DNA of 64,000 bases, from the NCBI RefSeq assembly GCF_000379685.1, contig NZ_KB903292.1, positions 124,001 to 188,000 on the forward strand, written 5' to 3'. The stretch is from Catelliglobosispora koreensis DSM 44566. Lineage in GTDB: Bacteria > Actinomycetota > Actinomycetes > Mycobacteriales > Micromonosporaceae. The position numbers and the translations under genes are program-made. Shown here in pieces: positions 1 to 64,000 of the stretch. The notes beneath the pieces were generated by a model. That model searched no databases. It was not told the origin of the DNA and worked only from the letters and a program-made list of their open reading frames with translations. Position 1 is the stretch's first letter, and the number at the start of each line of letters is the position of its first letter.

Positions 1-1
1 C

Positions 2-106
2 TTGGTGCAGGCCTGGGGATCAGAATCAGAGACTTACGCGAGCGCGGCTGAAGCCTTCGCTGGCCCAGTCGAGATAGTCCGCCCTGGCGCGAGGTATGAC
101 ATCTAG
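2..106 (+). CDS. C-terminal tail of a metallo-beta-lactamase-fold protein (partial)
   Basis: One frame is open from the left edge to a TAG stop 20 bases before rph. The last residues read [14 protein letters not shown], which resembles the end of the metallo-beta-lactamase-fold phosphodiesterase/RNase Z-like proteins that often sit directly upstream of rph in actinobacteria. Only 34 residues are visible, so no active-site motif can be checked. The family call rests on that short ending plus gene order. Confidence 0.5.
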
Positions 107-126
107 CCCCCTATAGGGTGGGGCGC

Positions 127-903
127 ATGGCCCGTCCAGATGCACGCAAGCCCGATGAGCTGCGCCCGGTCAAGTTAACCCGCGGCTGGAGCCGTCACCC
201 CGAAGGATCGGTGCTGGTGGAATTCGGGGACACCCGGGTTTTGTGCACCGCGAGCGTCACCGAAGGTGTGCCGCGCTGGCGCAAAGGCACCGGCCACGGC
301 TGGGTCACCGCTGAATATTCGATGCTTCCCCGCGCGACGTCGACACGGTCAGACCGCGAGAGCGTCAAGGGCAAGATCGGCGGGCGGACCCACGAGATTT
401 CCCGGCTCATTGGTCGTGGCCTGCGGGCCTGCATTGAGCTGCGTGCTCTGGGGGAGAACTCCATCGTCATCGACTGTGATGTGCTGCAAGCCGATGGGGG
501 CACCCGGACCGCCGCGATCACCGGTGCCTATGTCGCGTTGCACGACGCTGTCAGCTGGATGGCGGCCAAGAACATGCTGACGCGTAAGCAAACCATCGAC
601 ACCGCCCTGCACCGGTCCGTCGCCGCGGTCAGCGTCGGCATCGTGGCTGGCGAGGCGCGTCTTGACCTGTGTTACGAGGAGGATGTCGCCGCTCAGGTCG
701 ACATGAACATCGTCTGCACGAGCCTCGGCGATTTCGTTGAAGTGCAAGGCACCGGCGAAGAAGGCGTGTTCGATCGCGGGCAGCTCAACGCCATGCTCGA
801 CCTGGGAGTGGCGGGTTGTGAGCAGCTGACGAAGCTTCAGCGCGAAGCGCTTGGACTGCCCACATTGGACGCTGCCGGACTGCTGGCGGTGTTCAAGAAA
901 TGA
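127..903 (+). CDS. rph: Ribonuclease PH
   Basis: This is a phosphate-dependent 3'-5' exoribonuclease that trims tRNA 3' ends, using phosphate and releasing nucleoside diphosphates. The 258-residue protein starts [15 protein letters not shown] and contains the conserved blocks [31 protein letters not shown], the Arg-rich [20 protein letters not shown] and [13 protein letters not shown], at usual family length. I start at ATG 127, behind GGGTGGGG; an in-frame GTG at 118 would add only three residues. Its stop overlaps the rdgB start by four bases (ATGA), so the two are probably translated together, a common actinobacterial pair. Confidence 0.97.
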
Positions 904-1508
904 AGAAGCTCCTCGTCGCCTCCCGCAACCAGAAGAAGCTCGGTGAGCTGCAACGCATTCTGGCCGGATCCCCTGACCTGCGTGACATTGAACTGCTGAG
1001 CCTCAACGACGTCCCGGAATATCCAGAGGCGCCGGAGAAGGGTCTCACCTTCGCCGAGAACGCCCTGATGAAGGCCCGCGAAGGGGCGAAGTACACCGGG
1101 CTGCCCACGGTTGGCGACGACTCCGGGCTCGCGGTTGACTTCATGAACGGCATGCCCGGCGTGCTCAGTGCCCGGTGGGCCGGGCGGCATGGCGATGACA
1201 AGGCCAACCTCGACTTGCTGCTCGCTCAGCTGTCCGATGTGGACGAACCGCACCGGGGCGCGCAGTTCGTTTGCGCCATCGCCCTGGCTCTGCCCGGCGG
1301 CAAGGAACATCTCGTGCACGGCAAGATGCCGGGCCGGCTAATCAGGTCGCCTCGCGGTGCAGGCGGGTTTGGCTACGACCCCATCTTTGTCGCTGACGGA
1401 CACACGCTGACCAGCGCAGAGCTCGACCCCGACGCTAAGGACGCCATCAGTCACCGGGGCCAGGCGCTGCGTGCGCTCGCGACAGTGATTGCCAAGACCC
1501 TAAACTGA
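900..1508 (+). CDS. rdgB: RdgB/HAM1 XTP/dITP pyrophosphatase
   Basis: House-cleaning nucleotide pyrophosphatase that hydrolyses deaminated purine nucleoside triphosphates (dITP, XTP) to monophosphates and so keeps them out of DNA. The 202-residue protein shows the N-terminal [10 protein letters not shown] substrate/metal motif, the [17 protein letters not shown] block, GYDPIF and the C-terminal SHRGQAL motif, all typical. It overlaps rph by four bases, which points to co-expression of RNA and nucleotide quality-control functions. Confidence 0.96.
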
Positions 1509-1511
1509 GGC

Positions 1512-2693
1512 GTGGCGTCGACCCAAGTTTGTGTCGCCGGCGGCGGGCCCGCCGGGCTAATGCTCGGCTATCTCCTTGCCCGGCAAGGAATTTCCGTTAT
1601 CGTGCTGGAGAAACACGCCGACTTTCTGCGTGATTTCCGGGGCGACACGGTTCACTCGTCCACTTTGGAGCTTCTCGACGAAGCCGGCCTGGGCGATCGA
1701 GCCGAAGACTTACCCGGCCGCAAAGCCGGGCAGCTGCGCATGTCGTTCGCTGACGGGACGTTCACGGTCGCGGATTTCACGCGCTTGCGGGGCAAACATC
1801 CCTACCTCATGTTCGTGCCACAGTGGGATTTCCTGGAGCTAATCGCCTCCGAGGCCGCGAAGCTGCCGTCGTTCAAGCTGTTGCGCTCCACCGAGGTGAC
1901 CGATCTGCTCCGTGCCGAAGACGGCACCGTCACCGGGGTTCGCGCGGGTGACCGCGTGATCGAGGCCGGCCTGACCGTGGCCTGTGATGGCCGTTTCTCC
2001 ACGGTCCGTTCCCTGCTGGGCTTGGAGCCGGTCGAATACGGCGCCCCGATGGACGTGCTGTGGTTCCGGGTCTCGCGCACAGAAGCTGACGGCGAGGGCC
2101 TCGAACTGCGGGTCGGCCACGGCGGCTTGATGATCTGCATTGACCGCGGCGACTACTACCAATGCGCCTTCGTCATCGCTAAGGGCGGCTACGACGAGGT
2201 AGTCGCGGCCGGACTCGAAGCGTTTCAGGCACGGGTCGCCCAGCTGGCACCGTTCCTAGCCGACCGGGTTGGCGAACTGTCCACATGGGACGATGTCAAG
2301 CTGCTGACCGTCAAGCTCAACCGGCTTGAGACGTGGCACGGCCCCGGCTACTTGCTGATCGGCGACGCGGCACACGCGATGAGCCCGATCGGCGGCGTCG
2401 GTGTCAACCTCGCCATCCAGGACGCGGTCGCGACGGCCCGCATCCTGGGACTGGCCCTCAAAACGGGGCAGCCGCTGGACCTCGCCGCCGTGCAGAAGCG
2501 GCGAGAGTTCCCTACGGCCGTGACCCAGCGCGTGCAACGGATCGCTCAGCAGCGCTTCGTCGACCCGTTGCTGCGCGCCGACGGCCCCGTGTCCGCGCCG
2601 CTGCCGCTAAAAGTGTTGCGCCGCTTGCCCTTCCTGCAAGGCCTGCCCGCCCGCATGGTCGGCATCGGCGTTCGCCCCGAACACCTCGCCTAG
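1512..2693 (+). CDS. FAD-dependent aromatic-ring monooxygenase-like oxidoreductase
   Basis: Group A flavoprotein monooxygenase (PHBH/UbiH fold) of 393 residues starting at GTG. Visible motifs are the N-terminal dinucleotide-binding GGGPAGLMLGYLLARQG, the ACDGRFSTVR (DG) motif near the middle, and the ribose-binding LIGDAAHAMSPIGGVG motif around residues 283-298. The substrate cannot be read from the sequence; relatives hydroxylate phenols or act in antibiotic inactivation and secondary metabolism. It follows rdgB by three bases, so it probably shares that transcript, although the link to rph and rdgB is not functionally obvious. Confidence 0.85.
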   Translation: MASTQVCVAGGGPAGLMLGYLLARQGISVIVLEKHADFLRDFRGDTVHSSTLELLDEAGLGDRAEDLPGRKAGQLRMSFADGTFTVADFTRLRGKHPYLMFVPQWDFLELIASEAAKLPSFKLLRSTEVTDLLRAEDGTVTGVRAGDRVIEAGLTVACDGRFSTVRSLLGLEPVEYGAPMDVLWFRVSRTEADGEGLELRVGHGGLMICIDRGDYYQCAFVIAKGGYDEVVAAGLEAFQARVAQLAPFLADRVGELSTWDDVKLLTVKLNRLETWHGPGYLLIGDAAHAMSPIGGVGVNLAIQDAVATARILGLALKTGQPLDLAAVQKRREFPTAVTQRVQRIAQQRFVDPLLRADGPVSAPLPLKVLRRLPFLQGLPARMVGIGVRPEHLA

Positions 2694-2720
2694 CCGAAAA
2701 ATCTGCGCGTTTAGCGACGT

Positions 2721-2771
2721 GTTGCCCGAGCGGGCCGGCCACTGCTCTGTTGCACGGCCCGCTCGGGCAAC
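2721..2771. terminator. Bidirectional hairpin between convergent genes
   Basis: A perfect 16-bp inverted repeat (2721-2736 with 2756-2771, arm GTTGCCCGAGCGGGCC) with a 19-base loop lies between the convergent monooxygenase and hutH. It lacks a clear T-tract, as is common for actinobacterial terminators. It sits where both transcripts should end. Confidence 0.75.
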
Positions 2772-2776
2772 GTGGC

Positions 2777-4312
2777 TTAGGCCAGGGGGCCGACTTCGGC
2801 CGTGATGGCGGCGAGGAGGTCGTTGCTGGCGACGGTGGCGCGAGCGTGTTCGAGAATCGGGGCCAGGAAGACGTCTGGTCCTGGTTCCCCGGCGTAGGCC
2901 GAAACCTTCTCGATGGCGATCCGTCCAGCGGGCGATGGCGTCAGCGGAGCACGCAGCTGCAGGCCGCGAACCCCGGCCAGCAGCTCGACGGCGAGCAGTG
3001 AGGTGAGGTTGTCCAGCACACGGCGCAGCTTCACCGTCGCGGCCCAGCCCATCGACACATGGTCTTCCTGCATGCCGCTGGTGGGGATGGTGTCCACCGA
3101 GGCGGGAGAGGCCAGGCGGCGGTTCTCCGCCACGATGCCCGCTGCCGTGTACTGAGCGATCATCAGACCGGAGTTGACACCCGCGTCTGGGCTCAAGAAC
3201 GGCGGAAGGTCGCGGGACCGGGTCACGTCAAGCAGACGGTCGACCCGGCGCTCGCTAATGGAACCCAACTCGGACGCGGCGATGGCGAGGAAGTCGGCCG
3301 CGAAACCCAGAGGCGCGCCATGGAAGTTGCCAGTCGACTCGACGCGGCCATCGGGCAGCACGACCGGGTTGTCCGCGACACTCACCAGCTCGCGAGCGGC
3401 GACCGAGCGCGCGAAGTCGAGCGTGTCACGGGCCGCTCCGGCGACCTGCGGGGCACAACGCATCGAATAGGCGTCCTGGACCGCGTGCACCATGTCGTGC
3501 CGATGACTGTCCATAATGGACGAGTTTTGCAGCAGCTTGGAAATGTTGGCAGCGCTGGCACCCTGACCCGGATGCGGCCGGATGTCGTGAATCGACGGGT
3601 GGAACGGGCGGTCCGTGCCGAGCATCGCTTCGATCGACAAAGCGGCGGTCAGATCGGCCATCGTGCACAGGTGCGCCAGATCGTGGCACGCCAGCAGCAG
3701 CATGCCAAGCATGCCATCGGTGCCGTTGATGAGCGCGAGACCTTCCTTGGAAGACAACGCGATCGGCTGCAAACCGGCGGCGTGCAGGGCGTCGGCACCA
3801 TTGATGCGGGCGCCGTCCTTGCCCAGGACCCAGCCTTCGCCCATGAGCACGAGGGCGCAGTGGGCGAGGGGAGCGAGGTCGCCGGAGGCGCCGAGTGAGC
3901 CGTGCTCCGGCACCCATGGGACGATGTCGTGATTGAGCAGGTCCACCAGCGCTTGTGCTACCAGTGGGCGGACACCAGAGTGCGCCAGGGCAAGGCTGCG
4001 CACTCGCAGCAGGATCATCGCTCGTACGACCTCGCGGGGCATCGGAGCACCAATGCCAGACGCGTGCGACCGGATCAGCGCGTGCTGCAGTTCAGCCCGC
4101 CGGTCAGGCGAGATGAACGTGTTCGCGAGCGCGCCGAAGCCGGTGGAGATGCCGTAGACCGGGCGTCCATCGCGCTCGATGTTGTCCACAATGGACCGGC
4201 TGCGGGTCATAGCGGCGATCGTGTCATCGCTGAGCGAGACCGTGGCCGACTCCCGCGCCACGGCTAAGACGGCGGCCGGCGTGATGCCATTCGGGCTAAC
4301 GATGACGGTCAT
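2777..4312 (-). CDS. hutH: Histidine ammonia-lyase
   Basis: Catalyses the first step of histidine degradation, L-histidine to urocanate plus ammonia. The 511-residue protein has the [14 protein letters not shown] motif, whose Ala142-Ser143-Gly144 cyclises to the MIO electrophile, the catalytic Tyr in YGISTGFG (about residue 53), and the [11 protein letters not shown] block. It is the last gene of a leftward hut operon; its ATG overlaps the hutI stop by four bases. Length and motifs are normal, so it should be active. Confidence 0.97.
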
Positions 4313-5604
4313 AGCAGCTCCTCCCCGGAGTCGGCCTTGACTCCGGACGTGGTGTGGGGCAATGAGAAGTGCTCAAGTTTCCCCTTGAGCATGGTGTGCT
4401 TGATGAGTGGGACACCGGGGCGGTAAGCCAGGTGTAGTGAGGTGGGGGCGTCGAGGATGATCAGGTCGGCCCGGGCGCCGATGCCGAGGTGGCCAATATC
4501 GTCGCGGCGCAAGGCTTTAGCGCCACCGAGGGTCGCGGCTTCCACGGCTTCGTGTGGCGTCATGTGCATGTCCCGCACCGCGATCGCGATGCAGAAAGGC
4601 ATTGAGGACGTGTACGACGAACCAGGGTTGCAGTCCGTCGCGATGGCGACCGTGACCCCGCAGTCGATCAGCTTGCGTGCGCGCGGATAGGGCGAGCGGG
4701 TCGAGAACTCACAACCCGGTAACAAGGTCGCGACGGTGTGCGAGGACGCGAGCGCGTCAACGTCTCCACTGGACAGATGCGTGCAGTGGTCGGCGCTCGC
4801 GCAGTCGAGCTCGACCGCGAGCTGCACCGCACCACTGGCCGTCAACTGGTTGGCATGGATCCGGGGCAGAAGACCTTTGGCGATCCCGGCCTTGAGGATC
4901 TGCCGTGCTTCACCGACGTCGAACGCGCCTTTCTCACAGAACACGTCGATCCACTTGGCATGCGGCGCGCAGGCGTCCAGCATCTCGCCGCTCACGAGAT
5001 TGACGTAATCATCACGCCGCCGTCGCTCCGCATCCGCACCGGTGACCGTCGCGCCATGAACGCCGGAACTCGGGGCTGCCGCGCCGAAACTAGCCGCGCC
5101 AGCACCAGAACGTGCGGCCTGCGGCGAAGGCACTGTCACGGGCGGCATGACATGCGCGCCGAGGAAGGTGACCTCGTCGGTCAGCTGAGCCGCGAGCCGG
5201 ACACTGCGTGCCTCCGTTTCGACATCAAGGCCATAGCCGCTCTTGATCTCGACAGTTGTCGTGCCCTGCCGGTTCATCTCGCCGATCAGCCGCTTCGCGT
5301 TGGCCAGCAACTGTTCGTCGGTCGCTTCTCGCGTGGCGGCGACCGTGGTGCGAATGCCACCGCCGGTGTAGGGCTCGCCAGCCATGCGCGCGGCGAACTC
5401 ATGTGCCCGGTCACCGGCGAACATCAGATGGCTGTGGCTGTCAACGAATCCCGGCAGCACTGCCCGGCCCTCGACGTCCAGGAACGAATCAGCTTCCGGC
5501 GCGTGGCGTGAGGAGCCAATCCACTCGACACGGTCGGTCACGATGAGGGCATCGCCCTCCTGGCCGAACAATTCGCCGATGTTGGCGATCAGAAGAGAGC
5601 GCAT
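4309..5604 (-). CDS. hutI: Imidazolonepropionase
   Basis: Hydrolyses 4-imidazolone-5-propionate to N-formimino-L-glutamate, the third step of histidine breakdown. This metal-dependent amidohydrolase has the metal motif DSHSH (about 55-59), FLGAHVMPP, the His motif [16 protein letters not shown] and ATDCNPGSS. At 431 residues it is longer than usual because about 35 Ala/Ser/Gly-rich residues (roughly 155-193) interrupt the usual short link between MPP and RRDDYVNLV. It overlaps hutF by 16 bases and hutH by four. Confidence 0.94.
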
Positions 5605-6854
5605 ATGGCTTGCTCCAATTCTGCTGGCGCGTCAATGGAAAGGTGCCGTCCCGCGCGCACGATCTCCCGGCCGTCGCACATGACGTTGGTGATGTCGGCG
5701 TTCGTCGCGGCGAAAAGGATTCCGGCCGGGTCGATGCCGGCGGTGCGGATGGACTCCAGCGAGACTGTCACCAGATCGGCGCGCTGGCCGGTGGCGATCG
5801 TTCCGGTGTCGGTCCACCCGAGACTGTCGTGAGCGGTCGCCGCGGTTAACAGCTCCTGCCCGCTGAAGTGGCCACGCTCTTCCGTCGCGAGGCGCTCGTT
5901 GAGTTCCAGAGCGCGGGCTTCCTCGAAGAAATCGATCACGGCATGGCTGTCGCTGCCGAGGGTCAACTTCGTGCCGTGGTTCGCCAGCTCGCGGGCGGGG
6001 CCTATGCCGTCGCCCAGATCCCTTTCGGTGGTGGGACAGAAGCAGGCATACGCGGTACCCAATAGGTCTATGTCGGTTTTGGAAAGGTGAGTGGCGTGGA
6101 CGGCGGTGAAGCCCTCTTGCAGCACGCCTCGCTCCGCGAGCAGCTCGACTGGCGAACAGTGGTGAACCGCTTGGCACGCTTCGTTTTCGGCTCTCTGCTC
6201 GGAAACGTGAGCGTGGATCGGGCCGTCAAACTCGGCGACGAGCTGCATTTGTGACGGTGGCACCGCGCGCACGGAGTGCACGGCGGCACCGATCCGGGTG
6301 CCGGTTAGCCCCGTGACGCGCTCGGCCCAGGCCTCGGCATCGCCGTCGCCGAATCGAAGCTGCACGCCTTCCAGCGGTGCGCCATCGACCGTGGACGTCA
6401 GGTAAAGCGTGTCGATGAGGGTAATCCGGATGCCCGCGTCGTGTGCGGCCCGGATCAGCGCGTGTCCCATCGCGTTCGGATCGTCATAGCGCACCCCACC
6501 GGGAGCGTGGTGCAAGTAGTGGAATTCGCCAACTGTCGTGATGCCCGCCAGCGCCATCTCGGCGTAAACGGCACGGGCGAGGCGGTAATAGGAGTCAGGG
6601 TCCAATGTGGACGCAACGTGATACATCTGATCGCGCCACGTCCAGAACGAGCCGCGATCAGCGTGGGTGCGCCCGCGTAAGGCGCGATGGAAAGCGTGTG
6701 AGTGCGCGTTGGCGAACCCCGGTAAGGTCAAGCCTTTCCGGCGTTCGCCCTTGGTCCCCGTGGAAACGGATTGAATCCGGCCATCGTGCACCTCAAGCTG
6801 CACATCACGGGCGACACCCGTTGGCAGCCAGGCAAACTCACAGGTCATTAGCAT
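5589..6854 (-). CDS. hutF: Formimidoylglutamate deiminase
   Basis: Amidohydrolase-superfamily enzyme converting N-formimino-L-glutamate to N-formyl-L-glutamate plus ammonia, the first half of the two-step Hut branch. The 421-residue protein has the metal-binding [15 protein letters not shown] segment near the N terminus, [26 protein letters not shown] and the final [18 protein letters not shown] motif, a close fit to HutF. It lies between hutI and the M20 amidohydrolase with overlapping ends. ATG 6854 and ATG 6848 are both possible starts; both overlap the upstream stop. Confidence 0.93.
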
Positions 6855-7996
6855 GCTAAGTCCTCAAGCACCTTGGCGAGCGCGGATACACCGGCCTGAC
6901 AATCCTCATCAGAGGCGAACTCGGCCGGTGAATGTGATATCCCCGTTGGGTTGCGGACGAACAGCATTGCGGTAGGAACGAAAGCGCTGAGCACGCCAGC
7001 GTCGTGTCCGGCGCCCGTGGGCAGGATCGGTGCGCCACCTAGGGTCGCGGCGATCTGGTCGCGGAGCGTGGGATCAAAAGTTGTTTCCCCCGAGACGGAT
7101 TCGGCGGTCAGGGTGACCTCCGTGCCGTCGCGGCCAGCGCGCTCTGTCGCCTTGGCGAAGACCGCTTCAACCAAGTCATCGACAGTTCGCGCTTCGGCCG
7201 CCCGGGCATCCAGCCACGCCGTCACGCGGGCGGCGATGGCGTTGGTGGCGTTGGGTTCTACCGCAACTCGGCCGATGGTGGCATGCGCGTGCCTGAGCCG
7301 GGCCTCCTTGTTAGCGGCAAGCACCGTGAACGCGAACGTCAGCATAGGATCGCGCCGGTCGGTCATGAGCGTGGTGCCCGCGTGGTTGGGCTCGCCGGTG
7401 AAATCCAGGCGCCAGCGGCCGTGCGGCCAGATCGCGCTCGCGACACCGACCGGTTCCTGAAGCGCCCGGCCCTGCTCGACGTGCAGTTCCACGAAACAGC
7501 CGATGCGGCTCATGATGTCTTCGCGCTTGCCCACCGGCTGGATGACGTCCTGAAGCGAGATACCATCGCGATCCTTCAGCACAATGCCCGGGTCGACGGC
7601 TCCGGTCAGCAGCCGTGAGCCCAAGCAGGCCAAGCCAAACCGGGACCCCTCCTCTTCGGCGAACACCGCGATACCGATGGGGCGCTTGGGCCTGACCCCT
7701 CGGGCACGGAGTTCGTCGACCGCCAGCAGGGCACTGACGATCCCTAACGGACCGTCAAACGCCCCGCCATGCGGCACCGAGTCAAAGTGGCTCCCGGTAA
7801 TAACCGCATCGGCACCCGAGCCCCACCAAGCGAAGATGTTGCCGTTGCCGTCGTGTTCGACGTCGAGGTCGCGCTGCGCGGCCTGGTCGAGAAACCAGGC
7901 GCGCAGCTCAAGCTCCGGCGGCGTCCAGGCGTAGCGCACGTAACCGCCGGTGATCGGATCACGGCCGATGTGCGCGATGTCTTCAAGCAGCTTCAT
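6848..7996 (-). CDS. M20-family amidohydrolase (allantoate amidohydrolase/N-carbamoylase type) in the hut operon
   Basis: A 382-residue zinc-dependent hydrolase of the hydantoinase/carbamoylase family (HyuC/AllC-like). It shows [18 protein letters not shown] with metal-binding His and Asp, the metal-binding [29 protein letters not shown] and the C-terminal GAGHDAGVL. Homologues are usually named allantoate amidohydrolase, but every neighbour here is a histidine-degradation gene and no HutG deformylase is visible. I therefore infer that it may remove the formyl group from N-formylglutamate made by HutF. It overlaps hutU by four bases. Confidence 0.85.
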
Positions 7997-9639
7997 GACT
8001 CTTGCATGGGCACCCGGACGCCCTTGTCTTGAGCGACCTCGGCGGCCAGTTCGTACCCGGCGTCCACGTGCCGGATGACGCCCATGCCCGGATCGTTGGT
8101 CAGCACTCGCTCGATCTTCTGCGCCGCAAGGTCGGTGCCGTCAGCGACGGTGACCTGCCCGGCGTGAATAGACCGTCCAATCCCGACACCGCCGCCGTGG
8201 TGGATGCTGACCCAGCTGGCACCGCTGGCCGTGTTCACGAGCGCGTTCAGCAACGGCCAGTCGGCGATGGCGTCTGACCCGTCGAGCATTGATTCCGTTT
8301 CGCGGTAAGGCGAAGCGACACTGCCGCAGTCGAGGTGATCGCGGCCGATGACGATCGGTGCTTGAATCTCGCCCTTCTTGACGAGATCGTTGAAGACAGC
8401 TCCCGCTTTGTCCCGCTCGCCATAGCCGAGCCAGCAGATGCGAGCGGGCAGTCCCTGGAAGGCCACCTTTTCGCTCGCCATCTTGATCCAGCGGTGCAGC
8501 GACTCGTTTTCCGGGAACAGATCCAGAATCGCCTTGTCCGTGACGGCGATGTCCTTGGGGTCGCCCGAAAGCGCGGCCCAACGGAAGGGGCCCTTGCCTT
8601 CACAGAACAGCGGGCGGATGTAAGCGGGAACGAACCCGGGGAAAGCGAACGCCCGGTCGTAGCCGCCGAGCTTAGCCTCGCCGCGAATCGAGTTGCCGTA
8701 GTCGAACACCTCAGCGCCCTTGTCCATGAACCCGACCATCGCCTCGACATGTTTGGCCATGCTGGCCCGCGCCCGGTCGGTGAACTCCTCGGGCTTCTTG
8801 GCCGCATAGTCGGGCGCGTCAGGAAGGTCGATGCCCTCGGGAAGGTAGGACAGCGGATCGTGCGCGCTGGTCTGGTCGGTCACGATGTCGATCTCGACAC
8901 CTCGGCGCAGCAGCTCGGGGTAGACCCACGCCGCATTCCCCACGACACCTACGCTTAGCGGCACCCGGTCGCGCTTGGCCTTCAGTACACGGGCGATGGC
9001 GTCATCGAGACCGTCGGCGACCTCGTCGAGATACCTTGTGGCGACCCGCTTCCGCAGCCGCGTCGGGTCGACGTCCACGACCAGGCAGACGCCACCGTTC
9101 ATCGTGACCGCCAGCGGCTGCGCGCCGCCCATGCCGCCGCAGCCGGCGGTCAGCGTGAGCGTGCCTTGCAGAGAGCCGCCGAAACGTTTGGCGGCCACGG
9201 CCGCGAACGTCTCGTACGTGCCCTGGAGGATGCCCTGGGTTCCGATGTATATCCACGATCCGGCGGTCATCTGGCCGTACATCGTGAGCCCGAGGTGCTC
9301 CAGCCGCCGGAACTCCGGCCACGTCGCCCAGTCGCCAACCAGGTTGGAGTTGGCCAGCAGGACTCTCGGAGCCCACTCGTGCGTCCGGAAAACGCCGACC
9401 GGGCGCCCAGATTGGACGAGCATCGTCTCGTCATCTTTAAGCGTGGTAAGCGTTCTGATGAGCGCGTGGAAGCTCGGCCAGTCACGCGCGGCCTTGCCCG
9501 TTCCCCCGTAGACCACGAGATCGTCTGGGCGTTCGGCTACATCGGGGTCAAGGTTGTTGCACAGCATGCGAATCGCGGCTTCCTGCTGCCATCCACGTGC
9601 GGTCAGCTGCGTGCCGCGAGCGGCCCTAATAATCTCCAT
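7993..9639 (-). CDS. hutU: Urocanate hydratase
   Basis: NAD-dependent enzyme turning urocanate into 4-imidazolone-5-propionate, the second step of histidine breakdown. The 548-residue protein shows the NAD-binding [19 protein letters not shown] block, YGNSIRGEA, and the [17 protein letters not shown] segment carrying the catalytic-site Cys, at standard length. It starts nine bases after the regulator gene and overlaps the amidohydrolase by four bases, so it is second in the operon. Confidence 0.97.
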
Positions 9640-9648
9640 TGATTACTC

Positions 9649-10473
9649 TCACTCCACAAAGAGGTGCCGTCGGGCGGCGGACAGTTCAAAATTCTCCAGG
9701 CGCCGCTGAGTCGCGCTCGGGTCAATGTCACTCATCGCCTGAAGAAGCACCATGGTCAGGACCATCGGCGCGGTGTGCATGTCGAAAACGAGCTGTGAGC
9801 CCACACTCGCGACGAGCGTGACATCGGCGAGTTCCGCGGCCGGGCTGACCGGCGAGTCGGTGATCAGCACGATGCCAAGCCCGAGCGTGCGGGCTTCGCT
9901 AAGACCATCAACAAGTTCGCGTGGGTACCGGGGGAGGGCGAACCCCAAGACAGCTTTCGCCCCTGAGCCGGCCGCCTGTTCCAGCCGCTCGGGAAGCAAA
10001 CTGCCCCCGTCATCGATAACCCGGACCTCAGGGTGGATCTTCGCGGCGAAGTACCCGAAGTAGCGGGCCAGCGGAGCCGCCGCGCGCAGCCCGAGCACCG
10101 GCAACGGCCGGCTGGCAGCCAGCAGAGCGGCCGCGGCCTGGATCGCGCGCTCGTCAGCCAGACTGTCGGCGAGCCGGTTAAGGTTCGCCATTTCATCCCG
10201 GACGGCCCGTTGCAGGTCATTCCCGTCCTGTTCCCGGTCCGTGGGACGCCCAACCACTTCGCGCAGCTTGCGTTTCAGCGCCGGATAGCCATCGAACCCG
10301 AGCGCTATCGCGAACCGGGTCACGCTCGGCTGACTCACCTGGGCGAGTTCAGCCAGCTCAGCAGCGCTTAAGTAAGCAACCTCATCGGCCCGGTTGACCA
10401 GCTCTCGGGCAATGCGGCGCTGCGTCGGGGTCAGCCTCGTGCTCTGCACCAGCTCCCGAACAGCATCATTCAC
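9649..10473 (-). CDS. MurR/RpiR-family transcriptional regulator of the hut operon
   Basis: A 274-residue regulator with an N-terminal HTH_6 domain (SAAELAELAQVSQPSVTRF, about residues 37-55) and a C-terminal SIS sugar/phosphometabolite-binding domain (about 110-250). Start is GTG 10473. Only nine bases separate it from hutU, so it is the first gene of the hut transcript and probably controls it. RpiR-type regulators usually sense sugar phosphates; the effector here is unknown, and urocanate or formiminoglutamate are guesses from context. Confidence 0.9.
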   Translation of the reverse strand: MNDAVRELVQSTRLTPTQRRIARELVNRADEVAYLSAAELAELAQVSQPSVTRFAIALGFDGYPALKRKLREVVGRPTDREQDGNDLQRAVRDEMANLNRLADSLADERAIQAAAALLAASRPLPVLGLRAAAPLARYFGYFAAKIHPEVRVIDDGGSLLPERLEQAAGSGAKAVLGFALPRYPRELVDGLSEARTLGLGIVLITDSPVSPAAELADVTLVASVGSQLVFDMHTAPMVLTMVLLQAMSDIDPSATQRRLENFELSAARRHLFVE

Positions 10474-10830
10474 AACGCCACTGTATGCATTCTTTCATTC
10501 AGTCCGCAATCCGTTGCCCATCATTCGCCCCGCCTACCCAGGCCAACCCGCTTTCCCGCCCTCGCTCACCTCGCCAACCCGGCATCGGCCACCACGCTTC
10601 GCCCCGCAGACGCTTCCGCCCCGTTACTTCCGCACAGGCCGCCCAACGTCGTCTCAGCGTCGGTTCCGCGAAGGTCGTTAGCCGAGACCGCGGCTTCCGC
10701 ACGCGTCGTATTTCAGCGGGGTCGGTGACTGGTGGCGGTTTGGCGACAGTGCCGACAGTTGCTCGGTGTAAGTCGCGAGCCGTCAGCTGAGTTTGCGACT
10801 AGGTAGCTGCGTCGCTTCCTCGCGGACGGC
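10474..10830. other. Upstream region of the hut operon, no gene seen
   Basis: Leader and promoter region of the RpiR-hut transcript. Near 10483-10505 the minus strand carries two GAATG repeats eight bases apart (GAATGAAAGAATGCATAC), a possible operator for the RpiR protein, though this is weak. The open frames that cross the rest have Arg/Pro/Ser-rich translations with no recognisable domain, so I call none. Confidence 0.4.
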
Positions 10831-11100
10831 CTACGGCATGGTTGCCGCGGCCGGCTCCGGACGTTGGAAGCGGTTCCATTGGGTGATGGGCAGTCGATCT
10901 GTCCTTTGTTGACGACCGGTTTGGCTAGGGCACAGCGTTTCAGTTAACTCGATCGGGGAATAGGGAACTTTGTTTCCCGCATCCGCCGGCCGCAACGGTA
11001 GCTCGATCACCTTTGACCCCAACGGTTTGCGGTGGGCGAGGGGAGGGTCGCCCGAAAGCGCGACGAACTGAAGAAGACCCTCTTGCGTTTCCAGCGCCAC
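10831..11100 (-). pseudogene. Possible remnant of a RelE/Gp49-type toxin gene
   Basis: An 89-codon frame from GTG 11100 contains LLQFVALSGDPPLAHRKPLG followed by SKVIELPLRPAD. This recalls the core of RelE/HigB (Gp49-like) toxins, where a 'GxPxxxPLG-x-L-x-ELR' stretch is typical. The expected C-terminal strand is not recognisable, no antitoxin gene is next to it, and the tail after about residue 55 looks like non-coding translation. I regard it as decayed or spurious; the similarity is from memory only. Confidence 0.22.
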
Positions 11101-11120
11101 GGCGTATCGTTATGGGCACT

Positions 11121-11160
11121 TGAGGTCCGCGCCATTTCCCCCGTGATGGCGCGGACCTCA
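11121..11160. terminator. Strong hairpin downstream of the MarR gene
   Basis: A perfect 15-bp inverted repeat (11121-11135 with 11146-11160, arm TGAGGTCCGCGCCAT) encloses a 10-base loop. It lies 24 bases after the end of the leftward MarR gene and is the likely end of that transcript. Confidence 0.7.
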
Positions 11161-11183
11161 GTCCTTTGTGGACTTCTGTTGGC

Positions 11184-11630
11184 CTAGAACGGACGCAAAG
11201 TCCTGGTCAGATCGTCTTCGGGTCCGCCTTGGGCGACGATTTCGGTGAGCAGTTTGCGGATGGTGGCGGCTTTGCGCTCCCCAAGCTCCTGCTCAAAGTT
11301 GGCGTGAAAGCGACGCGCCGCTCTGAGGGCCGCGTGGCCACGGACGCTGAGGCTCAACAGTTTTACGCGGGCATCGGCCGGGTCGTGATTCTTTTCCAGG
11401 TAACCGGCCTCTGTCATGTCATCGACAATCTTTGCCATGCCTTGATTCGTTATTTGCAAACGGCCAGCAAGTTGTGCCGTGGTCATGGCTTGCTCGCCCA
11501 GGGCGCGGAACACGTAGCCGAACGTCGGCTTGATCCCTGTGAAGCCCTGCGCCGCAAGGCTCTCGTTGAGCTCGATGACGAATCGCTGATAGGCCAGGCC
11601 GAGCAGGATGCCGAAATCTGGAGTTGACAC
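11184..11630 (-). CDS. MarR-family transcriptional regulator
   Basis: A 148-residue winged-helix regulator. The HTH region is TTAQLAGRLQITNQGMAKIV (about 50-69), followed by the wing YLEKNHDPADARVKLLSLS. The start is GTG 11630; a TTGACA/TCTAAT promoter on this strand places transcription start at about this codon, so the mRNA is probably leaderless. It is divergent from the cupin gene with a palindromic operator between, so it probably represses both. The ligand is unknown. Confidence 0.9.
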   Translation of the reverse strand: MSTPDFGILLGLAYQRFVIELNESLAAQGFTGIKPTFGYVFRALGEQAMTTAQLAGRLQITNQGMAKIVDDMTEAGYLEKNHDPADARVKLLSLSVRGHAALRAARRFHANFEQELGERKAATIRKLLTEIVAQGGPEDDLTRTLRPF

Positions 11631-11636
11631 TAGACG

Positions 11637-11680
11637 ATTAGACGATATACAACTGTGGTTGTCAACCTTGGTTGTATATC
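11637..11680. promoter_or_regulatory. Divergent promoter with MarR operator
   Basis: Perfect 10-bp inverted repeats GATATACAAC (11644-11653) and GTTGTATATC (11671-11680) flank an inner palindrome GGTTGTCAACC (11657-11667). On the minus strand TTGACA (11665-11660) and TCTAAT (11642-11637) are 17 bases apart, a good promoter for the MarR gene, so operator and promoter overlap. The cupin gene on the plus strand starts 12 bases after the right arm. Confidence 0.75.
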
Positions 11681-11692
11681 TCAGGAGGACAG

Positions 11693-12067
11693 ATGCCCCT
11701 CATTCCGGGGACAACCGCACCAACATTCGACATGCCCAACGGGACGTTCACGGGGCTGGCCTCGCCGAGCCGGGGTTCGGCGCAAACCGCGGTGTGGCGG
11801 ATTCACTTGAACCCGCACGCGGCGGGGGCGCCTCACACGTTGACGCACGAGGAGGTCTTCGTCGCGACGAAGGGCGCTGCTCTGGCTGTCATTGGCGGTG
11901 ATGAGCACGTTATCCGTGAGGGGGACGCTCTCGTCGTACCAGCTGATGTTTCTTTTGTTCTGAGTAATCCCAACGGTGAGCCTTTTGAGGCGGTGGCCGT
12001 GTTCCCTGTGGGTGGAAAAGCCGCGCTGCCCGGCGGTGAACCGTTCACTCCACCATGGGCCGAGTAA
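11693..12067 (+). CDS. Small cupin-domain protein
   Basis: A 124-residue single-domain cupin starting at ATG 11693 behind an AGGAGGA ribosome site. It shows the cupin motif 1 region (HTLTHEEVFVATKGAALAVIGG) and motif 2 (GDALVVPADVSFVLSNPNGE). The metal-ligand pattern is only partial, so it could be a sensor or quercetinase-like enzyme. It sits under the MarR operator, so it is probably the regulated target; the function is unknown. Confidence 0.8.
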   Translation: MPLIPGTTAPTFDMPNGTFTGLASPSRGSAQTAVWRIHLNPHAAGAPHTLTHEEVFVATKGAALAVIGGDEHVIREGDALVVPADVSFVLSNPNGEPFEAVAVFPVGGKAALPGGEPFTPPWAE

Positions 12068-12077
12068 TGTCTCCTTC

Positions 12078-12857
12078 GTGAGGCTGAGCAAGATTTCGGT
12101 GTACCCCGTTAAAGGCTGCACCGCCATCGATCGCACCGAGGCGGTGGTGCAGCCGTGGGGACTCGTGGACGACCGGCGCTGGCTGATCACGAACCCCGAC
12201 GGGTTGGCCATCACGCAGCGCGATGTCGCGACGCTGGCACTGTTGCGGGCGGAGCCCGATCTCGATGGCTTGAAGCTGTCGTTCCCGCGCCTGGACCCGC
12301 ATGCCGTGGCTCCCGGCGCCGGGCTCCGGCCGGTGACGATCTGGGGCACAACGGTTCTGGCGACGAACGCCGGGCCCGAAGCCGACGCGTGGATCAGTGA
12401 GGCGCTCGGCCGGCCGTGCCATTTGGTGTGGCTCGACGATCCGACCCGGCGCTCGTGCGCGTTCGCTGACGGGGCACCGTTGCTGCTTGCTAATGAGGCG
12501 TCGCTAACGCGGGTCAATGACTGGATCCTCGAAGGCGACTGCCCCGACGAAGCGCCCCTGCCAATGACTCGCTTCCGGCCCAATGTCGTTATCAGCGGGG
12601 CGAAGGCGTTCGCTGAAGATGAGTGGATCGGCCGGACGATTCAGATCGGTGAAGTGGCGTTTCTGGCCGAAAGCCACTGCGGGCGGTGCATCGTGACGAC
12701 GACGGATCAGGGCACCGGTGATCGCGGCAGGGAACCGTTGCGCACCCTCGCCCGCCATCGCAACGTGGATCAGAAGTTGCGGTTTGGGGTCAACCTCGTG
12801 GCGCGGACGCAAGGCACCCTTCGCGTGGGCGACGACGTCACAGTGCTAGCCACATAA
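12078..12857 (+). CDS. MOSC-domain molybdenum-cofactor protein (YcbX/mARC-like)
   Basis: A 259-residue protein with an N-terminal beta-barrel MOSC_N domain (ISVYPVKGCTAIDRTEAVV) and a C-terminal MOSC domain. The segment HCGRCIVTTTDQGTG, followed by REPLRTLARHR, matches the conserved CxRC block whose Cys binds the molybdenum cofactor in the mARC/YcbX family, which reduces N-hydroxylated compounds. I start at GTG 12078; an upstream in-frame stretch overlaps the cupin and does not look coding. It ends convergently with the GNAT gene, overlapping it by 20 bases. Confidence 0.88.
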   Translation: MRLSKISVYPVKGCTAIDRTEAVVQPWGLVDDRRWLITNPDGLAITQRDVATLALLRAEPDLDGLKLSFPRLDPHAVAPGAGLRPVTIWGTTVLATNAGPEADAWISEALGRPCHLVWLDDPTRRSCAFADGAPLLLANEASLTRVNDWILEGDCPDEAPLPMTRFRPNVVISGAKAFAEDEWIGRTIQIGEVAFLAESHCGRCIVTTTDQGTGDRGREPLRTLARHRNVDQKLRFGVNLVARTQGTLRVGDDVTVLAT

Positions 12858-13347
12858 GGATTTCGTCGCGGTCATCGCCTGGGGCGACCCTGAGCGTCCC
12901 AGGCAGGCGGCCGACTTCTTTGTAGCCCAGCTGGGAGTAGAACTTCTCGATGTTGTGTCCACTTCGGACAGTCAGGTAGAGACCTTCGAGACCGAGAGAC
13001 TTGGCGACCCTTTCGCCCTCGCGCATGATGGCGGCGCCATAGCCGCTGCCCTGCGAACCGGGGCGAACCATCACCCGTTTGACGGTGCGCCAGTGCTCGG
13101 ACAGATAGAACCGGCGGCTGACCAAGAAGAGCATGGCGGCCAGCCCGTCATCGTCAAACCCCAGCACGAGATGATCGTGGCCGGCCTCGAAGTCGTCGAA
13201 TGCCGCATTCGCCGTGACGGCCACCTGTTCCTGGGTCACCGGTGGCACGAAACCGACCGCACCGCCGGCATTGGACACGTCGGTCCACATGGCGATGATC
13301 TCCTGGCGGAGCGCGGGCGTCAGTGGCGGGTCAAGTTCAAAGCGCAC
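12838..13347 (-). CDS. GNAT-family N-acetyltransferase
   Basis: A 169-residue acetyltransferase. The acetyl-CoA-binding motif A is visible as VMVRPGSQGSGYGAAIM (R/Q-x-x-G-x-G/A pattern) at about residues 91-107, followed by LGLEGLYLTVRSGHNIEKFY and LGYKEVGRLPG, typical of GNAT enzymes acting on small molecules. The substrate is unknown. It overlaps the MOSC gene tail to tail. Confidence 0.85.
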   Translation of the reverse strand: MRFELDPPLTPALRQEIIAMWTDVSNAGGAVGFVPPVTQEQVAVTANAAFDDFEAGHDHLVLGFDDDGLAAMLFLVSRRFYLSEHWRTVKRVMVRPGSQGSGYGAAIMREGERVAKSLGLEGLYLTVRSGHNIEKFYSQLGYKEVGRLPGTLRVAPGDDRDEILMWLAL

Positions 13348-13355
13348 CTTTGCAG

Positions 13356-15278
13356 TTATAGTTCGGATTCCGCGTGCGCGGCAAGCTGATCGCTCGATAG
13401 CTGGCGTGCTGTGGCGCCGGTCACCGCGAGCCAGCCCATGTGCAGTCCGCCGTCCATGCCGACCGTGGCCGACCAGCGCGTCGCCGTGGGATGGGTCGCG
13501 AACACGGCGACGCCCACCCGGCGCAACCCGGCGAGCTGCTCGTCGAGCGCGCGCAAGGCACTGGTGTATTCACCCCACGGGTCGGCGACGAACAGCAGAT
13601 GGGTCAGCCAGCTCGCCTCGGTCATGTTGTTGATCCGGGCCAGGAGTGTGTCGTGGATGTGCGACTCGGCCAGGATCGCCGCGTTGGCGGCGGCCCGCTT
13701 TCCGATGCGGTTCAAGGCGTCTGGGATCGAAACGGCGGCACGCATCCGCGCCGGGTTCAGGGCGAGCAGCGAGCGGGTGTCGAGGCTGTTGAATCCGGCG
13801 ATGAGCACGGAGGCGCCATCTGCCCACGGCGCGGTCGCGGCTTCAGCGGCCAGGCTGCGCAGCAAATCGTCCCCGCCATGCGGATCGCCCGTGATGCTCA
13901 GCAGTCCCGTGCGCTCACCGTCAACGAGAAGCTCACCGCCCTGTGGCCACGTGGCGAACGTGAGCAGACCGGGCAGCGGCGAGGGCGCCCAGCTGGCTTC
14001 CGGCAACTTGACCGTTGAGGGCAGCGACCATGTGTTGTGCCAGCGCTCCTCGAACGGCTCCGGTGGGTGTGGACACTCGGCGGTCAGGATGATCGCCAGG
14101 TCGCCGCCGTTTTGCCAAGCGGCCGCGATATCGGGCATGTCCTGGGCGGGACGCCCGCGCATGCCGAGGGCGAGCCGGCGCATCGCCGCGTCGAGCCGGT
14201 CTGCCGCACGGTGTTTGGCGACCGCCCGGTCCGCGGCCAGCATCTGCGCTGGGGGCAGGAAGATTCCGGCCGGGCGGCGACGGCGTACCTTCGGCTGCCG
14301 GCGTTGCCTGACCTGCTGGCGGTGCACGATGACGTGAGCGGCGAGCACGCTGGCCGCCGCGAGTCCGGCTCCGGCGGCGAGGCCTTTGGACGCGCCGTTG
14401 TCGTCTTTGGACTCGTCCTGCTTTGGCGCTTGCTGTTGTTGCTGAGGCGCTTGGGAGGCAGGCGTTTGAGCCGCTGACGTCGGGCTGGGTGGCAGCGTTG
14501 GCCGCACCGATGGGGAGGGAACGACCGGCGGCGTAGGGGCCGGCTGGGTCGGAGCGGGCTGCGTGGGAGCGGGTTGCGTTGGCTGAGCCGGGGCGGCCGG
14601 CGTGATGACCTGGCCGGTCGCGTGGCTCATGACACCACGATCGCTGGCGTTGGACGGCAGCACGAGACGCCATCCGGGCTGAATGTGGTTCGGGTTGCGG
14701 ATGAGCTTGGGGTTGAGCGCGGCGATGTCGCGATAGGACTCGAAGTCACCGGTGAACCGCTGCGAAATCCGGCCCAGGTAATCGCCCTTGGCCACGACGT
14801 AAACCTGTTCTGCCGCAGCCTGTTGCGAGAACGTTTGGGGCGCCAGGGCCTGCGGTGCCGCCTGCATCGCCACGACGGCCGGCTGGCGCGCGGGGACAGG
14901 AGCGACCTTCGCGCTCGCCAGACTGGATCCGGCGAAGATGGCGATCATCGCGCCAACGAGTGCTGCAGCGATCCGCTGCTGTGCCTTGAGCCCCGGGATG
15001 CGCCTAGCCCGGCGCCCTTTGAGGGCGAAAGGGATTTCAATCAGCACACTTATCGTGAACGTCGCCCAGGCGAGCCAGCCGGCGATGGCGAGAATTCTCA
15101 TGAACAGGGTGCCGTTGTCTTGGGACGTCAAAGCCTCGATGATTTGGTCCACCGACGGGACGCGCTTGGGCAGGGGATTGCCGGCCACGCGGTAAAGCAG
15201 CACCGGAGCGCCACCGATGATGCCGGACGTGATGGCAAGCGCGAAGACGCCCGTGATGAAGCGCCGTAACCAGTTCAT
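13356..15278 (-). CDS. LysM-domain membrane protein of the Tad locus
   Basis: A 640-residue protein starting at ATG 15278 behind a GGGGGAGG site. It has three hydrophobic segments in the first 130 residues, then a LysM domain (YVVAKGDYLGRISQRF to the Pro-Gly-Trp-Arg-Leu end), a Pro/Thr-rich linker with repeated QPAPT units, a Gln-rich stretch and another hydrophobic helix near AAGAGLAAASVLAAHVI. The long C-terminal domain is unrecognised. Similar LysM proteins accompany actinobacterial Tad genes; here it is the last gene of the operon, so a role in holding the pilus machine to peptidoglycan is likely but inferred. Confidence 0.8.
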   Translation of the reverse strand: MNWLRRFITGVFALAITSGIIGGAPVLLYRVAGNPLPKRVPSVDQIIEALTSQDNGTLFMRILAIAGWLAWATFTISVLIEIPFALKGRRARRIPGLKAQQRIAAALVGAMIAIFAGSSLASAKVAPVPARQPAVVAMQAAPQALAPQTFSQQAAAEQVYVVAKGDYLGRISQRFTGDFESYRDIAALNPKLIRNPNHIQPGWRLVLPSNASDRGVMSHATGQVITPAAPAQPTQPAPTQPAPTQPAPTPPVVPSPSVRPTLPPSPTSAAQTPASQAPQQQQQAPKQDESKDDNGASKGLAAGAGLAAASVLAAHVIVHRQQVRQRRQPKVRRRRPAGIFLPPAQMLAADRAVAKHRAADRLDAAMRRLALGMRGRPAQDMPDIAAAWQNGGDLAIILTAECPHPPEPFEERWHNTWSLPSTVKLPEASWAPSPLPGLLTFATWPQGGELLVDGERTGLLSITGDPHGGDDLLRSLAAEAATAPWADGASVLIAGFNSLDTRSLLALNPARMRAAVSIPDALNRIGKRAAANAAILAESHIHDTLLARINNMTEASWLTHLLFVADPWGEYTSALRALDEQLAGLRRVGVAVFATHPTATRWSATVGMDGGLHMGWLAVTGATARQLSSDQLAAHAESEL

Positions 15279-15291
15279 GCCTCCCCCTTCC

Positions 15292-15699
15292 TCAGCCAAT
15301 GAGCAGAGTTGCCGTGGCGTAGCCGGTCGCTTCCCACGTCGCTTTCCCGACCCCGGTCGGATTGGCATACGTGATCGTGGCCTTGACGCGCAGCTGTGTC
15401 CCACCCGGCAGCACCGTTACCTCGCCCGTCGCCCCCGCGTCGGTGAGATAGGCAAGGGCCGCCGCTGTCGCGGTGCCGGGGTCGATAACCTTGTCCCCGC
15501 CTGGAATAGCTTTCGTTGGATCGATGGCCTGCCCAGCCGCGCGGGCCGCCTCGGCGGCCACGTTGTCAGCGCGCTGGAAGGCCCGTAGCTGGCCACCGCC
15601 CACGATCACCAAGCCCAGCAAAGTGATCCAGGCCATGGCGATGATCGCGAAGAACACGGCGACCTTGCCGCCGTCGTCTTTCTCGCGTCTGAGGCTCAT
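15292..15699 (-). CDS. TadG-like pilus-assembly/pseudopilin protein
   Basis: A 135-residue protein with a short charged N terminus, then DGGKVAVFFAIIAMAWITLL, a single membrane helix of the type found in TadE/TadG proteins, and an exported beta-rich domain. The Glu typical of position +5 after the Gly is replaced, as in TadG-like members. It overlaps the upstream TadE gene by four bases (ATGA), so it is co-translated. It is probably a minor component of the Tad pilus. Confidence 0.75.
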   Translation of the reverse strand: MSLRREKDDGGKVAVFFAIIAMAWITLLGLVIVGGGQLRAFQRADNVAAEAARAAGQAIDPTKAIPGGDKVIDPGTATAAALAYLTDAGATGEVTVLPGGTQLRVKATITYANPTGVGKATWEATGYATATLLIG

Positions 15700-16118
15700 G
15701 ACCGGCTCCGGTAACGGTCGATGGGGCTGGTGAATTCCGATACCAGCGTCAGGGTTCCGGGCATGCCGGGCAAGGCGACGTCACCGAGGTTGGCCACGCA
15801 CGTGACCCGTGCCGTGACCGTCGCCGAAGCGCCGATCGGTGCGCTGAACTCGCTGGTGTCGATGGCGACCGTGAGTGTGAGGCACTCGATCCCTTGCGAC
15901 TTAAGGGCTTCCCGTGCCGCGGCGTCGCCTTCGGTCGCGGCCGCGCTCGCTGTGCGGGTCAAACTCGCCGTGCGGGCCGCGCTGAAGGCCGCCGCGTCGG
16001 CGACTTGCCGCGCGATCACGACTCGGCCAGCGATCACGACCACCACGAAGATGGCGATCACGGCTGGGGCGAGGATCGCCAGCTCCAGTGCGGCTGAACC
16101 GCGGTCGCGGCGCTTCAC
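15696..16118 (-). CDS. TadE-like pseudopilin
   Basis: A 140-residue protein with the prepilin-like motif DRGSAALELAILAPAVIAIF: Gly at the putative cleavage site and Glu at +5, followed by a hydrophobic helix. The rest is predicted extracytoplasmic, with two Cys (IECLTL and ARVTCVAN). I start at GTG 16118, because it overlaps the upstream stop as GTGA; an upstream in-frame start would overlap the previous gene by 57 bases. Probably processed by the prepilin peptidase at 23.0 kb. Confidence 0.85.
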   Translation of the reverse strand: MKRRDRGSAALELAILAPAVIAIFVVVVIAGRVVIARQVADAAAFSAARTASLTRTASAAATEGDAAAREALKSQGIECLTLTVAIDTSEFSAPIGASATVTARVTCVANLGDVALPGMPGTLTLVSEFTSPIDRYRSRS

Positions 16119-16510
16119 GGCACCCACCTTTCGACCGGGCCGGTAGCGCGCTGGCGCACGTGGTAGGTCCAAAAGGGAATGATCGAGGGAGCGTCACCGG
16201 TCACCGTGATAGTCACCTCGGTGCCGCTCGCGTTGACGGTCTGGCTCACGGTGTGATTACGCAGCCCACCACCGCGTACCTGAACGAGGAAGTTGTTCGC
16301 CCGGTCGATGCCCGCGTTGGGGCTCGCGTTGTAGGAGCGGGCGGAATTCGCTCCTTGGGTCGCCGCCGCCAGCGCGGTCGACCGGGCGTAAAAGACGAAG
16401 GCCGCCTGGGCGACCATGAAGGTCATCACGAGCAGGGGGATAGCAAGGATCGCGAGCTCGACCGGACCGCTTCCGCGATCCGGCCTAGCCTTCGATCCCC
16501 GACGCGTCAT
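16115..16510 (-). CDS. TadE-like pseudopilin
   Basis: A 131-residue TadE family protein. The N terminus reads DRGSGPVELAILAIPLLVMTF, again Gly then Glu at +5 and a hydrophobic helix, and the remainder is a small extracytoplasmic domain with NASGTEVTITVTGDAP. Start and stop both overlap neighbours by four bases. The repeat of this motif in successive genes shows that they are paralogous minor pilins. Confidence 0.87.
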   Translation of the reverse strand: MTRRGSKARPDRGSGPVELAILAIPLLVMTFMVAQAAFVFYARSTALAAATQGANSARSYNASPNAGIDRANNFLVQVRGGGLRNHTVSQTVNASGTEVTITVTGDAPSIIPFWTYHVRQRATGPVERWVP

Positions 16511-16680
16511 GGTGATGGTTCCGGCACAGTGTCGAGCCAGTTGTCGGCCGTTTCGCTGAGCGTGTAGGCGATCGCCGCCGCGAGGATCGCGATGATGCTC
16601 ACGATGATGATGTAGGGGACGGGTCCCTCACCACGGTCGCGCTTCAGAAGCTGAAGGCGCGTATACAGTTTCAATAACAT
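16507..16680 (-). CDS. Small Flp-like pilin candidate
   Basis: A 57-residue protein from ATG 16680, with GAGGAG six bases upstream. It has a basic N terminus, the motif RDRGEGPVPYIIIVSIIAIL and a short acidic tail, which is the size and layout of Flp major pilins. After the candidate cleavage Gly, Tyr is kept at +6 but Pro replaces the usual Glu at +5. It lies between TadC and the TadE genes, where the pilin gene is expected, so it is probably the major pilin in variant form. Confidence 0.75.
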   Translation of the reverse strand: MLLKLYTRLQLLKRDRGEGPVPYIIIVSIIAILAAAIAYTLSETADNWLDTVPEPSP

Positions 16681-16690
16681 GCATACTCCT

Positions 16691-17554
16691 CTATCGAACC
16701 GAGAAAACACTAATAACTAGCGGGTACCCAATGAGCACCAATATGATCATGATGAGCAGCGTGGACGGGATGTCCAATTTGGAGGTCCTGGTTTTGGCCG
16801 CCTCCAACGTCTTCACCCGCAACTGATCGCGCAGTGAAGAAGCCTGTGCCCGCAGTGTTGAGTAGACCTGGGCTCCGTCGGCACCAGCGCTGCGCATGAT
16901 GTCGGCAAACGAGGCCAGTTCCACGACATCGATGGCGGCCGCCATCGACTTGAGCTCGTCCCACGGTGGCCGCATCTGCAGCTGTGCGGTCAGCAAGGCC
17001 GAGCGCAGGCGCTGATAGGGCCAGCCGGTGCAGATCGCGGCGGACCGTTCCATGGCCTCGACCGCCCCGTGGCCGGACCGCACCTGATGTGCTGTCAGCG
17101 CTGTGTAAACCGCGAGCGCCTGAACGAACTCACGGCGCGCGGCTTTGGCGTTGGACCGCATGCTGTGGTGCGCGTGGTAACCGAGCAAGGCGGCCAGTGC
17201 CACGCTCACAGCGACCGGAATCGTGAACGGCAGCTGGATGCCGAGGATCAGCGCACATAACGCGAGCACCAGGGGCAGCACGAACCCACTCGCGGCGGCC
17301 ACCGCGATCGTCATCGTGTGCCGCTCGGGGGTCCGCGCGAGAATCGCCAGATCGGTTGCGGGCCAACGGCTCGGGGCGGGCAGCCGTTCCGCCGTGACGC
17401 TGGCCGCCGTCGGAGCCGCGTTGGGGTGCAGCCGCTTGAGGGCTGGGCCCAGGGCGGGCGTGGCTGGTACGAACTGAATGGCTAGCAGGAAGAGCCCGAA
17501 GCCCGCGACGGCACCGCCCACAATGGACAGGGCGAGCCAATAGTCGAAAATCAT
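16691..17554 (-). CDS. tadC: TadC-like type II secretion F-family membrane protein
   Basis: A 287-residue inner-membrane platform protein of the GspF/TadC family. There are three or four hydrophobic helices (near the N terminus, around 95-130, and near the C terminus) and a cytoplasmic T2SSF domain with VQALAVYTALTAHQVRSGHG and the E-L-A-S-F-A-D-I-M-R-S-A-G-A-D-G segment. It overlaps TadB by four bases. With TadB it should form the membrane base on which the TadA ATPase works. Confidence 0.87.
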   Translation of the reverse strand: MIFDYWLALSIVGGAVAGFGLFLLAIQFVPATPALGPALKRLHPNAAPTAASVTAERLPAPSRWPATDLAILARTPERHTMTIAVAAASGFVLPLVLALCALILGIQLPFTIPVAVSVALAALLGYHAHHSMRSNAKAARREFVQALAVYTALTAHQVRSGHGAVEAMERSAAICTGWPYQRLRSALLTAQLQMRPPWDELKSMAAAIDVVELASFADIMRSAGADGAQVYSTLRAQASSLRDQLRVKTLEAAKTRTSKLDIPSTLLIMIILVLIGYPLVISVFSVR

Positions 17555-18432
17555 CGCTCTCCCTCCGCATGCAGGAGCCGGGGAAGCCGCTCAGGCAGCG
17601 AGAGCGCCCGGATCCACAGCATCAGCCCGATGTAGACGCCCGCCAGCGCGACCAGGATGAGCTGTCCCATGACGGTCCGGTAAGGCGCTGAATAGTTGGA
17701 GCTGATCGCCCCGAAGGCGATGACCGCGATCGTCGCCCCGGTGAGGAAACGGACCGTGTAGCGGGCGTTGGCGCGCTCGCTGTCCGCTGTCGCGCGTGTG
17801 GAAATCTCTTCCGACAGCGAATGAGCGATGTCGGAAAGCGCGTGGTAGAGCCCGTCACCGGCGTCTGACAGTTGCAAAATCAGCGGTGCGACCACTTGAT
17901 CGGCGCTGTAGTCGTTGAGGTCTTCGGCGAAGGCCAGCAACGCCTCCACCGGGTCGACGCCCGCCTGCATGCGCGCCGCGAGCGTGCGCACCTCATATTC
18001 GATGAGCGGCGGCGCGGTGCGGGCGGTGGCCACGATCGCGGCCTGCAAACCGATGCCGTTACGCACATAGTCACTGATCCGCCGGGTCCACGCTTCGAGC
18101 GCGGCCAGCCGGGCGATGGCTTTCTTCTCCGCTGATGCCGCCGAGAACAGCCACGGCAGCCCAGGAATCGCGACCCCGACGACGAGCCCGCCGATCGGCC
18201 AGCCGGTGAACAGCCACGTCGCCGCACCAGCGACGATCGCGACGATGAGCAAAATCTGGTGCAGCCGGCGTTGCCGGGCGGTGCGGCCGCCACCGGTCCA
18301 GAACTGTTTGAGCTGACGCTGAAACGGCGACGTCGGCCCGATGGGGCGGCGCGTGCCGGCGAGGAAACTGATCGCCAGCACGATGCCCGCACCGAGCAAA
18401 ATGAACGACAACGCCGCGAGTAGCTGAATCAT
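17551..18432 (-). CDS. tadB: TadB-like type II secretion F-family membrane protein
   Basis: A 293-residue TadB-type platform protein. Hydrophobic helices lie near the N terminus, around 75-105 and at the C terminus; the T2SSF domain includes RISDYVRNGIGLQAAIVATA and LQLSDAGDGLYHALSDIAHS. I start at ATG 18432, which overlaps the TadA stop by four bases, rather than the upstream in-frame start that would run 40 bases into tadA. Confidence 0.88.
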   Translation of the reverse strand: MIQLLAALSFILLGAGIVLAISFLAGTRRPIGPTSPFQRQLKQFWTGGGRTARQRRLHQILLIVAIVAGAATWLFTGWPIGGLVVGVAIPGLPWLFSAASAEKKAIARLAALEAWTRRISDYVRNGIGLQAAIVATARTAPPLIEYEVRTLAARMQAGVDPVEALLAFAEDLNDYSADQVVAPLILQLSDAGDGLYHALSDIAHSLSEEISTRATADSERANARYTVRFLTGATIAVIAFGAISSNYSAPYRTVMGQLILVALAGVYIGLMLWIRALSLPERLPRLLHAEGER

Positions 18433-19883
18433 TGGCGCACCCGCTTCGTCCTTAGCTCGCGCACCCAAGCACCCTTGTTATTGGCACCAGCCTCGATAAA
18501 CGGGACTAGTTCACGCAGGTCGTAACCCACATCGAGGAGATCGTCCTTGATGCGTTCAGGCAGATGCCGGGGAACGGCCCGCCCATCCACCCCAGGACCG
18601 AAAACCGTGGTGAGTACGACGTTTCCGTCTCGCATACCCCCGACTTCGATGACATGCGAGACGAACCGGTGCTCGTCGCCACCAATCGCCCGTTCGTCCA
18701 CTACAGACGTGTAGACGATGAGGTCAATGCCTTGCGCCGCCATCCGCAGCGCTTGCTCAGCCCCGAGATCGTTGCCATAGGAACAGGCGAGCTGAACGAT
18801 CGAGTCCATCACCTCGCGCGCTTGCCGGGCGTGGATGGTGCACATAGCCCCACGGCTGACCGTCATCGCGCGCAGCATCGGCACGATCTCGCGGCCACGG
18901 GTCTCACCGACGATGACTCGCCGCACCCCGAGCCGCTGGGTGATCGGCATCATGTCGTGCAAGGTCTTCTCGCCGCGCCGCTTGCCCTGAGCGTCGTATT
19001 CTCCGTGTCCCTGCAACGATTCCAGGCTGATGACCCAGTTGGTGCCGACCGGTTCGTGTAGGCCGAGCTCACGGGACTCTTCGAGGGTGATGTAGGGCTC
19101 GCCTGCCGGGATGGTGCGCCCGAGGGCACGCAGCAGAGTCGTTTTCCCCGACGCGGCAAGGCCCGCGATCATGATGTTCGCGCCCGCCTCTAGAGCTTTG
19201 GTCAGGAAGCGGTAGAGCAAGTGGTCGATCATTCCCCACCGGTCGCGCAACTGCTCCAGCGAGGCGGTGAAAAGTGTGTGCTTGCGGATGTAGACCACCG
19301 GCCGCGGGGAAACCTTGTACAGCACCGTCATACGCGAGCCATCGGGCAACTGCATATCCAGTTCCGGATTGGACTCTGAGAGCTGGCGTTCCGTCGCCGC
19401 GACCCGCATCGCGAGCACCTGCAGCATCGTGATCAGTTCGTCATCGGTGTCAGCGACCGGCTCACCCCGCGTCTTGGAACCGTCGGCGTGATGCAGCAGC
19501 ACCTGGTCACAGCCAAGAATGTGCACGTTGGTGATCGACGGGTCGTCCAGGAGACGCTGAAGCCTTCCAGCGCCGAACATTCCGGCCACGACCGCGTCGA
19601 GCAGAGCGTTCTCTTGCGCCGGGCTGACGGGCTGTCCCGCGTGCGCCATCGCGATGGCGTATTCCGCGATGACTTCCCGTCCCACGCGCTGTGCCAGTTC
19701 CTTGCGGTAGGACGGCGTGACATTCGCCGCGTCCGCTAGCAACCCCGTAATACGGTCCGTAACGCGGTTGTGCAGCTGACGCACCACCGCGTAGTCGAGC
19801 GGGACCTCACGGGCATGCCCGTTGACCCTTGCCAGCTGATGTTCAGCCGGCGGCGGATTGGGTACGAACCGGGGGATGCTCAC
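18429..19883 (-). CDS. tadA: TadA/CpaF-type pilus-assembly ATPase
   Basis: A 484-residue secretion ATPase of the TadA (CpaF) family that powers Tad pilus assembly. Walker A is AGLAASGKTTLLRALG (about 257-272), the Asp box/Walker B region is RRVIVGETRGREIVPML, and the N-terminal domain has LDDPSITNVHILG, all diagnostic. The GTG start overlaps the upstream ParA-like gene by four bases. One ATPase with paired TadB and TadC matches the Tad arrangement rather than conjugation. Confidence 0.94.
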   Translation of the reverse strand: MSIPRFVPNPPPAEHQLARVNGHAREVPLDYAVVRQLHNRVTDRITGLLADAANVTPSYRKELAQRVGREVIAEYAIAMAHAGQPVSPAQENALLDAVVAGMFGAGRLQRLLDDPSITNVHILGCDQVLLHHADGSKTRGEPVADTDDELITMLQVLAMRVAATERQLSESNPELDMQLPDGSRMTVLYKVSPRPVVYIRKHTLFTASLEQLRDRWGMIDHLLYRFLTKALEAGANIMIAGLAASGKTTLLRALGRTIPAGEPYITLEESRELGLHEPVGTNWVISLESLQGHGEYDAQGKRRGEKTLHDMMPITQRLGVRRVIVGETRGREIVPMLRAMTVSRGAMCTIHARQAREVMDSIVQLACSYGNDLGAEQALRMAAQGIDLIVYTSVVDERAIGGDEHRFVSHVIEVGGMRDGNVVLTTVFGPGVDGRAVPRHLPERIKDDLLDVGYDLRELVPFIEAGANNKGAWVRELRTKRVRQ

Positions 19884-20680
19884 CGTGTCACCACGGGCAG
19901 GGAATCGGTGTCACGCAAGGCGATCGCGGTCTGTGCCGTGCGCCGCGCGGAAAGCGCGGTTTGGACACTCTTGTGCGCGGCCAGAGCCGAGCGCATCAGC
20001 GGCCCGCGGGTGCGGCCCTTGCCTTCGCCGTTGAGCGCCGCGGCGGTCGCCGGGTCCCACGAGAGCCGGGCGACCACGGGCACTTGAAGGTTCCGTGTGA
20101 TCTCGCGTGGAGCGATCCCATCACCAACCAGCAAAAGGCCCAGATTGCTATCGGGTCCCTCGGTGTGTGGCACCTCGCGCCGAAGCCGGGCGATCGCTGG
20201 GACAGCGGGTGACAACGTGCGGATCGACTTGGGATTGACCACCATGAGCACCAAGCTCGCGCGAGCGAGCAGCGCGATCGGGGCATGCGGGACGCAAAGC
20301 CGCCCACAGTCAGCGATCACGGTGGTTGGCAGGATCGAGAAGAACTCCCCGAGGCGGTCCCAACCAGGGGCGAGCGACGCCGCCTGCCCCGGGTCGTTGA
20401 TGCCCGGCAACACCATGCGCTGCTGGCGTGGGGCATCGAGGTCGATCAGCTGTCCCGGCAGATCTTGCTCGGCATGCCCCCGGATCGCTGACGTCGCCAG
20501 GGGAAGCACCCCGCGATCTGGCGGGAGCTCATATTTGGCAAGGTATCCGGCGAGCAGGTCGCCGCCCGCCGGGTCGCACTCGGCCATCAATGTTGGTGCG
20601 GGCCAGGTCAGCGTGAAGGCCAACGCCGCGGTCGAAACACCGGGCGAGCCTTTCGCGGAGACCAAAGCGATCAGTGGCAT
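19880..20680 (-). CDS. CpaE-like ParA/MinD-family ATPase of the Tad locus
   Basis: A 266-residue P-loop protein beginning MPLIALVSAKGSPGVSTAAL. It keeps the first Lys of the deviant Walker A (KG), but the usual GKT is VST, so nucleotide hydrolysis may be altered. Walker A', TVIADCGRL, and the LVMVVNPK-like strand fit the MinD/ParA fold. In Tad systems CpaE/TadZ localises the machine, and I infer the same here from position just upstream of tadA. Confidence 0.8.
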   Translation of the reverse strand: MPLIALVSAKGSPGVSTAALAFTLTWPAPTLMAECDPAGGDLLAGYLAKYELPPDRGVLPLATSAIRGHAEQDLPGQLIDLDAPRQQRMVLPGINDPGQAASLAPGWDRLGEFFSILPTTVIADCGRLCVPHAPIALLARASLVLMVVNPKSIRTLSPAVPAIARLRREVPHTEGPDSNLGLLLVGDGIAPREITRNLQVPVVARLSWDPATAAALNGEGKGRTRGPLMRSALAAHKSVQTALSARRTAQTAIALRDTDSLPVVTR

Positions 20681-20685
20681 GGCGG

Positions 20686-21372
20686 CTAGTTCCCGCCCAG
20701 CGAGATGACGATGCGCCCGTCCGCGGCGAGGGCGGCGACCGTCGGAGCGTCCACTGTGGTCACTTCGAGGTTGACCAGGGTGCCCCCGCGGAAGCCATCA
20801 CCAGATGGCGGCCTGATGTCGATGACTGTCGCGGCGATCGTCCGTGGTGGCACCAGATCTGTTCCGGCCTGACTGTTGCCGGGCGCGTCCTTGGGCAGCA
20901 CGACGAGGAGTACTGCTGACCCGGCCTTGATCCGTGACCCAACCGGCAGCCTGTTCTCGCCAAGAGAGATGCCAATGAGCTGATGCCCCGGGCGGGGCAC
21001 CGGGATGTCGGTCAGCTGATCCATGGTCAGCAACGACCCCGGAACGAGCGCCATCACGGCATGTTTGCCGATCACGTTGGGTGCTTGATTGGCCGGGATG
21101 GGCTTGAGCCCCACAGCGTCGTTGATCCTCACCTTGATCAGGTCAGCGGCCTGGATCTGCCCACCCGCGCCAACGGGCCGTGCCACGGCGAGAAAGTCCT
21201 GTGTGGACCCCATGCGCTCGGCGACGTAGGCGGCGGTCAAGGCCCCGGCCGCGATAAGCAGCACGGCCAGGGCTCCTTGCATGACGGACCGCCGCCGGGG
21301 CGCTTGCTTCGCCACGCCGATCGGCGCTGGGGCCGCCGGGGGACGGGTTGATGTTCGCTCAGCGACGCTCAT
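20686..21372 (-). CDS. SAF-domain protein (CpaB/RcpC-like)
   Basis: A 228-residue protein with a proline-rich cytoplasmic start, one membrane helix (about 31-48, GALAVLLIAAGALTAAYVA) and a SAF domain (VARPVGAGGQIQAADLI ... GKHAVMALVPGSLLTMDQL). CpaB/RcpC proteins of Tad pili have this layout and stabilise the pilus in the envelope. It lies five bases before the CpaE-like gene. Confidence 0.85.
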   Translation of the reverse strand: MSVAERTSTRPPAAPAPIGVAKQAPRRRSVMQGALAVLLIAAGALTAAYVAERMGSTQDFLAVARPVGAGGQIQAADLIKVRINDAVGLKPIPANQAPNVIGKHAVMALVPGSLLTMDQLTDIPVPRPGHQLIGISLGENRLPVGSRIKAGSAVLLVVLPKDAPGNSQAGTDLVPPRTIAATVIDIRPPSGDGFRGGTLVNLEVTTVDAPTVAALAADGRIVISLGGN

Positions 21373-22286
21373 TCGGTTACCACCTGCAGTTCCTCGATGC
21401 GCAATGTTGTCGAGTCGGTCCGGAAGATGAGGAGGTCACCCGAGCGGCCGCCGCCCTCCCAATGCACGCTCCACCAGGTCGTGGCGGTGACGGTGTAGGC
21501 GCCGCCAACGCTGCGCGACGGCCTGCGGTAGACGTGGCCACAGGCAGGCGACTTCGCGTCCCACCGCGATGACGTGTAGGCGATGCCTGGGTTAAAGCAA
21601 TGAGCCTCGGTGCCGTCGCCCATGTTCCAGACGATGCGGTTCGAATAGGCCCACGCCGTTACCGAGACCCCAGCGGCCGAGGCGGTCGCGCTGATGCGGT
21701 TAGGGGTCTGGACCCACGTCACGCCCGGATCGTTGGTCCACATCCAGACCGGCAGGCCAACGAGCCCCGATCCCGACGGGCTGGGGGCCAGACCCAGTCT
21801 GGGTTTCTCCATGGGCAGCCGGTTGATCGCTTGCAGCGCCAGGCTTATGGGTGACGGCTGACCACCCCACCCCGGTGGGTTACTCGTCCGGTAGTCATAG
21901 TCGGTGATCTGCCAGCCGCCAGAGGCGCCAAACCAGCACCAGACCGCGTAGACGTAGCCGTCGGACGGGTCGTTGCCACCCCACAGCGGGTCGTCAATGG
22001 ACAGTTCGAGCCGCTCGTAGTAGCAGCTGTTGGTGTGGTTGTACCAGCCCATTCCGTTGCGGTAACAAGAAATGAAGCCGAGCTGCTCGTGCCAGCAGCG
22101 GGCGGCGCCGTCACCGTTTCCGCCGCCGCCTCCGCCGCCTCCACCGCCGCCGCCCCCGCCGACGATGATGATGCAGGGGCCGTTGTCAGGTGGGCAGTAA
22201 ATGTAGTCGGCGCGCGCGACCGATGGGGTGACGACAACGTAGGCCGTCATCAGCACGAGCACCGCGAAAAGCCGCCGGGTCAGCAT
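21369..22286 (-). CDS. Secreted protein with poly-glycine linker, unknown function, Tad locus
   Basis: A 305-residue exported protein. The N terminus is a signal peptide (MLTRRLFAVLVLMTAYVVVT, then a VARA-D cleavage site). Next come CPPDNGPC and a run of about 14 glycines, then a Trp- and Cys-rich domain (WYNHTNSCYYERLELS, YVYAVWCWFG). The C-terminal half has PKD-like strands (WNMGDGTEAHCFNPG). Position in the Tad operon, overlapping its neighbours by a few bases, suggests a pilus-associated or surface protein. The glycine run is encoded by GGC/GGA repeats at about 22120-22165 and may vary in length. Confidence 0.75.
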   Translation of the reverse strand: MLTRRLFAVLVLMTAYVVVTPSVARADYIYCPPDNGPCIIIVGGGGGGGGGGGGGGNGDGAARCWHEQLGFISCYRNGMGWYNHTNSCYYERLELSIDDPLWGGNDPSDGYVYAVWCWFGASGGWQITDYDYRTSNPPGWGGQPSPISLALQAINRLPMEKPRLGLAPSPSGSGLVGLPVWMWTNDPGVTWVQTPNRISATASAAGVSVTAWAYSNRIVWNMGDGTEAHCFNPGIAYTSSRWDAKSPACGHVYRRPSRSVGGAYTVTATTWWSVHWEGGGRSGDLLIFRTDSTTLRIEELQVVTE

Positions 22287-22876
22287 GTCGACGTCCGATC
22301 AGCGAATGATTCCACCCACCGCCACGCGTTATCGGCGTAAAGCCCAGCCCGCAGCGTGACGGGATAAATCTTGTTCTGCGAAGGCGCGGCAACGGATTTG
22401 CGCGTCGCCTTGTTGATCGCGTCAGTGGCGCTGTCGTCCACGCACGACTCAACCAGGATCGACGTCGCGCTCACGGAAACAACGCGGCGCAGCGTGATCT
22501 TCGGCTCTCCCGTGCGCACAATCCCTTGCTCACGCATGAAATCGAGATCGCGCTCCAATGTGGACAGAAATTTACCGGCCGCGTATTCATACATCGGCCG
22601 TTTCGCGGGATCGGCATTCCAATCATAGGCGCCGGTCTGAGATGCCTTGACGTATATAGAGTTCAGCGTTAGGTAACGAGCCCACGCTTTGTCGACAGTT
22701 TCCTGATCTTTGGGGCTAAGACTTGCCGGCGCACCCGCGGGTGCGGCAGCCTTGGGCGGTTTATTAGGGACGTCTTCTACGCGATTTGAGGTGCACCCCC
22801 AAAGGAAAAGGGATGCTGTGGTTATAAGCACGGCGGTCAGCACTGCCGTACGTCCACTGTGGCTATTTGGGTTCAT
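22280..22876 (-). CDS. Lipoprotein, first gene of the Tad operon
   Basis: A 198-residue lipoprotein. The signal sequence ends in the lipobox LFLWGC (Cys28). A flexible Pro/Ala linker follows, then a domain with KDQETVDKAWARYLTLNSIY and later ILVESCVDDSATDAI, which recalls NTF2/lumazine-binding-like secreted domains of actinobacteria, though I cannot name the family. It overlaps the next gene by seven bases, so it probably leads the operon. Confidence 0.75.
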   Translation of the reverse strand: MNPNSHSGRTAVLTAVLITTASLFLWGCTSNRVEDVPNKPPKAAAPAGAPASLSPKDQETVDKAWARYLTLNSIYVKASQTGAYDWNADPAKRPMYEYAAGKFLSTLERDLDFMREQGIVRTGEPKITLRRVVSVSATSILVESCVDDSATDAINKATRKSVAAPSQNKIYPVTLRAGLYADNAWRWVESFADRTSTC

Positions 22877-23014
22877 GTGATCCCCTCGCCGTGACGCCGG
22901 TTGCGTTCCCGAGGGCCGATCGTACGATGACTCTTACCGATGTAACAAGGGGTGAATGATGTCCATACGTACAGCATTCAATGTCAGATCGTTAACAGAA
23001 ATCCCAGGTCAGAG

Positions 23015-23716
23015 ATGAGTCCAGGATGGACTATGACCGGTTTGCTACCGGCCGTCCTGCTGATTCCGGCACTCCGTGGAGTCATCTTTTTACATTCGGT
23101 ACCCAGTGATACTCCCTGGCGACAGTTTTGTCCAAAGTGCTATATGTCAATCCGCCTTATTGGCCCGCGTGGCCGGTGTCCACATTGCCAGGTGGCAATC
23201 AGCCCATTTCCATATTCCGTGGAGTTGCTGGCGCTGGCCGTTCTAGCCTTGCTCGCTTGGCGCATCAGCGATCCGCTCGCGCTGGCGGCCATCGCGTGGA
23301 TCAGCGTGCTCGGCATCGCACTGATCTGCATCGATGTCGCGGTGCACCGGCTGCCGGACCGGCTCACGTTTCTGGCCTTCGGCGGGGGACTGCTGATCCT
23401 CGCGTTCGGGGATATCAACCGCGTCGGGCGGGCACTCTTGTGCTGCCTCGCGTTAGCTTCGGCGTACCTGCTGATGTCTGTTGTCACCCCGAACGGCATG
23501 GGGTTAGGTGATGGCAAGTTCGCCCTCAGCCTGGGTTTGATTCTCGGCTGGTACGGCTGGGGCCCGACCCTTTACGGCGCGGCCCTCGGGTTTGTCTTTT
23601 CCGGACTGTTCGCCATCGGCATGCTGCTCGCGCAGCGCATCACCATGAAGGGCGCGATCCCGCACGGACCGTTCATGCTGCTCGGCACCTTGGTCACCGT
23701 GTTGATGGCGGCCTAG
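23015..23716 (+). CDS. Type IV prepilin peptidase (A24 family)
   Basis: A 233-residue membrane protease. It has two CxxC pairs near the N terminus (CPKCYMS, CPHCQV), the first catalytic Asp in IDVAVHRLPDRLT and the second in GLGDGKFALSLG, with seven or so hydrophobic helices. It should process the pilin and TadE-like proteins of the opposite-strand Tad operon, from which it is divergently transcribed. The start is uncertain: ATG 23015 and ATG 23033 (with AGGATGG upstream) are both plausible, and an upstream GTG at 22952 looks less likely. Confidence 0.85.
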   Translation: MSPGWTMTGLLPAVLLIPALRGVIFLHSVPSDTPWRQFCPKCYMSIRLIGPRGRCPHCQVAISPFPYSVELLALAVLALLAWRISDPLALAAIAWISVLGIALICIDVAVHRLPDRLTFLAFGGGLLILAFGDINRVGRALLCCLALASAYLLMSVVTPNGMGLGDGKFALSLGLILGWYGWGPTLYGAALGFVFSGLFAIGMLLAQRITMKGAIPHGPFMLLGTLVTVLMAA

Positions 23717-23730
23717 CGGGACCGGTCCCG
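23717..23730. promoter_or_regulatory. 14-bp perfect palindrome after the prepilin peptidase gene
   Basis: CGGGACCGGTCCCG begins one base after the prepilin peptidase stop and is followed by TTATAGT, about 40 bases before the surface-protein ATG. It could be a short terminator or an operator; TTATAG beside it may act as a -10 element. Confidence 0.35.
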
Positions 23731-23769
23731 TTATAGTCCGGGCTAACGGGGACGAAAGCGGGACAAATA

Positions 23770-24291
23770 ATGCGCAAACTTCTTCTTGTTGGCGGAATCC
23801 TGGCCGCGATCGGCCTACTGACGCCGGCTTCGGCTCTTGCCGTGGCACCGGGTGCCGTCGTCGACCCGGTTCCGGCGTTCGCCGGAGGAGCCGTCACCAT
23901 CACCGTCGAGTGCAGCCACCCCACCGGGCTCGTCTCCTTCCCGGGAGACCCAACCCTGTTCCAGGGTGGTGGCGCCTTCGCGAGCCAGCCTCAGGGCGCG
24001 TTCAACTTCACGCTCCTCAATGGACTGGCGCCGGGAAACTATCCCGTAGTTTTCACCTGCATCATCATCGTGGATGACGTGGACGGTAGGCCACAGACCA
24101 TCACTGAGGCGTGGACCGCTCTTGTTGTCGTGGCGGGCAAGCCGCCCACAGCGACACCGAGTGGAGCACCGCAAACCGGCGGCGGATTCAGCCAAACGGG
24201 AAGCGGGAAGACCCTCGGACTCGCCGCCATCGCGGCAGCCGGACTGCTCGGTGGCGCCACACTCTTGCTGCGCCGCCGCCGCGCGATGTGA
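23770..24291 (+). CDS. Secreted surface protein with C-terminal sorting-like signal
   Basis: A 173-residue exported protein. It has a signal peptide (MRKLLLVGGILAAIGLLTPA, then SALA-V), an Ig-like beta-rich domain with two Cys (TVECSH and VFTCII), a Pro/Thr/Gly linker, then PQTGGGFSQTGSG, a hydrophobic helix and RRRRAM. That tail is the layout of a sortase substrate, although the motif is not a standard LPxTG. The next gene is a sortase, overlapping by four bases, which makes this protein its probable substrate. Confidence 0.8.
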   Translation: MRKLLLVGGILAAIGLLTPASALAVAPGAVVDPVPAFAGGAVTITVECSHPTGLVSFPGDPTLFQGGGAFASQPQGAFNFTLLNGLAPGNYPVVFTCIIIVDDVDGRPQTITEAWTALVVVAGKPPTATPSGAPQTGGGFSQTGSGKTLGLAAIAAAGLLGGATLLLRRRRAM

Positions 24292-24950
24292 GCAGGCCCA
24301 GGCGGCGCCTGCGGCCAATCCACTACCGGCGCATCCGCTCCCTGACCTTGCTTTGCTCGATCATCTTGGCGGGCTGGGGAATCCGGCAGTTCTCCAGCAC
24401 ACCAGAAGACATCAACCTGCCCGTGCCCGTCATCTCCGCCACTGCTCCGCCATCGCTTACTGGAGCCGTCAACGCGCCGCGCCTCTTCCTGCCCCGATCA
24501 GTACCGACGCGCATCAACATCCCCAAGATCCGCCTCAGCGCTGTCGTGCTGACCACCGACATCGATGCCAGCGGTCAGCTCAAAGTCCCGTCATTTGAAG
24601 AAGCTCACCGGGCAGCCTGGTACCGCGGCGGCGTCGCCCCTGGGGAAATCGGGCCAGCCGTCCTCATCGGACACGCCGACTCCAAGAAAGCCGTCGGCGT
24701 CTTCTTCTACACACGCAACCTGCGACCCGGCGACCAGATCGGCATCGAACGCGAAGACAAACGCGTGGCCACGTTCACGATCGACTCCGTGGAGCAGGTG
24801 CCCAAGACCCAATTCCCAGCCACCCGGGTCTACGGCATGACGGACCGTTCCGAGATCAGACTCGTCACGTGCGCGGGCACCTTCGACGAGCGCACCCAGA
24901 ACTACTCCGACAACATCATCATCTTCGGGCACCTGACCGCGCTCACCTGA
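24288..24950 (+). CDS. Class F sortase
   Basis: A 220-residue membrane-anchored transpeptidase. After a basic N terminus and one membrane helix, the sortase domain shows the catalytic His in VLIGHADS, the Cys in RLVTCAGTFD and the Arg in the following DERTQNYSDNIIIFG segment. The TCxGxFD signature fits actinobacterial class F sortases. The GTG start at 24288 overlaps the stop of the surface-protein gene (GTGA). I infer that it anchors that protein to the wall. Confidence 0.9.
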   Translation: MSRPRRRLRPIHYRRIRSLTLLCSIILAGWGIRQFSSTPEDINLPVPVISATAPPSLTGAVNAPRLFLPRSVPTRINIPKIRLSAVVLTTDIDASGQLKVPSFEEAHRAAWYRGGVAPGEIGPAVLIGHADSKKAVGVFFYTRNLRPGDQIGIEREDKRVATFTIDSVEQVPKTQFPATRVYGMTDRSEIRLVTCAGTFDERTQNYSDNIIIFGHLTALT

Positions 24951-24984
24951 GTCGGGATTGGACACTGGCGCCTACACTTCGAGC

Positions 24985-25212
24985 GTGCGGACACCCCTCG
25001 CGCCGTGGCGCCGGATCTTGATCGCGCTCACCGGCCTCGCGTGGTTAGCGGGCTGTGTCATCGCCCCACTGGGCGTCTTCTCCGAGCAGGGCTTCACGGG
25101 CGAGACCGTGCTCACGTTGCTGTGTGTCTGGCTAGCCGTCAGCCTTGGCGGAGTCGCGCTCCTCACCGTCCTGTTCGACGACGGCCGCAACGAAGGCGGC
25201 GGCGGAGCGTAA
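24985..25212 (+). CDS. Small two-helix membrane protein
   Basis: A 75-residue protein from GTG 24985 with two hydrophobic helices (ILIALTGLAWLAGCVIAP and TVLTLLCVWLAVSLGGVALL) and a Gly-rich acidic end (DDGRNEGGGGA). No family is recognised. It follows the sortase by 34 bases and runs towards the tRNA-Leu gene on the other strand. An alternative start at 24958 would add nine residues. Confidence 0.6.
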   Translation: MRTPLAPWRRILIALTGLAWLAGCVIAPLGVFSEQGFTGETVLTLLCVWLAVSLGGVALLTVLFDDGRNEGGGGA

Positions 25213-25218
25213 GAAAAG

Positions 25219-25299
25219 TGCGGGAGGGGGGACTTGAACCCCCACGTCCGAAGACACGGGTTCCTAAGACCCGCGCGTCTGCCATTCCGCCACTCCCGC
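25219..25299 (-). tRNA. tRNA-Leu (anticodon UAG)
   Basis: The minus strand folds as a class II tRNA. The acceptor is GCGGGAG/CTCCCGC with discriminator A, the anticodon stem is CGGGT/ACCCG around loop CTTAGGA (anticodon TAG), there is a long variable arm (TGTCTTCGGACG), and the T-arm is GGGGGTTCAAGTCCCCC. CCA is not encoded. The HNH gene upstream runs into its first 36 bases. Confidence 0.95.
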
Positions 25300-25782
25300 A
25301 ATGTTTACGGAGTCTAGCTGCTCCCGCTTGCGCTTGCCGAACGTGGGGGTCTGGCTATGGCAATTCGGGCATAGCAGCTGAGGATTCTCCTGCCGGTTGT
25401 CGAGGAAATCGCCGTTGATGTGATCGACCTGGAGACGCAGTGGCTTACCGTTCCAGATCGCTGGCAGGCCGCACTCGCCGCAACGTTCTGGGCGGCCAAT
25501 GGCGAGGAGGGCACGCAAGAGCCGGTCGCCCGGCATGCGGGTCGTGCCGGGCGGCAACACAACGAGGCGCCTTCCGGGAGGCACACGCCTGCCGCTTGCT
25601 TTTCCGCGATTGTGCGCACTGCCAGTGAAGTGACTTGTGTCGATGCCAAAGGCGCGCATGCGCTTGCTGATGTGATAGTGGGTTCCACCTGCGATGCGCA
25701 GGCCTAACAGGCGTAAAACCCCAGTAACGCTTGTGGATTGGGCGGCCGCTTCTGCTAGAAGTTCCCTCGTGTACTTGGCCAC
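25264..25782 (-). CDS. HNH endonuclease overlapping tRNA-Leu
   Basis: A 172-residue protein from GTG 25782. The C-terminal half is an HNH nuclease: zinc-binding CGECG, the metal/catalytic segment LQVDHINGDFLDNR and ENPQLLCPNCHSQT, followed by a basic stretch. The N-terminal half (LLAEAAAQSTSVTGVLRLLG) is probably a small helical DNA-binding region. The reading frame continues into the tRNA-Leu gene, so its last residues (VAEWQTRGS) are coded by tRNA sequence and the stop lies in the anticodon stem-loop region. HNH genes of this type next to tRNAs behave like homing or selfish nucleases. Confidence 0.85.
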   Translation of the reverse strand: MAKYTRELLAEAAAQSTSVTGVLRLLGLRIAGGTHYHISKRMRAFGIDTSHFTGSAHNRGKASGRRVPPGRRLVVLPPGTTRMPGDRLLRALLAIGRPERCGECGLPAIWNGKPLRLQVDHINGDFLDNRQENPQLLCPNCHSQTPTFGKRKREQLDSVNIAGVAEWQTRGS

Positions 25783-25811
25783 GGCGAGACCGTAGCCAAG
25801 TGGTCTGACAG

Positions 25812-26276
25812 TTAGTCCAGGCCAAGGTCGCGGCGGAGTTTGGCGACGTGACCGGTTGCCTTGACGTTGTAGAACGCGTGCGTCAGGACGCCTTTTTCGT
25901 CGATGACGAAGGTGGAGCGGATGACTCCCATATAGGTCTTGCCATAGTTCTGCTTCTCGCCAAAGGCGCCGTAAGCGTTGAGGACTGTCTTGTCTTCGTC
26001 GGACACCAGCGGGAACGTGATCGCGTCGCGTTCGGTGAACTTGGCCAGTTTGGCTGGAGTGTCCGGGGAGATGCCGATGACGGCGTAGCCCGAGGCGGTT
26101 AGCGAGGCGAGTGAGTCGCGGAAGTCACAGGCCTGCTTGGTGCAGCCGGGGGTCATCGCCGCGGGGTAGGCGTAGAGGATCACTTTCTTGCCGCGCAGGT
26201 CAGCGAGGCTGAGCTTGGTTCCGTCAGCTGTCGGAAGGGTCCAGGCTGGGGCTTTTGTGCCGGGTTCGAGCCGCAT
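25812..26276 (-). CDS. bcp: Peroxiredoxin, BCP/PrxQ type
   Basis: A 154-residue thiol peroxidase that reduces hydroperoxides. The peroxidatic and resolving cysteines sit in the PrxQ arrangement PGCTKQACDFRD (five residues apart), after VILYAYPAAMT; the later motif is IRSTFVIDEKGV. It is divergent from the CbiM gene, and a Nur-like box lies 24 bases before its start, so nickel/oxidative-stress control of both is possible. Confidence 0.94.
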   Translation of the reverse strand: MRLEPGTKAPAWTLPTADGTKLSLADLRGKKVILYAYPAAMTPGCTKQACDFRDSLASLTASGYAVIGISPDTPAKLAKFTERDAITFPLVSDEDKTVLNAYGAFGEKQNYGKTYMGVIRSTFVIDEKGVLTHAFYNVKATGHVAKLRRDLGLD

Positions 26277-26299
26277 CTCCCGACCATACCAACGCCTTG

Positions 26300-26316
26300 T
26301 TGCAAGTTATATGCAA
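26300..26316. promoter_or_regulatory. Nur-like (nickel Fur-family) operator
   Basis: TTGCAAGTTATATGCAA matches the Streptomyces Nur box pattern tTGCaa-N5-ttGCAA with only one base off. It lies between the divergent peroxiredoxin and CbiM genes, 30 bases before the CbiM ATG. If real, the importer is a nickel system repressed when nickel is plentiful. Confidence 0.55.
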
Positions 26317-26346
26317 TAAGGCGAAGATGGGGACGTGGACCTCGCC

Positions 26347-27333
26347 ATGCATATCAGTAACGGGATCATCAACGGGCCCGTCTCCCTCGTGTACGCAGCG
26401 CTGGCAGTGATCCTGCTGGCGGTTTGCCTGCAGCGTTCGCGCCAGGATCTTTCTGACCGGCTGGCCCCGATGGCTGGGCTGGTGGCCGCGTTCATCTTCG
26501 CGGCGCAGATGCTGAACTTCCCGGTGCTTTCCGGGGTCAGTGGTCATTTGCTGGGTGGTGCGCTCGCGGCGACGCTCGTCGGGCCGTGGGTGGGTGCGCT
26601 GTGCGTGGCCGTGGTGCTGATCGTTCAGTCCCTGGTGTTCGCCGACGGAGGTGTGCTCGCGCTTGGCCTCAATATCTCCAACATGGCCCTGCTCGGCACA
26701 GCGGTGGGCTACCTGGTCGTGATTGGACTGATGAAGCTCCTGCCGCGCACCGCTTTTGGCGTGGGCGCGGCCGTGTTCATCGCCTCGGTGGTGAGCGTTT
26801 TGCTTGCCAGCCAAGGGTTCGTCTTGCAATACATGCTGGGCGGCAGCGTGCCGTTGACGTTGAGCTACGGCGAGATCGCCGGTGTGCTCGCGGGAGTGCA
26901 CGTGCTTATAGGCATCGGTGAAGGCCTGATCGCGGCGCTCGCCGTTATCGCGGTGGCGAAGGTGCGGCCCGACCTGGTTTACGCCTTGCGCGGCCAGCGA
27001 CTGGAAACCGAAGTGCGGCGCAGCCCGAAGCCGGTCATCATCGCCGGCCTGCTGACCGCGCTCGTGCTCGCCGGCGGCATCAGCTACTTCGCGTCCGGCT
27101 CACCAGATGGTCTCGACCACACCGCGCAGATCGGCTGCGAGGAAGACGGTTCCGGGACGTGTATGGCGTCCGGCGAAAAGGATCACGAATTGGCCGGCAG
27201 CATCCTCGGGGACTACAGCTGGAACGGGATAGACGGCACAACCGGTGTCGCGGGCGCGATCGGTGTCGTGGTGACTTTCGCCGTCGGGCTCGCCATCTTC
27301 TGGGTGGTCCGCCGCCGGAGAGTGCGGGCCTGA
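26347..27333 (+). CDS. CbiM/NikM-type ECF metal transporter substrate component with C-terminal PDGLE domain
   Basis: A 328-residue membrane protein that binds Co2+ or Ni2+ and forms the core of an energy-coupling-factor importer. I start at ATG 26347 because in CbiM/NikM the mature N terminus Met-His (here MHISNGI) ligates the metal; a GTG at 26335 would bury it. The CbiM domain has SGHLLGGALAATLVGPW. The C-terminal part carries PDGLDHTA and a final helix, the PDGLE/CbiN-like domain fused here. Metal choice is not readable, but the upstream Nur-like box favours nickel. Confidence 0.88.
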   Translation: MHISNGIINGPVSLVYAALAVILLAVCLQRSRQDLSDRLAPMAGLVAAFIFAAQMLNFPVLSGVSGHLLGGALAATLVGPWVGALCVAVVLIVQSLVFADGGVLALGLNISNMALLGTAVGYLVVIGLMKLLPRTAFGVGAAVFIASVVSVLLASQGFVLQYMLGGSVPLTLSYGEIAGVLAGVHVLIGIGEGLIAALAVIAVAKVRPDLVYALRGQRLETEVRRSPKPVIIAGLLTALVLAGGISYFASGSPDGLDHTAQIGCEEDGSGTCMASGEKDHELAGSILGDYSWNGIDGTTGVAGAIGVVVTFAVGLAIFWVVRRRRVRA

Positions 27334-27334
27334 C

Positions 27335-28102
27335 ATGGGCGCCGGGCATGCCCACGCGATGTATGTGCATCAGCACTCACTGGTGCACCATCTCGCCCCT
27401 GAGGTGAAAATCGCTGCGGCACTTGCCTTTACGGTCGTCGTCGTGGCTACGCCCCGGGAACGGGTCGCCGTTTTCGGGGCATACGCCGTCATCATTCTCG
27501 CGCTGGCGGTGCTCTCCCGGATTCCCGCGCTATGGCTGGCGAAACGGTGTCTCATCGAGTTGCCTTTCGTGGCAACGGCTTTGCTGCTGCCGTTCTTCGC
27601 CGCCGGGCCGAAGACCACGGTGCTCGGGATGAGCCTTGCCGTCGAAGGACTTTGGGGCGGCTGGAACATCCTCATCAAAGGCACACTGGGGGTACTGATC
27701 GCGCTCACACTGGCCGCGACCACGTTGCCGAGAGACCTGCTCGTCGGGCTCGACCGGCTCAAAGCGCCCCAGGCGATCACACAGATCGCGATGTTCATGT
27801 TGCGCTACCTGGAAGTGCTCGCCGACGAAGCGCGGCGCATGCGCATCGCCCGGCTGTCGCGTTTGGACGATCCACGGTTCCTGTGGCAGGTAAAGGGTTT
27901 CGCGACAGGGCTGGGTTCGCTGTTCATCCGCTCCTACGAGCGCGGTGAACGGGTGTTCCTCGCCATGCGGTCGCGCGGCTACACCGGCCGGCTCCCGGCG
28001 GCGCTGCACGCCGAAACCTTAGGCAGCGCAAGGCAGTGGGCGGCCGGTGCGATCGTGCCGGTTCTGGCCGCCGCCATTCTTATCATTTGGGGGTACGCGT
28101 GA
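27335..28102 (+). CDS. CbiQ-type ECF transporter T component
   Basis: A 255-residue membrane protein coupling the ATPase to the CbiM component. It has several hydrophobic helices and the coupling-helix signatures with Ala-Arg-Gly-like segments (RRMRIARLSRLD and LAMRSRGYTGRLP) typical of T components. It begins one base after the CbiM stop and overlaps the ATPase gene by four bases. Confidence 0.9.
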   Translation: MGAGHAHAMYVHQHSLVHHLAPEVKIAAALAFTVVVVATPRERVAVFGAYAVIILALAVLSRIPALWLAKRCLIELPFVATALLLPFFAAGPKTTVLGMSLAVEGLWGGWNILIKGTLGVLIALTLAATTLPRDLLVGLDRLKAPQAITQIAMFMLRYLEVLADEARRMRIARLSRLDDPRFLWQVKGFATGLGSLFIRSYERGERVFLAMRSRGYTGRLPAALHAETLGSARQWAAGAIVPVLAAAILIIWGYA

Positions 28103-28863
28103 CGAGTCTCGATATCACGGATCTTCATTACAGCTATCCCGACGGTCATCAGGCCCTGCACGGGGTGAACCTGAGCGTCAGCGAAGGTGAGCGGGTCGCG
28201 CTCCTCGGCCCCAATGGAGCCGGCAAGACGACCCTCGTGCTGCACCTTAACGGCATCCTCCCGGCGCCGAATATGCCTGGCGCACAAGGCTCTGTGACCG
28301 TCGGCGGCCTCAAGGCTGACCCCCGGGACAGGGCCGCGTTAGCGGAGATCCGCCGCCGCGTGGGGCTTGTCTTCCAGGACCCTGACGATCAGCTGTTCCT
28401 GCCAACGGTCCGTGAAGACGTGGCGTTTGGGCCGGCAAACTTGGGGCTCAAAGGCGCTGAACTCGACGCTCGCGTCGACGATGCGCTCGCATGGGTCGGC
28501 ATGACGGAGGTCAAAGACCGCGCGCCGCATCACCTTTCGCTCGGACAACGGCGGCGGGTCGCTGTGGCAACTGTGCTCGCCATGGATCCACAACTGCTCG
28601 TCCTCGACGAGCCATCGTCCAATCTGGACCCCCAGGCGCGGCGGGAGCTAGCCGAGATCCTGCTGAACTTGCCGGTCACCATGCTGATGGTCACGCACGA
28701 CCTCCCGTACGCCCTACAGCTCTGTGAACGTTCCGTCATCCTCGACGAAGGCCGCATCGCCGCCGACGGCCCGACCCGGGAAATCCTTTCCGACACAGCA
28801 CTTTTGGCCAAGCACCGCCTCGAACTCCCCTTCGGCTTCACCCCACTCGCCACCACCCCCTAA
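28099..28863 (+). CDS. CbiO-type ECF transporter ATPase
   Basis: A 254-residue ABC ATPase from GTG 28099 (GTGA overlap with the T component). Walker A is GPNGAGKTTL, the Q-loop is VFQDPDDQLFLPTV, the signature is LSLGQRRR, Walker B is LLVLDEPSSNLD and the H-loop is VTHDL. It completes a CbiMQO/NikMQO cobalt or nickel importer with only one ATPase gene. Confidence 0.93.
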   Translation: MTSLDITDLHYSYPDGHQALHGVNLSVSEGERVALLGPNGAGKTTLVLHLNGILPAPNMPGAQGSVTVGGLKADPRDRAALAEIRRRVGLVFQDPDDQLFLPTVREDVAFGPANLGLKGAELDARVDDALAWVGMTEVKDRAPHHLSLGQRRRVAVATVLAMDPQLLVLDEPSSNLDPQARRELAEILLNLPVTMLMVTHDLPYALQLCERSVILDEGRIAADGPTREILSDTALLAKHRLELPFGFTPLATTP

Positions 28864-28978
28864 CCGCGACCCACCGCTCCCGAGCGTGATCCATGACCGC
28901 CCCCGACCCTGACTCACGCCGTTCCCCCCGCGCGTGTTCCACCGCCCCCCAGGCCCTGACCCACACCGCTCTCTAGGC

Positions 28979-29063
28979 GTGATCCACATCCACCGGGACG
29001 TGATCAACAGGTGGTTTGATCACGTCTGCCGGGATGTGGATCACCAATCGGGATGTGGATCAC
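28979..29063. repeat. Nested inverted repeat with a third arm copy
   Basis: Outer arms GTGATCCACATCC (28979-28991) and GGATGTGGATCAC (29032-29044) enclose inner arms ACGTGATCAA (28998-29007) and TTGATCACGT (29016-29025). GGGATGTGGATCAC is repeated directly at 29031-29044 and 29050-29063. It lies between convergent gene ends (CbiO-type ATPase and the membrane protein), so it may terminate both transcripts, but the design is more elaborate than a simple terminator. The bases before it (28864-28978) show no gene. Confidence 0.65.
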
Positions 29064-29065
29064 GA

Positions 29066-30166
29066 CTAGGTGGCGGTGCCTGGTGCTGGGTCGTGTGGCA
29101 CCGGGTCGTGGGGCACCGGGTCGTGGTGGGGCGCGGGGTCGACGATGGGTGCGGTGCCGCGTAGGCGGAGCATGGAGGCGATCGCGCTTCCGCCGGCGAG
29201 GATGATGATGGCGCACACGAGAACGCGGCCCGTCGCGGCGCTCCACGGCAGCGGGATGATGGAGCGGTGGAACGCGGCAGCGCTTGCCATGCCAGCGAAT
29301 AGGGCGGCGGCGCCACCGCCGAGCGCCATCGCGAAATCAGCGTCACCGCGACGTTTGACCAACGCGTAGACGCCCGCCGCGATAGCGGCTAGCGAGGTGA
29401 CTGTCGTCCACAGCTGCGCCGAGAACATCTGCCCCAGCAACGGCCAGAACGTGAAGTAGCCCGCATCCCATTCGCGGCCAACGACATAGACGAGCCCGAG
29501 CACACCCGCCGCGATGGTGATGAACGCCCGCAACGGTTTCAGGGGACCGATCAAGCCGATCAGGCCAACCGCCACGGCACCGCCGATGGCTATAAGCCAC
29601 CAGATCGCGGGCGCTGGAGCTGGTACCCACTCCAATGTTCCTTTGATCTCATGGGCTGTCGCCCCCACGCGGACCGGGACCACCCAGTCACGCAGGTGGT
29701 GGGGCTGATCAGGGGCGGCAAGAACCGAAGGTGGCTCCGTGACCGAGGTCCAAATCGCACGCTGGTCGTGCCAGCGGTACAACGGCTCGTCGCTCACCTT
29801 GTTCCACGAGGGCGGCAGCGTGGGGTCAGCGTGCGCCGGGGGATCGACGTGAAGGATCGTGATATTGAGATATGTCGCTGGAGAGTGGATGTTCTCATAC
29901 ACGCCGTCGGGCCGGATCTCCAGATACGGCTCGTTTTGGTAACCCAGCACCTCGACCGGCTCGGTGCCGCGATTGGTCAGCTGAAGCCGCGCGCCCGCCT
30001 CGATGGTGATGATCTCGACGCCTGACAGCGGGGGTAGCGAGGTGATTGTCGAGCGGTAGTTCGTCGCGTCAGGCGCGTCAGCACCGTGCGCGAGGGCGGG
30101 CGAGCCGGTCGTGAAAAGCAGGGTGAGCACCGTGCCGAGCACGGCGCCCACCTTTCGCATCAGCAT
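29066..30166 (-). CDS. Exported multi-pass membrane protein with His-Asp-Pro tail
   Basis: A 366-residue protein. It has a signal peptide (TLLFTTGSPALA-H), an extracytoplasmic beta-rich domain of about 160 residues (ARLQLTNRGTEPVEVLGYQN), then five hydrophobic helices and a C-terminal tail made of repeated HDPVP units. I know no named family. It is the last gene behind the sigma factor, MauE-like and DsbA-like genes, and its partners suggest a role in copper or thiol handling. The His-rich tail could bind metal, which is only inference. Starts at 30166 and 30160 are both possible. Confidence 0.7.
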   Translation of the reverse strand: MLMRKVGAVLGTVLTLLFTTGSPALAHGADAPDATNYRSTITSLPPLSGVEIITIEAGARLQLTNRGTEPVEVLGYQNEPYLEIRPDGVYENIHSPATYLNITILHVDPPAHADPTLPPSWNKVSDEPLYRWHDQRAIWTSVTEPPSVLAAPDQPHHLRDWVVPVRVGATAHEIKGTLEWVPAPAPAIWWLIAIGGAVAVGLIGLIGPLKPLRAFITIAAGVLGLVYVVGREWDAGYFTFWPLLGQMFSAQLWTTVTSLAAIAAGVYALVKRRGDADFAMALGGGAAALFAGMASAAAFHRSIIPLPWSAATGRVLVCAIIILAGGSAIASMLRLRGTAPIVDPAPHHDPVPHDPVPHDPAPGTAT

Positions 30167-30186
30167 GAGGGCCGATGGTAACGAAC

Positions 30187-30927
30187 CTAGCTGGCAGAAG
30201 GGCTGGGGGAGGAGCTCCCGGTCGCCGCCGCCACAGCCGCGAGGATCGCCGCCGTGTTGCCCTGCACCTTGGTCCCATTGACCAAAACCGTGGGGGTACC
30301 AGTGATGCCCGCGCTCGTGGCGTCATTGCTGACCTTCTTCGCCCACGTCAGGTACCGCCCGCCGGTGACGCATTGCTCGAACGTGTCGTCGAGCCCGACA
30401 CCCCGCCCGATCGCGATCATCTCGGCGTCGCTGAGGCCAGCGGACCCTTCCGCGGGTTGTTGTGCGAATAGAGCGTCACTGAACTCGGTGAACTTTCCGC
30501 CATCGGCAGCGCACGCCGACGCGGCAGAAGAGCGCGTCGAGTACTTGGTGGTGGAGAACCGGTCGAGGTAGGCCACAGGGTGTGTCACGAACGAGATCTT
30601 GTTCTCGGCGACGAGCTGCTTGATGACCGCGTCGCTCTCGTCGTGGAACGTCTTGCAGTGCGGGCACATGAAGTCGATGTAATCCTCGACGATCACGGGA
30701 CCCGTGCCGGCCACGATCGCGTTGCCCGAGGCGTTGGCGTTGGCTGGGGTGAAGACTTCGGCCGCCCTATTTGACTGCAGCAGCACCCAAACGATCATTC
30801 CAGCGGTGGCCACGACGATGGCGCCGATGACGCCGCCCCAGATCATGCGTCTGCGCCGCTGCTCCTTGGCGATTTGCTCACGAACCATTCGAGCGGCTGC
30901 CCGGCGGTCATCTTTCTTCTGCGCCAT
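30187..30927 (-). CDS. Membrane-anchored DsbA-like thioredoxin-fold oxidoreductase
   Basis: A 246-residue protein with a highly charged cytoplasmic start, one membrane helix (about 29-51), and an extracytoplasmic DsbA-like domain. The active site is FMCPHCKTFH (CPHC at 88-91) and the cis-Pro loop is GTPTVLVNG. It should form or rearrange disulfides in exported proteins. I start at ATG 30927, which overlaps the MauE-like gene by 20 bases. A low-complexity Ser/Pro tail ends it. Confidence 0.88.
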   Translation of the reverse strand: MAQKKDDRRAAARMVREQIAKEQRRRRMIWGGVIGAIVVATAGMIVWVLLQSNRAAEVFTPANANASGNAIVAGTGPVIVEDYIDFMCPHCKTFHDESDAVIKQLVAENKISFVTHPVAYLDRFSTTKYSTRSSAASACAADGGKFTEFSDALFAQQPAEGSAGLSDAEMIAIGRGVGLDDTFEQCVTGGRYLTWAKKVSNDATSAGITGTPTVLVNGTKVQGNTAAILAAVAAATGSSSPSPSAS

Positions 30928-31435
30928 CACTTTCACTTTCTCCCTCAATATCTACTTTGGAGGAACCTGGTTTCAGCAAGCCGTCGAGGGAGAACCGGCT
31001 GACTGGGTAAATGATCAAAAACACGGCTAGGGCCAGGTAGAAGACATCCCAGAGGATGCTGGGCAGATAGTTGGGCGTCTGCCCCGGCTCGAGAGCGCCG
31101 CCTTTGCTAAAGCAGCCGCAGTCGATGTTCAAGCCACGGGCCCAAGCCGAGGCGATCCCGGAAATGAAGATCACCATGGCGATCGCGCTGAGCCATGCCA
31201 TCAGCCGGGTCGCGATGCCCAGCAGAAGGAACAGTCCAATCGCGATTTCAAGGAAGGGCTGAGCGACGCCGATGATCTCGGCGACGTTGGTGGGCAGCAG
31301 CTCGTAAGCGATGACCGCCCGTTTGTTGGCGTCGAGGTCCTGCGCTTTGAGCAGGCCAGCGACGAGGAAAACGCCAGCTAATCCGAGCCGGACGAGCAGG
31401 CTCAGCCATGGCTGTGTCTTGCCCCAGTTGCGCAT
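30908..31435 (-). CDS. MauE/DoxX-like membrane protein
   Basis: A 175-residue protein with four hydrophobic helices and the motif DCGCFSKGG between helices 3 and 4, a feature of MauE-type proteins that pass electrons to exported thiol proteins. The downstream DsbA-like gene overlaps it, so it is likely the redox partner that recharges that protein. The acidic C terminus has no recognised domain. Confidence 0.82.
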   Translation of the reverse strand: MRNWGKTQPWLSLLVRLGLAGVFLVAGLLKAQDLDANKRAVIAYELLPTNVAEIIGVAQPFLEIAIGLFLLLGIATRLMAWLSAIAMVIFISGIASAWARGLNIDCGCFSKGGALEPGQTPNYLPSILWDVFYLALAVFLIIYPVSRFSLDGLLKPGSSKVDIEGESESDGAEER

Positions 31436-31454
31436 TGCGGTGCTCCTTGTGCGA

Positions 31455-31997
31455 TCAGGCTGCTAACGCAATAACTACGTCAGCGACCAGATCGGCACGT
31501 GCCCTGGCGACTCGGGACCGGATCGTTCCGACCGGTACGCCGAGCGTCTGCGCCGCCTGCTCATAAGTCAGCCCGAGCAACTGGGTCAGGATGAACGACT
31601 CTCGCCGCTCAGGGCTCAGGCGATCGAGCAGTGCGGTCGCGCTGACCTGCCCTGCCGGATCGGGATGGGCGTTAGGCGTGGCAGTCGTGGCGATCCGGTT
31701 TTCCAGCCTTCGCTGTCGCACCACGGTCCGCAGATGATCAGCGCACGTGCGGCGGGCGATCCCGAGCAGCCACGTGCGGGCGCTCGACCGGGCTTCGAAC
31801 TGTGGCAGCGCGCGAAACGCCCTCAGATACGTCTCCTGAGTGAGATCATCAGCCGTTGACGTATCGACCAGCGCCGCTGCGAATCGCCACACCTCGGCTT
31901 GCGTCAGCCGGACAAAGGCCGCCTGAGCTGCGGGATCCCCGTACTTGGCGGCCAGCGCCCAGTGCGTGGGCGCGTCAAGCTCGGCGGGCGGGGTCAC
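31455..31997 (-). CDS. ECF-family RNA polymerase sigma factor
   Basis: A 180-residue sigma-70-family factor with region 2 (TADDLTQETYLRAFRALPQF, about 45-64) and region 4 (LGLTYEQAAQTLGVPVGTIR, HTH). I start at GTG 31997, since upstream in-frame codons would overlap the divergent promoter region and look non-coding. It is divergent from a zinc-finger protein that is probably its anti-sigma factor, and leads an operon with MauE-like and DsbA-like genes, so it probably responds to envelope metal or thiol stress. Confidence 0.9.
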   Translation of the reverse strand: MTPPAELDAPTHWALAAKYGDPAAQAAFVRLTQAEVWRFAAALVDTSTADDLTQETYLRAFRALPQFEARSSARTWLLGIARRTCADHLRTVVRQRRLENRIATTATPNAHPDPAGQVSATALLDRLSPERRESFILTQLLGLTYEQAAQTLGVPVGTIRSRVARARADLVADVVIALAA

Positions 31998-32068
31998 GGT
32001 TGGCAAGCCTAAATCGTCGCGGGTGCTCCGCGCACTTCGGCCGGCTCGCGTGTCGCACCTCACCCCGG

Positions 32069-32097
32069 GAACTAATCTCGCGTCTGGAGCGACTACC
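32069..32097 (+). promoter_or_regulatory. ECF-type promoter of the anti-sigma/copper operon
   Basis: GGGAAC at 32069-32074 is followed after 17 bases by CGACTA (32092-32097), the GGAAC/CGNC pattern of ECF promoters. The ATG at 32103 is about where transcription would begin, so the mRNA may be leaderless. This supports control of the operon by the divergent sigma factor. Confidence 0.5.
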
Positions 32098-32102
32098 CGT
32101 GC

Positions 32103-32717
32103 ATGACTGGCTGTGAACGGATACGTGTGGCGCTTTCGGCGCGCATGGACGGGGAAGATCCCGGTCTGGGCGGGCTCGATGATCACTTAGCCTCGTGTGC
32201 TGACTGCCGCGCGTGGCTGGCGACCGCATCACAGGTCACGCGGGCCGTGCGGGTCCAGGCTGTTGAGGTCCCGGATCTGACCGCCCGCATCCTCGCCGCC
32301 GTGCACACGGACCAGTCCCAATCACACAAAGCCCGGGCCTCCTCCCGCCGCCGCATCCTGCAGATCGCGCTGGCGATCTCCGCCGCCGTTCAGCTGGCGC
32401 TGGCGATCCCGGCACTGTTTGGCGGGCCTGACGTGCACATCAGCCGCGAAGCGGCCTCCTTCGATATCGCGCTCGCGGTCGGTTTCGCCCTGGCCGCTTG
32501 GCAGCCGGGGCGCGCTCGCGCCTTCGTGCCGGTGGCGTTCGTGCTCGCGGGCTGTCTCACCATTACGAGCGCCTTCGATATCGCGGGCGGGATGACGCTT
32601 TTCGCGCACGAAGTCACGCACGTGGCCGCGCTCGCGCAGGCGTTCATCCTGCTGGCACTGTCACGAGGGTCCGCTCCCGCGGCCACTCCGCGTCAGCGTC
32701 AGGCTGTTACCCCATGA
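32103..32717 (+). CDS. Zinc-finger putative anti-sigma factor
   Basis: A 204-residue membrane protein with an N-terminal zf-HC2 motif (DDHLASCADCRAWL, the HxxxCxxC zinc anti-sigma pattern at about 26-34) and four hydrophobic helices from residue 80 on (LQIALAISAAVQLALAIPAL). Genes of this kind sit beside an ECF sigma factor and copper genes in actinobacteria. I infer that it sequesters the divergent sigma factor, releasing it on metal or thiol stress. It precedes the CopC-CopD gene. Confidence 0.8.
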   Translation: MTGCERIRVALSARMDGEDPGLGGLDDHLASCADCRAWLATASQVTRAVRVQAVEVPDLTARILAAVHTDQSQSHKARASSRRRILQIALAISAAVQLALAIPALFGGPDVHISREAASFDIALAVGFALAAWQPGRARAFVPVAFVLAGCLTITSAFDIAGGMTLFAHEVTHVAALAQAFILLALSRGSAPAATPRQRQAVTP

Positions 32718-32821
32718 CGCGCCGCCTCTCGTGCGGTCGGAGCACCCTTGCGCCGGTCCTCTTCGCGCCAAGGGGCGCGGAGAATTCGGTGACTTCGCGT
32801 CCCATGCGCGAACCTAGGACC

Positions 32822-34843
32822 GTGAAGCCGACCCCGAAGCACGTTGTGCTCGCGTTCGTCGCGGGACTGATCGTCCTGTTTGGATGGCAGGCGCCAGCGC
32901 AGGCGCATGCCGCGCTGACTAAGGCGACCCCCGCCGCGGGGACCATCGTTCAGGAAGCACCGAAGCAGGTGGTCCTGACGTTCAGCGAGCCCGTCGCCCC
33001 GGTTAACGACAAGATCCAGGTGATCGGGCCGGACGGCAAGCGCGCTGACACAGGCAAACCCGAAGCCAACGGCGCCGTGCTGACGATCCGGCTCAAAGAC
33101 AATCTGGTACGCGGGACTTATCTCGTGAGCTTCCGTGTGATCTCAGCGGACAGTCATCCGGTCCCGGGCGGCTACACGTTCTCCTATGGCCAGACTTCGA
33201 CGGCGCCAACGCAAGCGCTGCCCGAGGAAGTCGACAACACGGTGCGCAACCTCATCGGGGTCGCGAAGTACGTGGGTTACGTGGGCCTGACTCTGCTCGT
33301 GGGCGCCGTGTTCGTGCTGACGCTTTTGTGGCCCGCGCGGCTAAACCGCCGTGGCCCGGTAAAACTGATGTGGGCCGGATTCGGCCTCGTGACCCTGTCG
33401 ACCCTCGCGAGCATCTACCTCCAAGTGCCGTACACCAATGGCACCGGACTGTTCGAAGTGGACGGTTCCGCCTTCAGCGACGTCATGGCGAGCCGTTACG
33501 GTATCGCCTTGCTCGTGCGGCTCGCCGTGCTCGCGGTGGCCGCCATCATGGTCCGCCCGCTGATCCAAGGCACGTCGACGGTCGTCGACCGCGTGCTCGT
33601 CGTGATCCTGGCCGGCATCGGCGCCATGACCTGGCCGCTGACCGGCCACCCCGCCGGATCTCCAGTGCCAGCCGTGTCCGTAGTGACCGACGCCCTGCAC
33701 CTGGCAGGCATCGCGGTCTGGCTCGGCGGGCTCGTCATGCTCGTGACGTTCCTCCTGCGCCCCGCCCACCCCACCATCGCCCGCCCCGAGCTCAGCCTCG
33801 CCGGCGGCCAAGCCCTCGGCGCCGAAAGCGAATCTCCCGAAACGCTTGCCGAGTCGAGCACCGCCAATGGCGAAGGCGGAGCGCACCAAACGCTTCCGGC
33901 CGTGTCGAACGCAGCGAGCGGCGCAAGCGAGGTGCGCGAAGCGCTTCCGGAAGAGGCGAACGCGGCGGGTGGCGCAAGCGAAGCGCTCGCGGAAGAGGCG
34001 TACGCGGCCGACGGCGTGCACGAAACGCTTGCCGCCGAGGCGAGCCCGGCCAGCGGCGCAAGCGGAGCGGCCGAAGGTGAGGCGGAAAGCGGTGACGGGG
34101 AAGTCGCGACCGAGGAAGGGCGGGAAAGCCAGGCAGTCAGCACGGGCGCGGCGGGAGGTGGGGCGAATGAGCGTGAAGTCGCGGCGATCCTGCCGGTGTG
34201 GTCGCGGTGGGCGGGCGTTGCCATCGCGGTCGTCGTACTCGCGGGAGTGGTGTCGGCGCTGATTGAGGTGGCGACACTGACCGCGCTCGTGGAGACGACC
34301 TATGGACGGCTGCTGATCGCCAAAGTCGCGCTCGTCGCGGTCATCTTGGGCGCGGCCGTGCTCGCTCGCAAGTCTGTCCACAGTGGACAGGCGCCACGGG
34401 TGCGTAAGTTCGCCGCCATTGAGGTGACCACCGCCGCGGTCGTGCTCGCGGTCACGGCAGCGCTCACCCAGACGACACCCGCCCGCACCGCCGAGGCGAT
34501 CGCCAAAACCCCTCCAGTCCAAGCGGTGTACACGTCCACGTTGGACAGCAGCCTCTTCAAGCTGACCGTCGAGGTCGACCCGGGCAAGGTCGGCAACAAC
34601 CTCGTGCACCTCTACGCCTACGACAAGAACGGGCAGCCGCTCAAAGTCGTGGAGTGGAAGGTGACGGCGGCTTTGCCGAGCGCCGGTGTCGAGCCGATCG
34701 AGGTGCCGATGCTGAAGCTCACGGACAACCACGTCACCGGTTCCCTCACGCTGCCCACGCCTGGCGACTGGCAGCTCAGGTTCACCTTGCGTATCTCAGA
34801 TTTCGATCAAGACACGGTTACCGCAACGGTTCCGGTCAAGTAA
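32822..34843 (+). CDS. CopC-CopD fusion copper-handling membrane protein
   Basis: A 673-residue protein. From GTG 32822 it has a signal peptide ending PAQA-H, whose mature His1 (HAALTKATPAAG) is the CopC Cu(II) ligand. The CopC domain (about 28-120) includes FRVISADSHPVPGGYTF. The CopD membrane domain follows, with helices before and after a long Ala/Glu/Ser-rich repeated insert (about 33805-34175), then a C-terminal YtkA-like beta domain. ATG 32804 and ATG 32714 (overlapping the previous stop as ATGA) are alternative starts; the signal-peptide layout favours 32822. Confidence 0.88.
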   Translation: MKPTPKHVVLAFVAGLIVLFGWQAPAQAHAALTKATPAAGTIVQEAPKQVVLTFSEPVAPVNDKIQVIGPDGKRADTGKPEANGAVLTIRLKDNLVRGTYLVSFRVISADSHPVPGGYTFSYGQTSTAPTQALPEEVDNTVRNLIGVAKYVGYVGLTLLVGAVFVLTLLWPARLNRRGPVKLMWAGFGLVTLSTLASIYLQVPYTNGTGLFEVDGSAFSDVMASRYGIALLVRLAVLAVAAIMVRPLIQGTSTVVDRVLVVILAGIGAMTWPLTGHPAGSPVPAVSVVTDALHLAGIAVWLGGLVMLVTFLLRPAHPTIARPELSLAGGQALGAESESPETLAESSTANGEGGAHQTLPAVSNAASGASEVREALPEEANAAGGASEALAEEAYAADGVHETLAAEASPASGASGAAEGEAESGDGEVATEEGRESQAVSTGAAGGGANEREVAAILPVWSRWAGVAIAVVVLAGVVSALIEVATLTALVETTYGRLLIAKVALVAVILGAAVLARKSVHSGQAPRVRKFAAIEVTTAAVVLAVTAALTQTTPARTAEAIAKTPPVQAVYTSTLDSSLFKLTVEVDPGKVGNNLVHLYAYDKNGQPLKVVEWKVTAALPSAGVEPIEVPMLKLTDNHVTGSLTLPTPGDWQLRFTLRISDFDQDTVTATVPVK

Positions 34844-34856
34844 AGGAGATCCTCCC

Positions 34857-35525
34857 GTGAAGAAGTTCGCTGTCGTGGCGGCGGCCACGATCGCTCTGGT
34901 CGCCGTTGCGGCACCCGCCTCCGCCCACGTCACCGTGAACCCGAAAGAGGCCACGCAAGGCGGCTACGCACGGGTCGCTTTCCGAGTACCAAATGAATCT
35001 GACACCGAAAGCACGACGAAGCTTGAGATTCAGATCCCTGAGGACACTCCGGTGGCCTCGGTTTCGACAATGCCGGTTCCTGGCTGGACGGTGACGACGA
35101 CCAAGCGGACCCTCAGCACGCCGCTTCAGGTGCACGGCAGCCCGGTGACCGAAGTCGTTGGCACGATCACGTGGACGGCGACGCCGGGAGCAGAGGTCAA
35201 GCCCGGTCAGTTCCAGGAGTTTCCGGTGTCGATGGGCCCGATGCCCAAGGCCGACCAGATGATTTTCAAGGCCCTCCAGACGTATTCCGACGGTGCCGTC
35301 GTTCGCTGGATCGATCTGCCCAGCAAGGATGGGTCCGAAGTGGAGCATCCGGCGCCGGTGCTAAAGCTCGTCGCCGCCGCGAACCCGAGTGCCACCCCGG
35401 CCGCGAACGTCGACGTTTCGTTGGGGGAGAAGGAAAACAACACCCTAGGCTGGGCCGGCCTCGCCGCCGGTGTGCTCGCGCTGATCGTCGCCGGATTCGC
35501 ACTGTCGCGCACACGACGGTCATAA
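34857..35525 (+). CDS. ycnI: YcnI-family copper-binding exported protein (DUF1775)
   Basis: A 222-residue exported, membrane-tethered protein. It has a signal peptide (MKKFAVVAAATIALVAVAAP, then ASA-H), an N-terminal HVTVNPKEATQGGYARVAFR block whose His1 is the copper ligand of YcnI, a beta-rich DUF1775 domain, and a final helix with basic end (LSRTRRS). It starts at GTG 34857 behind AAAGGAG, just after the CopC-CopD gene. The two are standard partners in periplasmic copper handling. Confidence 0.93.
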   Translation: MKKFAVVAAATIALVAVAAPASAHVTVNPKEATQGGYARVAFRVPNESDTESTTKLEIQIPEDTPVASVSTMPVPGWTVTTTKRTLSTPLQVHGSPVTEVVGTITWTATPGAEVKPGQFQEFPVSMGPMPKADQMIFKALQTYSDGAVVRWIDLPSKDGSEVEHPAPVLKLVAAANPSATPAANVDVSLGEKENNTLGWAGLAAGVLALIVAGFALSRTRRS

Positions 35526-35533
35526 ATACCGCT

Positions 35534-35577
35534 AACGCAGGCTCTATACCCGCATCTGCGGGCGTAGAGCCTGCGTT
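35534..35577 (+). terminator. Strong hairpin after ycnI
   Basis: Arms AACGCAGGCTCTA and TAGAGCCTGCGTT, with an inner CCGC/GCGG pair, form a long stem around a short loop at 35534-35577. It begins eight bases after the ycnI stop and ends eight bases before the next ATG, so it probably insulates the copper operon from the next gene. Confidence 0.75.
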
Positions 35578-35585
35578 GTCAGGTC

Positions 35586-36836
35586 ATGCGTGTTTTGCGG
35601 ATAACCGCTGGCATCCTTACCCTGCTCGTCGCGTTGCCGATCCTGGCCGCGGGAGCCGTGGCCTGGTGGGCGATGCAGCACCGCAGTCCTGACGGGGCCT
35701 TCCATGCGTCTCTGATGCCCATCGATTCCCCGTACCGAGTCGTTGTCGTGCCTGACGTTGACGCGCTTCTGCGCCGTGACGCGCCTATCGCACGGGCCAA
35801 GCAGACATCGCTCGAACTCAATGCGGGCGAGGGTGCTTTCGTTGCCATGGCGGCTCCTGCGGATCTGGCCGCGTTCCTCACGGGTGTCAGCTACACGGAG
35901 CTGACCGGCGCCCGCCTCGGCCGGGGACCGCTGACCGTCACGACCCGCCACGTCGTTTCCGCGGGCGAGACTCTTCCTAGTCCTCAACAACCTTTCTGGG
36001 TACGCCAAAGCTCGTCCACTCTCAAGTGGACCCCCACAGCTGACCGTGACCGCCAGCTGGCCCTGATCGTCATCGCCCCCTCGACGACCGTCGAACTGTC
36101 TGTCGCGGTGACGGCGGCGTGGCTCAACAACACGACGTGGGGCCTGCTGATCCTGGGTCCCGTGCTGCTGCTGCTCGGCTTCGCTACGCTCGCCTGGCCG
36201 CAGCGCCCACGGGAAATCGTGTATGTCATGAACACACCGGTCGCCGCCGACTTCGGCCTGCCTCGCCCAGCGGTCCCGTTCGCTCCCGGTCACGTGCCGT
36301 CGATCCACGAAGCGGCATCCCGCTCTTCCTGGCCGGCCTACGTCCCGATCCTCGAACCCGCCCAGACCGCGGCACAGGCGTCCCACCCGCCCGCGAGCCC
36401 GGCACAGACCCAAGGTGCGGCCGCGCAAAGCCAAACCGCAACTCGAGTCCGCGCCGCTGTGCCGGTCGAACCGCAGGCGGAGGCTGAAGGCGAGCGGCGG
36501 CAGAATGCGCAGATGGCAGCCGCTGTTCCCGCACGGGGTGCGGTGAGCGCTCCGGCCGGCGACGATGAGGCGGTGACGCAGGAGCTGCCGGTGGCTGGCC
36601 GACGTCCGGGGCGGGCGGCGGACTTCGTGCCCGGGTTCGGTGCGACCGTGGCCGCCAGTGAACAGGACGCGGCGACAGAAGACGCTGAGCTGACGATTCC
36701 GGTGCAGCCGGGGCCGGGTGGCGAACAGTGGCCGCCGCCTGAGCCGGAGTTGCACACGGAGCAGCCTCATCTGGTATCAGATGATTCGCGGCCGATGCCA
36801 ACGGCGGGGATGCAGCTACATCTGAGCCGCAAATGA
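35586..36836 (+). CDS. Membrane protein of unknown function with long acidic/Ala-Pro tail
   Basis: A 416-residue protein. It has an N-terminal helix (ITAGILTLLVALPILAAGAV), an extracytoplasmic domain of about 150 residues, a second helix (LLILGPVLLLLGFATLAW, about 187-206) and a cytoplasmic tail of 200 residues rich in Ala, Pro, Gln and Glu. No enzyme motif is seen. It is between two strong hairpins, so it is probably a single-gene transcript. The function is unknown. Confidence 0.7.
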   Translation: MRVLRITAGILTLLVALPILAAGAVAWWAMQHRSPDGAFHASLMPIDSPYRVVVVPDVDALLRRDAPIARAKQTSLELNAGEGAFVAMAAPADLAAFLTGVSYTELTGARLGRGPLTVTTRHVVSAGETLPSPQQPFWVRQSSSTLKWTPTADRDRQLALIVIAPSTTVELSVAVTAAWLNNTTWGLLILGPVLLLLGFATLAWPQRPREIVYVMNTPVAADFGLPRPAVPFAPGHVPSIHEAASRSSWPAYVPILEPAQTAAQASHPPASPAQTQGAAAQSQTATRVRAAVPVEPQAEAEGERRQNAQMAAAVPARGAVSAPAGDDEAVTQELPVAGRRPGRAADFVPGFGATVAASEQDAATEDAELTIPVQPGPGGEQWPPPEPELHTEQPHLVSDDSRPMPTAGMQLHLSRK

Positions 36837-36863
36837 AAAAGGAGCCCTGAAGGGCTCCTTTTT
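36836..36863. terminator. Rho-independent terminator
   Basis: AAAAAGGAGCCCT, GA loop, AGGGCTCCTTTTT: a textbook hairpin with T-tract on both strands, overlapping the stop of the membrane-protein gene and lying just downstream of leftward tRNA-His. Confidence 0.92.
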
Positions 36864-36870
36864 CGTAGAG

Positions 36871-36943
36871 GGTGATCGACGGGACTCGAACCCGCGACAT
36901 CCCGGACCACAACCGGGTGCTCTACCAGCTGAGCTACGACCAC
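36871..36943 (-). tRNA. tRNA-His (anticodon GUG)
   Basis: The minus strand folds with acceptor GTGGTCG/CGATCAC, D-arm GCTCAGCTGGTAGAGC, anticodon stem CCCGG/CCGGG around TTGTGGT (anticodon GTG) and T-arm CGGGTTCGAGTCCCG. The base before it is a G, so the G-1 that tRNA-His needs may be encoded at 36944. CCA is not encoded. Confidence 0.95.
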
Positions 36944-36980
36944 CATGCGCACATGTGCTCGACCATGATAGCCACAACCC

Positions 36981-37607
36981 TCAGGCGTCTGTCGACCGGG
37001 TTAGGGTCTGCGCGATGCGCTTGGCTTCTTCGACGTCAGGCCCGGGCAGGGGCACGAAAATCGTCTCGCGGTAGTAACGCAGCTCACGAATGCTCTCCCG
37101 GATGTCGGCCAGAGCGCGGTGAGCCAGGCCCTTCTCAGGCTGGCCGAAGTACACCCTGGGGTACCACCGGCGGCACAGTTCCTTGACCGACGAGACATCG
37201 ATCATCCGGTAGTGCAGGTGAGCGTCCAGGCGAGGCATGTCCCGTGCGATGAACCCGCGGTCCGTCGCGATGGAGTTGCCGCACAGCGGAGCGGTCCGGG
37301 GCTCCTTGACGTAGGTAGTGACGTATTCGAGCACGCGGTCTTCGGCTTCTTGCAGCGTGACCGTTGACTTGCGTACTTCCTCGGTCAGCCCCGACCGGGC
37401 GTGCATCTGCTGCACGATGTCGAGCATCCCGGCGAGCGATTCGTCCGAGGCGTGGATGACGATGTCGACGCCTTCGCCCAGGACGTTGAGGTCAGGGTCG
37501 GTGACGAGGGCGGCGACTTCAATGAGGGCGTCTCGGGACGTTAAGCCCGTCATCTCACAGTCGATCCACACCAGTCGATCGGTTCCGTTGCCGCGAAGAT
37601 CTGCCAC
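36981..37607 (-). CDS. orn: Oligoribonuclease
   Basis: A DEDDh 3'-5' exonuclease that degrades 2-5 nucleotide RNA and pGpG. The 208-residue protein has Exo[12 protein letters not shown], Exo[13 protein letters not shown] and Exo[15 protein letters not shown] with the catalytic acidic residues and His. The GTG start at 37607 is 14 bases from the divergent glycosyltransferase. Standard length. Confidence 0.96.
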
Positions 37608-37621
37608 CGCAACAGCCTACG

Positions 37622-38797
37622 ATGACGTCCATGAAACGCCTGCACCGCGTTGTGGTCTTTCTCCTGGCTGTCGCCGGTTCCGCGTGGGTCTTCTGGAATT
37701 ACCACAACCGTGGGCACAAGTTTTATGACCTGCGGATCTACATGAAGGCGATGGACTGGTGGGCGGGAGGCAACGACCTCTACTCGTGGTTTCAGCCCGA
37801 CTTTCTGCAAGGCAAACTCTTCTTCACCTATCCGCCGTTCTCGGGTGTGTTCCTGCTGCCGTTCTCGTATTTACCGCTCGGCTTAGTTGAGGTTTTGTTC
37901 GTGCTCGGCACGATCGCCGCGGTGATTGTCACGACGTGGTGGATCGTCAGGGCGCTGGGCTTGCCCACGTGGATCACCGCTCCGGCCGTGCCCATGATTC
38001 TCGCGATGGAGCCGTTGCGTGAGACCATCGCGCTCGGTCAGCTGAACCTCTTGCTGGTCTTCCTGATCCTGCTTGATCTGCTGGTGCTCCGTCCAAAGGG
38101 GAGCAAGTGGGCGGGCATCGGGATCGGTCTCGCGACAGCCATCAAGATCACGCCGGGCATCTTCATCGTCTATCTGTTGATCACCAAGCAGTGGCGGGCA
38201 GCCTTCACGGCGATGGGCACCGCTGCCGGAGCGACAGTGCTCATGTTCGCCGTCGCCCCTCGTGCGAGCTGGGATTTCTGGACCGGTGCGCTCTGGGACA
38301 CGGCACGTGTCGGGCGCACGGACATCACCGGCAACCAGTCGCTGCTAGCGCTCCTGCACCGCCTGGCCATCCCGTTGGAGCCCAACCGCCTGATCTGGCT
38401 CGCGCTCGGCTTAGCGATCGTCGCGTTTGGACTGTGGCGGGCCGCGCAAGCCCACCGCGAAGGCAACGAAGTCGTGGCCGCCGCGCTGACGGGCCTATGT
38501 GGCGGTGTCATCAGCCCCATCACCTGGGCACACCATCTTTACTGGATCGCCCCCGCGCTGCTCGCCGTGCTCGCGGCCGTATGGGGCCGCTGGTCGCCGC
38601 TGTGGTTCCTCTTGATCGGTGGGTACTTCGTGAGCCTGTTCGGCGTCGTCAGCGCCATCGACTGGGACTTCGCGATCGTTCCAAAAGCGACCGACACGCC
38701 GGGATCGTTCGTCGGGCGGAATCTCCTGCTGCTATTAAGCCTGCTATTGATCGCTTTTACCCCGACACGGCATTATCCCACTAGGACAGTCGTTTAG
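37622..38797 (+). CDS. GT87-type polyprenyl-phosphomannose mannosyltransferase
   Basis: A 391-residue integral membrane glycosyltransferase (DUF2029/GT87) with about 10 hydrophobic helices. The first loop carries FYDLRIYMKAMDWWAGGNDLY, whose Asp is the catalytic-site residue of the family, followed by FFTYPPFSGVFLLP. Members transfer mannose from polyprenyl-phosphomannose to phosphatidylinositol mannosides or lipomannan. A substrate cannot be assigned here. Confidence 0.85.
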   Translation: MTSMKRLHRVVVFLLAVAGSAWVFWNYHNRGHKFYDLRIYMKAMDWWAGGNDLYSWFQPDFLQGKLFFTYPPFSGVFLLPFSYLPLGLVEVLFVLGTIAAVIVTTWWIVRALGLPTWITAPAVPMILAMEPLRETIALGQLNLLLVFLILLDLLVLRPKGSKWAGIGIGLATAIKITPGIFIVYLLITKQWRAAFTAMGTAAGATVLMFAVAPRASWDFWTGALWDTARVGRTDITGNQSLLALLHRLAIPLEPNRLIWLALGLAIVAFGLWRAAQAHREGNEVVAAALTGLCGGVISPITWAHHLYWIAPALLAVLAAVWGRWSPLWFLLIGGYFVSLFGVVSAIDWDFAIVPKATDTPGSFVGRNLLLLLSLLLIAFTPTRHYPTRTVV

Positions 38798-38803
38798 ACA
38801 GAC

Positions 38804-38833
38804 TTGTCCGATTAGCCGCTTTTCACATACGCT
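38804..38833 (+). promoter_or_regulatory. Promoter of the 6C-like RNA
   Basis: TTGTCC (38804-38809) and TACGCT (38828-38833) are 18 bases apart, six bases before the proposed RNA start. It is a fair match to a housekeeping actinobacterial promoter. Confidence 0.45.
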
Positions 38834-38839
38834 GGGGTC

Positions 38840-38935
38840 TAGCGAGGATATCTCCCCCAGATGTCTAGCTGTGGTGACACCGTTCCCCCGGTGAGAGTGG
38901 CCTGCTGACGCGCGTCGGCAGGCCACTCGCCCATT
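38840..38935 (+). ncRNA. 6C-type small RNA
   Basis: Two C-loop hairpins occur in order: GATATCT-CCCCC-AGATGTC (38847-38865) and CACCG-TTCCCC-CGGTG (38878-38893). A 15-bp terminator hairpin, GAGTGGCCTGC... to ...GCAGGCCACTC (38895-38928), follows. Two stem-loops with C-rich loops plus a terminator are the layout of the actinobacterial 6C RNA, and the CCGTTCCCCCGG stretch fits it. The loops hold five Cs rather than six. Ends are approximate. Confidence 0.7.
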
Positions 38936-39023
38936 TGGCCCCCTGGCTGCGTTACTCGCCGCCTCGTGTACCAACTGCGTACACGTCGGCGCCGTGCGCC
39001 TTGCCTGGAACCAAATGAGGCCC

Positions 39024-39986
39024 TTACTGGGCCAGCGCCTGCTCGGGACGTGCACGGAAGCGGGCGAGCAAACGCGACGGAATGTCCTGCGAGATGGCCA
39101 CTCCACTTAGGACGATCAGGGCGCCCAGCGGCTGGTACCAGGCGAGCCGTTCACCGAGCACGAGGAAACCCATCGTCACGGCCACGATCGGCATGAGATA
39201 GGTGACGGTCGCCATCGTGCTGATGCCGACGATCCGGATGACGTGGTAGTTCAGCACGAAGGCGATCCCGGTGCCGAATGCTCCAAGCGCGACTAACGCG
39301 GCGAGCACCTGCCACGACAGCGACGACACCGGCGGCGGTGACCCGGCCATGAGGGGCGCCAGGACGGCCAGTTCGACGGTGGCCATGACGATCTGTCCCG
39401 TGGCCAGGGAGACGCCCGAGATATCCCGCCCGGTCAGGTGCTGGCGCATGTAGGGTCCCGCGAACGCGTAGGAAGTCGCCGCACCGAAGCACAGCAAATG
39501 TCCCGCGAGCGTCCCGGCACCGATGCCCTGCCAAACCCCAAGCACCACAAGCACTCCGGCAAACCCGGTGAACAAGCCGATCACCTTGGGCCGGGTGAGC
39601 TTCTCTGACCGGAAGAACAGCAGCATCACCGGCATCATCGTCAGTGGAGTGGTGGCGTTCCAGATGCCCGCGATCCCGGAGGAGACCTCTTGCTCGCCAT
39701 AGGCGAACAGCGCGAACGGGATCACGTTGCCGATGAAGGCCACGATCGCGAGATGGCCCCACAAGCCCCAGCCCCGCGGCAGCCGGTGCGAGGTGAACGC
39801 GATGATCGCGAGCAGCGTGAGCGCGCCTAACGCGACGCGGAACAGGGCCACGTAGGCGGGCGGGACCTCGGCTACGGCGACCTTGATGAACAGGAATGAG
39901 GAGCCCCAGACCAGCGCTAGCGCGATGAAATGGGGCAGCCAGGTAAGGGACGCGGGACGGTTCGGTGCTGTCACGCGCCCAAGCAT
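39024..39986 (-). CDS. EamA-family (DMT) transporter
   Basis: A 320-residue membrane protein with 10 hydrophobic helices in two EamA repeats (LALVWGSSFLFIKVAV in the first; GTGIAFVLNYHVIRIVG and LMPIVAVTMGFLVLGE in the second). Members export amino acids or other small metabolites. The substrate is unknown. ATG 39986 is used; GTG 39974 is possible. Confidence 0.88.
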   Translation of the reverse strand: MLGRVTAPNRPASLTWLPHFIALALVWGSSFLFIKVAVAEVPPAYVALFRVALGALTLLAIIAFTSHRLPRGWGLWGHLAIVAFIGNVIPFALFAYGEQEVSSGIAGIWNATTPLTMMPVMLLFFRSEKLTRPKVIGLFTGFAGVLVVLGVWQGIGAGTLAGHLLCFGAATSYAFAGPYMRQHLTGRDISGVSLATGQIVMATVELAVLAPLMAGSPPPVSSLSWQVLAALVALGAFGTGIAFVLNYHVIRIVGISTMATVTYLMPIVAVTMGFLVLGERLAWYQPLGALIVLSGVAISQDIPSRLLARFRARPEQALAQ

Positions 39987-39995
39987 GCCCTACCC

Positions 39996-41189
39996 CTACG
40001 ACAGCGGAATCGCCGATCGCTTGGCGTAGTCCTCGAACGACTCGGTCCAGTGTGTCCAGCCGTCGCCCCACTTGAGCACCTGACCCGTGTTGGACGTGAT
40101 CACCGGGTCACCCTGCTTCGTGATGTCGAAGAGCCATTTGGCATCGTCAGGCGACATGTTGACGCAGCCGTGCGATACGTTGCGGATGCCTTGGTGCTGC
40201 ACCGACCACGGCGCGGAGTGCAGGTGCTCGCCGCTGTGCGTGATCCGCTGGGCCCAGTCGATGTCGGCCCGGTAGCGCTCGCGCGCGTTGGGGTCGTTGG
40301 TCGTGTCGAAGACCGTGTGCTCCAGCTTCTCCATGATGATCATGATCCCGCTGGAAGACTGCCACGTCGGTTTGCCGAGGCTGACCTTGATGCGCTTGGC
40401 TTCCACGCCGTCGATCGTGACGACCATCTCTTTCGGAGCCTTCGCGTCATCGATGGTCATGATGAGCTGACGGCCGGTCGTGCCGGTGAAGGTCACGTTG
40501 GCGCGGGCATAAAAGCCCTCGCCCAGCGGCATCCCACCCACGTGCGAGTCGACGAAGATCTTGGTGCCCGGCTTCCAGAACTCCTTGGGCCGCCAGTGCA
40601 CCTCGCGTGAGGTGTACCAGCCCCAGACACCTTCGGTGGCCGGCTCGGTCTTGACCAGCATCCGGCGCTGCAAGGCGGCCCGCTGGTCCTTGGGGATGTC
40701 CCGGCTGAGCTGGAAGATCAGCGGCATGCCGGTGCCGATTTCGCGGTTGTCCGGCAGGAAGCTGATGACGCGCACTTCGTTGCTGGGCTTGGCCATGACG
40801 GTGAACTTCGTCTCGGCCGTGAAGGTCTTGCTGTCGTCACCGGTCGCGGACACCTTGGCCGTATAGGAAGCGCCCCACGTCAGCATCTTGGCGGGCAGCC
40901 AGCCCTTGCCGTCAGGGTGCATCTCGCCGGCCACGGCCGCGCCGTTGGCATCGAGCAGCTCAAACTTCGTGTCCACGGCGTCAGTCGAGGTGAACGTGAA
41001 CTCGTGTCCCGCTGGGACATCGGCAGCCCCCTCCGCCGGGCTGGTGATGCTCGCCTTCGCCTTGGCTGACTTTTGCTCTTGCTCTTTGGCGCTGTCGCTA
41101 AAGGACGGTTTGTCGCTGCAGGCCGCCAGGCCCGCCACGCTCGCTCCGGCGAGGCCGAGGGCCGTGAGGGTGTGTCGGCGCGTTGGCAT
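39996..41189 (-). CDS. L,D-transpeptidase lipoprotein
   Basis: A 397-residue cell-wall enzyme making 3-3 peptidoglycan cross-links. It has a signal with RR, lipobox LAAC (ASVAGLAAC), two Ig-like domains, and a YkuD domain ending HQGIRNVSHGCVNMSPDDA with the catalytic Cys in SHGC. I start at ATG 41189, nine bases after GGAGG. The GDG(W)THWTESFEDYAK tail is usual for actinobacterial Ldt. It stands next to a paralogue. Confidence 0.93.
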   Translation of the reverse strand: MPTRRHTLTALGLAGASVAGLAACSDKPSFSDSAKEQEQKSAKAKASITSPAEGAADVPAGHEFTFTSTDAVDTKFELLDANGAAVAGEMHPDGKGWLPAKMLTWGASYTAKVSATGDDSKTFTAETKFTVMAKPSNEVRVISFLPDNREIGTGMPLIFQLSRDIPKDQRAALQRRMLVKTEPATEGVWGWYTSREVHWRPKEFWKPGTKIFVDSHVGGMPLGEGFYARANVTFTGTTGRQLIMTIDDAKAPKEMVVTIDGVEAKRIKVSLGKPTWQSSSGIMIIMEKLEHTVFDTTNDPNARERYRADIDWAQRITHSGEHLHSAPWSVQHQGIRNVSHGCVNMSPDDAKWLFDITKQGDPVITSNTGQVLKWGDGWTHWTESFEDYAKRSAIPLS

Positions 41190-41232
41190 GATGAAACCTC
41201 CGAGGGGTGTATTCACTTATCGTGCCTGGCGT

Positions 41233-42396
41233 TCACCGGCCCGGCAACGCGCTTCCCTCCCGGTGGGCCTCCCAGCTGTGGTTCCACGCGGTAAATCCAT
41301 TACCCGACTGAAGCTCGACCTCGGTTCCGGTCACGGTTACGGGATCACCGACATGAGTCACGCCAAACAGCCATTCAGCATCACTCCAGGACATATTGAC
41401 GCAGCCGTGGGAGACATTGTTGACTCCTTGGTCCCCAACCGACCAAGGCGCGGCGTGAATGAACTCGCCGCCCCAGGTCAGGCGCTGGGCGTAGGAAATA
41501 TCGGCGCGATATTGATCACCAGGCTCGCCCGTCGTGTCGAAAACGGTCTTGGCCTGCTTGTCCATGATGACCATCGTTCCCGATGACGAGGGTGTGCTGG
41601 CCTTGCCCAGGCTGACTGGCATCGACCTGGTCTCGGTGCCGTTCTCGCGCACGGTCAGGTGCTTTGTCGCATTGTCAATAAACAGCTCGACCTGGTGACG
41701 CGTGATATTGACGCTCGCCCGCCGGTCTTTGTCGCCCCACTTTCCGCCGCCGAGCGGATGACCCTCCAAAGCCGACCGCATGTGGATCTGCGTGCCGGGC
41801 TGCCAGTACTGCTCGCCGCGGTACTCCACCTGCTTGGCACTGACCCACGACCACGAACCCGCCTGCACGGGCACCGTCGTGACGAACAGGCGTTTCTCGA
41901 TTCCGGCGCGATCTTCGGGCGCGATGTCTTGCGTGAACTCCACGACGACGGGCATCGCGACGCCGTACTCGTTGCCGTCGAACAGGTACAGCCCCGTGTC
42001 CACGGTGACCCCTGGCATGGCCATCGTCGTGAACACTGTCGTCTTCGTCTGGTCCCCGGCCTGGGCCGTGGCGGTGTAACGGGTCTCGGGTCGTAACGGC
42101 TCACTTGGTACCCACGCGGATTTGTCAGAGCGCAAGAAGCCGGCGACCTCGCGGCCTTGATCGTCCTTGACCGAGACGGTGCCAATCTCTCCGTTTTGGA
42201 CGTTGAGGCCAATCTCCGTGCTCAGCGGGACGCCGGACGCCTCCGCGACCGGCTGAATCTCCAGAACGACAGCTGGGGGAGGGGCCACCGCAGGAGGCTC
42301 GGCGACGGCTTCCACGGTGGTTTTTCCACACCCACCAGCTAGTACGCCGAAAGCCATCACCACACCCAAAAGTCCTCTAATCCGCATAAAGCTCAT
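41233..42396 (-). CDS. L,D-transpeptidase lipoprotein (second copy)
   Basis: A 387-residue paralogue of the adjacent enzyme. The lipobox is VLAGGC, followed by Ig-like domains (LEIQPVAEASGVPLST) and a YkuD domain with VGDQGVNNVSHGCVNMSWSD; the catalytic Cys is present. I start at ATG 42396 behind GGGG; another ATG lies at 42387. The pair probably arose by duplication and may differ in timing or stress response. Confidence 0.92.
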   Translation of the reverse strand: MSFMRIRGLLGVVMAFGVLAGGCGKTTVEAVAEPPAVAPPPAVVLEIQPVAEASGVPLSTEIGLNVQNGEIGTVSVKDDQGREVAGFLRSDKSAWVPSEPLRPETRYTATAQAGDQTKTTVFTTMAMPGVTVDTGLYLFDGNEYGVAMPVVVEFTQDIAPEDRAGIEKRLFVTTVPVQAGSWSWVSAKQVEYRGEQYWQPGTQIHMRSALEGHPLGGGKWGDKDRRASVNITRHQVELFIDNATKHLTVRENGTETRSMPVSLGKASTPSSSGTMVIMDKQAKTVFDTTGEPGDQYRADISYAQRLTWGGEFIHAAPWSVGDQGVNNVSHGCVNMSWSDAEWLFGVTHVGDPVTVTGTEVELQSGNGFTAWNHSWEAHREGSALPGR

Positions 42397-42502
42397 GTTG
42401 ACCCCAGTCGGGCTGTCTAGCAGGCAAAACATGAAACTTGAGCGAGTGCTCAAATCCTGTTAACTTGTTTGAGCAGTCGCTTAAAAGCGGAGGGGAGCAG
42501 CA

Positions 42503-43190
42503 ATGAGACCGCTTTACGTGCAAACCACGGTCCGTTGTGCAATGCCGGAGTTATGGCGGCTGACCCCAATACCCGGCGCTGCACGAGCGATGGGACCTTC
42601 GCTTCACCCGCATCAACTCTCTCCCCGCGGCCGGGGGTGAGCCGACGCGCTTTCGCTACGCGACGACGGTCCTGCCCGGACTGTCGATCGAAGGTGTGGG
42701 CGTGACGATGGGGGAGCGGGTTCGCCCAGACGGGACGTGCACGTCGGCGTTGCGTTTCGGCACGGACCACCCGCTGTCCGTGATCACGGCAGGCTCGGGC
42801 TACTGGCGTTATGTGCCGGTGGCTGGCGGCATCCGGTTCCTGACCGGCTACGACTACAAACCGCGTTACGCGAGCGCCGATCTGCTGTTTCGCCCGCTGC
42901 GCGGCTGGGCGACGGCGTGGTCGTTCGATCGCCTGCGGCTGCGGCTTGAACGCGGCATCACGCCACGGCGAGCCCTGCGCAACGCCTTGTTCGACGTGCT
43001 GAGCCGCCTCGCCGTCGTCGCGTTAACGGCCAGTCTGGGTCCACTGTGGACAGCCGCCCTCACGGCTTTGGCCGTCATTGTCCTGCCGCCGGCTGCCACC
43101 ACCCCCGCCGCGAGGCGTTGCCTGCGCCGCCCGCCAGACCGGCTCGCCCGCAAAGCACCGTCCACTCTCGACTCCTTGGAGCTATCGTGA
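42503..43190 (+). pseudogene. SRPBCC-like membrane protein gene with one frameshift
   Basis: From ATG 42503 (behind GGAGGGGAG) the frame reads MRPLYVQTTVRCAMPELWRL, then breaks at a run of four Cs (42564-42567). Removing one C joins it to a long open frame continuing YPALHERWDLRFTR, with FRYATTVLPGLSIEG and YWRYVPVAGGIRFLTGYDY, then C-terminal helices to 43190. The joined protein would be about 228 residues, an SRPBCC/polyketide-cyclase-like lipid-binding fold. Its stop overlaps the DUF4166 gene by four bases. Either a recent mutation, a sequencing error in a homopolymer, or a +1 slip is possible. Confidence 0.75.
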
Positions 43191-43870
43191 CCTCGATCTT
43201 TCAGCGTGCCCTCGGCTCATCCTTTGACCGCCTGCACCCTCAGCTGCAAAAGCGCTTTGGCTTTAACGCCGGCGATGGCATCGCCTGCATCGGCACCGGT
43301 GTCATGGAAGACATCTGGCGGGGCAGAGCGTTCACGGTGCCTTTCCTCTACGCGGGCGCGACGCGCCACATCCTGTTCCCAGAGTCGGGAAAAGACGTTC
43401 CGTTCACGATCCGCAACTACGCCTACCGCGACCGGTTCGGCCGCGAGACCGTCACGGTCGTTCGCGCGTTTGACCTTCCGGGCCGGCCGCGCCGCCGGTT
43501 CGACGCCACGATGATTTACAGCGCGGCCCGGGGCAAAGTCGTGGACTATCTCGGCACGCATCAGCATCTCGCCGTGGACCTCGATTTGTCGGCTGATAAG
43601 CACGGCGGGCTATGGATTCGCACCGGCTCGCAGCGCTTTTACGAAGGCCCGCTTGGCTTCCGGATGCCGTCGCTGATGACCGGTGACGCCGTCGTGCGCG
43701 AGTGGTTTGACGAGGCGGCGCAACGATTCCGGATCGAAGTCAAAGTCTCGAATCAGCGCATCGGCTCCCTGTTCGGCTATCGGGGCAGCTTCACCTGTGC
43801 CTATGAGTCCGTCGCGGAGCGCTCCGTGCCGGCCGAAGTGAAGCCGGTGCGCGAGTGTGCCCGAGAATGA
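43187..43870 (+). CDS. DUF4166-family protein
   Basis: A 227-residue protein from GTG 43187, overlapping the previous stop (GTGA). It matches the DUF4166 layout: LGSSFDRLHPQLQKRFGF at the start, FTIRNYAYRDRFGRETV in the middle and FYEGPLGFRMP with the GYRGSF region at the end. The function of the family is not known. The order SRPBCC, DUF4166, TetR with 4-base overlaps suggests one unit. Confidence 0.85.
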   Translation: MTSIFQRALGSSFDRLHPQLQKRFGFNAGDGIACIGTGVMEDIWRGRAFTVPFLYAGATRHILFPESGKDVPFTIRNYAYRDRFGRETVTVVRAFDLPGRPRRRFDATMIYSAARGKVVDYLGTHQHLAVDLDLSADKHGGLWIRTGSQRFYEGPLGFRMPSLMTGDAVVREWFDEAAQRFRIEVKVSNQRIGSLFGYRGSFTCAYESVAERSVPAEVKPVRECARE

Positions 43871-44487
43871 AGCGCATGAACACCACCAAGCAGAAGCTGC
43901 TCGACGGCGCTCTCGAAGCCATCCGGGTGCATGGTGTCGCCGGGGTTTCCGCGCGGACGATCGCGGCGGCGGCCGGGGTCAACCAGGCGCTGGTGTTCTA
44001 CCACTTCGGCAGCGTCCATGAACTGCTCGCCGCCGCGTGCTCGGCTGGCACCGCGGCTCGGGTCGCCGCGTACAAAGAACGTCTCGAAGGCGTGAAGTCC
44101 TTGCGGGAGTTGCTCGACGTCGGCCGGGCTCTGCACGAAGAGGAACGGGAGCTGGGCAATGTGCGCGTGCTCGCCCAGCTCTTGGCCGGTGCGCAGGTGG
44201 ACAAAAAGCTAGCCGCGCCAACGGCTGACGCCCTCGCGCTGTGGAACGCTGAGATCGAGGTGACCCTGTCACGTGTGCTGACAGGCTCTCCTTTCGCTGA
44301 CTTCGCCGACGTGCGCGGACTGTCCCGGGCGATCTCGGCCGCCTTCATCGGCTTGGAACTCCACGAAGGCGTTGACCCCGAGGGAGCTCAGTCCGCACTG
44401 TCGGCCTTGGAGCAGCTGGCCGGCCTGCTCGAAATGGTGGACGACCTCGGGCCGATCGCGCGCAGCCGCTTGCGCGCCCGCCTTTAA
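43867..44487 (+). CDS. TetR-family transcriptional regulator
   Basis: A 206-residue regulator. N-terminal HTH: LLDGALEAIRVHGVAGVSAR, then TIAAAAGVNQALVFYHFGSV (about 26-45). The C-terminal ligand domain is unassigned. I start at ATG 43867, overlapping the DUF4166 stop by four bases. It ends convergently with the DUF4383 gene. Confidence 0.9.
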   Translation: MKRMNTTKQKLLDGALEAIRVHGVAGVSARTIAAAAGVNQALVFYHFGSVHELLAAACSAGTAARVAAYKERLEGVKSLRELLDVGRALHEEERELGNVRVLAQLLAGAQVDKKLAAPTADALALWNAEIEVTLSRVLTGSPFADFADVRGLSRAISAAFIGLELHEGVDPEGAQSALSALEQLAGLLEMVDDLGPIARSRLRARL

Positions 44488-44891
44488 CGGACCGTCTCGG
44501 TTTCCCTTCCGCTCAAGAGCCCGGCACCGATCATGGCGGCGGCCAGGATGAGGTGCAGCCAGTTATCCGCTGTGTTCAGCGGGACGAAGTTGGCGCCGGA
44601 ATCGTGGTCGATTAGCAACCCGTAGAGCCAGACCAGCGCGTAGATGACGCCACCGCCAAGCAGATAGGTCCGTGCCTGTGCCGCCGTGCGCGACATCGCC
44701 AGGCCCGCGATGCCAAACAACAGGTGAATGAGGTTGTGCAGGATCGAGACCTGGAAGATCCCGAGCAGCATGGCCTTGGACTCATGCCCAGCGAATCGCA
44801 TGGTGTCGTAGTTCGTGGTGATGCCCGGGATGAAGCCGAGGATTCCCACCAGCAAGAACCCAGCCCCGAACACTCTGGCAATTGTTCTCAT
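44484..44891 (-). CDS. DUF4383 membrane protein
   Basis: A 135-residue four-helix membrane protein. DUF4383 markers are visible: FGAGFLLVGILGFIPG near the start, then HNLIHLLFGIAGLAMSR and the NTADNWLHLILAAAM motif. It is divergent from the ArsR regulator with a TTGC/GCAA repeat region between. The function is unknown. Confidence 0.85.
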   Translation of the reverse strand: MRTIARVFGAGFLLVGILGFIPGITTNYDTMRFAGHESKAMLLGIFQVSILHNLIHLLFGIAGLAMSRTAAQARTYLLGGGVIYALVWLYGLLIDHDSGANFVPLNTADNWLHLILAAAMIGAGLLSGRETETVR

Positions 44892-44927
44892 ATCACCGCG
44901 ATTCCCACATTTAGACCTGCAAAAACA

Positions 44928-44950
44928 ATTGCGCAATATCTCTTGCACAA
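44928..44950. promoter_or_regulatory. Candidate ArsR-type operator
   Basis: ATTGCGCAAT (44928-44937) is a perfect palindrome, followed by a similar TTGCACAA (44943-44950), 14 bases centre to centre. It lies between the divergent DUF4383 and ArsR genes, 28 bases before the ArsR ATG. Confidence 0.4.
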
Positions 44951-44978
44951 CGTCTCTTGTGGATGTCATGATCAGTGC

Positions 44979-45545
44979 ATGGCACCTCGTCACCTCACCG
45001 ATCCGTCAGCTCTGGCCGCCTTGGCCCATCCGCTGCGGCGCCGGCTCATGGACATGCTCCGGGTCTACGGCCCTGCCACCGCCAGCACGCTCGCCGAACG
45101 CACCGGGCAGGCGGTGGCCAATATCAGCCACCACCTTCGGGTACTAGGTGCGGCCGACATGATCGAAGAAGCGCCGGAGCTGGCGCGAGACAAGCGGGAG
45201 AGGTGGTGGCGGATCGTCACCACGAGCGTCCGGTGGTCTTCCACCGATTTCAAAGACGATCCCGCCGGGGCACTTGTGGCCGATGAAGCCCAGAAAGTCA
45301 TCTTCGACCAGCACACCTCGCTGGCGAAGGCGTGGTTCGCGGCCACCCCGGCGGAAAAGCAAGGCTGGGAAGACAGTTCGTTCACCGCTGACAAGTGGAT
45401 GCGGCTCACGCCTGAGGAACTGGCTCAGGTGAGCCGGGACATCATCGCCGTCCTCGACAAGTGGGGAAACCGGGAGCTTCCTGACGATGGCGCTGAGCGC
45501 AGTCCGGTCCTGGTCTTCACCTACGGATTGCCGGCCCAGCCATGA
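44979..45545 (+). CDS. ArsR/HTH_20-type regulator
   Basis: A 188-residue winged-helix regulator: LTDPSALAALAHPLRRRLMD, then the HTH TASTLAERTGQAVANISHHL (about 31-50) and a longer C-terminal domain. No CxC metal site is seen, so it is not a classical metal sensor. It overlaps the MFS gene by four bases (ATGA) and probably regulates that transporter. Confidence 0.88.
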   Translation: MAPRHLTDPSALAALAHPLRRRLMDMLRVYGPATASTLAERTGQAVANISHHLRVLGAADMIEEAPELARDKRERWWRIVTTSVRWSSTDFKDDPAGALVADEAQKVIFDQHTSLAKAWFAATPAEKQGWEDSSFTADKWMRLTPEELAQVSRDIIAVLDKWGNRELPDDGAERSPVLVFTYGLPAQP

Positions 45546-46756
45546 CCATCGACTTTCGCTGGCTCTGGCTCGGGGAAACGACGAGCAAACTGGGCAGCAG
45601 CATCAGCAGTGTGGCGATTCCCCTTGTCGCCGTTACGGTTCTCAACGCCAGCACGTTCGAAGTCGGTATGCTGACGGCGGCCTCATGGCTGCCCTGGTTG
45701 CTTGTCGGCCTGCCCGCCGGGGCTTGGGTCGACCGGCTGCGCCGCCGCCCGCTCATGCTGGCGTGCAACGCCGCCTCGGCCTTGTTACTGCTTTTCGTTC
45801 CCATCGCGGCGGTCGCCGGTTTCCTGACCGTCGGGCTGTTGCTAGCGGTCGCTTTGCTGATGGGCACGGCGAACGTGTTCTTCCAGACGGCCTATCAGGT
45901 CTTCATCCCGGCGCTACTGTCCAAAGAGGAGCTTCCCAAAGGCAACGCCAAGCTGCAGGGCAGTGAATCGGCGGCGCACGTCGCCGGGCCAGGTTTGGCA
46001 GGCCTTATCGCCCAGTCCGCTGGCGCCCTCGGCGGTCTGATCGCTGATGCCGCAAGCTTTGTCATCTCAACGGTCTGCCTGCTGCGCATCCGCGGCGGTG
46101 AAGCGGCGATCGAGCCACGCGAACTGAACCTGCGCCGCGATATCAAGGAAGGCTGGAGTTTCCTCGCCCGCGACCCCTATCTGCGGGTGTTCACGGTCGG
46201 CGGAGCGCTGAGCAACTTGGTGCTAACGGGATATCAGACGATCCTGGTCGTATTCCTTATCCGTGAAGTGGGCGTCACGCCCGGCGGCGTGGGTGCGCTA
46301 CTCATGTCGATGAGCGTCGGTGGTGTCCTGGGTGCCATGAGCGCCAGCCGCATCACCGCACGCTTCGGCACGTCGCACGGCATGCTCCTCACGCTCTTCC
46401 TGACGTCACCCTTCGCGATCCTCATCCCGCTCACCGGGCAGGGCTGGCGGCTCGGTTTCGTCATCGCCGGTGGGTTCATGGTCGGCGCGGGAGTTGTCGT
46501 CAACAACATCATCCGCAGCAGCTTCCGCCAGTCCTATGTGCCGCGGGAAATGCTCGGACGGGTGACGGTGAGCATGATGTTTCTCAACTTCGGGACGATT
46601 CCGCTCGGTGGGCTGATCGGTGGCTTCCTGGGTGAGGCGGTCGGTGTGCGGCCGACACTGTGGATCATGACCACCGCCGTGGCGATGGCACCGCTGGTGC
46701 TCCTGCTCGGGCCGATGCGCACAGGACGGGACCTGCCCGTTACGGCTCTTCCATGA
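45542..46756 (+). CDS. MFS transporter (MFS_3/enterobactin-exporter-like)
   Basis: A 404-residue major facilitator with about 12 hydrophobic helices. It begins RWLWLGETTSKLGSSISSVA, with the GAWVDRLRRRP loop of motif A type between helices 2 and 3, and LPKGNAKLQGSESAAHVAGP before helix 5, features of the MFS_3 family. It follows the ArsR-type regulator. Probably a drug or metabolite exporter; no substrate can be read. Confidence 0.9.
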   Translation: MTIDFRWLWLGETTSKLGSSISSVAIPLVAVTVLNASTFEVGMLTAASWLPWLLVGLPAGAWVDRLRRRPLMLACNAASALLLLFVPIAAVAGFLTVGLLLAVALLMGTANVFFQTAYQVFIPALLSKEELPKGNAKLQGSESAAHVAGPGLAGLIAQSAGALGGLIADAASFVISTVCLLRIRGGEAAIEPRELNLRRDIKEGWSFLARDPYLRVFTVGGALSNLVLTGYQTILVVFLIREVGVTPGGVGALLMSMSVGGVLGAMSASRITARFGTSHGMLLTLFLTSPFAILIPLTGQGWRLGFVIAGGFMVGAGVVVNNIIRSSFRQSYVPREMLGRVTVSMMFLNFGTIPLGGLIGGFLGEAVGVRPTLWIMTTAVAMAPLVLLLGPMRTGRDLPVTALP

Positions 46757-47183
46757 GTTCGGTCTGCGCGATGTTGGCGAAAGTGGCCTCGACATAAGGT
46801 TTCACGGACTTCACGGGGCCGAGTAAGTGAGCGATCAGCAGCGGGGCGTTGAAGGACAAGGACTCCGGCGCGGGACGGGCGACCTCTTCGTGGTCGTCAG
46901 GGTGAATTCCCAGTGCCCCAGCCAAAACGATGAGCAACGTGTGCGGATCGGTCTCGGGAAGCCAGCTCGCCGCGCCGCGAACGGTTTCCTCAAGAACCGA
47001 CTTGATGTCATCACTGTCGAGCCCATCCGGATGCTGTTGCTCCAGAAGCAATCTGAGCACGCCGCCCAGGACCTTTCCGGTCTGGGCGGCGTCCAGCTTG
47101 GACAGTTCGCCAACGGCTTCGGTGAGCCCGTCGGCGTCTTCGGCTCGCGCGGCGGCTGCCGCCGCCTCGATCGCCTTTGTCAT
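46740..47183 (-). CDS. Conserved hypothetical protein
   Basis: A 147-residue soluble protein, Ala/Leu-rich and helical, with DPHTLLIVLAGALGIHPDD and a terminal LIAHLLGPVKSVKPYVEATF. I do not recognise a family. I start at ATG 47183, which is six bases from the upstream sigma-factor stop and has AAGG before it. It is probably in one transcript with the sigma factor; its 3' end overlaps the MFS gene tail to tail by 17 bases. Confidence 0.65.
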   Translation of the reverse strand: MTKAIEAAAAAARAEDADGLTEAVGELSKLDAAQTGKVLGGVLRLLLEQQHPDGLDSDDIKSVLEETVRGAASWLPETDPHTLLIVLAGALGIHPDDHEEVARPAPESLSFNAPLLIAHLLGPVKSVKPYVEATFANIAQTELMEEP

Positions 47184-47188
47184 GTTCC

Positions 47189-48055
47189 TTATGACAGCTG
47201 CCACTCAAGCTCCTTGAGGTGCTGTGGATCGGCGATCGCGTCGATGCCAACGACCTTGCCGTCGGCGACCGTAAACGTGAGTGCGATGAAGGCCTTGCCG
47301 CTCGGCGTCTGAACCATGGCGCCGAACGTGCCGTCGATGAGCGCGAGATGAGCCGCCTCGGCCCGGCCATTGAAACTGCCCGCCACGGCCATCGCACCGC
47401 GCATCTCGCTCGGGCCGCCAAGTTTGACCGCGGTCGCGTCACCGCGAAAGACCACATTGGGGTCGAGCAGGCTTAGCAGAGCGGCAAAGTCCCCGTGACG
47501 GGAAGCATTGAGGAAGGCGTCGACCACTTGCCGTTGCAGGGAAAGATTGCCGTCGGGCGCCGGTTCTGACCCCTGCACGCGGCGGCGGGCGCGGCTAGCC
47601 AGCTGGCGCGTAGCGGCGGGGGACCGGTCGAGGATAACCGCGATCTCCTCGAACGAGACGGCGAACAGGTCGTGCAGGACGAAGGCGAGACGTTCCGCCG
47701 GGGCAAGGGTTTCCAGCACCACCATCAACGCTGGGCCCATAGTGTCAGCCAGCAGTGCCTCGCGCTCGGGATCGAGGCCGCCGTCATATGTGGGCTCGGG
47801 CTGGTCATCGCCGGCCAGATCCTCGCGCCGGGACTTGCGGGACCTGAGCATGTCAAGACAAACCCGGGAAACGGCTGTAGTCAGCCAGCCGCCGAGATTG
47901 TCCACCTCGCTGGAATCCGTTCGGCTGAGCCGGATCCAGGTCTCCTGAACGGCGTCTTCCGCCTCGTTCATCGACCCGAGCATCCGGTAGGCCACGGCGC
48001 GGAGGTGGGCGCGATTCTCCTCGAATCGCTGCGCGAGCCACTGCTTGTCGTCCAT
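47189..48055 (-). CDS. ECF41-type sigma factor (SigJ-like)
   Basis: A 288-residue sigma factor. Region 2 reads YRMLGSMNEAEDAVQETWIR and region 4 contains VSFEEIAVILDRSPAATRQL. It carries an extra C-terminal SnoaL-like domain of about 100 residues (FLNASRHGDFAALLSLLDPN) that ends IADPQHLKEL. ECF41 factors use this extension in place of a separate anti-sigma factor. A COE (carboxymuconolactone decarboxylase/oxidoreductase) gene, usual beside ECF41, is not seen here; the partner downstream is a hypothetical protein. Confidence 0.92.
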   Translation of the reverse strand: MDDKQWLAQRFEENRAHLRAVAYRMLGSMNEAEDAVQETWIRLSRTDSSEVDNLGGWLTTAVSRVCLDMLRSRKSRREDLAGDDQPEPTYDGGLDPEREALLADTMGPALMVVLETLAPAERLAFVLHDLFAVSFEEIAVILDRSPAATRQLASRARRRVQGSEPAPDGNLSLQRQVVDAFLNASRHGDFAALLSLLDPNVVFRGDATAVKLGGPSEMRGAMAVAGSFNGRAEAAHLALIDGTFGAMVQTPSGKAFIALTFTVADGKVVGIDAIADPQHLKELEWQLS

Positions 48056-48084
48056 CAGCCGGATCTTAGCCGCACAATGGGACA

Positions 48085-48582
48085 GTGAACTTCGACGTCG
48101 ACACGGTCATCACCATCCTGTGTGGGATCGGAATCCTGTGCGGCATTCTCGGCACCATCATTCCGGTGCTGCCAGGGGTCCTGCTCTGCTGGGCCAGCGT
48201 CTTGGTGTGGGCCATCTTTGCTGGTGATGGCTGGGGCAGATGGGTGGTGCTCGGCATCGCCACCATGATCGCGCTGATCGGTGTCCTTGTTCAGTACGCC
48301 TGGCCCGGCAAGCGGATGAAGGAAGCCGGCGTTCCTAACCGCACGCTCATCATCGGTGGCCTGTGCGGCATCGTTGGCTTCTTCGTGTTGCCGTTTCTTG
48401 GCTTGCCCATCGGCTTCGTGCTCGGCGTTTGGCTGGCAGAGCAGATTCGCTTGCAAGCGGCCGGCCCAGCCTGGGCGTCGACGAAGCACGCCCTGAAAGC
48501 GGCCGGCCTCTACCTGCTCATCGAGCTGGCTTCAGCCCTGACGATCGCCACCGTTTGGGTCGCTGGACTCGTCTTCGCTTAG
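48085..48582 (+). CDS. DUF456 membrane protein
   Basis: A 165-residue membrane protein with about five hydrophobic helices. It shows the DUF456 pattern ILGTIIPVLPGVLLCWASVL early, and GFFVLPFLGLPIGFVLGVWL later. It starts at GTG 48085, 29 bases from the divergent sigma factor. Function unknown. Confidence 0.85.
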   Translation: MNFDVDTVITILCGIGILCGILGTIIPVLPGVLLCWASVLVWAIFAGDGWGRWVVLGIATMIALIGVLVQYAWPGKRMKEAGVPNRTLIIGGLCGIVGFFVLPFLGLPIGFVLGVWLAEQIRLQAAGPAWASTKHALKAAGLYLLIELASALTIATVWVAGLVFA

Positions 48583-48616
48583 GCCAGCGCCGCGCTGATC
48601 GGTTACTCTGCGCGCT

Positions 48617-49042
48617 GTGACGGACGTGCCTGAGAAGCAGAGCAACCCCAGCAAAATCTGGCTCATCGCGGCAGCTGTGGCAGCGGTCGCTTTCGTGGTG
48701 TGTTTGGCGTGCGGGATTTTCGCCTACCAGAAATGGTTCAAGGCAGACGCAGAGGATGTCGCCGCCACTTACCTTGCCGCGGTGAAGGACAAGGATGCCG
48801 CGGAGATGCGCGAACATACCTGTGCGAGCAAACGTGATGAGATCGACGAACAGGACATGAAGGACGACGAGGACCGGTTGCTCGACTGGAAGATCTTGTC
48901 CACGAAGGAACACGACAGCTCCGCGAACGTCACGGCCGAGATCACGGCGACGGACAACGGTAAGACCAGGACGAGCAACGTCACTATCACCCTCGTCAAA
49001 GAAGACGGCGACTGGAAGGTCTGTACCTTCCGCGCCAGCTAG
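48617..49042 (+). CDS. Membrane-anchored NTF2-like protein (DUF4878 type)
   Basis: A 141-residue protein with one N-terminal helix (KIWLIAAAVAAVAFVVCLAC) and a small extracytoplasmic domain (DVAATYLAAVKDKDAAEMRE ... LVKEDGDWKVCTF) like DUF4878/lumazine-binding NTF2-fold proteins. It is 34 bases after DUF456. The GTG at 48617 is the start. Function unknown. Confidence 0.75.
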   Translation: MTDVPEKQSNPSKIWLIAAAVAAVAFVVCLACGIFAYQKWFKADAEDVAATYLAAVKDKDAAEMREHTCASKRDEIDEQDMKDDEDRLLDWKILSTKEHDSSANVTAEITATDNGKTRTSNVTITLVKEDGDWKVCTFRAS

Positions 49043-49105
49043 CGGTTACTTAATGTCGCTTGTGGACTACGGATGAGTGTCCGGCTGGACGCCGCCCCGT
49101 AAGCC

Positions 49106-49130
49106 GTTTAGGTTACGGACTTTGGGGTAT
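49106..49130 (+). promoter_or_regulatory. Sigma-B/F-type stress promoter
   Basis: GTTT (49106-49109), 15 bases, then GGGTAT (49125-49130). It matches the GNNT-N14-16-GGGTA(T/C) promoter pattern of streptomycete sigma-B and related mycobacterial sigma-F. It is 40 bases before the MEDS-STAS ATG. Confidence 0.6.
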
Positions 49131-49169
49131 GGGCATGTCGGAAACCGGGCTGGATATTGGGGGCCATCG

Positions 49170-50030
49170 ATGGCGGATGCGGTGACAGTCGATCAGCTTG
49201 ATCTCGGAGATCATGCGTGTTTGACGTTTACCGACCCTGACGAGCGAGTCGACCTGGTGGCGGAATTCGTCGCGGATGGCCTCGAACGCGGGCAGCGTGT
49301 GGTGTGCTTCACCGACTCACAGCCTGATGGGCTGATGAAGGAACTCGCGATACGCGACATCGCGGCGACCGTCGCGGTCGGGCGGGGGCAACTCGCCATC
49401 CACGACATCGGCGAGAAGCTACTCGCCACAGGCGTCGTGAGCGCGGGCGAGATGATCTCGGCGGTGCGCGCCGAAGTGGATACCGCGAAAACGAACGGCT
49501 TCACGGCTGTGCGAATCGCCGCGGACATGTGCTGGGCCATCAAGCCCATGGCCGCGGCCGAGCAGCTGATCGCCTTTGAGCGGGAGGCCGCGGCCCTCTT
49601 CGACGGCGGCCAGCTGATGCTGTTTTGCCAATATGATCGCGACTCCTTCGACCCGGTCACTTTGGCACAGGCAGCCGAAACACATCCCAAAGCGGTTGCC
49701 GCACTGGCCTATCACGACACTGCCTTGCTGCGGATCTGCCGTCAGCATCGCCCGCCGGGCATTCGCATCTCGGGCGAGCTGGATTACACCAACCTGGATC
49801 CGTTACAGCAGGCGATAGCCGAAGCACTGCGGCTGGACAAAACCATCTACGTCAACCTGGCGAAGTTGCACTTCATAGACATCACCGCCGCCACGGTCAT
49901 CGCCCGCGCGGCGATGTCACTGCCACTGGGCCGGGAGATGGTGATCCTGTGCAGCCGAGAGGCAGCGGTTGTCTTCAAAAGCATTGGGGCAGCACAGCTT
50001 CCCCAAGTGCGAATGCAGAGCTTGCCATGA
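49170..50030 (+). CDS. MEDS-domain sensor fused to STAS domain
   Basis: A 286-residue protein. The N-terminal MEDS/DcmR-sensory domain (about 1-190) has DLGDHACLTFTDPDERVDLV, GLERGQRVVCFTD, AADMCWAI and the FCQYDRDSF motif. The C-terminal STAS domain (about 200-286) has IRISGELDYTNLDPLQQAI and NLAKLHFIDITAATVIARA. At the STAS phosphorylation site, where anti-anti-sigma factors have Asp-Ser, it has Asp-Ile-Thr. It overlaps an RsbW-like kinase gene (ATGA), so it probably is the sensory input to that kinase. I start at ATG 49170 behind GGGGG. Confidence 0.88.
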   Translation: MADAVTVDQLDLGDHACLTFTDPDERVDLVAEFVADGLERGQRVVCFTDSQPDGLMKELAIRDIAATVAVGRGQLAIHDIGEKLLATGVVSAGEMISAVRAEVDTAKTNGFTAVRIAADMCWAIKPMAAAEQLIAFEREAAALFDGGQLMLFCQYDRDSFDPVTLAQAAETHPKAVAALAYHDTALLRICRQHRPPGIRISGELDYTNLDPLQQAIAEALRLDKTIYVNLAKLHFIDITAATVIARAAMSLPLGREMVILCSREAAVVFKSIGAAQLPQVRMQSLP

Positions 50031-50452
50031 AACGCGATCAAAGTTCCCGTGGGATTCCGGCTCCCGCCGCGACAGGTCTCACCGTCCGGTTCGATCGCAC
50101 CAACCTCTATGAGCTCCGTTCCTCCGTCGCGGCGCACGCTTCTGAATTGGGCATCGGCCACGAGCGCCTCACCCAGCTGCTCGTCGTCGCGACAGAGCTA
50201 GCCACTAACGCGGTCCGCCATGGCGGCGGGCGAGGCGAGCTACATCTCTGGGCAGCCGACGGCGCGCTGCACTGCCAAGTGCGTGACCGTGGCCGCGGCA
50301 TCACCGACCTGGAAAACGCTGGACGAGAGCGAACGCCCATCACCGGGGACGGCAGCCGCGGACTCTGGGTGGTGCGCGAGTTCAGCGACAGCGTCCACCT
50401 CGCGAACACCTCACCGGGCCTGACCGTGACCGCGAGCTTCGACCTGCCGTGA
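50027..50452 (+). CDS. RsbW-like histidine-kinase-fold ATPase (anti-sigma kinase)
   Basis: A 141-residue protein of the HATPase_c_2 family. The N box is TELATNAVRHGGG, the G1 box is RDRGRGI, and the G2 region is GSRGLWVVREF. Such proteins bind sigma factors or phosphorylate STAS partners. Its gene overlaps the MEDS-STAS gene on one side and an acetyltransferase-like gene on the other (GTGA). A sigma-B/F-like promoter upstream of the pair supports a partner-switching stress role. Confidence 0.87.
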   Translation: MKRDQSSRGIPAPAATGLTVRFDRTNLYELRSSVAAHASELGIGHERLTQLLVVATELATNAVRHGGGRGELHLWAADGALHCQVRDRGRGITDLENAGRERTPITGDGSRGLWVVREFSDSVHLANTSPGLTVTASFDLP

Positions 50453-51228
50453 CTTGGCATACATCAGCTGACGTGCACAGCTTTCTCGCCGTAGCGGGCG
50501 ATTTCCTTGGGGCACATCCGGTTGAGCACACCGCTCTGCTGACAGAAGCGGCCTACCTACAGGCCAGACCGTCGGTCGCGCCAGACCAGTTGTACGGCTG
50601 GTGGCTAGATCCGTCGGGTGCGGTGACCGGTGCGTTTCTTCAAGCCCCCGCGCATCCGCCGATCCTTTCTCTCGTGCCACCTTCGGCGATTTCAGAGCTG
50701 CCGGGGGTTCTTGGTTCCGTGGAGGCGATCGGTGTCGATGGACGCTTCGCCGACGCGGTCGCCGGGGCACTGGAGTTGCGTGAGCGTTCCCGCATCACGC
50801 TTTACCGGCTCGCCGAGTTCGTCCCGCCCACGTATCCGCCCGGTCAGGCGCGAGTCGCTGTGGCGGCCGACCGTGAGCTGCTGCTGTCGTGGTTTCACGC
50901 GTTGATGGCCGCCTACCCGGGTGATCCGAGCGAGGCCGCTTACGTGGTCGACGATCCGCTCACCTACGGCGGGATAACGCTGTGGGAACGCGACGGCACA
51001 CCGGTCGCGATGGCTGGCCGCAGCAGACTTGCCGCCGGAATGGTCCGCCTGAGCGCTGTCTACGCTCCCGCTGACAGCGCTCACGCCGAGGCGGCTTTCG
51101 CCGCCGCCACCTCGGCCGCCGCATCCCTCGCTGAGCATGTCTTGGTGTTCGGTTCCACCGAAGACAGCCAGTCCGGTGAGCTCGGCTACAAACCAGTGCT
51201 CGACCGTGTCATGCTCGCCCGGCCTTAG
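50449..51228 (+). CDS. GNAT-like acetyltransferase domain protein
   Basis: A 259-residue protein from GTG 50449. It has the two-part GNAT arrangement often seen in actinobacteria. The second half has VVDDPLTYGGITLWERDGTP, a beta-strand pattern with VRLSAVYAP and HVLVFGSTEDSQSGELGYKP, but a clear R/Q-x-x-G-x-G/A acetyl-CoA loop is not obvious. The activity is therefore uncertain. It is co-translated with the RsbW-like gene. Confidence 0.65.
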   Translation: MTWHTSADVHSFLAVAGDFLGAHPVEHTALLTEAAYLQARPSVAPDQLYGWWLDPSGAVTGAFLQAPAHPPILSLVPPSAISELPGVLGSVEAIGVDGRFADAVAGALELRERSRITLYRLAEFVPPTYPPGQARVAVAADRELLLSWFHALMAAYPGDPSEAAYVVDDPLTYGGITLWERDGTPVAMAGRSRLAAGMVRLSAVYAPADSAHAEAAFAAATSAAASLAEHVLVFGSTEDSQSGELGYKPVLDRVMLARP

Positions 51229-51347
51229 CGCCCGTCTTGGGCTTAGAATCCGAATTTTTGTTAGCGTTTGTCACATTTACGGCGCCGGAGGGATACCGAT
51301 TGGAGATCCCTGCTGGGGCCGTGCTAAGGTTTCTCCCGTTGCCACGA

Positions 51348-51420
51348 GCGCCGCTAGCTCAACTGGCAGAGCAGCGGACTCTTAATCCGCGGGTTCGGGG
51401 TTCGAGTCCCTGGCGGCGCA
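51348..51420 (+). tRNA. tRNA-Lys (anticodon CUU)
   Basis: Acceptor GCGCCGC/GCGGCGC with discriminator A, D-arm AGCTCAACTGGCAGAGCA, anticodon stem GCGGA/TCCGC around CTCTTAA (anticodon CTT), T-arm GGGGTTCGAGTCCCT. CCA not encoded. Confidence 0.96.
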
Positions 51421-51431
51421 CTTTCCAGATT

Positions 51432-51463
51432 TCCCCAAACGTCAACAGACGTGCGGGGATTTT
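51432..51463 (+). terminator. Terminator after tRNA-Lys
   Basis: TCCCCAAACGT (51432-51442) pairs with ACGTGCGGGGA (51449-51459) with a small internal mismatch, followed by TTTT. It ends the tRNA transcript. The following 51464-51657 shows no gene. Confidence 0.75.
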
Positions 51464-51657
51464 CTTTGCCCGCCTTTGGAAGCGGTCCACAGTGGACACC
51501 GCCGTTTTGCGCCCGGGACACGCACGCGAGCGTAAACTGAGGGTGACATTCGCACCTGGCGCCCGGCGCCGAATGGGCGGTTTGGCCGCTGCCGGAGCCC
51601 GGCGCCTGGGTGGCGCTTTCGCCCCACACGGGGCCGATCGTCTAAGCGGTGATGTTC

Positions 51658-51873
51658 ATGTCCACCTCAGCGAAAAGCAAACAGGAAACAGCCAGTCGCA
51701 ACGCCACCAAGCCGCCGCGGGCGGGTAAGCGAAACGACCCGCCGGTCAACCTCGGAGTCCCGTGCAAGGTCAAAACCTGTACCTGTCAGCAGCTGAAGTT
51801 CCCGCTGGTTCAGGGCAGGTGCGGAAATGCGAGCTGCCGGCACGCTGCGGGTTCGCACCGCCTTCCAACTTAA
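51658..51873 (+). CDS. Small Cys-rich, possible zinc-ribbon protein
   Basis: A 71-residue protein, basic at the start (SAKSKQETASRNATKPPRAG). The second half holds CKVKTCTC, then CGNASC and HAAGSH, a C-x4-C-x-C ... C-x3-C-x-H spacing that looks like a small zinc-binding module. No family is recognised. Starts at 51652 or GTG 51649 are also open. A hairpin 18 bases after its stop agrees with an expressed gene. Confidence 0.5.
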   Translation: MSTSAKSKQETASRNATKPPRAGKRNDPPVNLGVPCKVKTCTCQQLKFPLVQGRCGNASCRHAAGSHRLPT

Positions 51874-51891
51874 TCGCGTCACAGGCGCGTT

Positions 51892-51920
51892 AGGGCCGGT
51901 TCCTTTGCGGAGCCGGCCCT
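51892..51920. terminator. Hairpin between the small Cys-rich gene and the ricin pseudogene
   Basis: AGGGCCGGTTCC (51892-51903) pairs with GGAGCCGGCCCT (51909-51920), 12 bp with one G-T pair, loop TTTGC. It can end both convergent units. Confidence 0.75.
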
Positions 51921-51942
51921 TCGGCGTGTGACTGCTGGATGG

Positions 51943-52200
51943 TTATGTGCGCTGGCTCCATTGCTGGTTGGTGGCGCCGTGGCAATCCCGGATGACGACC
52001 TGGGTTTCATGGTGGTTCCCGCTACCAGGACGTCGAGGCGCTTGTTGCCATACACCTGGAGTGTGTCGCTGGCGGTGTGTCCAGCGTTGCATATTGCCGC
52101 CCCAGCAGTCCCATATCTGCAGCTGGGTTCTGTTGGTGCTGCTGCCGTTAGCACATCGAGACACCGGCCGGAAGAACCACCAACGAGCATGGCGTTCTGC
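51943..52200 (-). pseudogene. Ricin-type beta-trefoil lectin fragment with several frameshifts
   Basis: Reading the minus strand in shifting frames reveals ricin-B repeats: GGSSGRCLDV, then NGSSTNRTQLQIWDCWGG and NMQRWT in a second frame, then DTLQVYGNKRLDVLVAGTT in the first frame, then TQVVIRDCHGATNQQWSQRT in the second, ending at a stop. At least three frame changes in about 250 bases show a broken gene. No intact catalytic domain is left beside it; 52201-52393 may hold further decayed 5' sequence (two NYF-x-RQ echoes). Confidence 0.8.
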
Positions 52201-52393
52201 TCCGCCGATGACCGCGTACCGAGCGGCGCTTCCTTCTTCATCGGGTGGTAACCCGCAGGGCGCTGCCTGTCGAAGTAGTTCGTTAGGCCGCCGGACTGAG
52301 CGTTGCCGCCCCGGATGGCTAGCGATTGCCGAAGGAAATAATTCGTGGCTGGTCCAATACAGACAGTCACGCAGACATATGCTGAATTGGAAC

Positions 52394-52969
52394 CTACCGG
52401 TTCTCTTCCTTGGCAACGTCTTGGGGCCGGTCGGCTAGCCACTTGCTCATCTGCCACTCGTAAGCCTCGGTCGTGTGGCCGACCGCGACCCCGATGTCCC
52501 GCTTGGCGGCCTCGTAGAAACGCCGCCGGCCCAGCCCCGTGGTCGTCACCGCCTCTGGCCAGCTGACGTCGGTCGCCTGTCCACAGGCGATCCGCATCAT
52601 CTTGAAGGCGCTCTGATGCCAGTCGCGGCCAGCCACGACAACGGCCTCGTTGCCCATCATCAGGACGGCTTCCCATTTGATGGTCCGCTCGTCTTCGGCC
52701 GACGCCAAGTCGGCGATGGTGTATTCAGGCGAGATCTCGTCATCATCAGGGTGAATGCCTCGCTGGGCGGCCAGCCGCACGGTGATGGCCAGGACCTTTT
52801 TGACCGCGTGCGCGTATTCGATGTATGCGGTGATCCGCCGCTCGTCCCAGCGCACGGACTGCTGGCGCTGCCAGCGGCCGCGTTCGGCAGCCACCGTGGC
52901 GACATAAGTCGCGACAACCCCAACCACCACACCGATAAGTGCCGGAAGCTGCTGAAGCACACTCGACAT
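52394..52969 (-). CDS. Membrane-anchored hypothetical protein
   Basis: A 191-residue protein with one N-terminal helix (LQQLPALIGVVVGVVATYVA) and a charged helical cytoplasmic domain beginning RGRWQRQQSVRWDERRITAY. The RWDERR-type start after a single helix is frequent in actinobacterial proteins of unknown role. ATG 52969 is taken; GTG 52993 is possible. Its neighbours do not suggest a function. Confidence 0.65.
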   Translation of the reverse strand: MSSVLQQLPALIGVVVGVVATYVATVAAERGRWQRQQSVRWDERRITAYIEYAHAVKKVLAITVRLAAQRGIHPDDDEISPEYTIADLASAEDERTIKWEAVLMMGNEAVVVAGRDWHQSAFKMMRIACGQATDVSWPEAVTTTGLGRRRFYEAAKRDIGVAVGHTTEAYEWQMSKWLADRPQDVAKEENR

Positions 52970-53008
52970 AGCAGCAGTGTCGCAAATGGACACAAGCCGG
53001 CGAAATGC

Positions 53009-53620
53009 CTAGCTGGCGGTGACCGCGTGCTTGGCGAGCAGCAGGTCGATGAGTTCCTTCTTCATCGCGTTGGCTTCCGCGGCTAGCACGGGAGCGACGT
53101 AGATCGCGGGCATGAGGAAGGCGCCGTTGAGCGCCGCCCAGAAGGTTCGTGCCGTGAGCCCGGGGTCGCGCACCTTCATGCGCCCGTCAGCGTTGGCGGC
53201 GCGAAGCCACGTTTCAAGCGTGTCCTCGGTGCGGCCGCCGCGGGCGAGCGTCTCAGCGACAAAGCCCGGCTGGCGGACAGTCACCCCGGTCATCACTTTG
53301 GTCAGGCCCAGCCACTGTTCGTTTCGCGTGAGGTCCAGGATGGAATCAGCGAAGCGCGCGAGCTGCGAGGCCAGACTGCGCTTGGGGTCGTAAGGAATTT
53401 CCTTGAGTTCGTGTGACTGTGCGAGGAACCGGTCGACCACTTCGCGGAAAAGCACTTCCTTGCTCGCGAAGTGGTTGTAGACCGTGCGCTTGGACGCGCC
53501 AGACACTTCGGCGATGTGATCCATGCTGGCGACGTCAAAGCCCTGGGTGGCGAACACGTGAGCGGCAGCGTCGAGGATCGCTTCGCGCTTCTTGCTGGTA
53601 TCGCGTTGCTGCTTGGCCAT
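53009..53620 (-). CDS. TetR/AcrR-family regulator
   Basis: A 203-residue repressor. HTH: ILDAAAHVFATQGFDVASMD then IAEVSGASKRTVYNHFASKE (about 36-55). The C-terminal domain (EIPYDPKRSLASQLARFADS) resembles the TetR_C_7/AefR group. A 27-bp perfect palindrome lies 33 bases upstream, between it and the divergent DUF4386 gene, so it probably represses both. Confidence 0.92.
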   Translation of the reverse strand: MAKQQRDTSKKREAILDAAAHVFATQGFDVASMDHIAEVSGASKRTVYNHFASKEVLFREVVDRFLAQSHELKEIPYDPKRSLASQLARFADSILDLTRNEQWLGLTKVMTGVTVRQPGFVAETLARGGRTEDTLETWLRAANADGRMKVRDPGLTARTFWAALNGAFLMPAIYVAPVLAAEANAMKKELIDLLLAKHAVTAS

Positions 53621-53652
53621 CGGCCCTCTCGAAGGACGGTTGACAGGACTCT

Positions 53653-53679
53653 TATTACACTACACAGTGTAGTGTAATA
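53653..53679. promoter_or_regulatory. TetR operator, 27-bp palindrome
   Basis: TATTACACTACAC (53653-53665), one central A, then GTGTAGTGTAATA (53667-53679): a perfect 13-bp inverted repeat. TTGACA stands at 53640-53645 on the plus strand, so the operator lies where the -10 region of the DUF4386 promoter would be. Confidence 0.85.
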
Positions 53680-53700
53680 TCGGCTTTCCTGGAGGTGCAG

Positions 53701-54384
53701 ATGAATCTCCGCGACAAGTTTCCGGCCCGTCTGATCGCCACGCTGTTCGTGCTTACCACGCTCATGGGCATGGTCGACGCCTACGTGGCCGCACCCATTC
53801 TGCAAGGCCCCCTGGCAGAGATCCGTGATAAGGAGGCCGCTGTCCTCTTAGGAGGAATGATGCGGCTCTTCATGGCCATTGGTGTTGTCGGCATCGCTCT
53901 AGGCTTTCTGCCGGTAATCCGCAGGCATAACGAGACCATTGCCATGTCATACCTTGCTTTCCGCACCGCGGAGTGTGTGCTGCTGAGTCTTGGAGTGTGC
54001 AGCCACCTCTTCCTGCTTGGCCTGAGCGGCAACTACTCCAGCGCAGGCGAAGGCGACGCGGTCTTTCTGGCACTGGCAGAAGGAGCCACCGGGTTCAGCC
54101 GGACTACCTATCAAATGGCGATGGCGATCCTGGGCATCGGCAGCATGCTGCTGTGCTGGCTCCTGTTGCGCGAAAAGCTTGTCCCGGCTTGGATCGCCGT
54201 GCTCGGCGTCGTGGGATACCTCTTGCTGCTGGCAAGCGCCATCCTGGATCTCATCGGAGTCGTGGACACACTCAACGGCTCCGGTGCGTTGATGTATATC
54301 CCGGGCGGTCTTTTCGAGTTCATTGTCCTGCCGGCCTGGCTGTGGTTCCGGGGTTTCAGCACAGCCGCCCGTGCAGGCGTGTGA
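53701..54384 (+). CDS. DUF4386-family membrane protein
   Basis: A 227-residue membrane protein with about seven hydrophobic helices. It shows ATLFVLTTLMGMVDAYVAAP and later LALAEGATGFSRTTYQMAMA, then the conserved YIPGGLFEFIVLPAWLWFRG at the end, all DUF4386 features. ATG 53701 is behind GGAGG. It is probably the target of the divergent TetR regulator. The function of the family is not known. Confidence 0.87.
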   Translation: MNLRDKFPARLIATLFVLTTLMGMVDAYVAAPILQGPLAEIRDKEAAVLLGGMMRLFMAIGVVGIALGFLPVIRRHNETIAMSYLAFRTAECVLLSLGVCSHLFLLGLSGNYSSAGEGDAVFLALAEGATGFSRTTYQMAMAILGIGSMLLCWLLLREKLVPAWIAVLGVVGYLLLLASAILDLIGVVDTLNGSGALMYIPGGLFEFIVLPAWLWFRGFSTAARAGV

Positions 54385-54386
54385 TT

Positions 54387-55589
54387 TCAGTTTGCCGATC
54401 GCGCTATCTGGCGCAGGAATTCGGTGTTGCTAGAAGTCTTGAGCAGGCTGTCGATCAGTTGCTCGGCGCGCTGCCGCGGATCGAGGGCGAGCAAAGCCTT
54501 GCGCAGTTTGCGGATCAGTGCCAATTCCTCTGGCCCGACAAGGATTTCTTCTTTCCTGGTACCAGATGAATCGAAGTCGACGGCGGGAAAGACCCGGCGG
54601 TCGGCGACGGTGCGCAGCAACCTGAATTCGGCGTTCCCGGTGCTCTTGAATTCCTCGAAGATGAGGGTGTCGCCAGCGGAACCGGTTTCGACTAGGGCGG
54701 AGGCGATGATGGTTAGTGAGCCGCCGCCTTCGATGTTGCGAGCCGCGCCCAGAAATCGTTTGGGGGCCTGCAGTGCGGTCGAGTCGATGCCGCCAGAAAG
54801 GGTCCGGCCGTTGGAGGGGGCGGCCAGGTTGTAGGCCCGTGCCAGGCGCGTGATGGAGTCGAGCAGGATGATGACGTCTTTTCCTTGCTCGGTAAGGCGT
54901 TTGGCACGCTCGATGGCGAGGTCGGCCACGGCGATGTGGTCCGACGGTGGCCTGTCGAAGGTGGACGCGATCACTTCACCATGGATGGAGCGCTGCATGT
55001 CTGTTACTTCTTCGGGCCGCTCGTCGACGAGCACGGCCATCAGGTGGCATTCCGGGTGATTGACGTGGATGGCGTGCGCGATCGCTTGCAGGATCGTTGT
55101 CTTTCCGGCTTTCGGTGGCGAGACGATCAGCGCTCGCTGGCCTTTGCCGATCGGCATCAGCAGATCCAGCACGCGTGTCGTCACCAGATGCGGTTCGGTC
55201 TCCATGCGCAGCCGGGTTTGCGGGTAAAGCGGTGTCAGCTCATGGAAGACCGGCCGGGTGCCGGCCGTTCCCGCAGGAGCGCCGTTCACGGTGTCGAGAC
55301 GCACTAGCGGACTGTTCTTGGCCCGCTTGGCTGACGAAACGACCTCAGTGTCGCTCGCCAGTCCCGTGACGACGTCACCTCGGCGAAGGCCGTACCGGCG
55401 AATGAGGTTTTGGGGAACATAAATGTCGTGAGTGGACGGCACATAGCCCTCGACCCGCACAAAGCCGTGCTCGTCGCGGATGTCGAGGATGCCCGCGACG
55501 GACTTCAGTTCCTGGATGTCCTGAACTGGCGCGGGGGTTCGGGCCTGTCTAGCTTTCGGGCGCCGTGTGGTGGTTACGAGACCAGGCAT
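54387..55589 (-). CDS. rho: Short Rho-type transcription termination factor
   Basis: A 400-residue hexameric RNA-dependent ATPase. It has a short basic N-terminal stretch, the RNA-binding domain (AGILDIRDEHGFVRVEGYVP, YVPQNLIRRYGLRRGD), Walker A PPKAGKTT (about 158-165), the Walker B region VIILLDSITRLARAYN, the Q-loop and the R-loop area GGIDSTALQAPKRFLGAARN. It starts at ATG 55589 behind AGGAG. Canonical actinobacterial Rho carries a Rho_N domain and a long charged insert, so this 400-residue form is probably a second paralogue. Confidence 0.9.
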   Translation of the reverse strand: MPGLVTTTRRPKARQARTPAPVQDIQELKSVAGILDIRDEHGFVRVEGYVPSTHDIYVPQNLIRRYGLRRGDVVTGLASDTEVVSSAKRAKNSPLVRLDTVNGAPAGTAGTRPVFHELTPLYPQTRLRMETEPHLVTTRVLDLLMPIGKGQRALIVSPPKAGKTTILQAIAHAIHVNHPECHLMAVLVDERPEEVTDMQRSIHGEVIASTFDRPPSDHIAVADLAIERAKRLTEQGKDVIILLDSITRLARAYNLAAPSNGRTLSGGIDSTALQAPKRFLGAARNIEGGGSLTIIASALVETGSAGDTLIFEEFKSTGNAEFRLLRTVADRRVFPAVDFDSSGTRKEEILVGPEELALIRKLRKALLALDPRQRAEQLIDSLLKTSSNTEFLRQIARSAN

Positions 55590-55997
55590 TGCTCTCCTAA
55601 GTGAGATGGCGGGGCGCATTCCGGGCAATGCTGAGGAAGCGCGCTCGCGTGACAACTGGCCAGTTGCGGCTCAGTTCGCTGGAAGTGATTCCCCCCGGGG
55701 CGGTAACTTCACGCCTCACCGAAGGCTGTACTTACCCAACGTAGCTCAGCGCGGCCAATCGCGCCAGCACCGACACGTCCAGCGGCCTTTGCCCGGAAAT
55801 ATAGTGAAAGACGATCTTTGGCCGGACAGATTCACTAGTAACGATCAAGCAACTTGGTCGATATAACGATGTCCGATCAGAACGGGGCTCACTCGAGTCC
55901 ACCGTCAGCGAGATTGGCCAGGAGTGACTCGGTGGAACAGTCTTCTGCGCGTACCGCCATTATGTGCCGCCCGCCGCACAGCATTGGCGTCTCAACA
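55590..55997. other. Intergenic region between divergent Rho and LuxR genes
   Basis: It contains a perfect 14-bp palindrome CAACTGGCCAGTTG at 55653-55666, 64 bases upstream of the Rho start, and AT-rich GATATAACG at about 55860. Possible starts for the LuxR protein at 55869 and 55962 fall inside. No other gene is seen. Confidence 0.45.
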
Positions 55998-56600
55998 GTG
56001 ATTCGGGTGCTGCTCGCGCATCATGGCCGCCTCGTGCGGGGCGCGCTCGTTTCGGCCTTGGTCGATGAATGCGATATCGAGGTTGTGGCCGAGGCCGCCG
56101 ATGGAGATGAGGTGCTGGCGGCGCTGATGGCCGAGAAGCCGGACGTGGCTGTGGTCGACTTTGACTTGCCCGCGGCTGTGCCGATGTCTGACCTGTGCGC
56201 GGAAATGCTCAGCCATTGCCACGTGATGCTAATCGCGCAGGGACTAGCGGATAGCCGGCATGCCGAGGTCGTCACGTCAAACCCCGATGCGAGCCTCATC
56301 TCGGCGGACTCTCCTATCACGACTCTGGTGGAAGGGTTGCGCCGCATGAGTCGTGGTCAGCTGGTACGGGATCCCGTGCTCGCCCGTGCGGCGGTTACCG
56401 CGGGAACGAATCCGCTGACTAGCCGGGAGAAAGAAGTGCTGAAGTTAGCCGAGCATGGGCTCACCACCCGTGACATCGCGGCACGGTTGTTCCTTAGCCA
56501 TGGCACCGTCCGCAATCACCTAGCCCGTGTTCTCGCCAAGTCCGGTGCGCGCACCCGGATCGAGGCCATTCGGATCGCTCAGCAGTCAGGCTGGATCTGA
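55998..56600 (+). CDS. LuxR/NarL-family response regulator
   Basis: A 200-residue two-domain regulator. The receiver domain (about 1-115) begins VIRVLLAHHGRLVRGALVSA and has the phospho-acceptor candidate in VAVVDFDLPAA; several usual receiver residues are altered, so it may not be phosphorylated. The C-terminal HTH is LTSREKEVLKLAEHGLTTRD, then IAARLFLSHGTVRNHLARVL. I start at GTG 55998 by similarity; ATG 55962 and ATG 55869 are alternatives. No sensor kinase is next to it. Confidence 0.82.
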   Translation: MIRVLLAHHGRLVRGALVSALVDECDIEVVAEAADGDEVLAALMAEKPDVAVVDFDLPAAVPMSDLCAEMLSHCHVMLIAQGLADSRHAEVVTSNPDASLISADSPITTLVEGLRRMSRGQLVRDPVLARAAVTAGTNPLTSREKEVLKLAEHGLTTRDIAARLFLSHGTVRNHLARVLAKSGARTRIEAIRIAQQSGWI

Positions 56601-56602
56601 GC

Positions 56603-57247
56603 TCATTCCTCGGGGATGCGGGCGAGCATCCGTTCAGCGCCGTTGGCCCAGTTGGTTTTGAGCGCGACAACGGCGGCCGGCAGGTCTCCATCGAGCAGGT
56701 GCCGGGCGATGGCGGCGTGCTCATCGGCGTCACGGCGCAACGGGGCATCATCGGCGACAGCCAAGTGGGCGTACCGCCGCATGCCCGCCTTGACGCCGGT
56801 CACCAGGTCGAGGAGGCGCTCGTTGGTGCATCCGCTGAGCAGCAAGTCATGCCACTCATCATCATGACGGTCGATGATCTGCTGCTCGGCGACCGGGTCT
56901 GGGAACCCATGGGCCAGCTGCAAAAGGTCCGGCGCGATGCGTTTGAGGTGTGCGGGATCAGACGACTCCAGTGCCAGCGACTCCAGCGCGGCGAGGATCG
57001 AGCAGACCTCGCGGAACTCCTGCCGGCTGACCGGGGCGAAGCGGAACCCACGCCCCTGGTTACTTTCCAAGATCCGCTCTCCGGCGAGCGTGATCAGCGC
57101 TTCGCGCAGGGGAGTGCGGCTGACGCCAAGCTCGGCCGCCAGCGCCGCCTCATTGACGTCGGTTCCGGCGGCGAAGTCACCACGGTCGAGGCGTTTTAGC
57201 AGTTCTTCGCGTATCTGGTCGCGAAGTGGACGCCGCTCGATCGCCAT
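56603..57247 (-). CDS. GntR-family regulator, FadR (FCD) subfamily
   Basis: A 214-residue repressor. wHTH: LRDQIREELLKRLDRGDFAA and EAALAAELGVSRTPLREALI (about 36-55). The C-terminal FCD domain has a metal-ligand pattern with HDDEWHDLLL and DEHAAIARHLLDGD. ATG 57247 is behind GGAG. It is divergent from the GH42 operon with a TGTATACA operator between, so it probably controls that operon. Effectors of the family are usually organic acids or sugar acids. Confidence 0.92.
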   Translation of the reverse strand: MAIERRPLRDQIREELLKRLDRGDFAAGTDVNEAALAAELGVSRTPLREALITLAGERILESNQGRGFRFAPVSRQEFREVCSILAALESLALESSDPAHLKRIAPDLLQLAHGFPDPVAEQQIIDRHDDEWHDLLLSGCTNERLLDLVTGVKAGMRRYAHLAVADDAPLRRDADEHAAIARHLLDGDLPAAVVALKTNWANGAERMLARIPEE

Positions 57248-57321
57248 TGGGGGCTCCCTTAGTAACAAATCGGATCGCCGTAAGGCTACCTCTTGACCAC
57301 ATGCAAAATAATGCGCTATGA

Positions 57322-57337
57322 ATTCTGTATACAAAAT
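57322..57337. promoter_or_regulatory. FadR/VanR-type GntR operator
   Basis: ATTCTGTATACAAAAT: an 8-bp perfect palindrome TGTATACA inside near-symmetric ATT/AAT flanks, matching the GTATAC-core operators of FadR-subfamily GntR proteins. It lies between gntR and the GH42 gene, 27 bases before the latter. Confidence 0.65.
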
Positions 57338-57363
57338 ACTTCAGATCTGAGACGGAGGCCATA

Positions 57364-59250
57364 GTGACCCTGATCTTTGGCGGTGACTACAACCCCGAGC
57401 AGTGGCCAGAGGCCACGTGGCTCGAGGACGTGGCGCTGATGGCAGAGGCCGGGGTCACCATGGTCACGGTCGGGGTCTTTTCGTGGTCGCGGCTTGAGCC
57501 CAAGCCAGGCGAGTTCGACTTCGGCTGGCTCGACCGCGTGCTGGACCTGTTGCACGCCAAAGGCATTGAGGTCGACCTGGCCACCGCCTCGGCGACGCCG
57601 CCGCCCTGGCTCGTGCGGGATCACCCGTCAGTGCTGCCGGTTGACGCCAACGGGACACGGCTGGAATTCGGGTCACGGCAAAGCTATTGCCCAAGCTCGC
57701 CAGTCTTCCGCTCGGCTGTGCAGCGGCTGGTGCGCACGATCGCCGAGCGCTACAAGGACCATCCGGCACTGAAGATGTGGCACATCAGCAACGAGTATGG
57801 CGATCACATCGTCAGCTGCTGGTGCGACGAGTCCGCCAAACATTTCCGGGATTGGCTGCAGTCGCGATACCGCGACATCGCGGGACTCAACCAAGCTTGG
57901 GGCACCTCGTGCTGGGGTCAGCACTACACCGGCTTCGAACAGGTCAACCCGCCGCGCAAAGCGCCCGGGCCGGTCAACCCCGCTCAGCTCCTGGACTGGA
58001 AGCGATTCTCCAGCGACGCCCTGCTCGAATGTTTTGAGCTCGAGAAGCAGGTGCTGCGCGAAGTCACCCCGGCGATCCCGGTCACCACGAACTTCATGAG
58101 CATCATGAGCGAGCTTGACTACTGGAAGTGGGCGCAGGCCGAGGATCTCGTGACCGACGACGCGTACCCGGATCCAGCCGACCCTAAGTCGCACCTCAAA
58201 ATCGCGCTCAGCTACGACCTCATGCGATCGCTAAAGCAGCAGTCCTGGCTACTGCTCGAATCAGCGCCTTCCGCGGTGAGCTGGCGTGAAGTCAACGTTC
58301 CCAAGCGGCCGGGAAAGATGCGGCTCGACAGCCTGCAAGCCGTGGCACATGGCTCCGACGGTGTGATGTTCTTCCAGTGGCGCCAAGCCAAATACGGTCC
58401 GGAGAAGTTCCATTCGGCGATGCTTCCGCACGCTGGAACGCAGACCCGGCAATGGCGCGAGACTGTCCACCTGGGACAAGAGCTTCGCAAACTCGCCGAG
58501 GTGAAGGGACATCACACCTCCGCTGAGGTCGCGATCCTCCTGGACTGGTCTAGCTGGTGGGCACTGGAAGCCCAGGAATCCATGCCCAGCAACAGACTCA
58601 AGCTCAAAGACATGCTCCACACTTGGTACGAGCCACTGTTCCGCCGCGGCATCGCCGTTGACTTGGCACCGCATGGCCGCAGCCTGGAGTCCTACCAACT
58701 CGTCATCGCGCCCAGCCTTTACATGTGCACCATCGAGCAGGCAAAAGCGTTGCAGGACTTCAAGGGCACCCTCATCGTGGGTCCGTTCAGTGGAGTGGTC
58801 GACGATAATGACCAGATCCATGACGGTGGCGCTCCTGGGCCGCTCACGGAACTGCTGGGTGTCACGGTGGAGGAGTTCTGGCCCCTGCCGGATGGGCAGC
58901 GGACCAAAGTGGGCACCGCTAACGCGCACACGTGGACCGAGGTGCTCCGGCTCACCACCGCGCGGCCACTCGCGTCCTATGAGGATGGCCGTCCCGCGAT
59001 CACTCGCAATGGCAACGCCATCTACGTCAGCTGTCTGCTCGACGACGTGACCCCCGTGCTGCGCGAGGCGGGAATCACGGCACCGGAGCAGGAACTGGAG
59101 ATCTGCCGGCGCGGTCCGTACACGTTTGTTCTCAACCACACCAACGCATCTCAGCCCGTTCCGTTCCGGGGCACAGACATGCTCACTGGACGGGAAGTCA
59201 CTGAAGTGCCACCGCTCGACGTCATCGTTATCAAAGAAGGACAGCAGTGA
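57364..59250 (+). CDS. GH42 beta-galactosidase-like glycosidase
   Basis: A 628-residue cytoplasmic (no signal peptide) glycoside hydrolase. It starts TLIFGGDYNPEQWPEATWLE, the GH42 hallmark. The acid/base Glu is in HISNEYG (E144) and the nucleophile in WLLLESAPSAVSW (E299). A CWC pair follows NEYG as in the zinc-binding GH42 subgroup, and a trimerisation domain and C-terminal beta-domain fill the rest. Substrates are beta-galactosides or alpha-L-arabinosides. It is first in the operon and overlaps the GcvPA-like gene by four bases. Confidence 0.9.
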   Translation: MTLIFGGDYNPEQWPEATWLEDVALMAEAGVTMVTVGVFSWSRLEPKPGEFDFGWLDRVLDLLHAKGIEVDLATASATPPPWLVRDHPSVLPVDANGTRLEFGSRQSYCPSSPVFRSAVQRLVRTIAERYKDHPALKMWHISNEYGDHIVSCWCDESAKHFRDWLQSRYRDIAGLNQAWGTSCWGQHYTGFEQVNPPRKAPGPVNPAQLLDWKRFSSDALLECFELEKQVLREVTPAIPVTTNFMSIMSELDYWKWAQAEDLVTDDAYPDPADPKSHLKIALSYDLMRSLKQQSWLLLESAPSAVSWREVNVPKRPGKMRLDSLQAVAHGSDGVMFFQWRQAKYGPEKFHSAMLPHAGTQTRQWRETVHLGQELRKLAEVKGHHTSAEVAILLDWSSWWALEAQESMPSNRLKLKDMLHTWYEPLFRRGIAVDLAPHGRSLESYQLVIAPSLYMCTIEQAKALQDFKGTLIVGPFSGVVDDNDQIHDGGAPGPLTELLGVTVEEFWPLPDGQRTKVGTANAHTWTEVLRLTTARPLASYEDGRPAITRNGNAIYVSCLLDDVTPVLREAGITAPEQELEICRRGPYTFVLNHTNASQPVPFRGTDMLTGREVTEVPPLDVIVIKEGQQ

Positions 59251-60545
59251 ACGCCCATCCCTACATCCCCAACACCGGGCCGGCGACCCGGACCGCGATG
59301 CTGGCCGCGATTGGTGCGGCCAGTATCGAGGACTTCTACGCCGGAATCCCGGCCGGGCTGCGCCTGCAACGGCCGCTGAACCTACCCGCCCCCATCCGCG
59401 ACGAGCAGGGCCTGATTCGGCACATGAAGGGTCTGCTCAACCAGAACACGGACACGACTGAAGCGCTCAGCTTCCTTGGCGCGGGCTGCTACCCGCATCA
59501 CGTGCCAGCCGTGTGCGATGAGATCAATGGCCGCAGCGAGTTCCTGACCGCTTATGCGGGCGAACCGTATGAAGACCATGGCCGGTTCCAGGCCCTGTTT
59601 GAGTACGTCAGCATGATGGGCGAGCTGCTCGACATGGATGTCGTCAACGTGCCCGTTTACGACGGCTATCAGGCCACGGGCACCGCGCTGCGGATGGCGT
59701 GCCGCTATACCGGACGCGACAAGGTGTTGCTCAGCTGCCAGATCCTGCCCGACAAGCTGAGCAAACTGCGCGACTATCTGACCCCTGACATCGAATTCAC
59801 CACCGTTCTCGACGACAGCGTCGCCGCGATCTATCTCGAAACGCCTGACATGTATGGCGTTGTGGCCCGCAACCCACGCTTGCTGGCCGAGGCCGCGCAC
59901 GCTCACGGTGCCTTGTTCGTGGTCGGCACCGATCCCATCAGCCTGGGAGTTCTAGCACCGCCAGCGAGCTACGGAGCCGACATCGTGTGCGGCGACATCC
60001 AGTCACTGGGCATGCATCAGAGTTTTGGCGGCGGCCAAGCGGGTTTCATCGCGACACATGACGAGGAACGGCTCGTTGCCGAGTTTCCGAGCCGGCTGTT
60101 CGGCATCGCGCCCACGGCTGTCGCGGGCGAGTACGGCTTCGGTGACGTTTACTACGACCGGACTTCCTTCGCGCTACGCGAAGAGGGCAAAGAGTGGGTG
60201 GGAACCGCCGCCGCTCTGTGGGGCATCACGGCCGGGGTCTATCTCGCGCTCATGGGACCGGAAGGCATGCGGGAAGTCGGCGAGACAGTGCTGTCCCTGA
60301 CGCGGTATGCCATGACGTCGCTCACCGATGCGGGCGCGACTGTCCTGCACCCCAACGAGATTCACTTCCGGGAGTTCGCCATCGCCGTTTCTGATGCCGA
60401 TGCACTGCTGACTAGCCTGCGGGCGGAAAACATCTTCGGCGGGGTTCGCCTGAGCGGGAACGAAGTGCTGATCTGCGTGACAGAACGGCATACCCGAGAC
60501 GACATCGACCGACTCGCCTCCGCGGTGAAGGGAGCCCTGGCATGA
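59247..60545 (+). CDS. GcvPA-like PLP-enzyme subunit, divergent
   Basis: A 432-residue protein of the N-terminal glycine decarboxylase subunit family, recognised from LSFLGAGCYPHHVPAVCDEI, RSEFLTAY, FQALFEYVSMMGELLDMDVV, NVPVYDGYQATG and ITAGVYLALMGPEGMREV. It differs where glycine decarboxylase is invariant: the expected YQPEVSQG is AGEPYEDHG, GLPPSFGGP is GMHQSFGGG, and REKATSNICTNQAL is EEGKEWVGTAAAL. It therefore may not act on glycine. GTG 59247 overlaps the GH42 stop (GTGA). Confidence 0.85.
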   Translation: MNAHPYIPNTGPATRTAMLAAIGAASIEDFYAGIPAGLRLQRPLNLPAPIRDEQGLIRHMKGLLNQNTDTTEALSFLGAGCYPHHVPAVCDEINGRSEFLTAYAGEPYEDHGRFQALFEYVSMMGELLDMDVVNVPVYDGYQATGTALRMACRYTGRDKVLLSCQILPDKLSKLRDYLTPDIEFTTVLDDSVAAIYLETPDMYGVVARNPRLLAEAAHAHGALFVVGTDPISLGVLAPPASYGADIVCGDIQSLGMHQSFGGGQAGFIATHDEERLVAEFPSRLFGIAPTAVAGEYGFGDVYYDRTSFALREEGKEWVGTAAALWGITAGVYLALMGPEGMREVGETVLSLTRYAMTSLTDAGATVLHPNEIHFREFAIAVSDADALLTSLRAENIFGGVRLSGNEVLICVTERHTRDDIDRLASAVKGALA

Positions 60546-62098
60546 GTGCGCAGACCGAACCATTCGCGACGATGCCCGTCGCGCCGAAGCCCGCGTTACG
60601 CCGGTTCCATCAGGCGCGGTGGGACGAGCCGATCATTTTCGAGCTATCTCAGCCGGGGCGGCGCGGCATCGGAGTACCAGAAAGTGGTTTGCCGGAAGTT
60701 GAATTGCCCGAAGACATCCGGCGTGTTAACCGGCCCGCTTTGCCTGAGCTGTCTCAACTCCACGTCGTGCGGCACTACACACGGCTGTCGCAGGAGAACC
60801 TCGGCGTCGACCTGAACGTTGACGTCGGCCAGGGCACCTGCACCATGAAGTACAGCCCGAAGGTCAATGACATCTTCGTGCGTGACGCGAAAATCGCCGA
60901 GCTGCACCCGGCGCAGCCTTTGGATTCCGTGCAGGGGGCGCTGGAGATTTACTGGCGGCTGGAGCAGATCCTCAAGGAAATCTCTGGCATGTCGCGCGTG
61001 AGCTTGCAGCCGGGCGCTGGCAGCGCGGCGATCTACGCCAACATCGCGATGATTCGTGCCTACCACGCGGCCAACGGTGAGAGTCATCGCGACCAGGTCA
61101 TCACGACGATGTTCTCGCACCCGTCAAATGCGGCCTGTGCCAAGGTCGCTGGATACGACATCATCACGCTGATGCCGGATGCCGACGGCTTCCCCGATAT
61201 CGAAGCGCTCAAGGCGGCGATAGGACCGCGCACGGCAGCCCTTCTGATTACCAATCCAGAAGACACAGGCATCTACAACCCGCAAATCAAAGAATTCGTA
61301 GACCTGGTCCATGGCGTCGGCGGTCTCGCCTGTTACGACCAGGCCAACGCCAACGGCATCCTTGGCATCACGCGCGCGGCAGATGCCGGTTTCGACCTGT
61401 GCCACTTCAATCTGCACAAGACCTTCTCGACCCCGCACGCCTGTGGCGGACCGGCGGCTGGCGCCTGTGGTGTGGCCGAAAAACTTGTCCCGTTCCTGCC
61501 GGGGCCGGTCGTTGACAAGACAGATAACGGTTTTGTGCTCGCCACACCAGCGCATAGCATCGGCAAGATCCGCCCATATCTCGGTGTCACCCCAAACGTT
61601 GTCCGGGCCTACGCCTGGGTTATGGCGCTGGGCGCGGAAGGCCTGCGCGACGTGGCCGAAATCGCCGTGCTCAACAACAACTACCTCATGCACAAGATTC
61701 TGCGGATTCCGGGCGCGTCAGTGCCGTGGGCGGATAAGCCACGCGTGGAACAGGTCCGCTACTCCTGGCAGGAGTTGTCGGAGCAGACCGGTGTGCACTC
61801 CGAGGAGATTGGCGTCAGGGCAGCCGATTTTGGGGTGCACTACTGGACGAGCCATCACCCATACGTGGTCGCTGAACCGTTCACCCTTGAGCCAACCGAG
61901 TCCTACAGCAAAGAGGACCTCGACGAGTACGCCGCGATCCTCGCCCACGTCGCCGACGAGGCAAGGCGGGATCCAGCGTTCGTCAAGGGCGCTCCCTACA
62001 ACCAGTCGATCCACAAGATTGACCCGACATCACTCGATGACCCGCAACAGTGGTCACCGACATGGCGCGCATATCAGCGAAAGCACGGCGCGCGATGA
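60542..62098 (+). CDS. GcvPB-like PLP-enzyme subunit, divergent
   Basis: A 518-residue partner with the PLP Lys in CHFNLHKTFSTPH (K293) and YDQANANGILG in the place where glycine decarboxylases carry the similar cofactor-site motif. After the Lys the expected glycine-rich loop GGGGPGMGP is ACGGPAAGACG. Other conserved parts are kept (VVRAYAWVMALGAEGLRDVA, EPFTLEPTESYSKEDLDEY). ATGA overlaps join it to the genes on both sides. With the previous protein it probably forms an alpha2beta2 PLP decarboxylase or a related enzyme; the substrate is unknown. Confidence 0.87.
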   Translation: MSAQTEPFATMPVAPKPALRRFHQARWDEPIIFELSQPGRRGIGVPESGLPEVELPEDIRRVNRPALPELSQLHVVRHYTRLSQENLGVDLNVDVGQGTCTMKYSPKVNDIFVRDAKIAELHPAQPLDSVQGALEIYWRLEQILKEISGMSRVSLQPGAGSAAIYANIAMIRAYHAANGESHRDQVITTMFSHPSNAACAKVAGYDIITLMPDADGFPDIEALKAAIGPRTAALLITNPEDTGIYNPQIKEFVDLVHGVGGLACYDQANANGILGITRAADAGFDLCHFNLHKTFSTPHACGGPAAGACGVAEKLVPFLPGPVVDKTDNGFVLATPAHSIGKIRPYLGVTPNVVRAYAWVMALGAEGLRDVAEIAVLNNNYLMHKILRIPGASVPWADKPRVEQVRYSWQELSEQTGVHSEEIGVRAADFGVHYWTSHHPYVVAEPFTLEPTESYSKEDLDEYAAILAHVADEARRDPAFVKGAPYNQSIHKIDPTSLDDPQQWSPTWRAYQRKHGAR

Positions 62099-63174
62099 TC
62101 GTCGGGCTGATCGTCAACCCCATCGCGGGCCTCGGCGGGCCCGCCGGGCTCAAAGGCAGTGACGGCAGCGAGATCCAGCAGCGAGCGATCGCGCGCGGCT
62201 CTGTCGCGTTGGCTGGGCGCAGGGCGGCAATTGCCGTGCGGGCCTTGACGAAGCACCGGCCGGACACGATTGTGCGCACCGTCGCGGGTGCCATGGGTGC
62301 GGACGCGGCTCCACACGCCGAGGTCATATCCCTTGCGGCACAACAGCCGACGACTTCGGCAGACACGCGGGCGGCCGTGAAGGCACTGCGTGGCGTGGAC
62401 TTGCTGATGTTCGCCGGTGGCGATGGCACAGCCCGCGATGTGCTCGATGGGGGACCGATCAGCCCGGTTCTTGGGATACCCGCCGGCGTCAAAGTCTATT
62501 CAGGATGCTTTGCGATCAGCGCTGCGGCAGCAGGCCTTGCCGCCTCTCGGTTCACCGGTGACGCGGAGGAAGCGGAAGTCGTCGACCTTGACGAGGACGC
62601 CTACCGGGCGGGAAGTGTTGGCCCACGGCTGTACGGGACGGTGCGCGTTCCATCGGTGAGGGTGCGGCTGTCCGGCCGCAAAGCCAGCACTCCGCCCGGC
62701 ACGGTCGAAGGGATCGCCCGTGAATGCGTGACCCGTCTGCGCGAGGGCGTGCGTTACGTCCTGGGGCCGGGAACGACCACGCAGGCGGTCGGCAAGGCGC
62801 TCGGCCTGGAAACCAGTCTGCTTGGCGTAGACGTTGTCCTCGACGGAAAGCTCATCGGCCGCGACGTGGCCGAGGCGGAGCTATACGAGCTGGTGCAGGG
62901 CGGGCCAGCCGAAGCGGTGCTGTCCATCATTGGCGGCCAAGGGTTCGTGCTGGGACGGGGAAACCAGCAGCTGAGCCCACGCGTCCTGAGTGGACTGCGG
63001 GGCATGACAGTGCTTGGCACACAACAAAAGCTCGCGGGACTCGGGGGACGGCCACTATTGGCTGACACCGGAGACCCGGAGGCAGACCGCCGGGTTTGCG
63101 GCCACGTTCGCGTGATCACCGGTTACCGGGAGAGCACGCTGTATCGCCTTATCTCAGCAAGTGAGGACGCATGA
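62095..63174 (+). CDS. AcoX/ATP-NAD-kinase-like protein
   Basis: A 359-residue protein of the NAD-kinase-fold AcoX family. It begins MIVGLIVNPIAGLGGPAGLK, carries the catalytic-site GGDGTARDV, GIPAGVKVYSGCFA and LGPGTTTQAVGKALG. AcoX relatives sit in acetoin and other catabolic operons; whether they phosphorylate NAD or another molecule is not settled. It starts at ATG 62095, overlapping the GcvPB stop by four bases. Confidence 0.87.
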   Translation: MIVGLIVNPIAGLGGPAGLKGSDGSEIQQRAIARGSVALAGRRAAIAVRALTKHRPDTIVRTVAGAMGADAAPHAEVISLAAQQPTTSADTRAAVKALRGVDLLMFAGGDGTARDVLDGGPISPVLGIPAGVKVYSGCFAISAAAAGLAASRFTGDAEEAEVVDLDEDAYRAGSVGPRLYGTVRVPSVRVRLSGRKASTPPGTVEGIARECVTRLREGVRYVLGPGTTTQAVGKALGLETSLLGVDVVLDGKLIGRDVAEAELYELVQGGPAEAVLSIIGGQGFVLGRGNQQLSPRVLSGLRGMTVLGTQQKLAGLGGRPLLADTGDPEADRRVCGHVRVITGYRESTLYRLISASEDA

Positions 63175-63920
63175 ACATGTTGCAGGACAAGGTCGCCATC
63201 GTCACCGGCGGCGCATCCGGAATCGGCCGCGCGACAGCGGTGCTGTTCGCTCGCGAGGGAGCGGCAGTGGTGATCGCCGACATCGCTGATGCGGGCGATG
63301 TGGTCCAGGAGATCACGGCCGCCGGTGGCCAGGCGATCGCGGTACAGGCCGATGTCTCTGAAGACCAGGACTGCGCGCGCGTTGTCGCCGCGGCGGTCGA
63401 GCGGTTCGGCGGTCTGCACGTCCTGTTCAACAACGCCGGCATCATTCGCCGGACCACCGCCCTGGGCATCGAACCAGACGAGTGGGACCGGGTCATGGCG
63501 GTCAACGTCAAGTCCGTATACCTGATGTGCCGCAACGCTATCCCCGCTATGACCAGTGGGGGAGCGATTGTCAACACCGGGTCAGGCTGGGGTTTGAAAG
63601 GCGGCGGCAACGCGCTTTCTTACTGCGCTTCCAAGGCGGCGGTCGTCAACATGACACGTGCCTTAGCGATCGACCACGCCGCCGCGGGAATCCGGGTGAA
63701 CTCCGTAAACCCTGGCGACACTGATACTCCGATGCTGCGCGATGAGGCACGCCAGCTTTCAGAGGACTGGGCGGCATTCGCGGCCGACGCGGCCGACCGC
63801 CCCATGGGCCGTGCGGGGAGGCCCGAGGAAATCGCGGCGGCGGTGCTTTTTCTTGCCAGCGACGCCGCCAGTTATGTCACCGGCTCCGCTCTCGTCGTCG
63901 ATGGCGGCGGGCTCGCATAA
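63171..63920 (+). CDS. Short-chain dehydrogenase/reductase
   Basis: A 249-residue classical SDR. It has the cofactor motif TGGASGIGRATA, NNAGI, the catalytic Tyr and Lys in YCASKAAVVNM, upstream Ser in NTGSGWGLKGG, and the PGDTDTPM loop; the Asp at the end of beta-2 (IADIAD) indicates NAD(H). It overlaps the AcoX gene by four bases. Substrate unknown; in context it may oxidise a sugar or hydroxyacid. Confidence 0.93.
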   Translation: MNMLQDKVAIVTGGASGIGRATAVLFAREGAAVVIADIADAGDVVQEITAAGGQAIAVQADVSEDQDCARVVAAAVERFGGLHVLFNNAGIIRRTTALGIEPDEWDRVMAVNVKSVYLMCRNAIPAMTSGGAIVNTGSGWGLKGGGNALSYCASKAAVVNMTRALAIDHAAAGIRVNSVNPGDTDTPMLRDEARQLSEDWAAFAADAADRPMGRAGRPEEIAAAVLFLASDAASYVTGSALVVDGGGLA

Positions 63921-63944
63921 ATAACCCCTTAGGAGCAGTCCACC

Positions 63945-64000
63945 ATGAGAAAGAAAGTCATAGCTGTCTTAGCTTTGGTGCTCGCCGCCACTGCCGCCTG
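63945..64000 (+). CDS. Start of an exported protein (partial; probable transporter binding protein)
   Basis: ATG 63945, behind AGGAG, begins MRKKVIAVLALVLAATAA, a clear signal peptide, cut by the window edge at a codon starting TG (Cys or Trp). If Cys it would be a lipobox. In a catabolic operon an ABC transporter substrate-binding lipoprotein is the most likely identity, but only 18 residues are visible. Confidence 0.55.
   Translation, partial: MRKKVIAVLALVLAATAA

What the first reader, a model, noticed from the sequence alone, without database searches (positions are those of the whole stretch)
29066..35525. Divergent sigma-factor locus combining copper binding and disulfide formation
Leftwards: ECF sigma factor, MauE-like, DsbA-like (CPHC), membrane protein. 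Rightwards: zinc-finger putative anti-sigma factor, CopC-CopD, YcnI. A GGGAAC-N17-CGAC promoter feeds the anti-sigma gene, whose ATG is at the predicted transcript start. The layout suggests a sensor circuit coupling envelope copper to thiol oxidation.
Basis: partly seen in the sequence, partly recalled or inferred. Interest (0 to 1): 0.58.

Follow-up and report, generated by a model that had tools for sequence, protein, structure and literature searches.

The report
Copper-acquisition sigma switch in actinomycetes
This soil actinomycete carries a widely conserved gene switch, a sigma factor paired with a likely membrane-bound partner, that most likely turns on proteins for gathering and placing copper when copper is scarce, and it gives a known but poorly understood mycobacterial regulator a clear copper context and a candidate sensor.

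Summary
The locus is real and strongly conserved. The leftward sigma belongs to a clade sister to mycobacterial SigC (known to act in copper starvation) but scores below the curated SigC cut-off. The rightward zf-HC2 protein is a predicted four-helix membrane protein with an intact ZAS zinc motif and a conserved His/Glu/Asp/His set; homologs of it and of SigC occur together in mycobacterial genomes (50 both, 27 neither, 1 zf only, 0 SigC only), often in one reading frame. [CGT]GGAAC-N17-CGAC lies before the zf gene in 75 of 80 named relatives. In related genomes the extended motif also precedes CopC/CopD, YcnI, PCuAC, PepSY-TM, MauE and CtaG genes; none of these families appeared among 24 genes after a reversed motif. 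In 40 of 52 relatives with mauE next to the sigma the same motif precedes mauE, though not in this genome. Best reading: copper scarcity releases the sigma, which switches on extracytoplasmic copper acquisition, with a coupled disulfide arm in many relatives. The sensed signal and sigma/zf binding are inferred. A putative mycobacterial anti-SigC (RscA) is already in print; this is a new variant with a new copper setting.

The parts
29066..30166 (-). unknown membrane protein: signal peptide ending AxA then His27, beta-rich ectodomain, then predicted membrane helices
   Evidence: no Pfam/NCBIfam match; A24, A26 and H27 invariant in 44 of 44 aligned rows; AlphaFold pLDDT 91.7, pTM 0.84
30187..30927 (-). 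DsbA-like thioredoxin-fold protein with N-terminal membrane anchor, CPHC motif (ATG at 30927 inferred)
   Evidence: Thioredoxin_4 E 4e-24, DSBA E 2e-9; sequence; start region
30908..31435 (-). MauE/DoxX-type membrane protein with CxC
   Evidence: MauE E 2e-26; sequence
31455..31997 (-). ECF sigma factor, sister clade of SigC (start inferred)
   Evidence: PRK12535 172 bits and SigC model 156 bits, both under their cut-offs; best solved match M. tuberculosis SigC 2o7g E 5e-26; tree
32067..32093 (+). sigma-type promoter GGGAAC-N17-CGAC (TA follows), 9 bases before the zf ATG
   Evidence: site of this kind in 75 of 80 named relatives
32103..32717 (+). candidate anti-sigma factor: ZAS zinc motif (C4, H28, C32, C35) plus four predicted membrane helices with Q97, H112, E116, D159, H173
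   Evidence: zf-HC2 21.5 bits; conservation in 68 rows; AlphaFold pLDDT 90.7, pTM 0.64
32804..34843 (+). CopC-CopD fusion; signal peptide AQA then His (start may be GTG 32822)
   Evidence: CopC E 9e-26, CopD E 8e-13; N-terminus
34857..35525 (+). YcnI-type DUF1775 protein; signal peptide ASA then His
   Evidence: DUF1775 E 2e-54; N-terminus
35531..35585 (.). strong hairpin after ycnI, probable operon end
   Evidence: folded at -37.7 kcal/mol

Best explanation
A SigC-like ECF sigma is held at the membrane by the divergently encoded ZAS/four-helix protein. While extracytoplasmic copper is sufficient the sigma stays bound; when copper (or its supply to the respiratory oxidase) falls, the membrane domain changes state and lets the sigma go. 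The sigma then transcribes from GGGAAC-N17-CGAC its own anti-sigma (negative feedback) with CopC-CopD and YcnI, so that Cu(II) is caught outside by histidine-brace proteins and moved inward. The leftward MauE, DsbA-like and His-N-terminal membrane proteins keep partner cysteines in the right redox state, or pass copper, for cuproenzyme assembly. Shown here: gene order, promoter conservation and spacing, copper-family genes behind the motif in relatives, sigma kinship, ZAS motif, co-occurrence and frame fusion of the zf family with SigC. Inferred: binding of the two regulators, membrane topology, copper scarcity as signal, the H/E/D/H site as sensor, and the job of the disulfide arm.
For: Promoter before zf in 75 of 80 named relatives, sigma divergent in 73 of 80; spacer N17 in 76 of 80; start codon exactly 9 bases after CGAC in 20 of the 24 rows (of 34) where the script assigned a start. 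Four loci without a detectable zf keep sigma next to copCD; in three of them copCD itself follows the promoter directly, one with only a short zf remnant. Of 58 genes behind the extended motif: CopC 13, CopD 9, zf-HC2 8, PepSY_TM 7, DUF1775 4, PCuAC 4, MauE 2, CtaG 1; none of these in 24 control genes. A second CopC gene of this genome has GGGAAC-N18-CGAC 8 bases before an ATG (another ATG lies at 2). Window clade sister to a clade holding 39 mycobacterial SigC rows (96/93). Zf and SigC homologs: 50 genomes both, 27 neither, 1 zf only, 0 SigC only; 23 of 30 mycobacterial zf loci have zf and sigma in one frame. Zf and CopC in one frame in L053 and L240. In mycobacteria the motif precedes a PPE gene in 5 of 6 and a P-type-ATPase-like gene in 4 of 4 SigC loci looked at (genes read by eye), the kinds named as SigC targets (ppe1-nrp, ctpB; PMC7924339, passages). 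B. subtilis YcnJ/YcnI serve copper import under limitation (PMC12362106, abstract; PMC13344008, abstract and one section). C. glutamicum sigma-C regulon is activated on copper deprivation (PMC7337898, passages).
Against: No expression or binding data. The motif is not enriched in total: 169 matches against 184 reversed in 61 genomes, so most single matches are chance. This genome shows only two extended matches, one probably a coding coincidence, against 6 reversed, and no PCuAC gene. The window sigma is below the SigC cut-off. Seven of 40 loci have a SigC-like sigma but no zf in the fetched stretch, so linkage to an anti-sigma is not universal; I did not look for it elsewhere in those genomes. 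No mauE promoter in the window's clade. The fold search gave no relative for the zf model, and side-chain geometry of the supposed metal site could not be measured. The ZAS zinc site could itself be redox-active. In 5 of the 80 loci the motif was not found before zf.
Confidence: 0.7

Rival explanations
1. The pair senses failure of the respiratory chain (quinone or oxidase electron flow) rather than copper itself; copper genes are induced because the oxidase needs copper.
For: For C. [quoted passage not shown] The conserved membrane set H112/E116/D159/H173 could bind quinone or heme.
Against: The recognisable genes behind the motif in relatives are mainly copper-trafficking genes; among the 25 families shown of 30, no cytochrome bd or oxidase subunit appears.
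Confidence: 0.2
2. Thiol-redox sensor of the RsrA type: the ZAS cysteines form a disulfide on oxidation and release the sigma; copper matters as an oxidant and the DsbA/MauE genes are the response.
For: Intact ZAS cysteines; weak RsrA-model matches in 5 of 58 downstream proteins; conserved MauE-DsbA arm.
Against: The four conserved ligands look like a complete structural zinc site and no further cysteine is conserved to 80% (C151 reaches 72%); the conserved membrane histidines stay unexplained; the regulon looks like import, not thiol repair.
Confidence: 0.12
3. Copper-excess response: CopCD and YcnI confer resistance.
For: The Pfam name 'Copper resistance protein D'.
Against: No efflux ATPase among the seven genes of the locus; CopCD/YcnI homologs in B. 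subtilis act in acquisition; SigC prevents copper starvation. One HMA protein and mycobacterial P-type-ATPase-like genes do lie behind the motif; ctpB was linked in print to SigC's copper-starvation role.
Confidence: 0.08

Closest known systems
Mycobacterial SigC with putative anti-sigma RscA (I take it to be Rv0093c)
   Same: sister sigma clade, homologous ZAS/four-helix partner with the same conserved residues, same promoter type before PPE and P-type-ATPase-like genes, copper-starvation role in print
   Different: here sigma and zf are separate and divergent and the target operon is CopCD-YcnI, not ppe1-nrp or ctpB; many mycobacteria have one fused frame. PMC7924339 says no anti-SigC has been identified, PMC6917791 names a putative rscA, PMC7563442 reports sigC fused with Rv0093c in the M. 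avium complex (passages). I had no Rv0093c sequence, so that identity is inferred
Corynebacterium glutamicum sigma-C
   Same: ECF sigma tied to copper deprivation and oxidase function (PMC7337898, passages)
   Different: the activated target described there is cydABCD; I did not look for its anti-sigma factor
Bacillus subtilis ycnKJI
   Same: CopC-CopD and YcnI proteins with Cu(II) sites
   Different: control by the repressor YcnK there (PMC8424229, abstract start in the listing), by an ECF sigma here; abstracts of PMC12362106 and PMC13344008 read
CorE of Myxococcus xanthus
   Same: ECF sigma responding to copper
   Different: CorE is controlled by its own C-terminal copper domain (PMC8999054, passages)
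Streptomyces lividans sco operon
   Same: CopC-CopD protein and PCuAC-like protein beside Sco, in oxidase assembly
   Different: no sigma or anti-sigma is in the gene list shown (PMC3603459, passages)

Membership tests
SigC (NCBIfam NF007231) | score over curated cut-off of 219 bits | tested here: not met
   156 bits
SigC (NCBIfam NF007231) | branches with mycobacterial SigC rather than with other ECF sigmas | tested here: met
   112 SigC-like rows (chosen by similarity) apart from 9 own-genome ECFs (99/95), window clade sister to the SigC clade (96/93), with long-branch warnings
ECF36 | match to the ECF classification model | not testable with these tools
   model not held; the paper I take to be the classification paper was not held
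ZAS anti-sigma factor | HxxxCxxC with an upstream fourth ligand | tested here: met
   C4, H28, C32, C35 in 68 of 68 rows; definition recalled
ZAS anti-sigma factor | Pfam zf-HC2 gathering score of 22.2 | tested here: not met
   21.5 bits, E 2.5e-4
ZAS anti-sigma factor | binds and inhibits its sigma | not testable with these tools
   indirect only: divergent linkage, co-occurrence, frame fusion
CopC / CopD | Pfam gathering scores | tested here: met
   91.2 over 23.3 and 49.2 over 32.1
YcnI (DUF1775) | Pfam gathering score and His after the signal peptide | tested here: met
   184 bits over 25; ASA-His (cleavage inferred)
MauE and DsbA-like thioredoxin | Pfam gathering scores | tested here: met
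   93.5 over 27; 86 over 23.2

The most novel reading that the evidence does not exclude
The ZAS/four-helix protein is a direct extracytoplasmic copper sensor: H112, E116, D159 and H173 form a copper site at the outer leaflet whose emptying releases a SigC-type sigma. One such family would then explain copper sensing across Micromonosporaceae, Pseudonocardiaceae and mycobacteria, including species where sensor and sigma are one polypeptide. The locus would also add a new AxA-His membrane protein to the histidine-brace copper proteins and tie disulfide chemistry to copper placement.
Probability: 0.35. Interest if true: 0.8.

Novelty: new variant of a known kind. Interest (0 to 1): 0.6.

Why it matters
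How bacteria sense too little copper outside the cytoplasm is poorly known (my own judgement), and PMC7924339 leaves open how copper deficiency is sensed and SigC activity controlled. A conserved, genetically simple pair with a strict promoter, found in soil actinomycetes, makes both questions testable. The same promoter before the MauE-DsbA arm in many relatives suggests that copper supply and disulfide chemistry are managed together during cuproenzyme assembly.

Tried and rejected
Genome-wide motif counting as proof of a regulon: rejected, since GGGAAC-N17-CGAC gave 37 against 49 reversed in this genome and the extended motif 169 against 184 in 61 genomes.

A recurrent match TGGAACCTCAAGCG..CACGACTA in many genomes reads as coding (WNLKRGGHDY by eye; I recall pyruvate dehydrogenase E1, no call named it) and was left out. 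The second extended match in this genome (C10) sits in the 3' end of another reading frame before an unrelated ECF sigma: taken as coincidence. A third apparent zf-CopCD fusion (L242) is a run of N in the assembly.

Fold search of the zf model: no match at E 0.001 or better in the PDB. The unknown membrane protein: same; VIA-align top Z 10.6 to a four-helix copper storage protein, rmsd 2.4 over 100 residues, but plant inhibitors follow within 1, so this is probably a common helical bundle; its ectodomain was barely tested by that list. A promoter before mauE in the window: only a poor match with wrong spacing. PCuAC in this genome: none. I had no coordinates of either model to measure, so clustering of H112/E116/D159/H173 is judged from helix ends only.

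Full report
WHAT IS THERE. The window is part of a 7.69-Mb genome of 44 contigs. The closest named relatives of its zf protein are Allorhizocola, Rhizocola and Catellatospora, so it belongs with the Micromonosporaceae. Leftwards, tightly packed: sigma (GTG 31997 to 31455), MauE, DsbA-like and a membrane protein without any Pfam or NCBIfam match. Rightwards: zf-HC2-like, CopC-CopD, YcnI, then a strong hairpin.

THE SIGMA. It scores 172 bits on PRK12535 and 156 on the SigC model, both under the curated cut-offs, and next 81 on SigY; its best solved relative is M. tuberculosis SigC. A tree of 121 rows, 112 of them chosen by similarity, separates those 112 SigC-like rows from nine other ECF sigmas of this genome (99/95). 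One row (L268) branches first; the rest split into the window's clade (42 rows) and a clade of 69 rows that holds 39 mycobacterial SigC rows (96/93; a few rows are the same gene fetched twice). The program warns of long outgroup branches. I therefore call it SigC-like, not SigC.

THE PROMOTER. In 40 loci from related genomes a site of this kind (looser pattern, spacer 16-18) stands on the zf side of the sigma start in 34 and on the sigma side in none, within the stretch scanned. In the 34 with GGAAC-N17-CGAC the start codon is exactly 9 bases after CGAC in 20 of the 24 rows where the script assigned a start; 10 rows had none assigned. In 80 named loci, which partly repeat the same genomes, the site is within about 80 bases before zf in 75, and the sigma is divergent in 73. 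Spacer 17 occurs in 76 of 80, any other spacer from 10 to 25 in 0 to 2. Seven of the 40 loci have no zf hit. Four of these (L036, L037, L039, L047) keep the sigma beside copCD; in L036, L037 and L039 copCD follows the promoter directly, L037 with a nine-residue zf-like remnant, while L047 has no site there. So copCD looks like the constant target, and the linked zf can be lost. The other three (L061, L063, L065) belong to the SigC clade.

THE REGULON. The extended motif BGGAACY-N16-CGACTA was sought in 61 genomes. Before seeing any gene I picked 60 places from the listing, which was itself cut short, leaving out the recurrent coding match, most sites at the window-type sigma loci and some others; several picked sites lie beside SigC-clade sigmas, which explains the zf-HC2 genes below. 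One search read them. A script chose one downstream frame for 58 sites. For three (L163, L170, L186) I replaced its choice by hand with the frame recognised, which should affect two of the four PCuAC and one of the 13 CopC counts. Pfam: CopC 13, CopD 9, zf-HC2 8, PepSY_TM 7, DUF1775 4, PCuAC 4, HupE_UreJ_2 2, MauE 2, and one each of CtaG, DyP, Thioredoxin_4 and HMA; others look unrelated and may be chance (PaaB, acetyltransferase, nitroreductase, DJ-1 and more). Control: the 30 loci that the tool fetched for the reversed motif gave 24 frames, with none of these copper families; it is smaller and was not hand-picked. Relatives carry 0 to 7 CopC genes each; at 3 to 7 per 5,000 genes, 13 of 58 has a binomial tail of 4e-30 to 2e-25 (the gene number is assumed). 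Total motif counts are not enriched (169 against 184). In this genome the clear target is the zf-copCD-ycnI operon; a second CopC gene with GGGAAC-N18-CGAC just before its start is likely; there is no PCuAC.

THE DISULFIDE ARM. mauE and dsbA are each found in 52 of 80 named loci (up to 8 kb either side). Of 52 with mauE next to the sigma, 40 have NGGAAC-N17-CGAC between them on the mauE strand, mostly with a start codon 8 or 9 bases on. The loci nearest to the window lack it (L191-L197, L200, L202, L228), so here the arm probably shares the sigma transcript. In some more distant loci mauE, dsbA or the membrane gene lie after ycnI or copCD instead (L055, L056, L058, L060, L064). The unknown membrane protein has A24-x-A26-His27 invariant in 44 of 44 rows, so that, if cut there, it starts with His, as CopCD and YcnI of the window would. 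PMC12537917 (passages) uses N-terminal His after a signal peptide to find metalloproteins and names CopC among them. The model shows a beta-rich ectodomain plus membrane helices.

THE ANTI-SIGMA CANDIDATE. In 68 rows C4, D16, E18, H28, C32, C35, Q97, H112 and E116 are invariant, D159 and H173 are in 66. AlphaFold gives a three-helix ZAS part and four long helices, pLDDT 90.7, pTM 0.64; by the helix ends, H112, E116, D159 and H173 lie near one face, the outer one if ZAS is cytoplasmic (inference; no coordinates were available). In 78 genomes of the genus holding the best SigC matches, zf (E 1e-8 or better) and SigC (E 1e-50 or better) are both present in 50, both absent in 27, zf alone in one, SigC alone in none (Fisher 4e-20; genomes are related, so this overstates independence). 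In 23 of 30 zf loci the two are in one open frame; internal starts cannot be excluded. PMC7563442 (passages) reports the fusion of sigC with Rv0093c in the M. avium complex, and PMC6917791 (passages) names a putative anti-SigC, rscA, away from sigC in M. tuberculosis; that both are the zf family seen here is inferred. Two distant loci have zf and CopC in one frame of 837 and 882 residues (L053, L240). In mycobacteria the motif precedes a PPE gene beside the fused gene in L311-L315 but was not found in L310, and a P-type-ATPase-like gene beside sigC in L316-L319, agreeing with published SigC targets ppe1-nrp and ctpB (PMC7924339, passages).

HOW IT WORKS. Shown: kinship, linkage, promoter, feedback layout (the anti-sigma candidate is itself a target), and copper genes behind the motif. 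From the literature: SigC prevents copper starvation, the C. glutamicum sigma-C regulon is activated by copper deprivation, YcnJ/YcnI act in copper import. Inferred: copper scarcity frees the sigma; the membrane site is the sensor; the disulfide arm serves cuproenzyme assembly. Respiratory-chain sensing is the main rival.

NOVELTY. Searches for copper with ECF terms, SigC with copper, ECF36, YcnI with CopC and sigma factor, Rv0093c, DUF1775/CopD/MauE/anti-sigma and SigC with anti-sigma and chalkophore did not, in the listings and passages I saw, describe this locus. The held library lacks most subscription papers, so this is not proof of absence.

Noticed in passing
L335-L359 without L351 and L353 (23 of 30 zf loci): ZAS/four-helix anti-sigma and SigC in one reading frame of 461 residues or more; of six such loci read further, five (L311-L315) have the SigC-type motif and a PPE gene on the other side, L310 not.
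   Followed up: partly
L401 (G247), 14 kb: A mycobacterial genome with the zf protein but no SigC at E 1e-50; no sigma seen within 14 kb.
   Followed up: partly
L402 and L403 (G248): zf homolog and SigC about 1 Mb apart in a small 3.27-Mb genome; the only SigC-type motif in the 12 kb fetched lies about 2 kb from the zf.
   Followed up: no
window 33800-34190: Long Ala/Glu/Gly-rich, repeat-like stretch inside CopCD; I did not check whether relatives have it.
   Followed up: no
L405 (5944), L363 (642), L364 (3061): Small membrane-protein-like genes behind the SigC-type motif in mycobacteria, read by eye, not scanned for families.
   Followed up: no
window 26335-28863: Membrane and ABC genes that look like a CbiM/CbiQ/CbiO nickel or cobalt uptake system (names recalled, only the ABC protein was scanned); an ABC gene of this kind is also near the locus in many relatives.
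   Followed up: no
genomes G009, G010, G017 (L038/L070, L033/L066, L045/L057/L061): These carry both a window-type sigma and SigC-clade paralogs, with a zf partner or copper genes nearby.
   Followed up: partly
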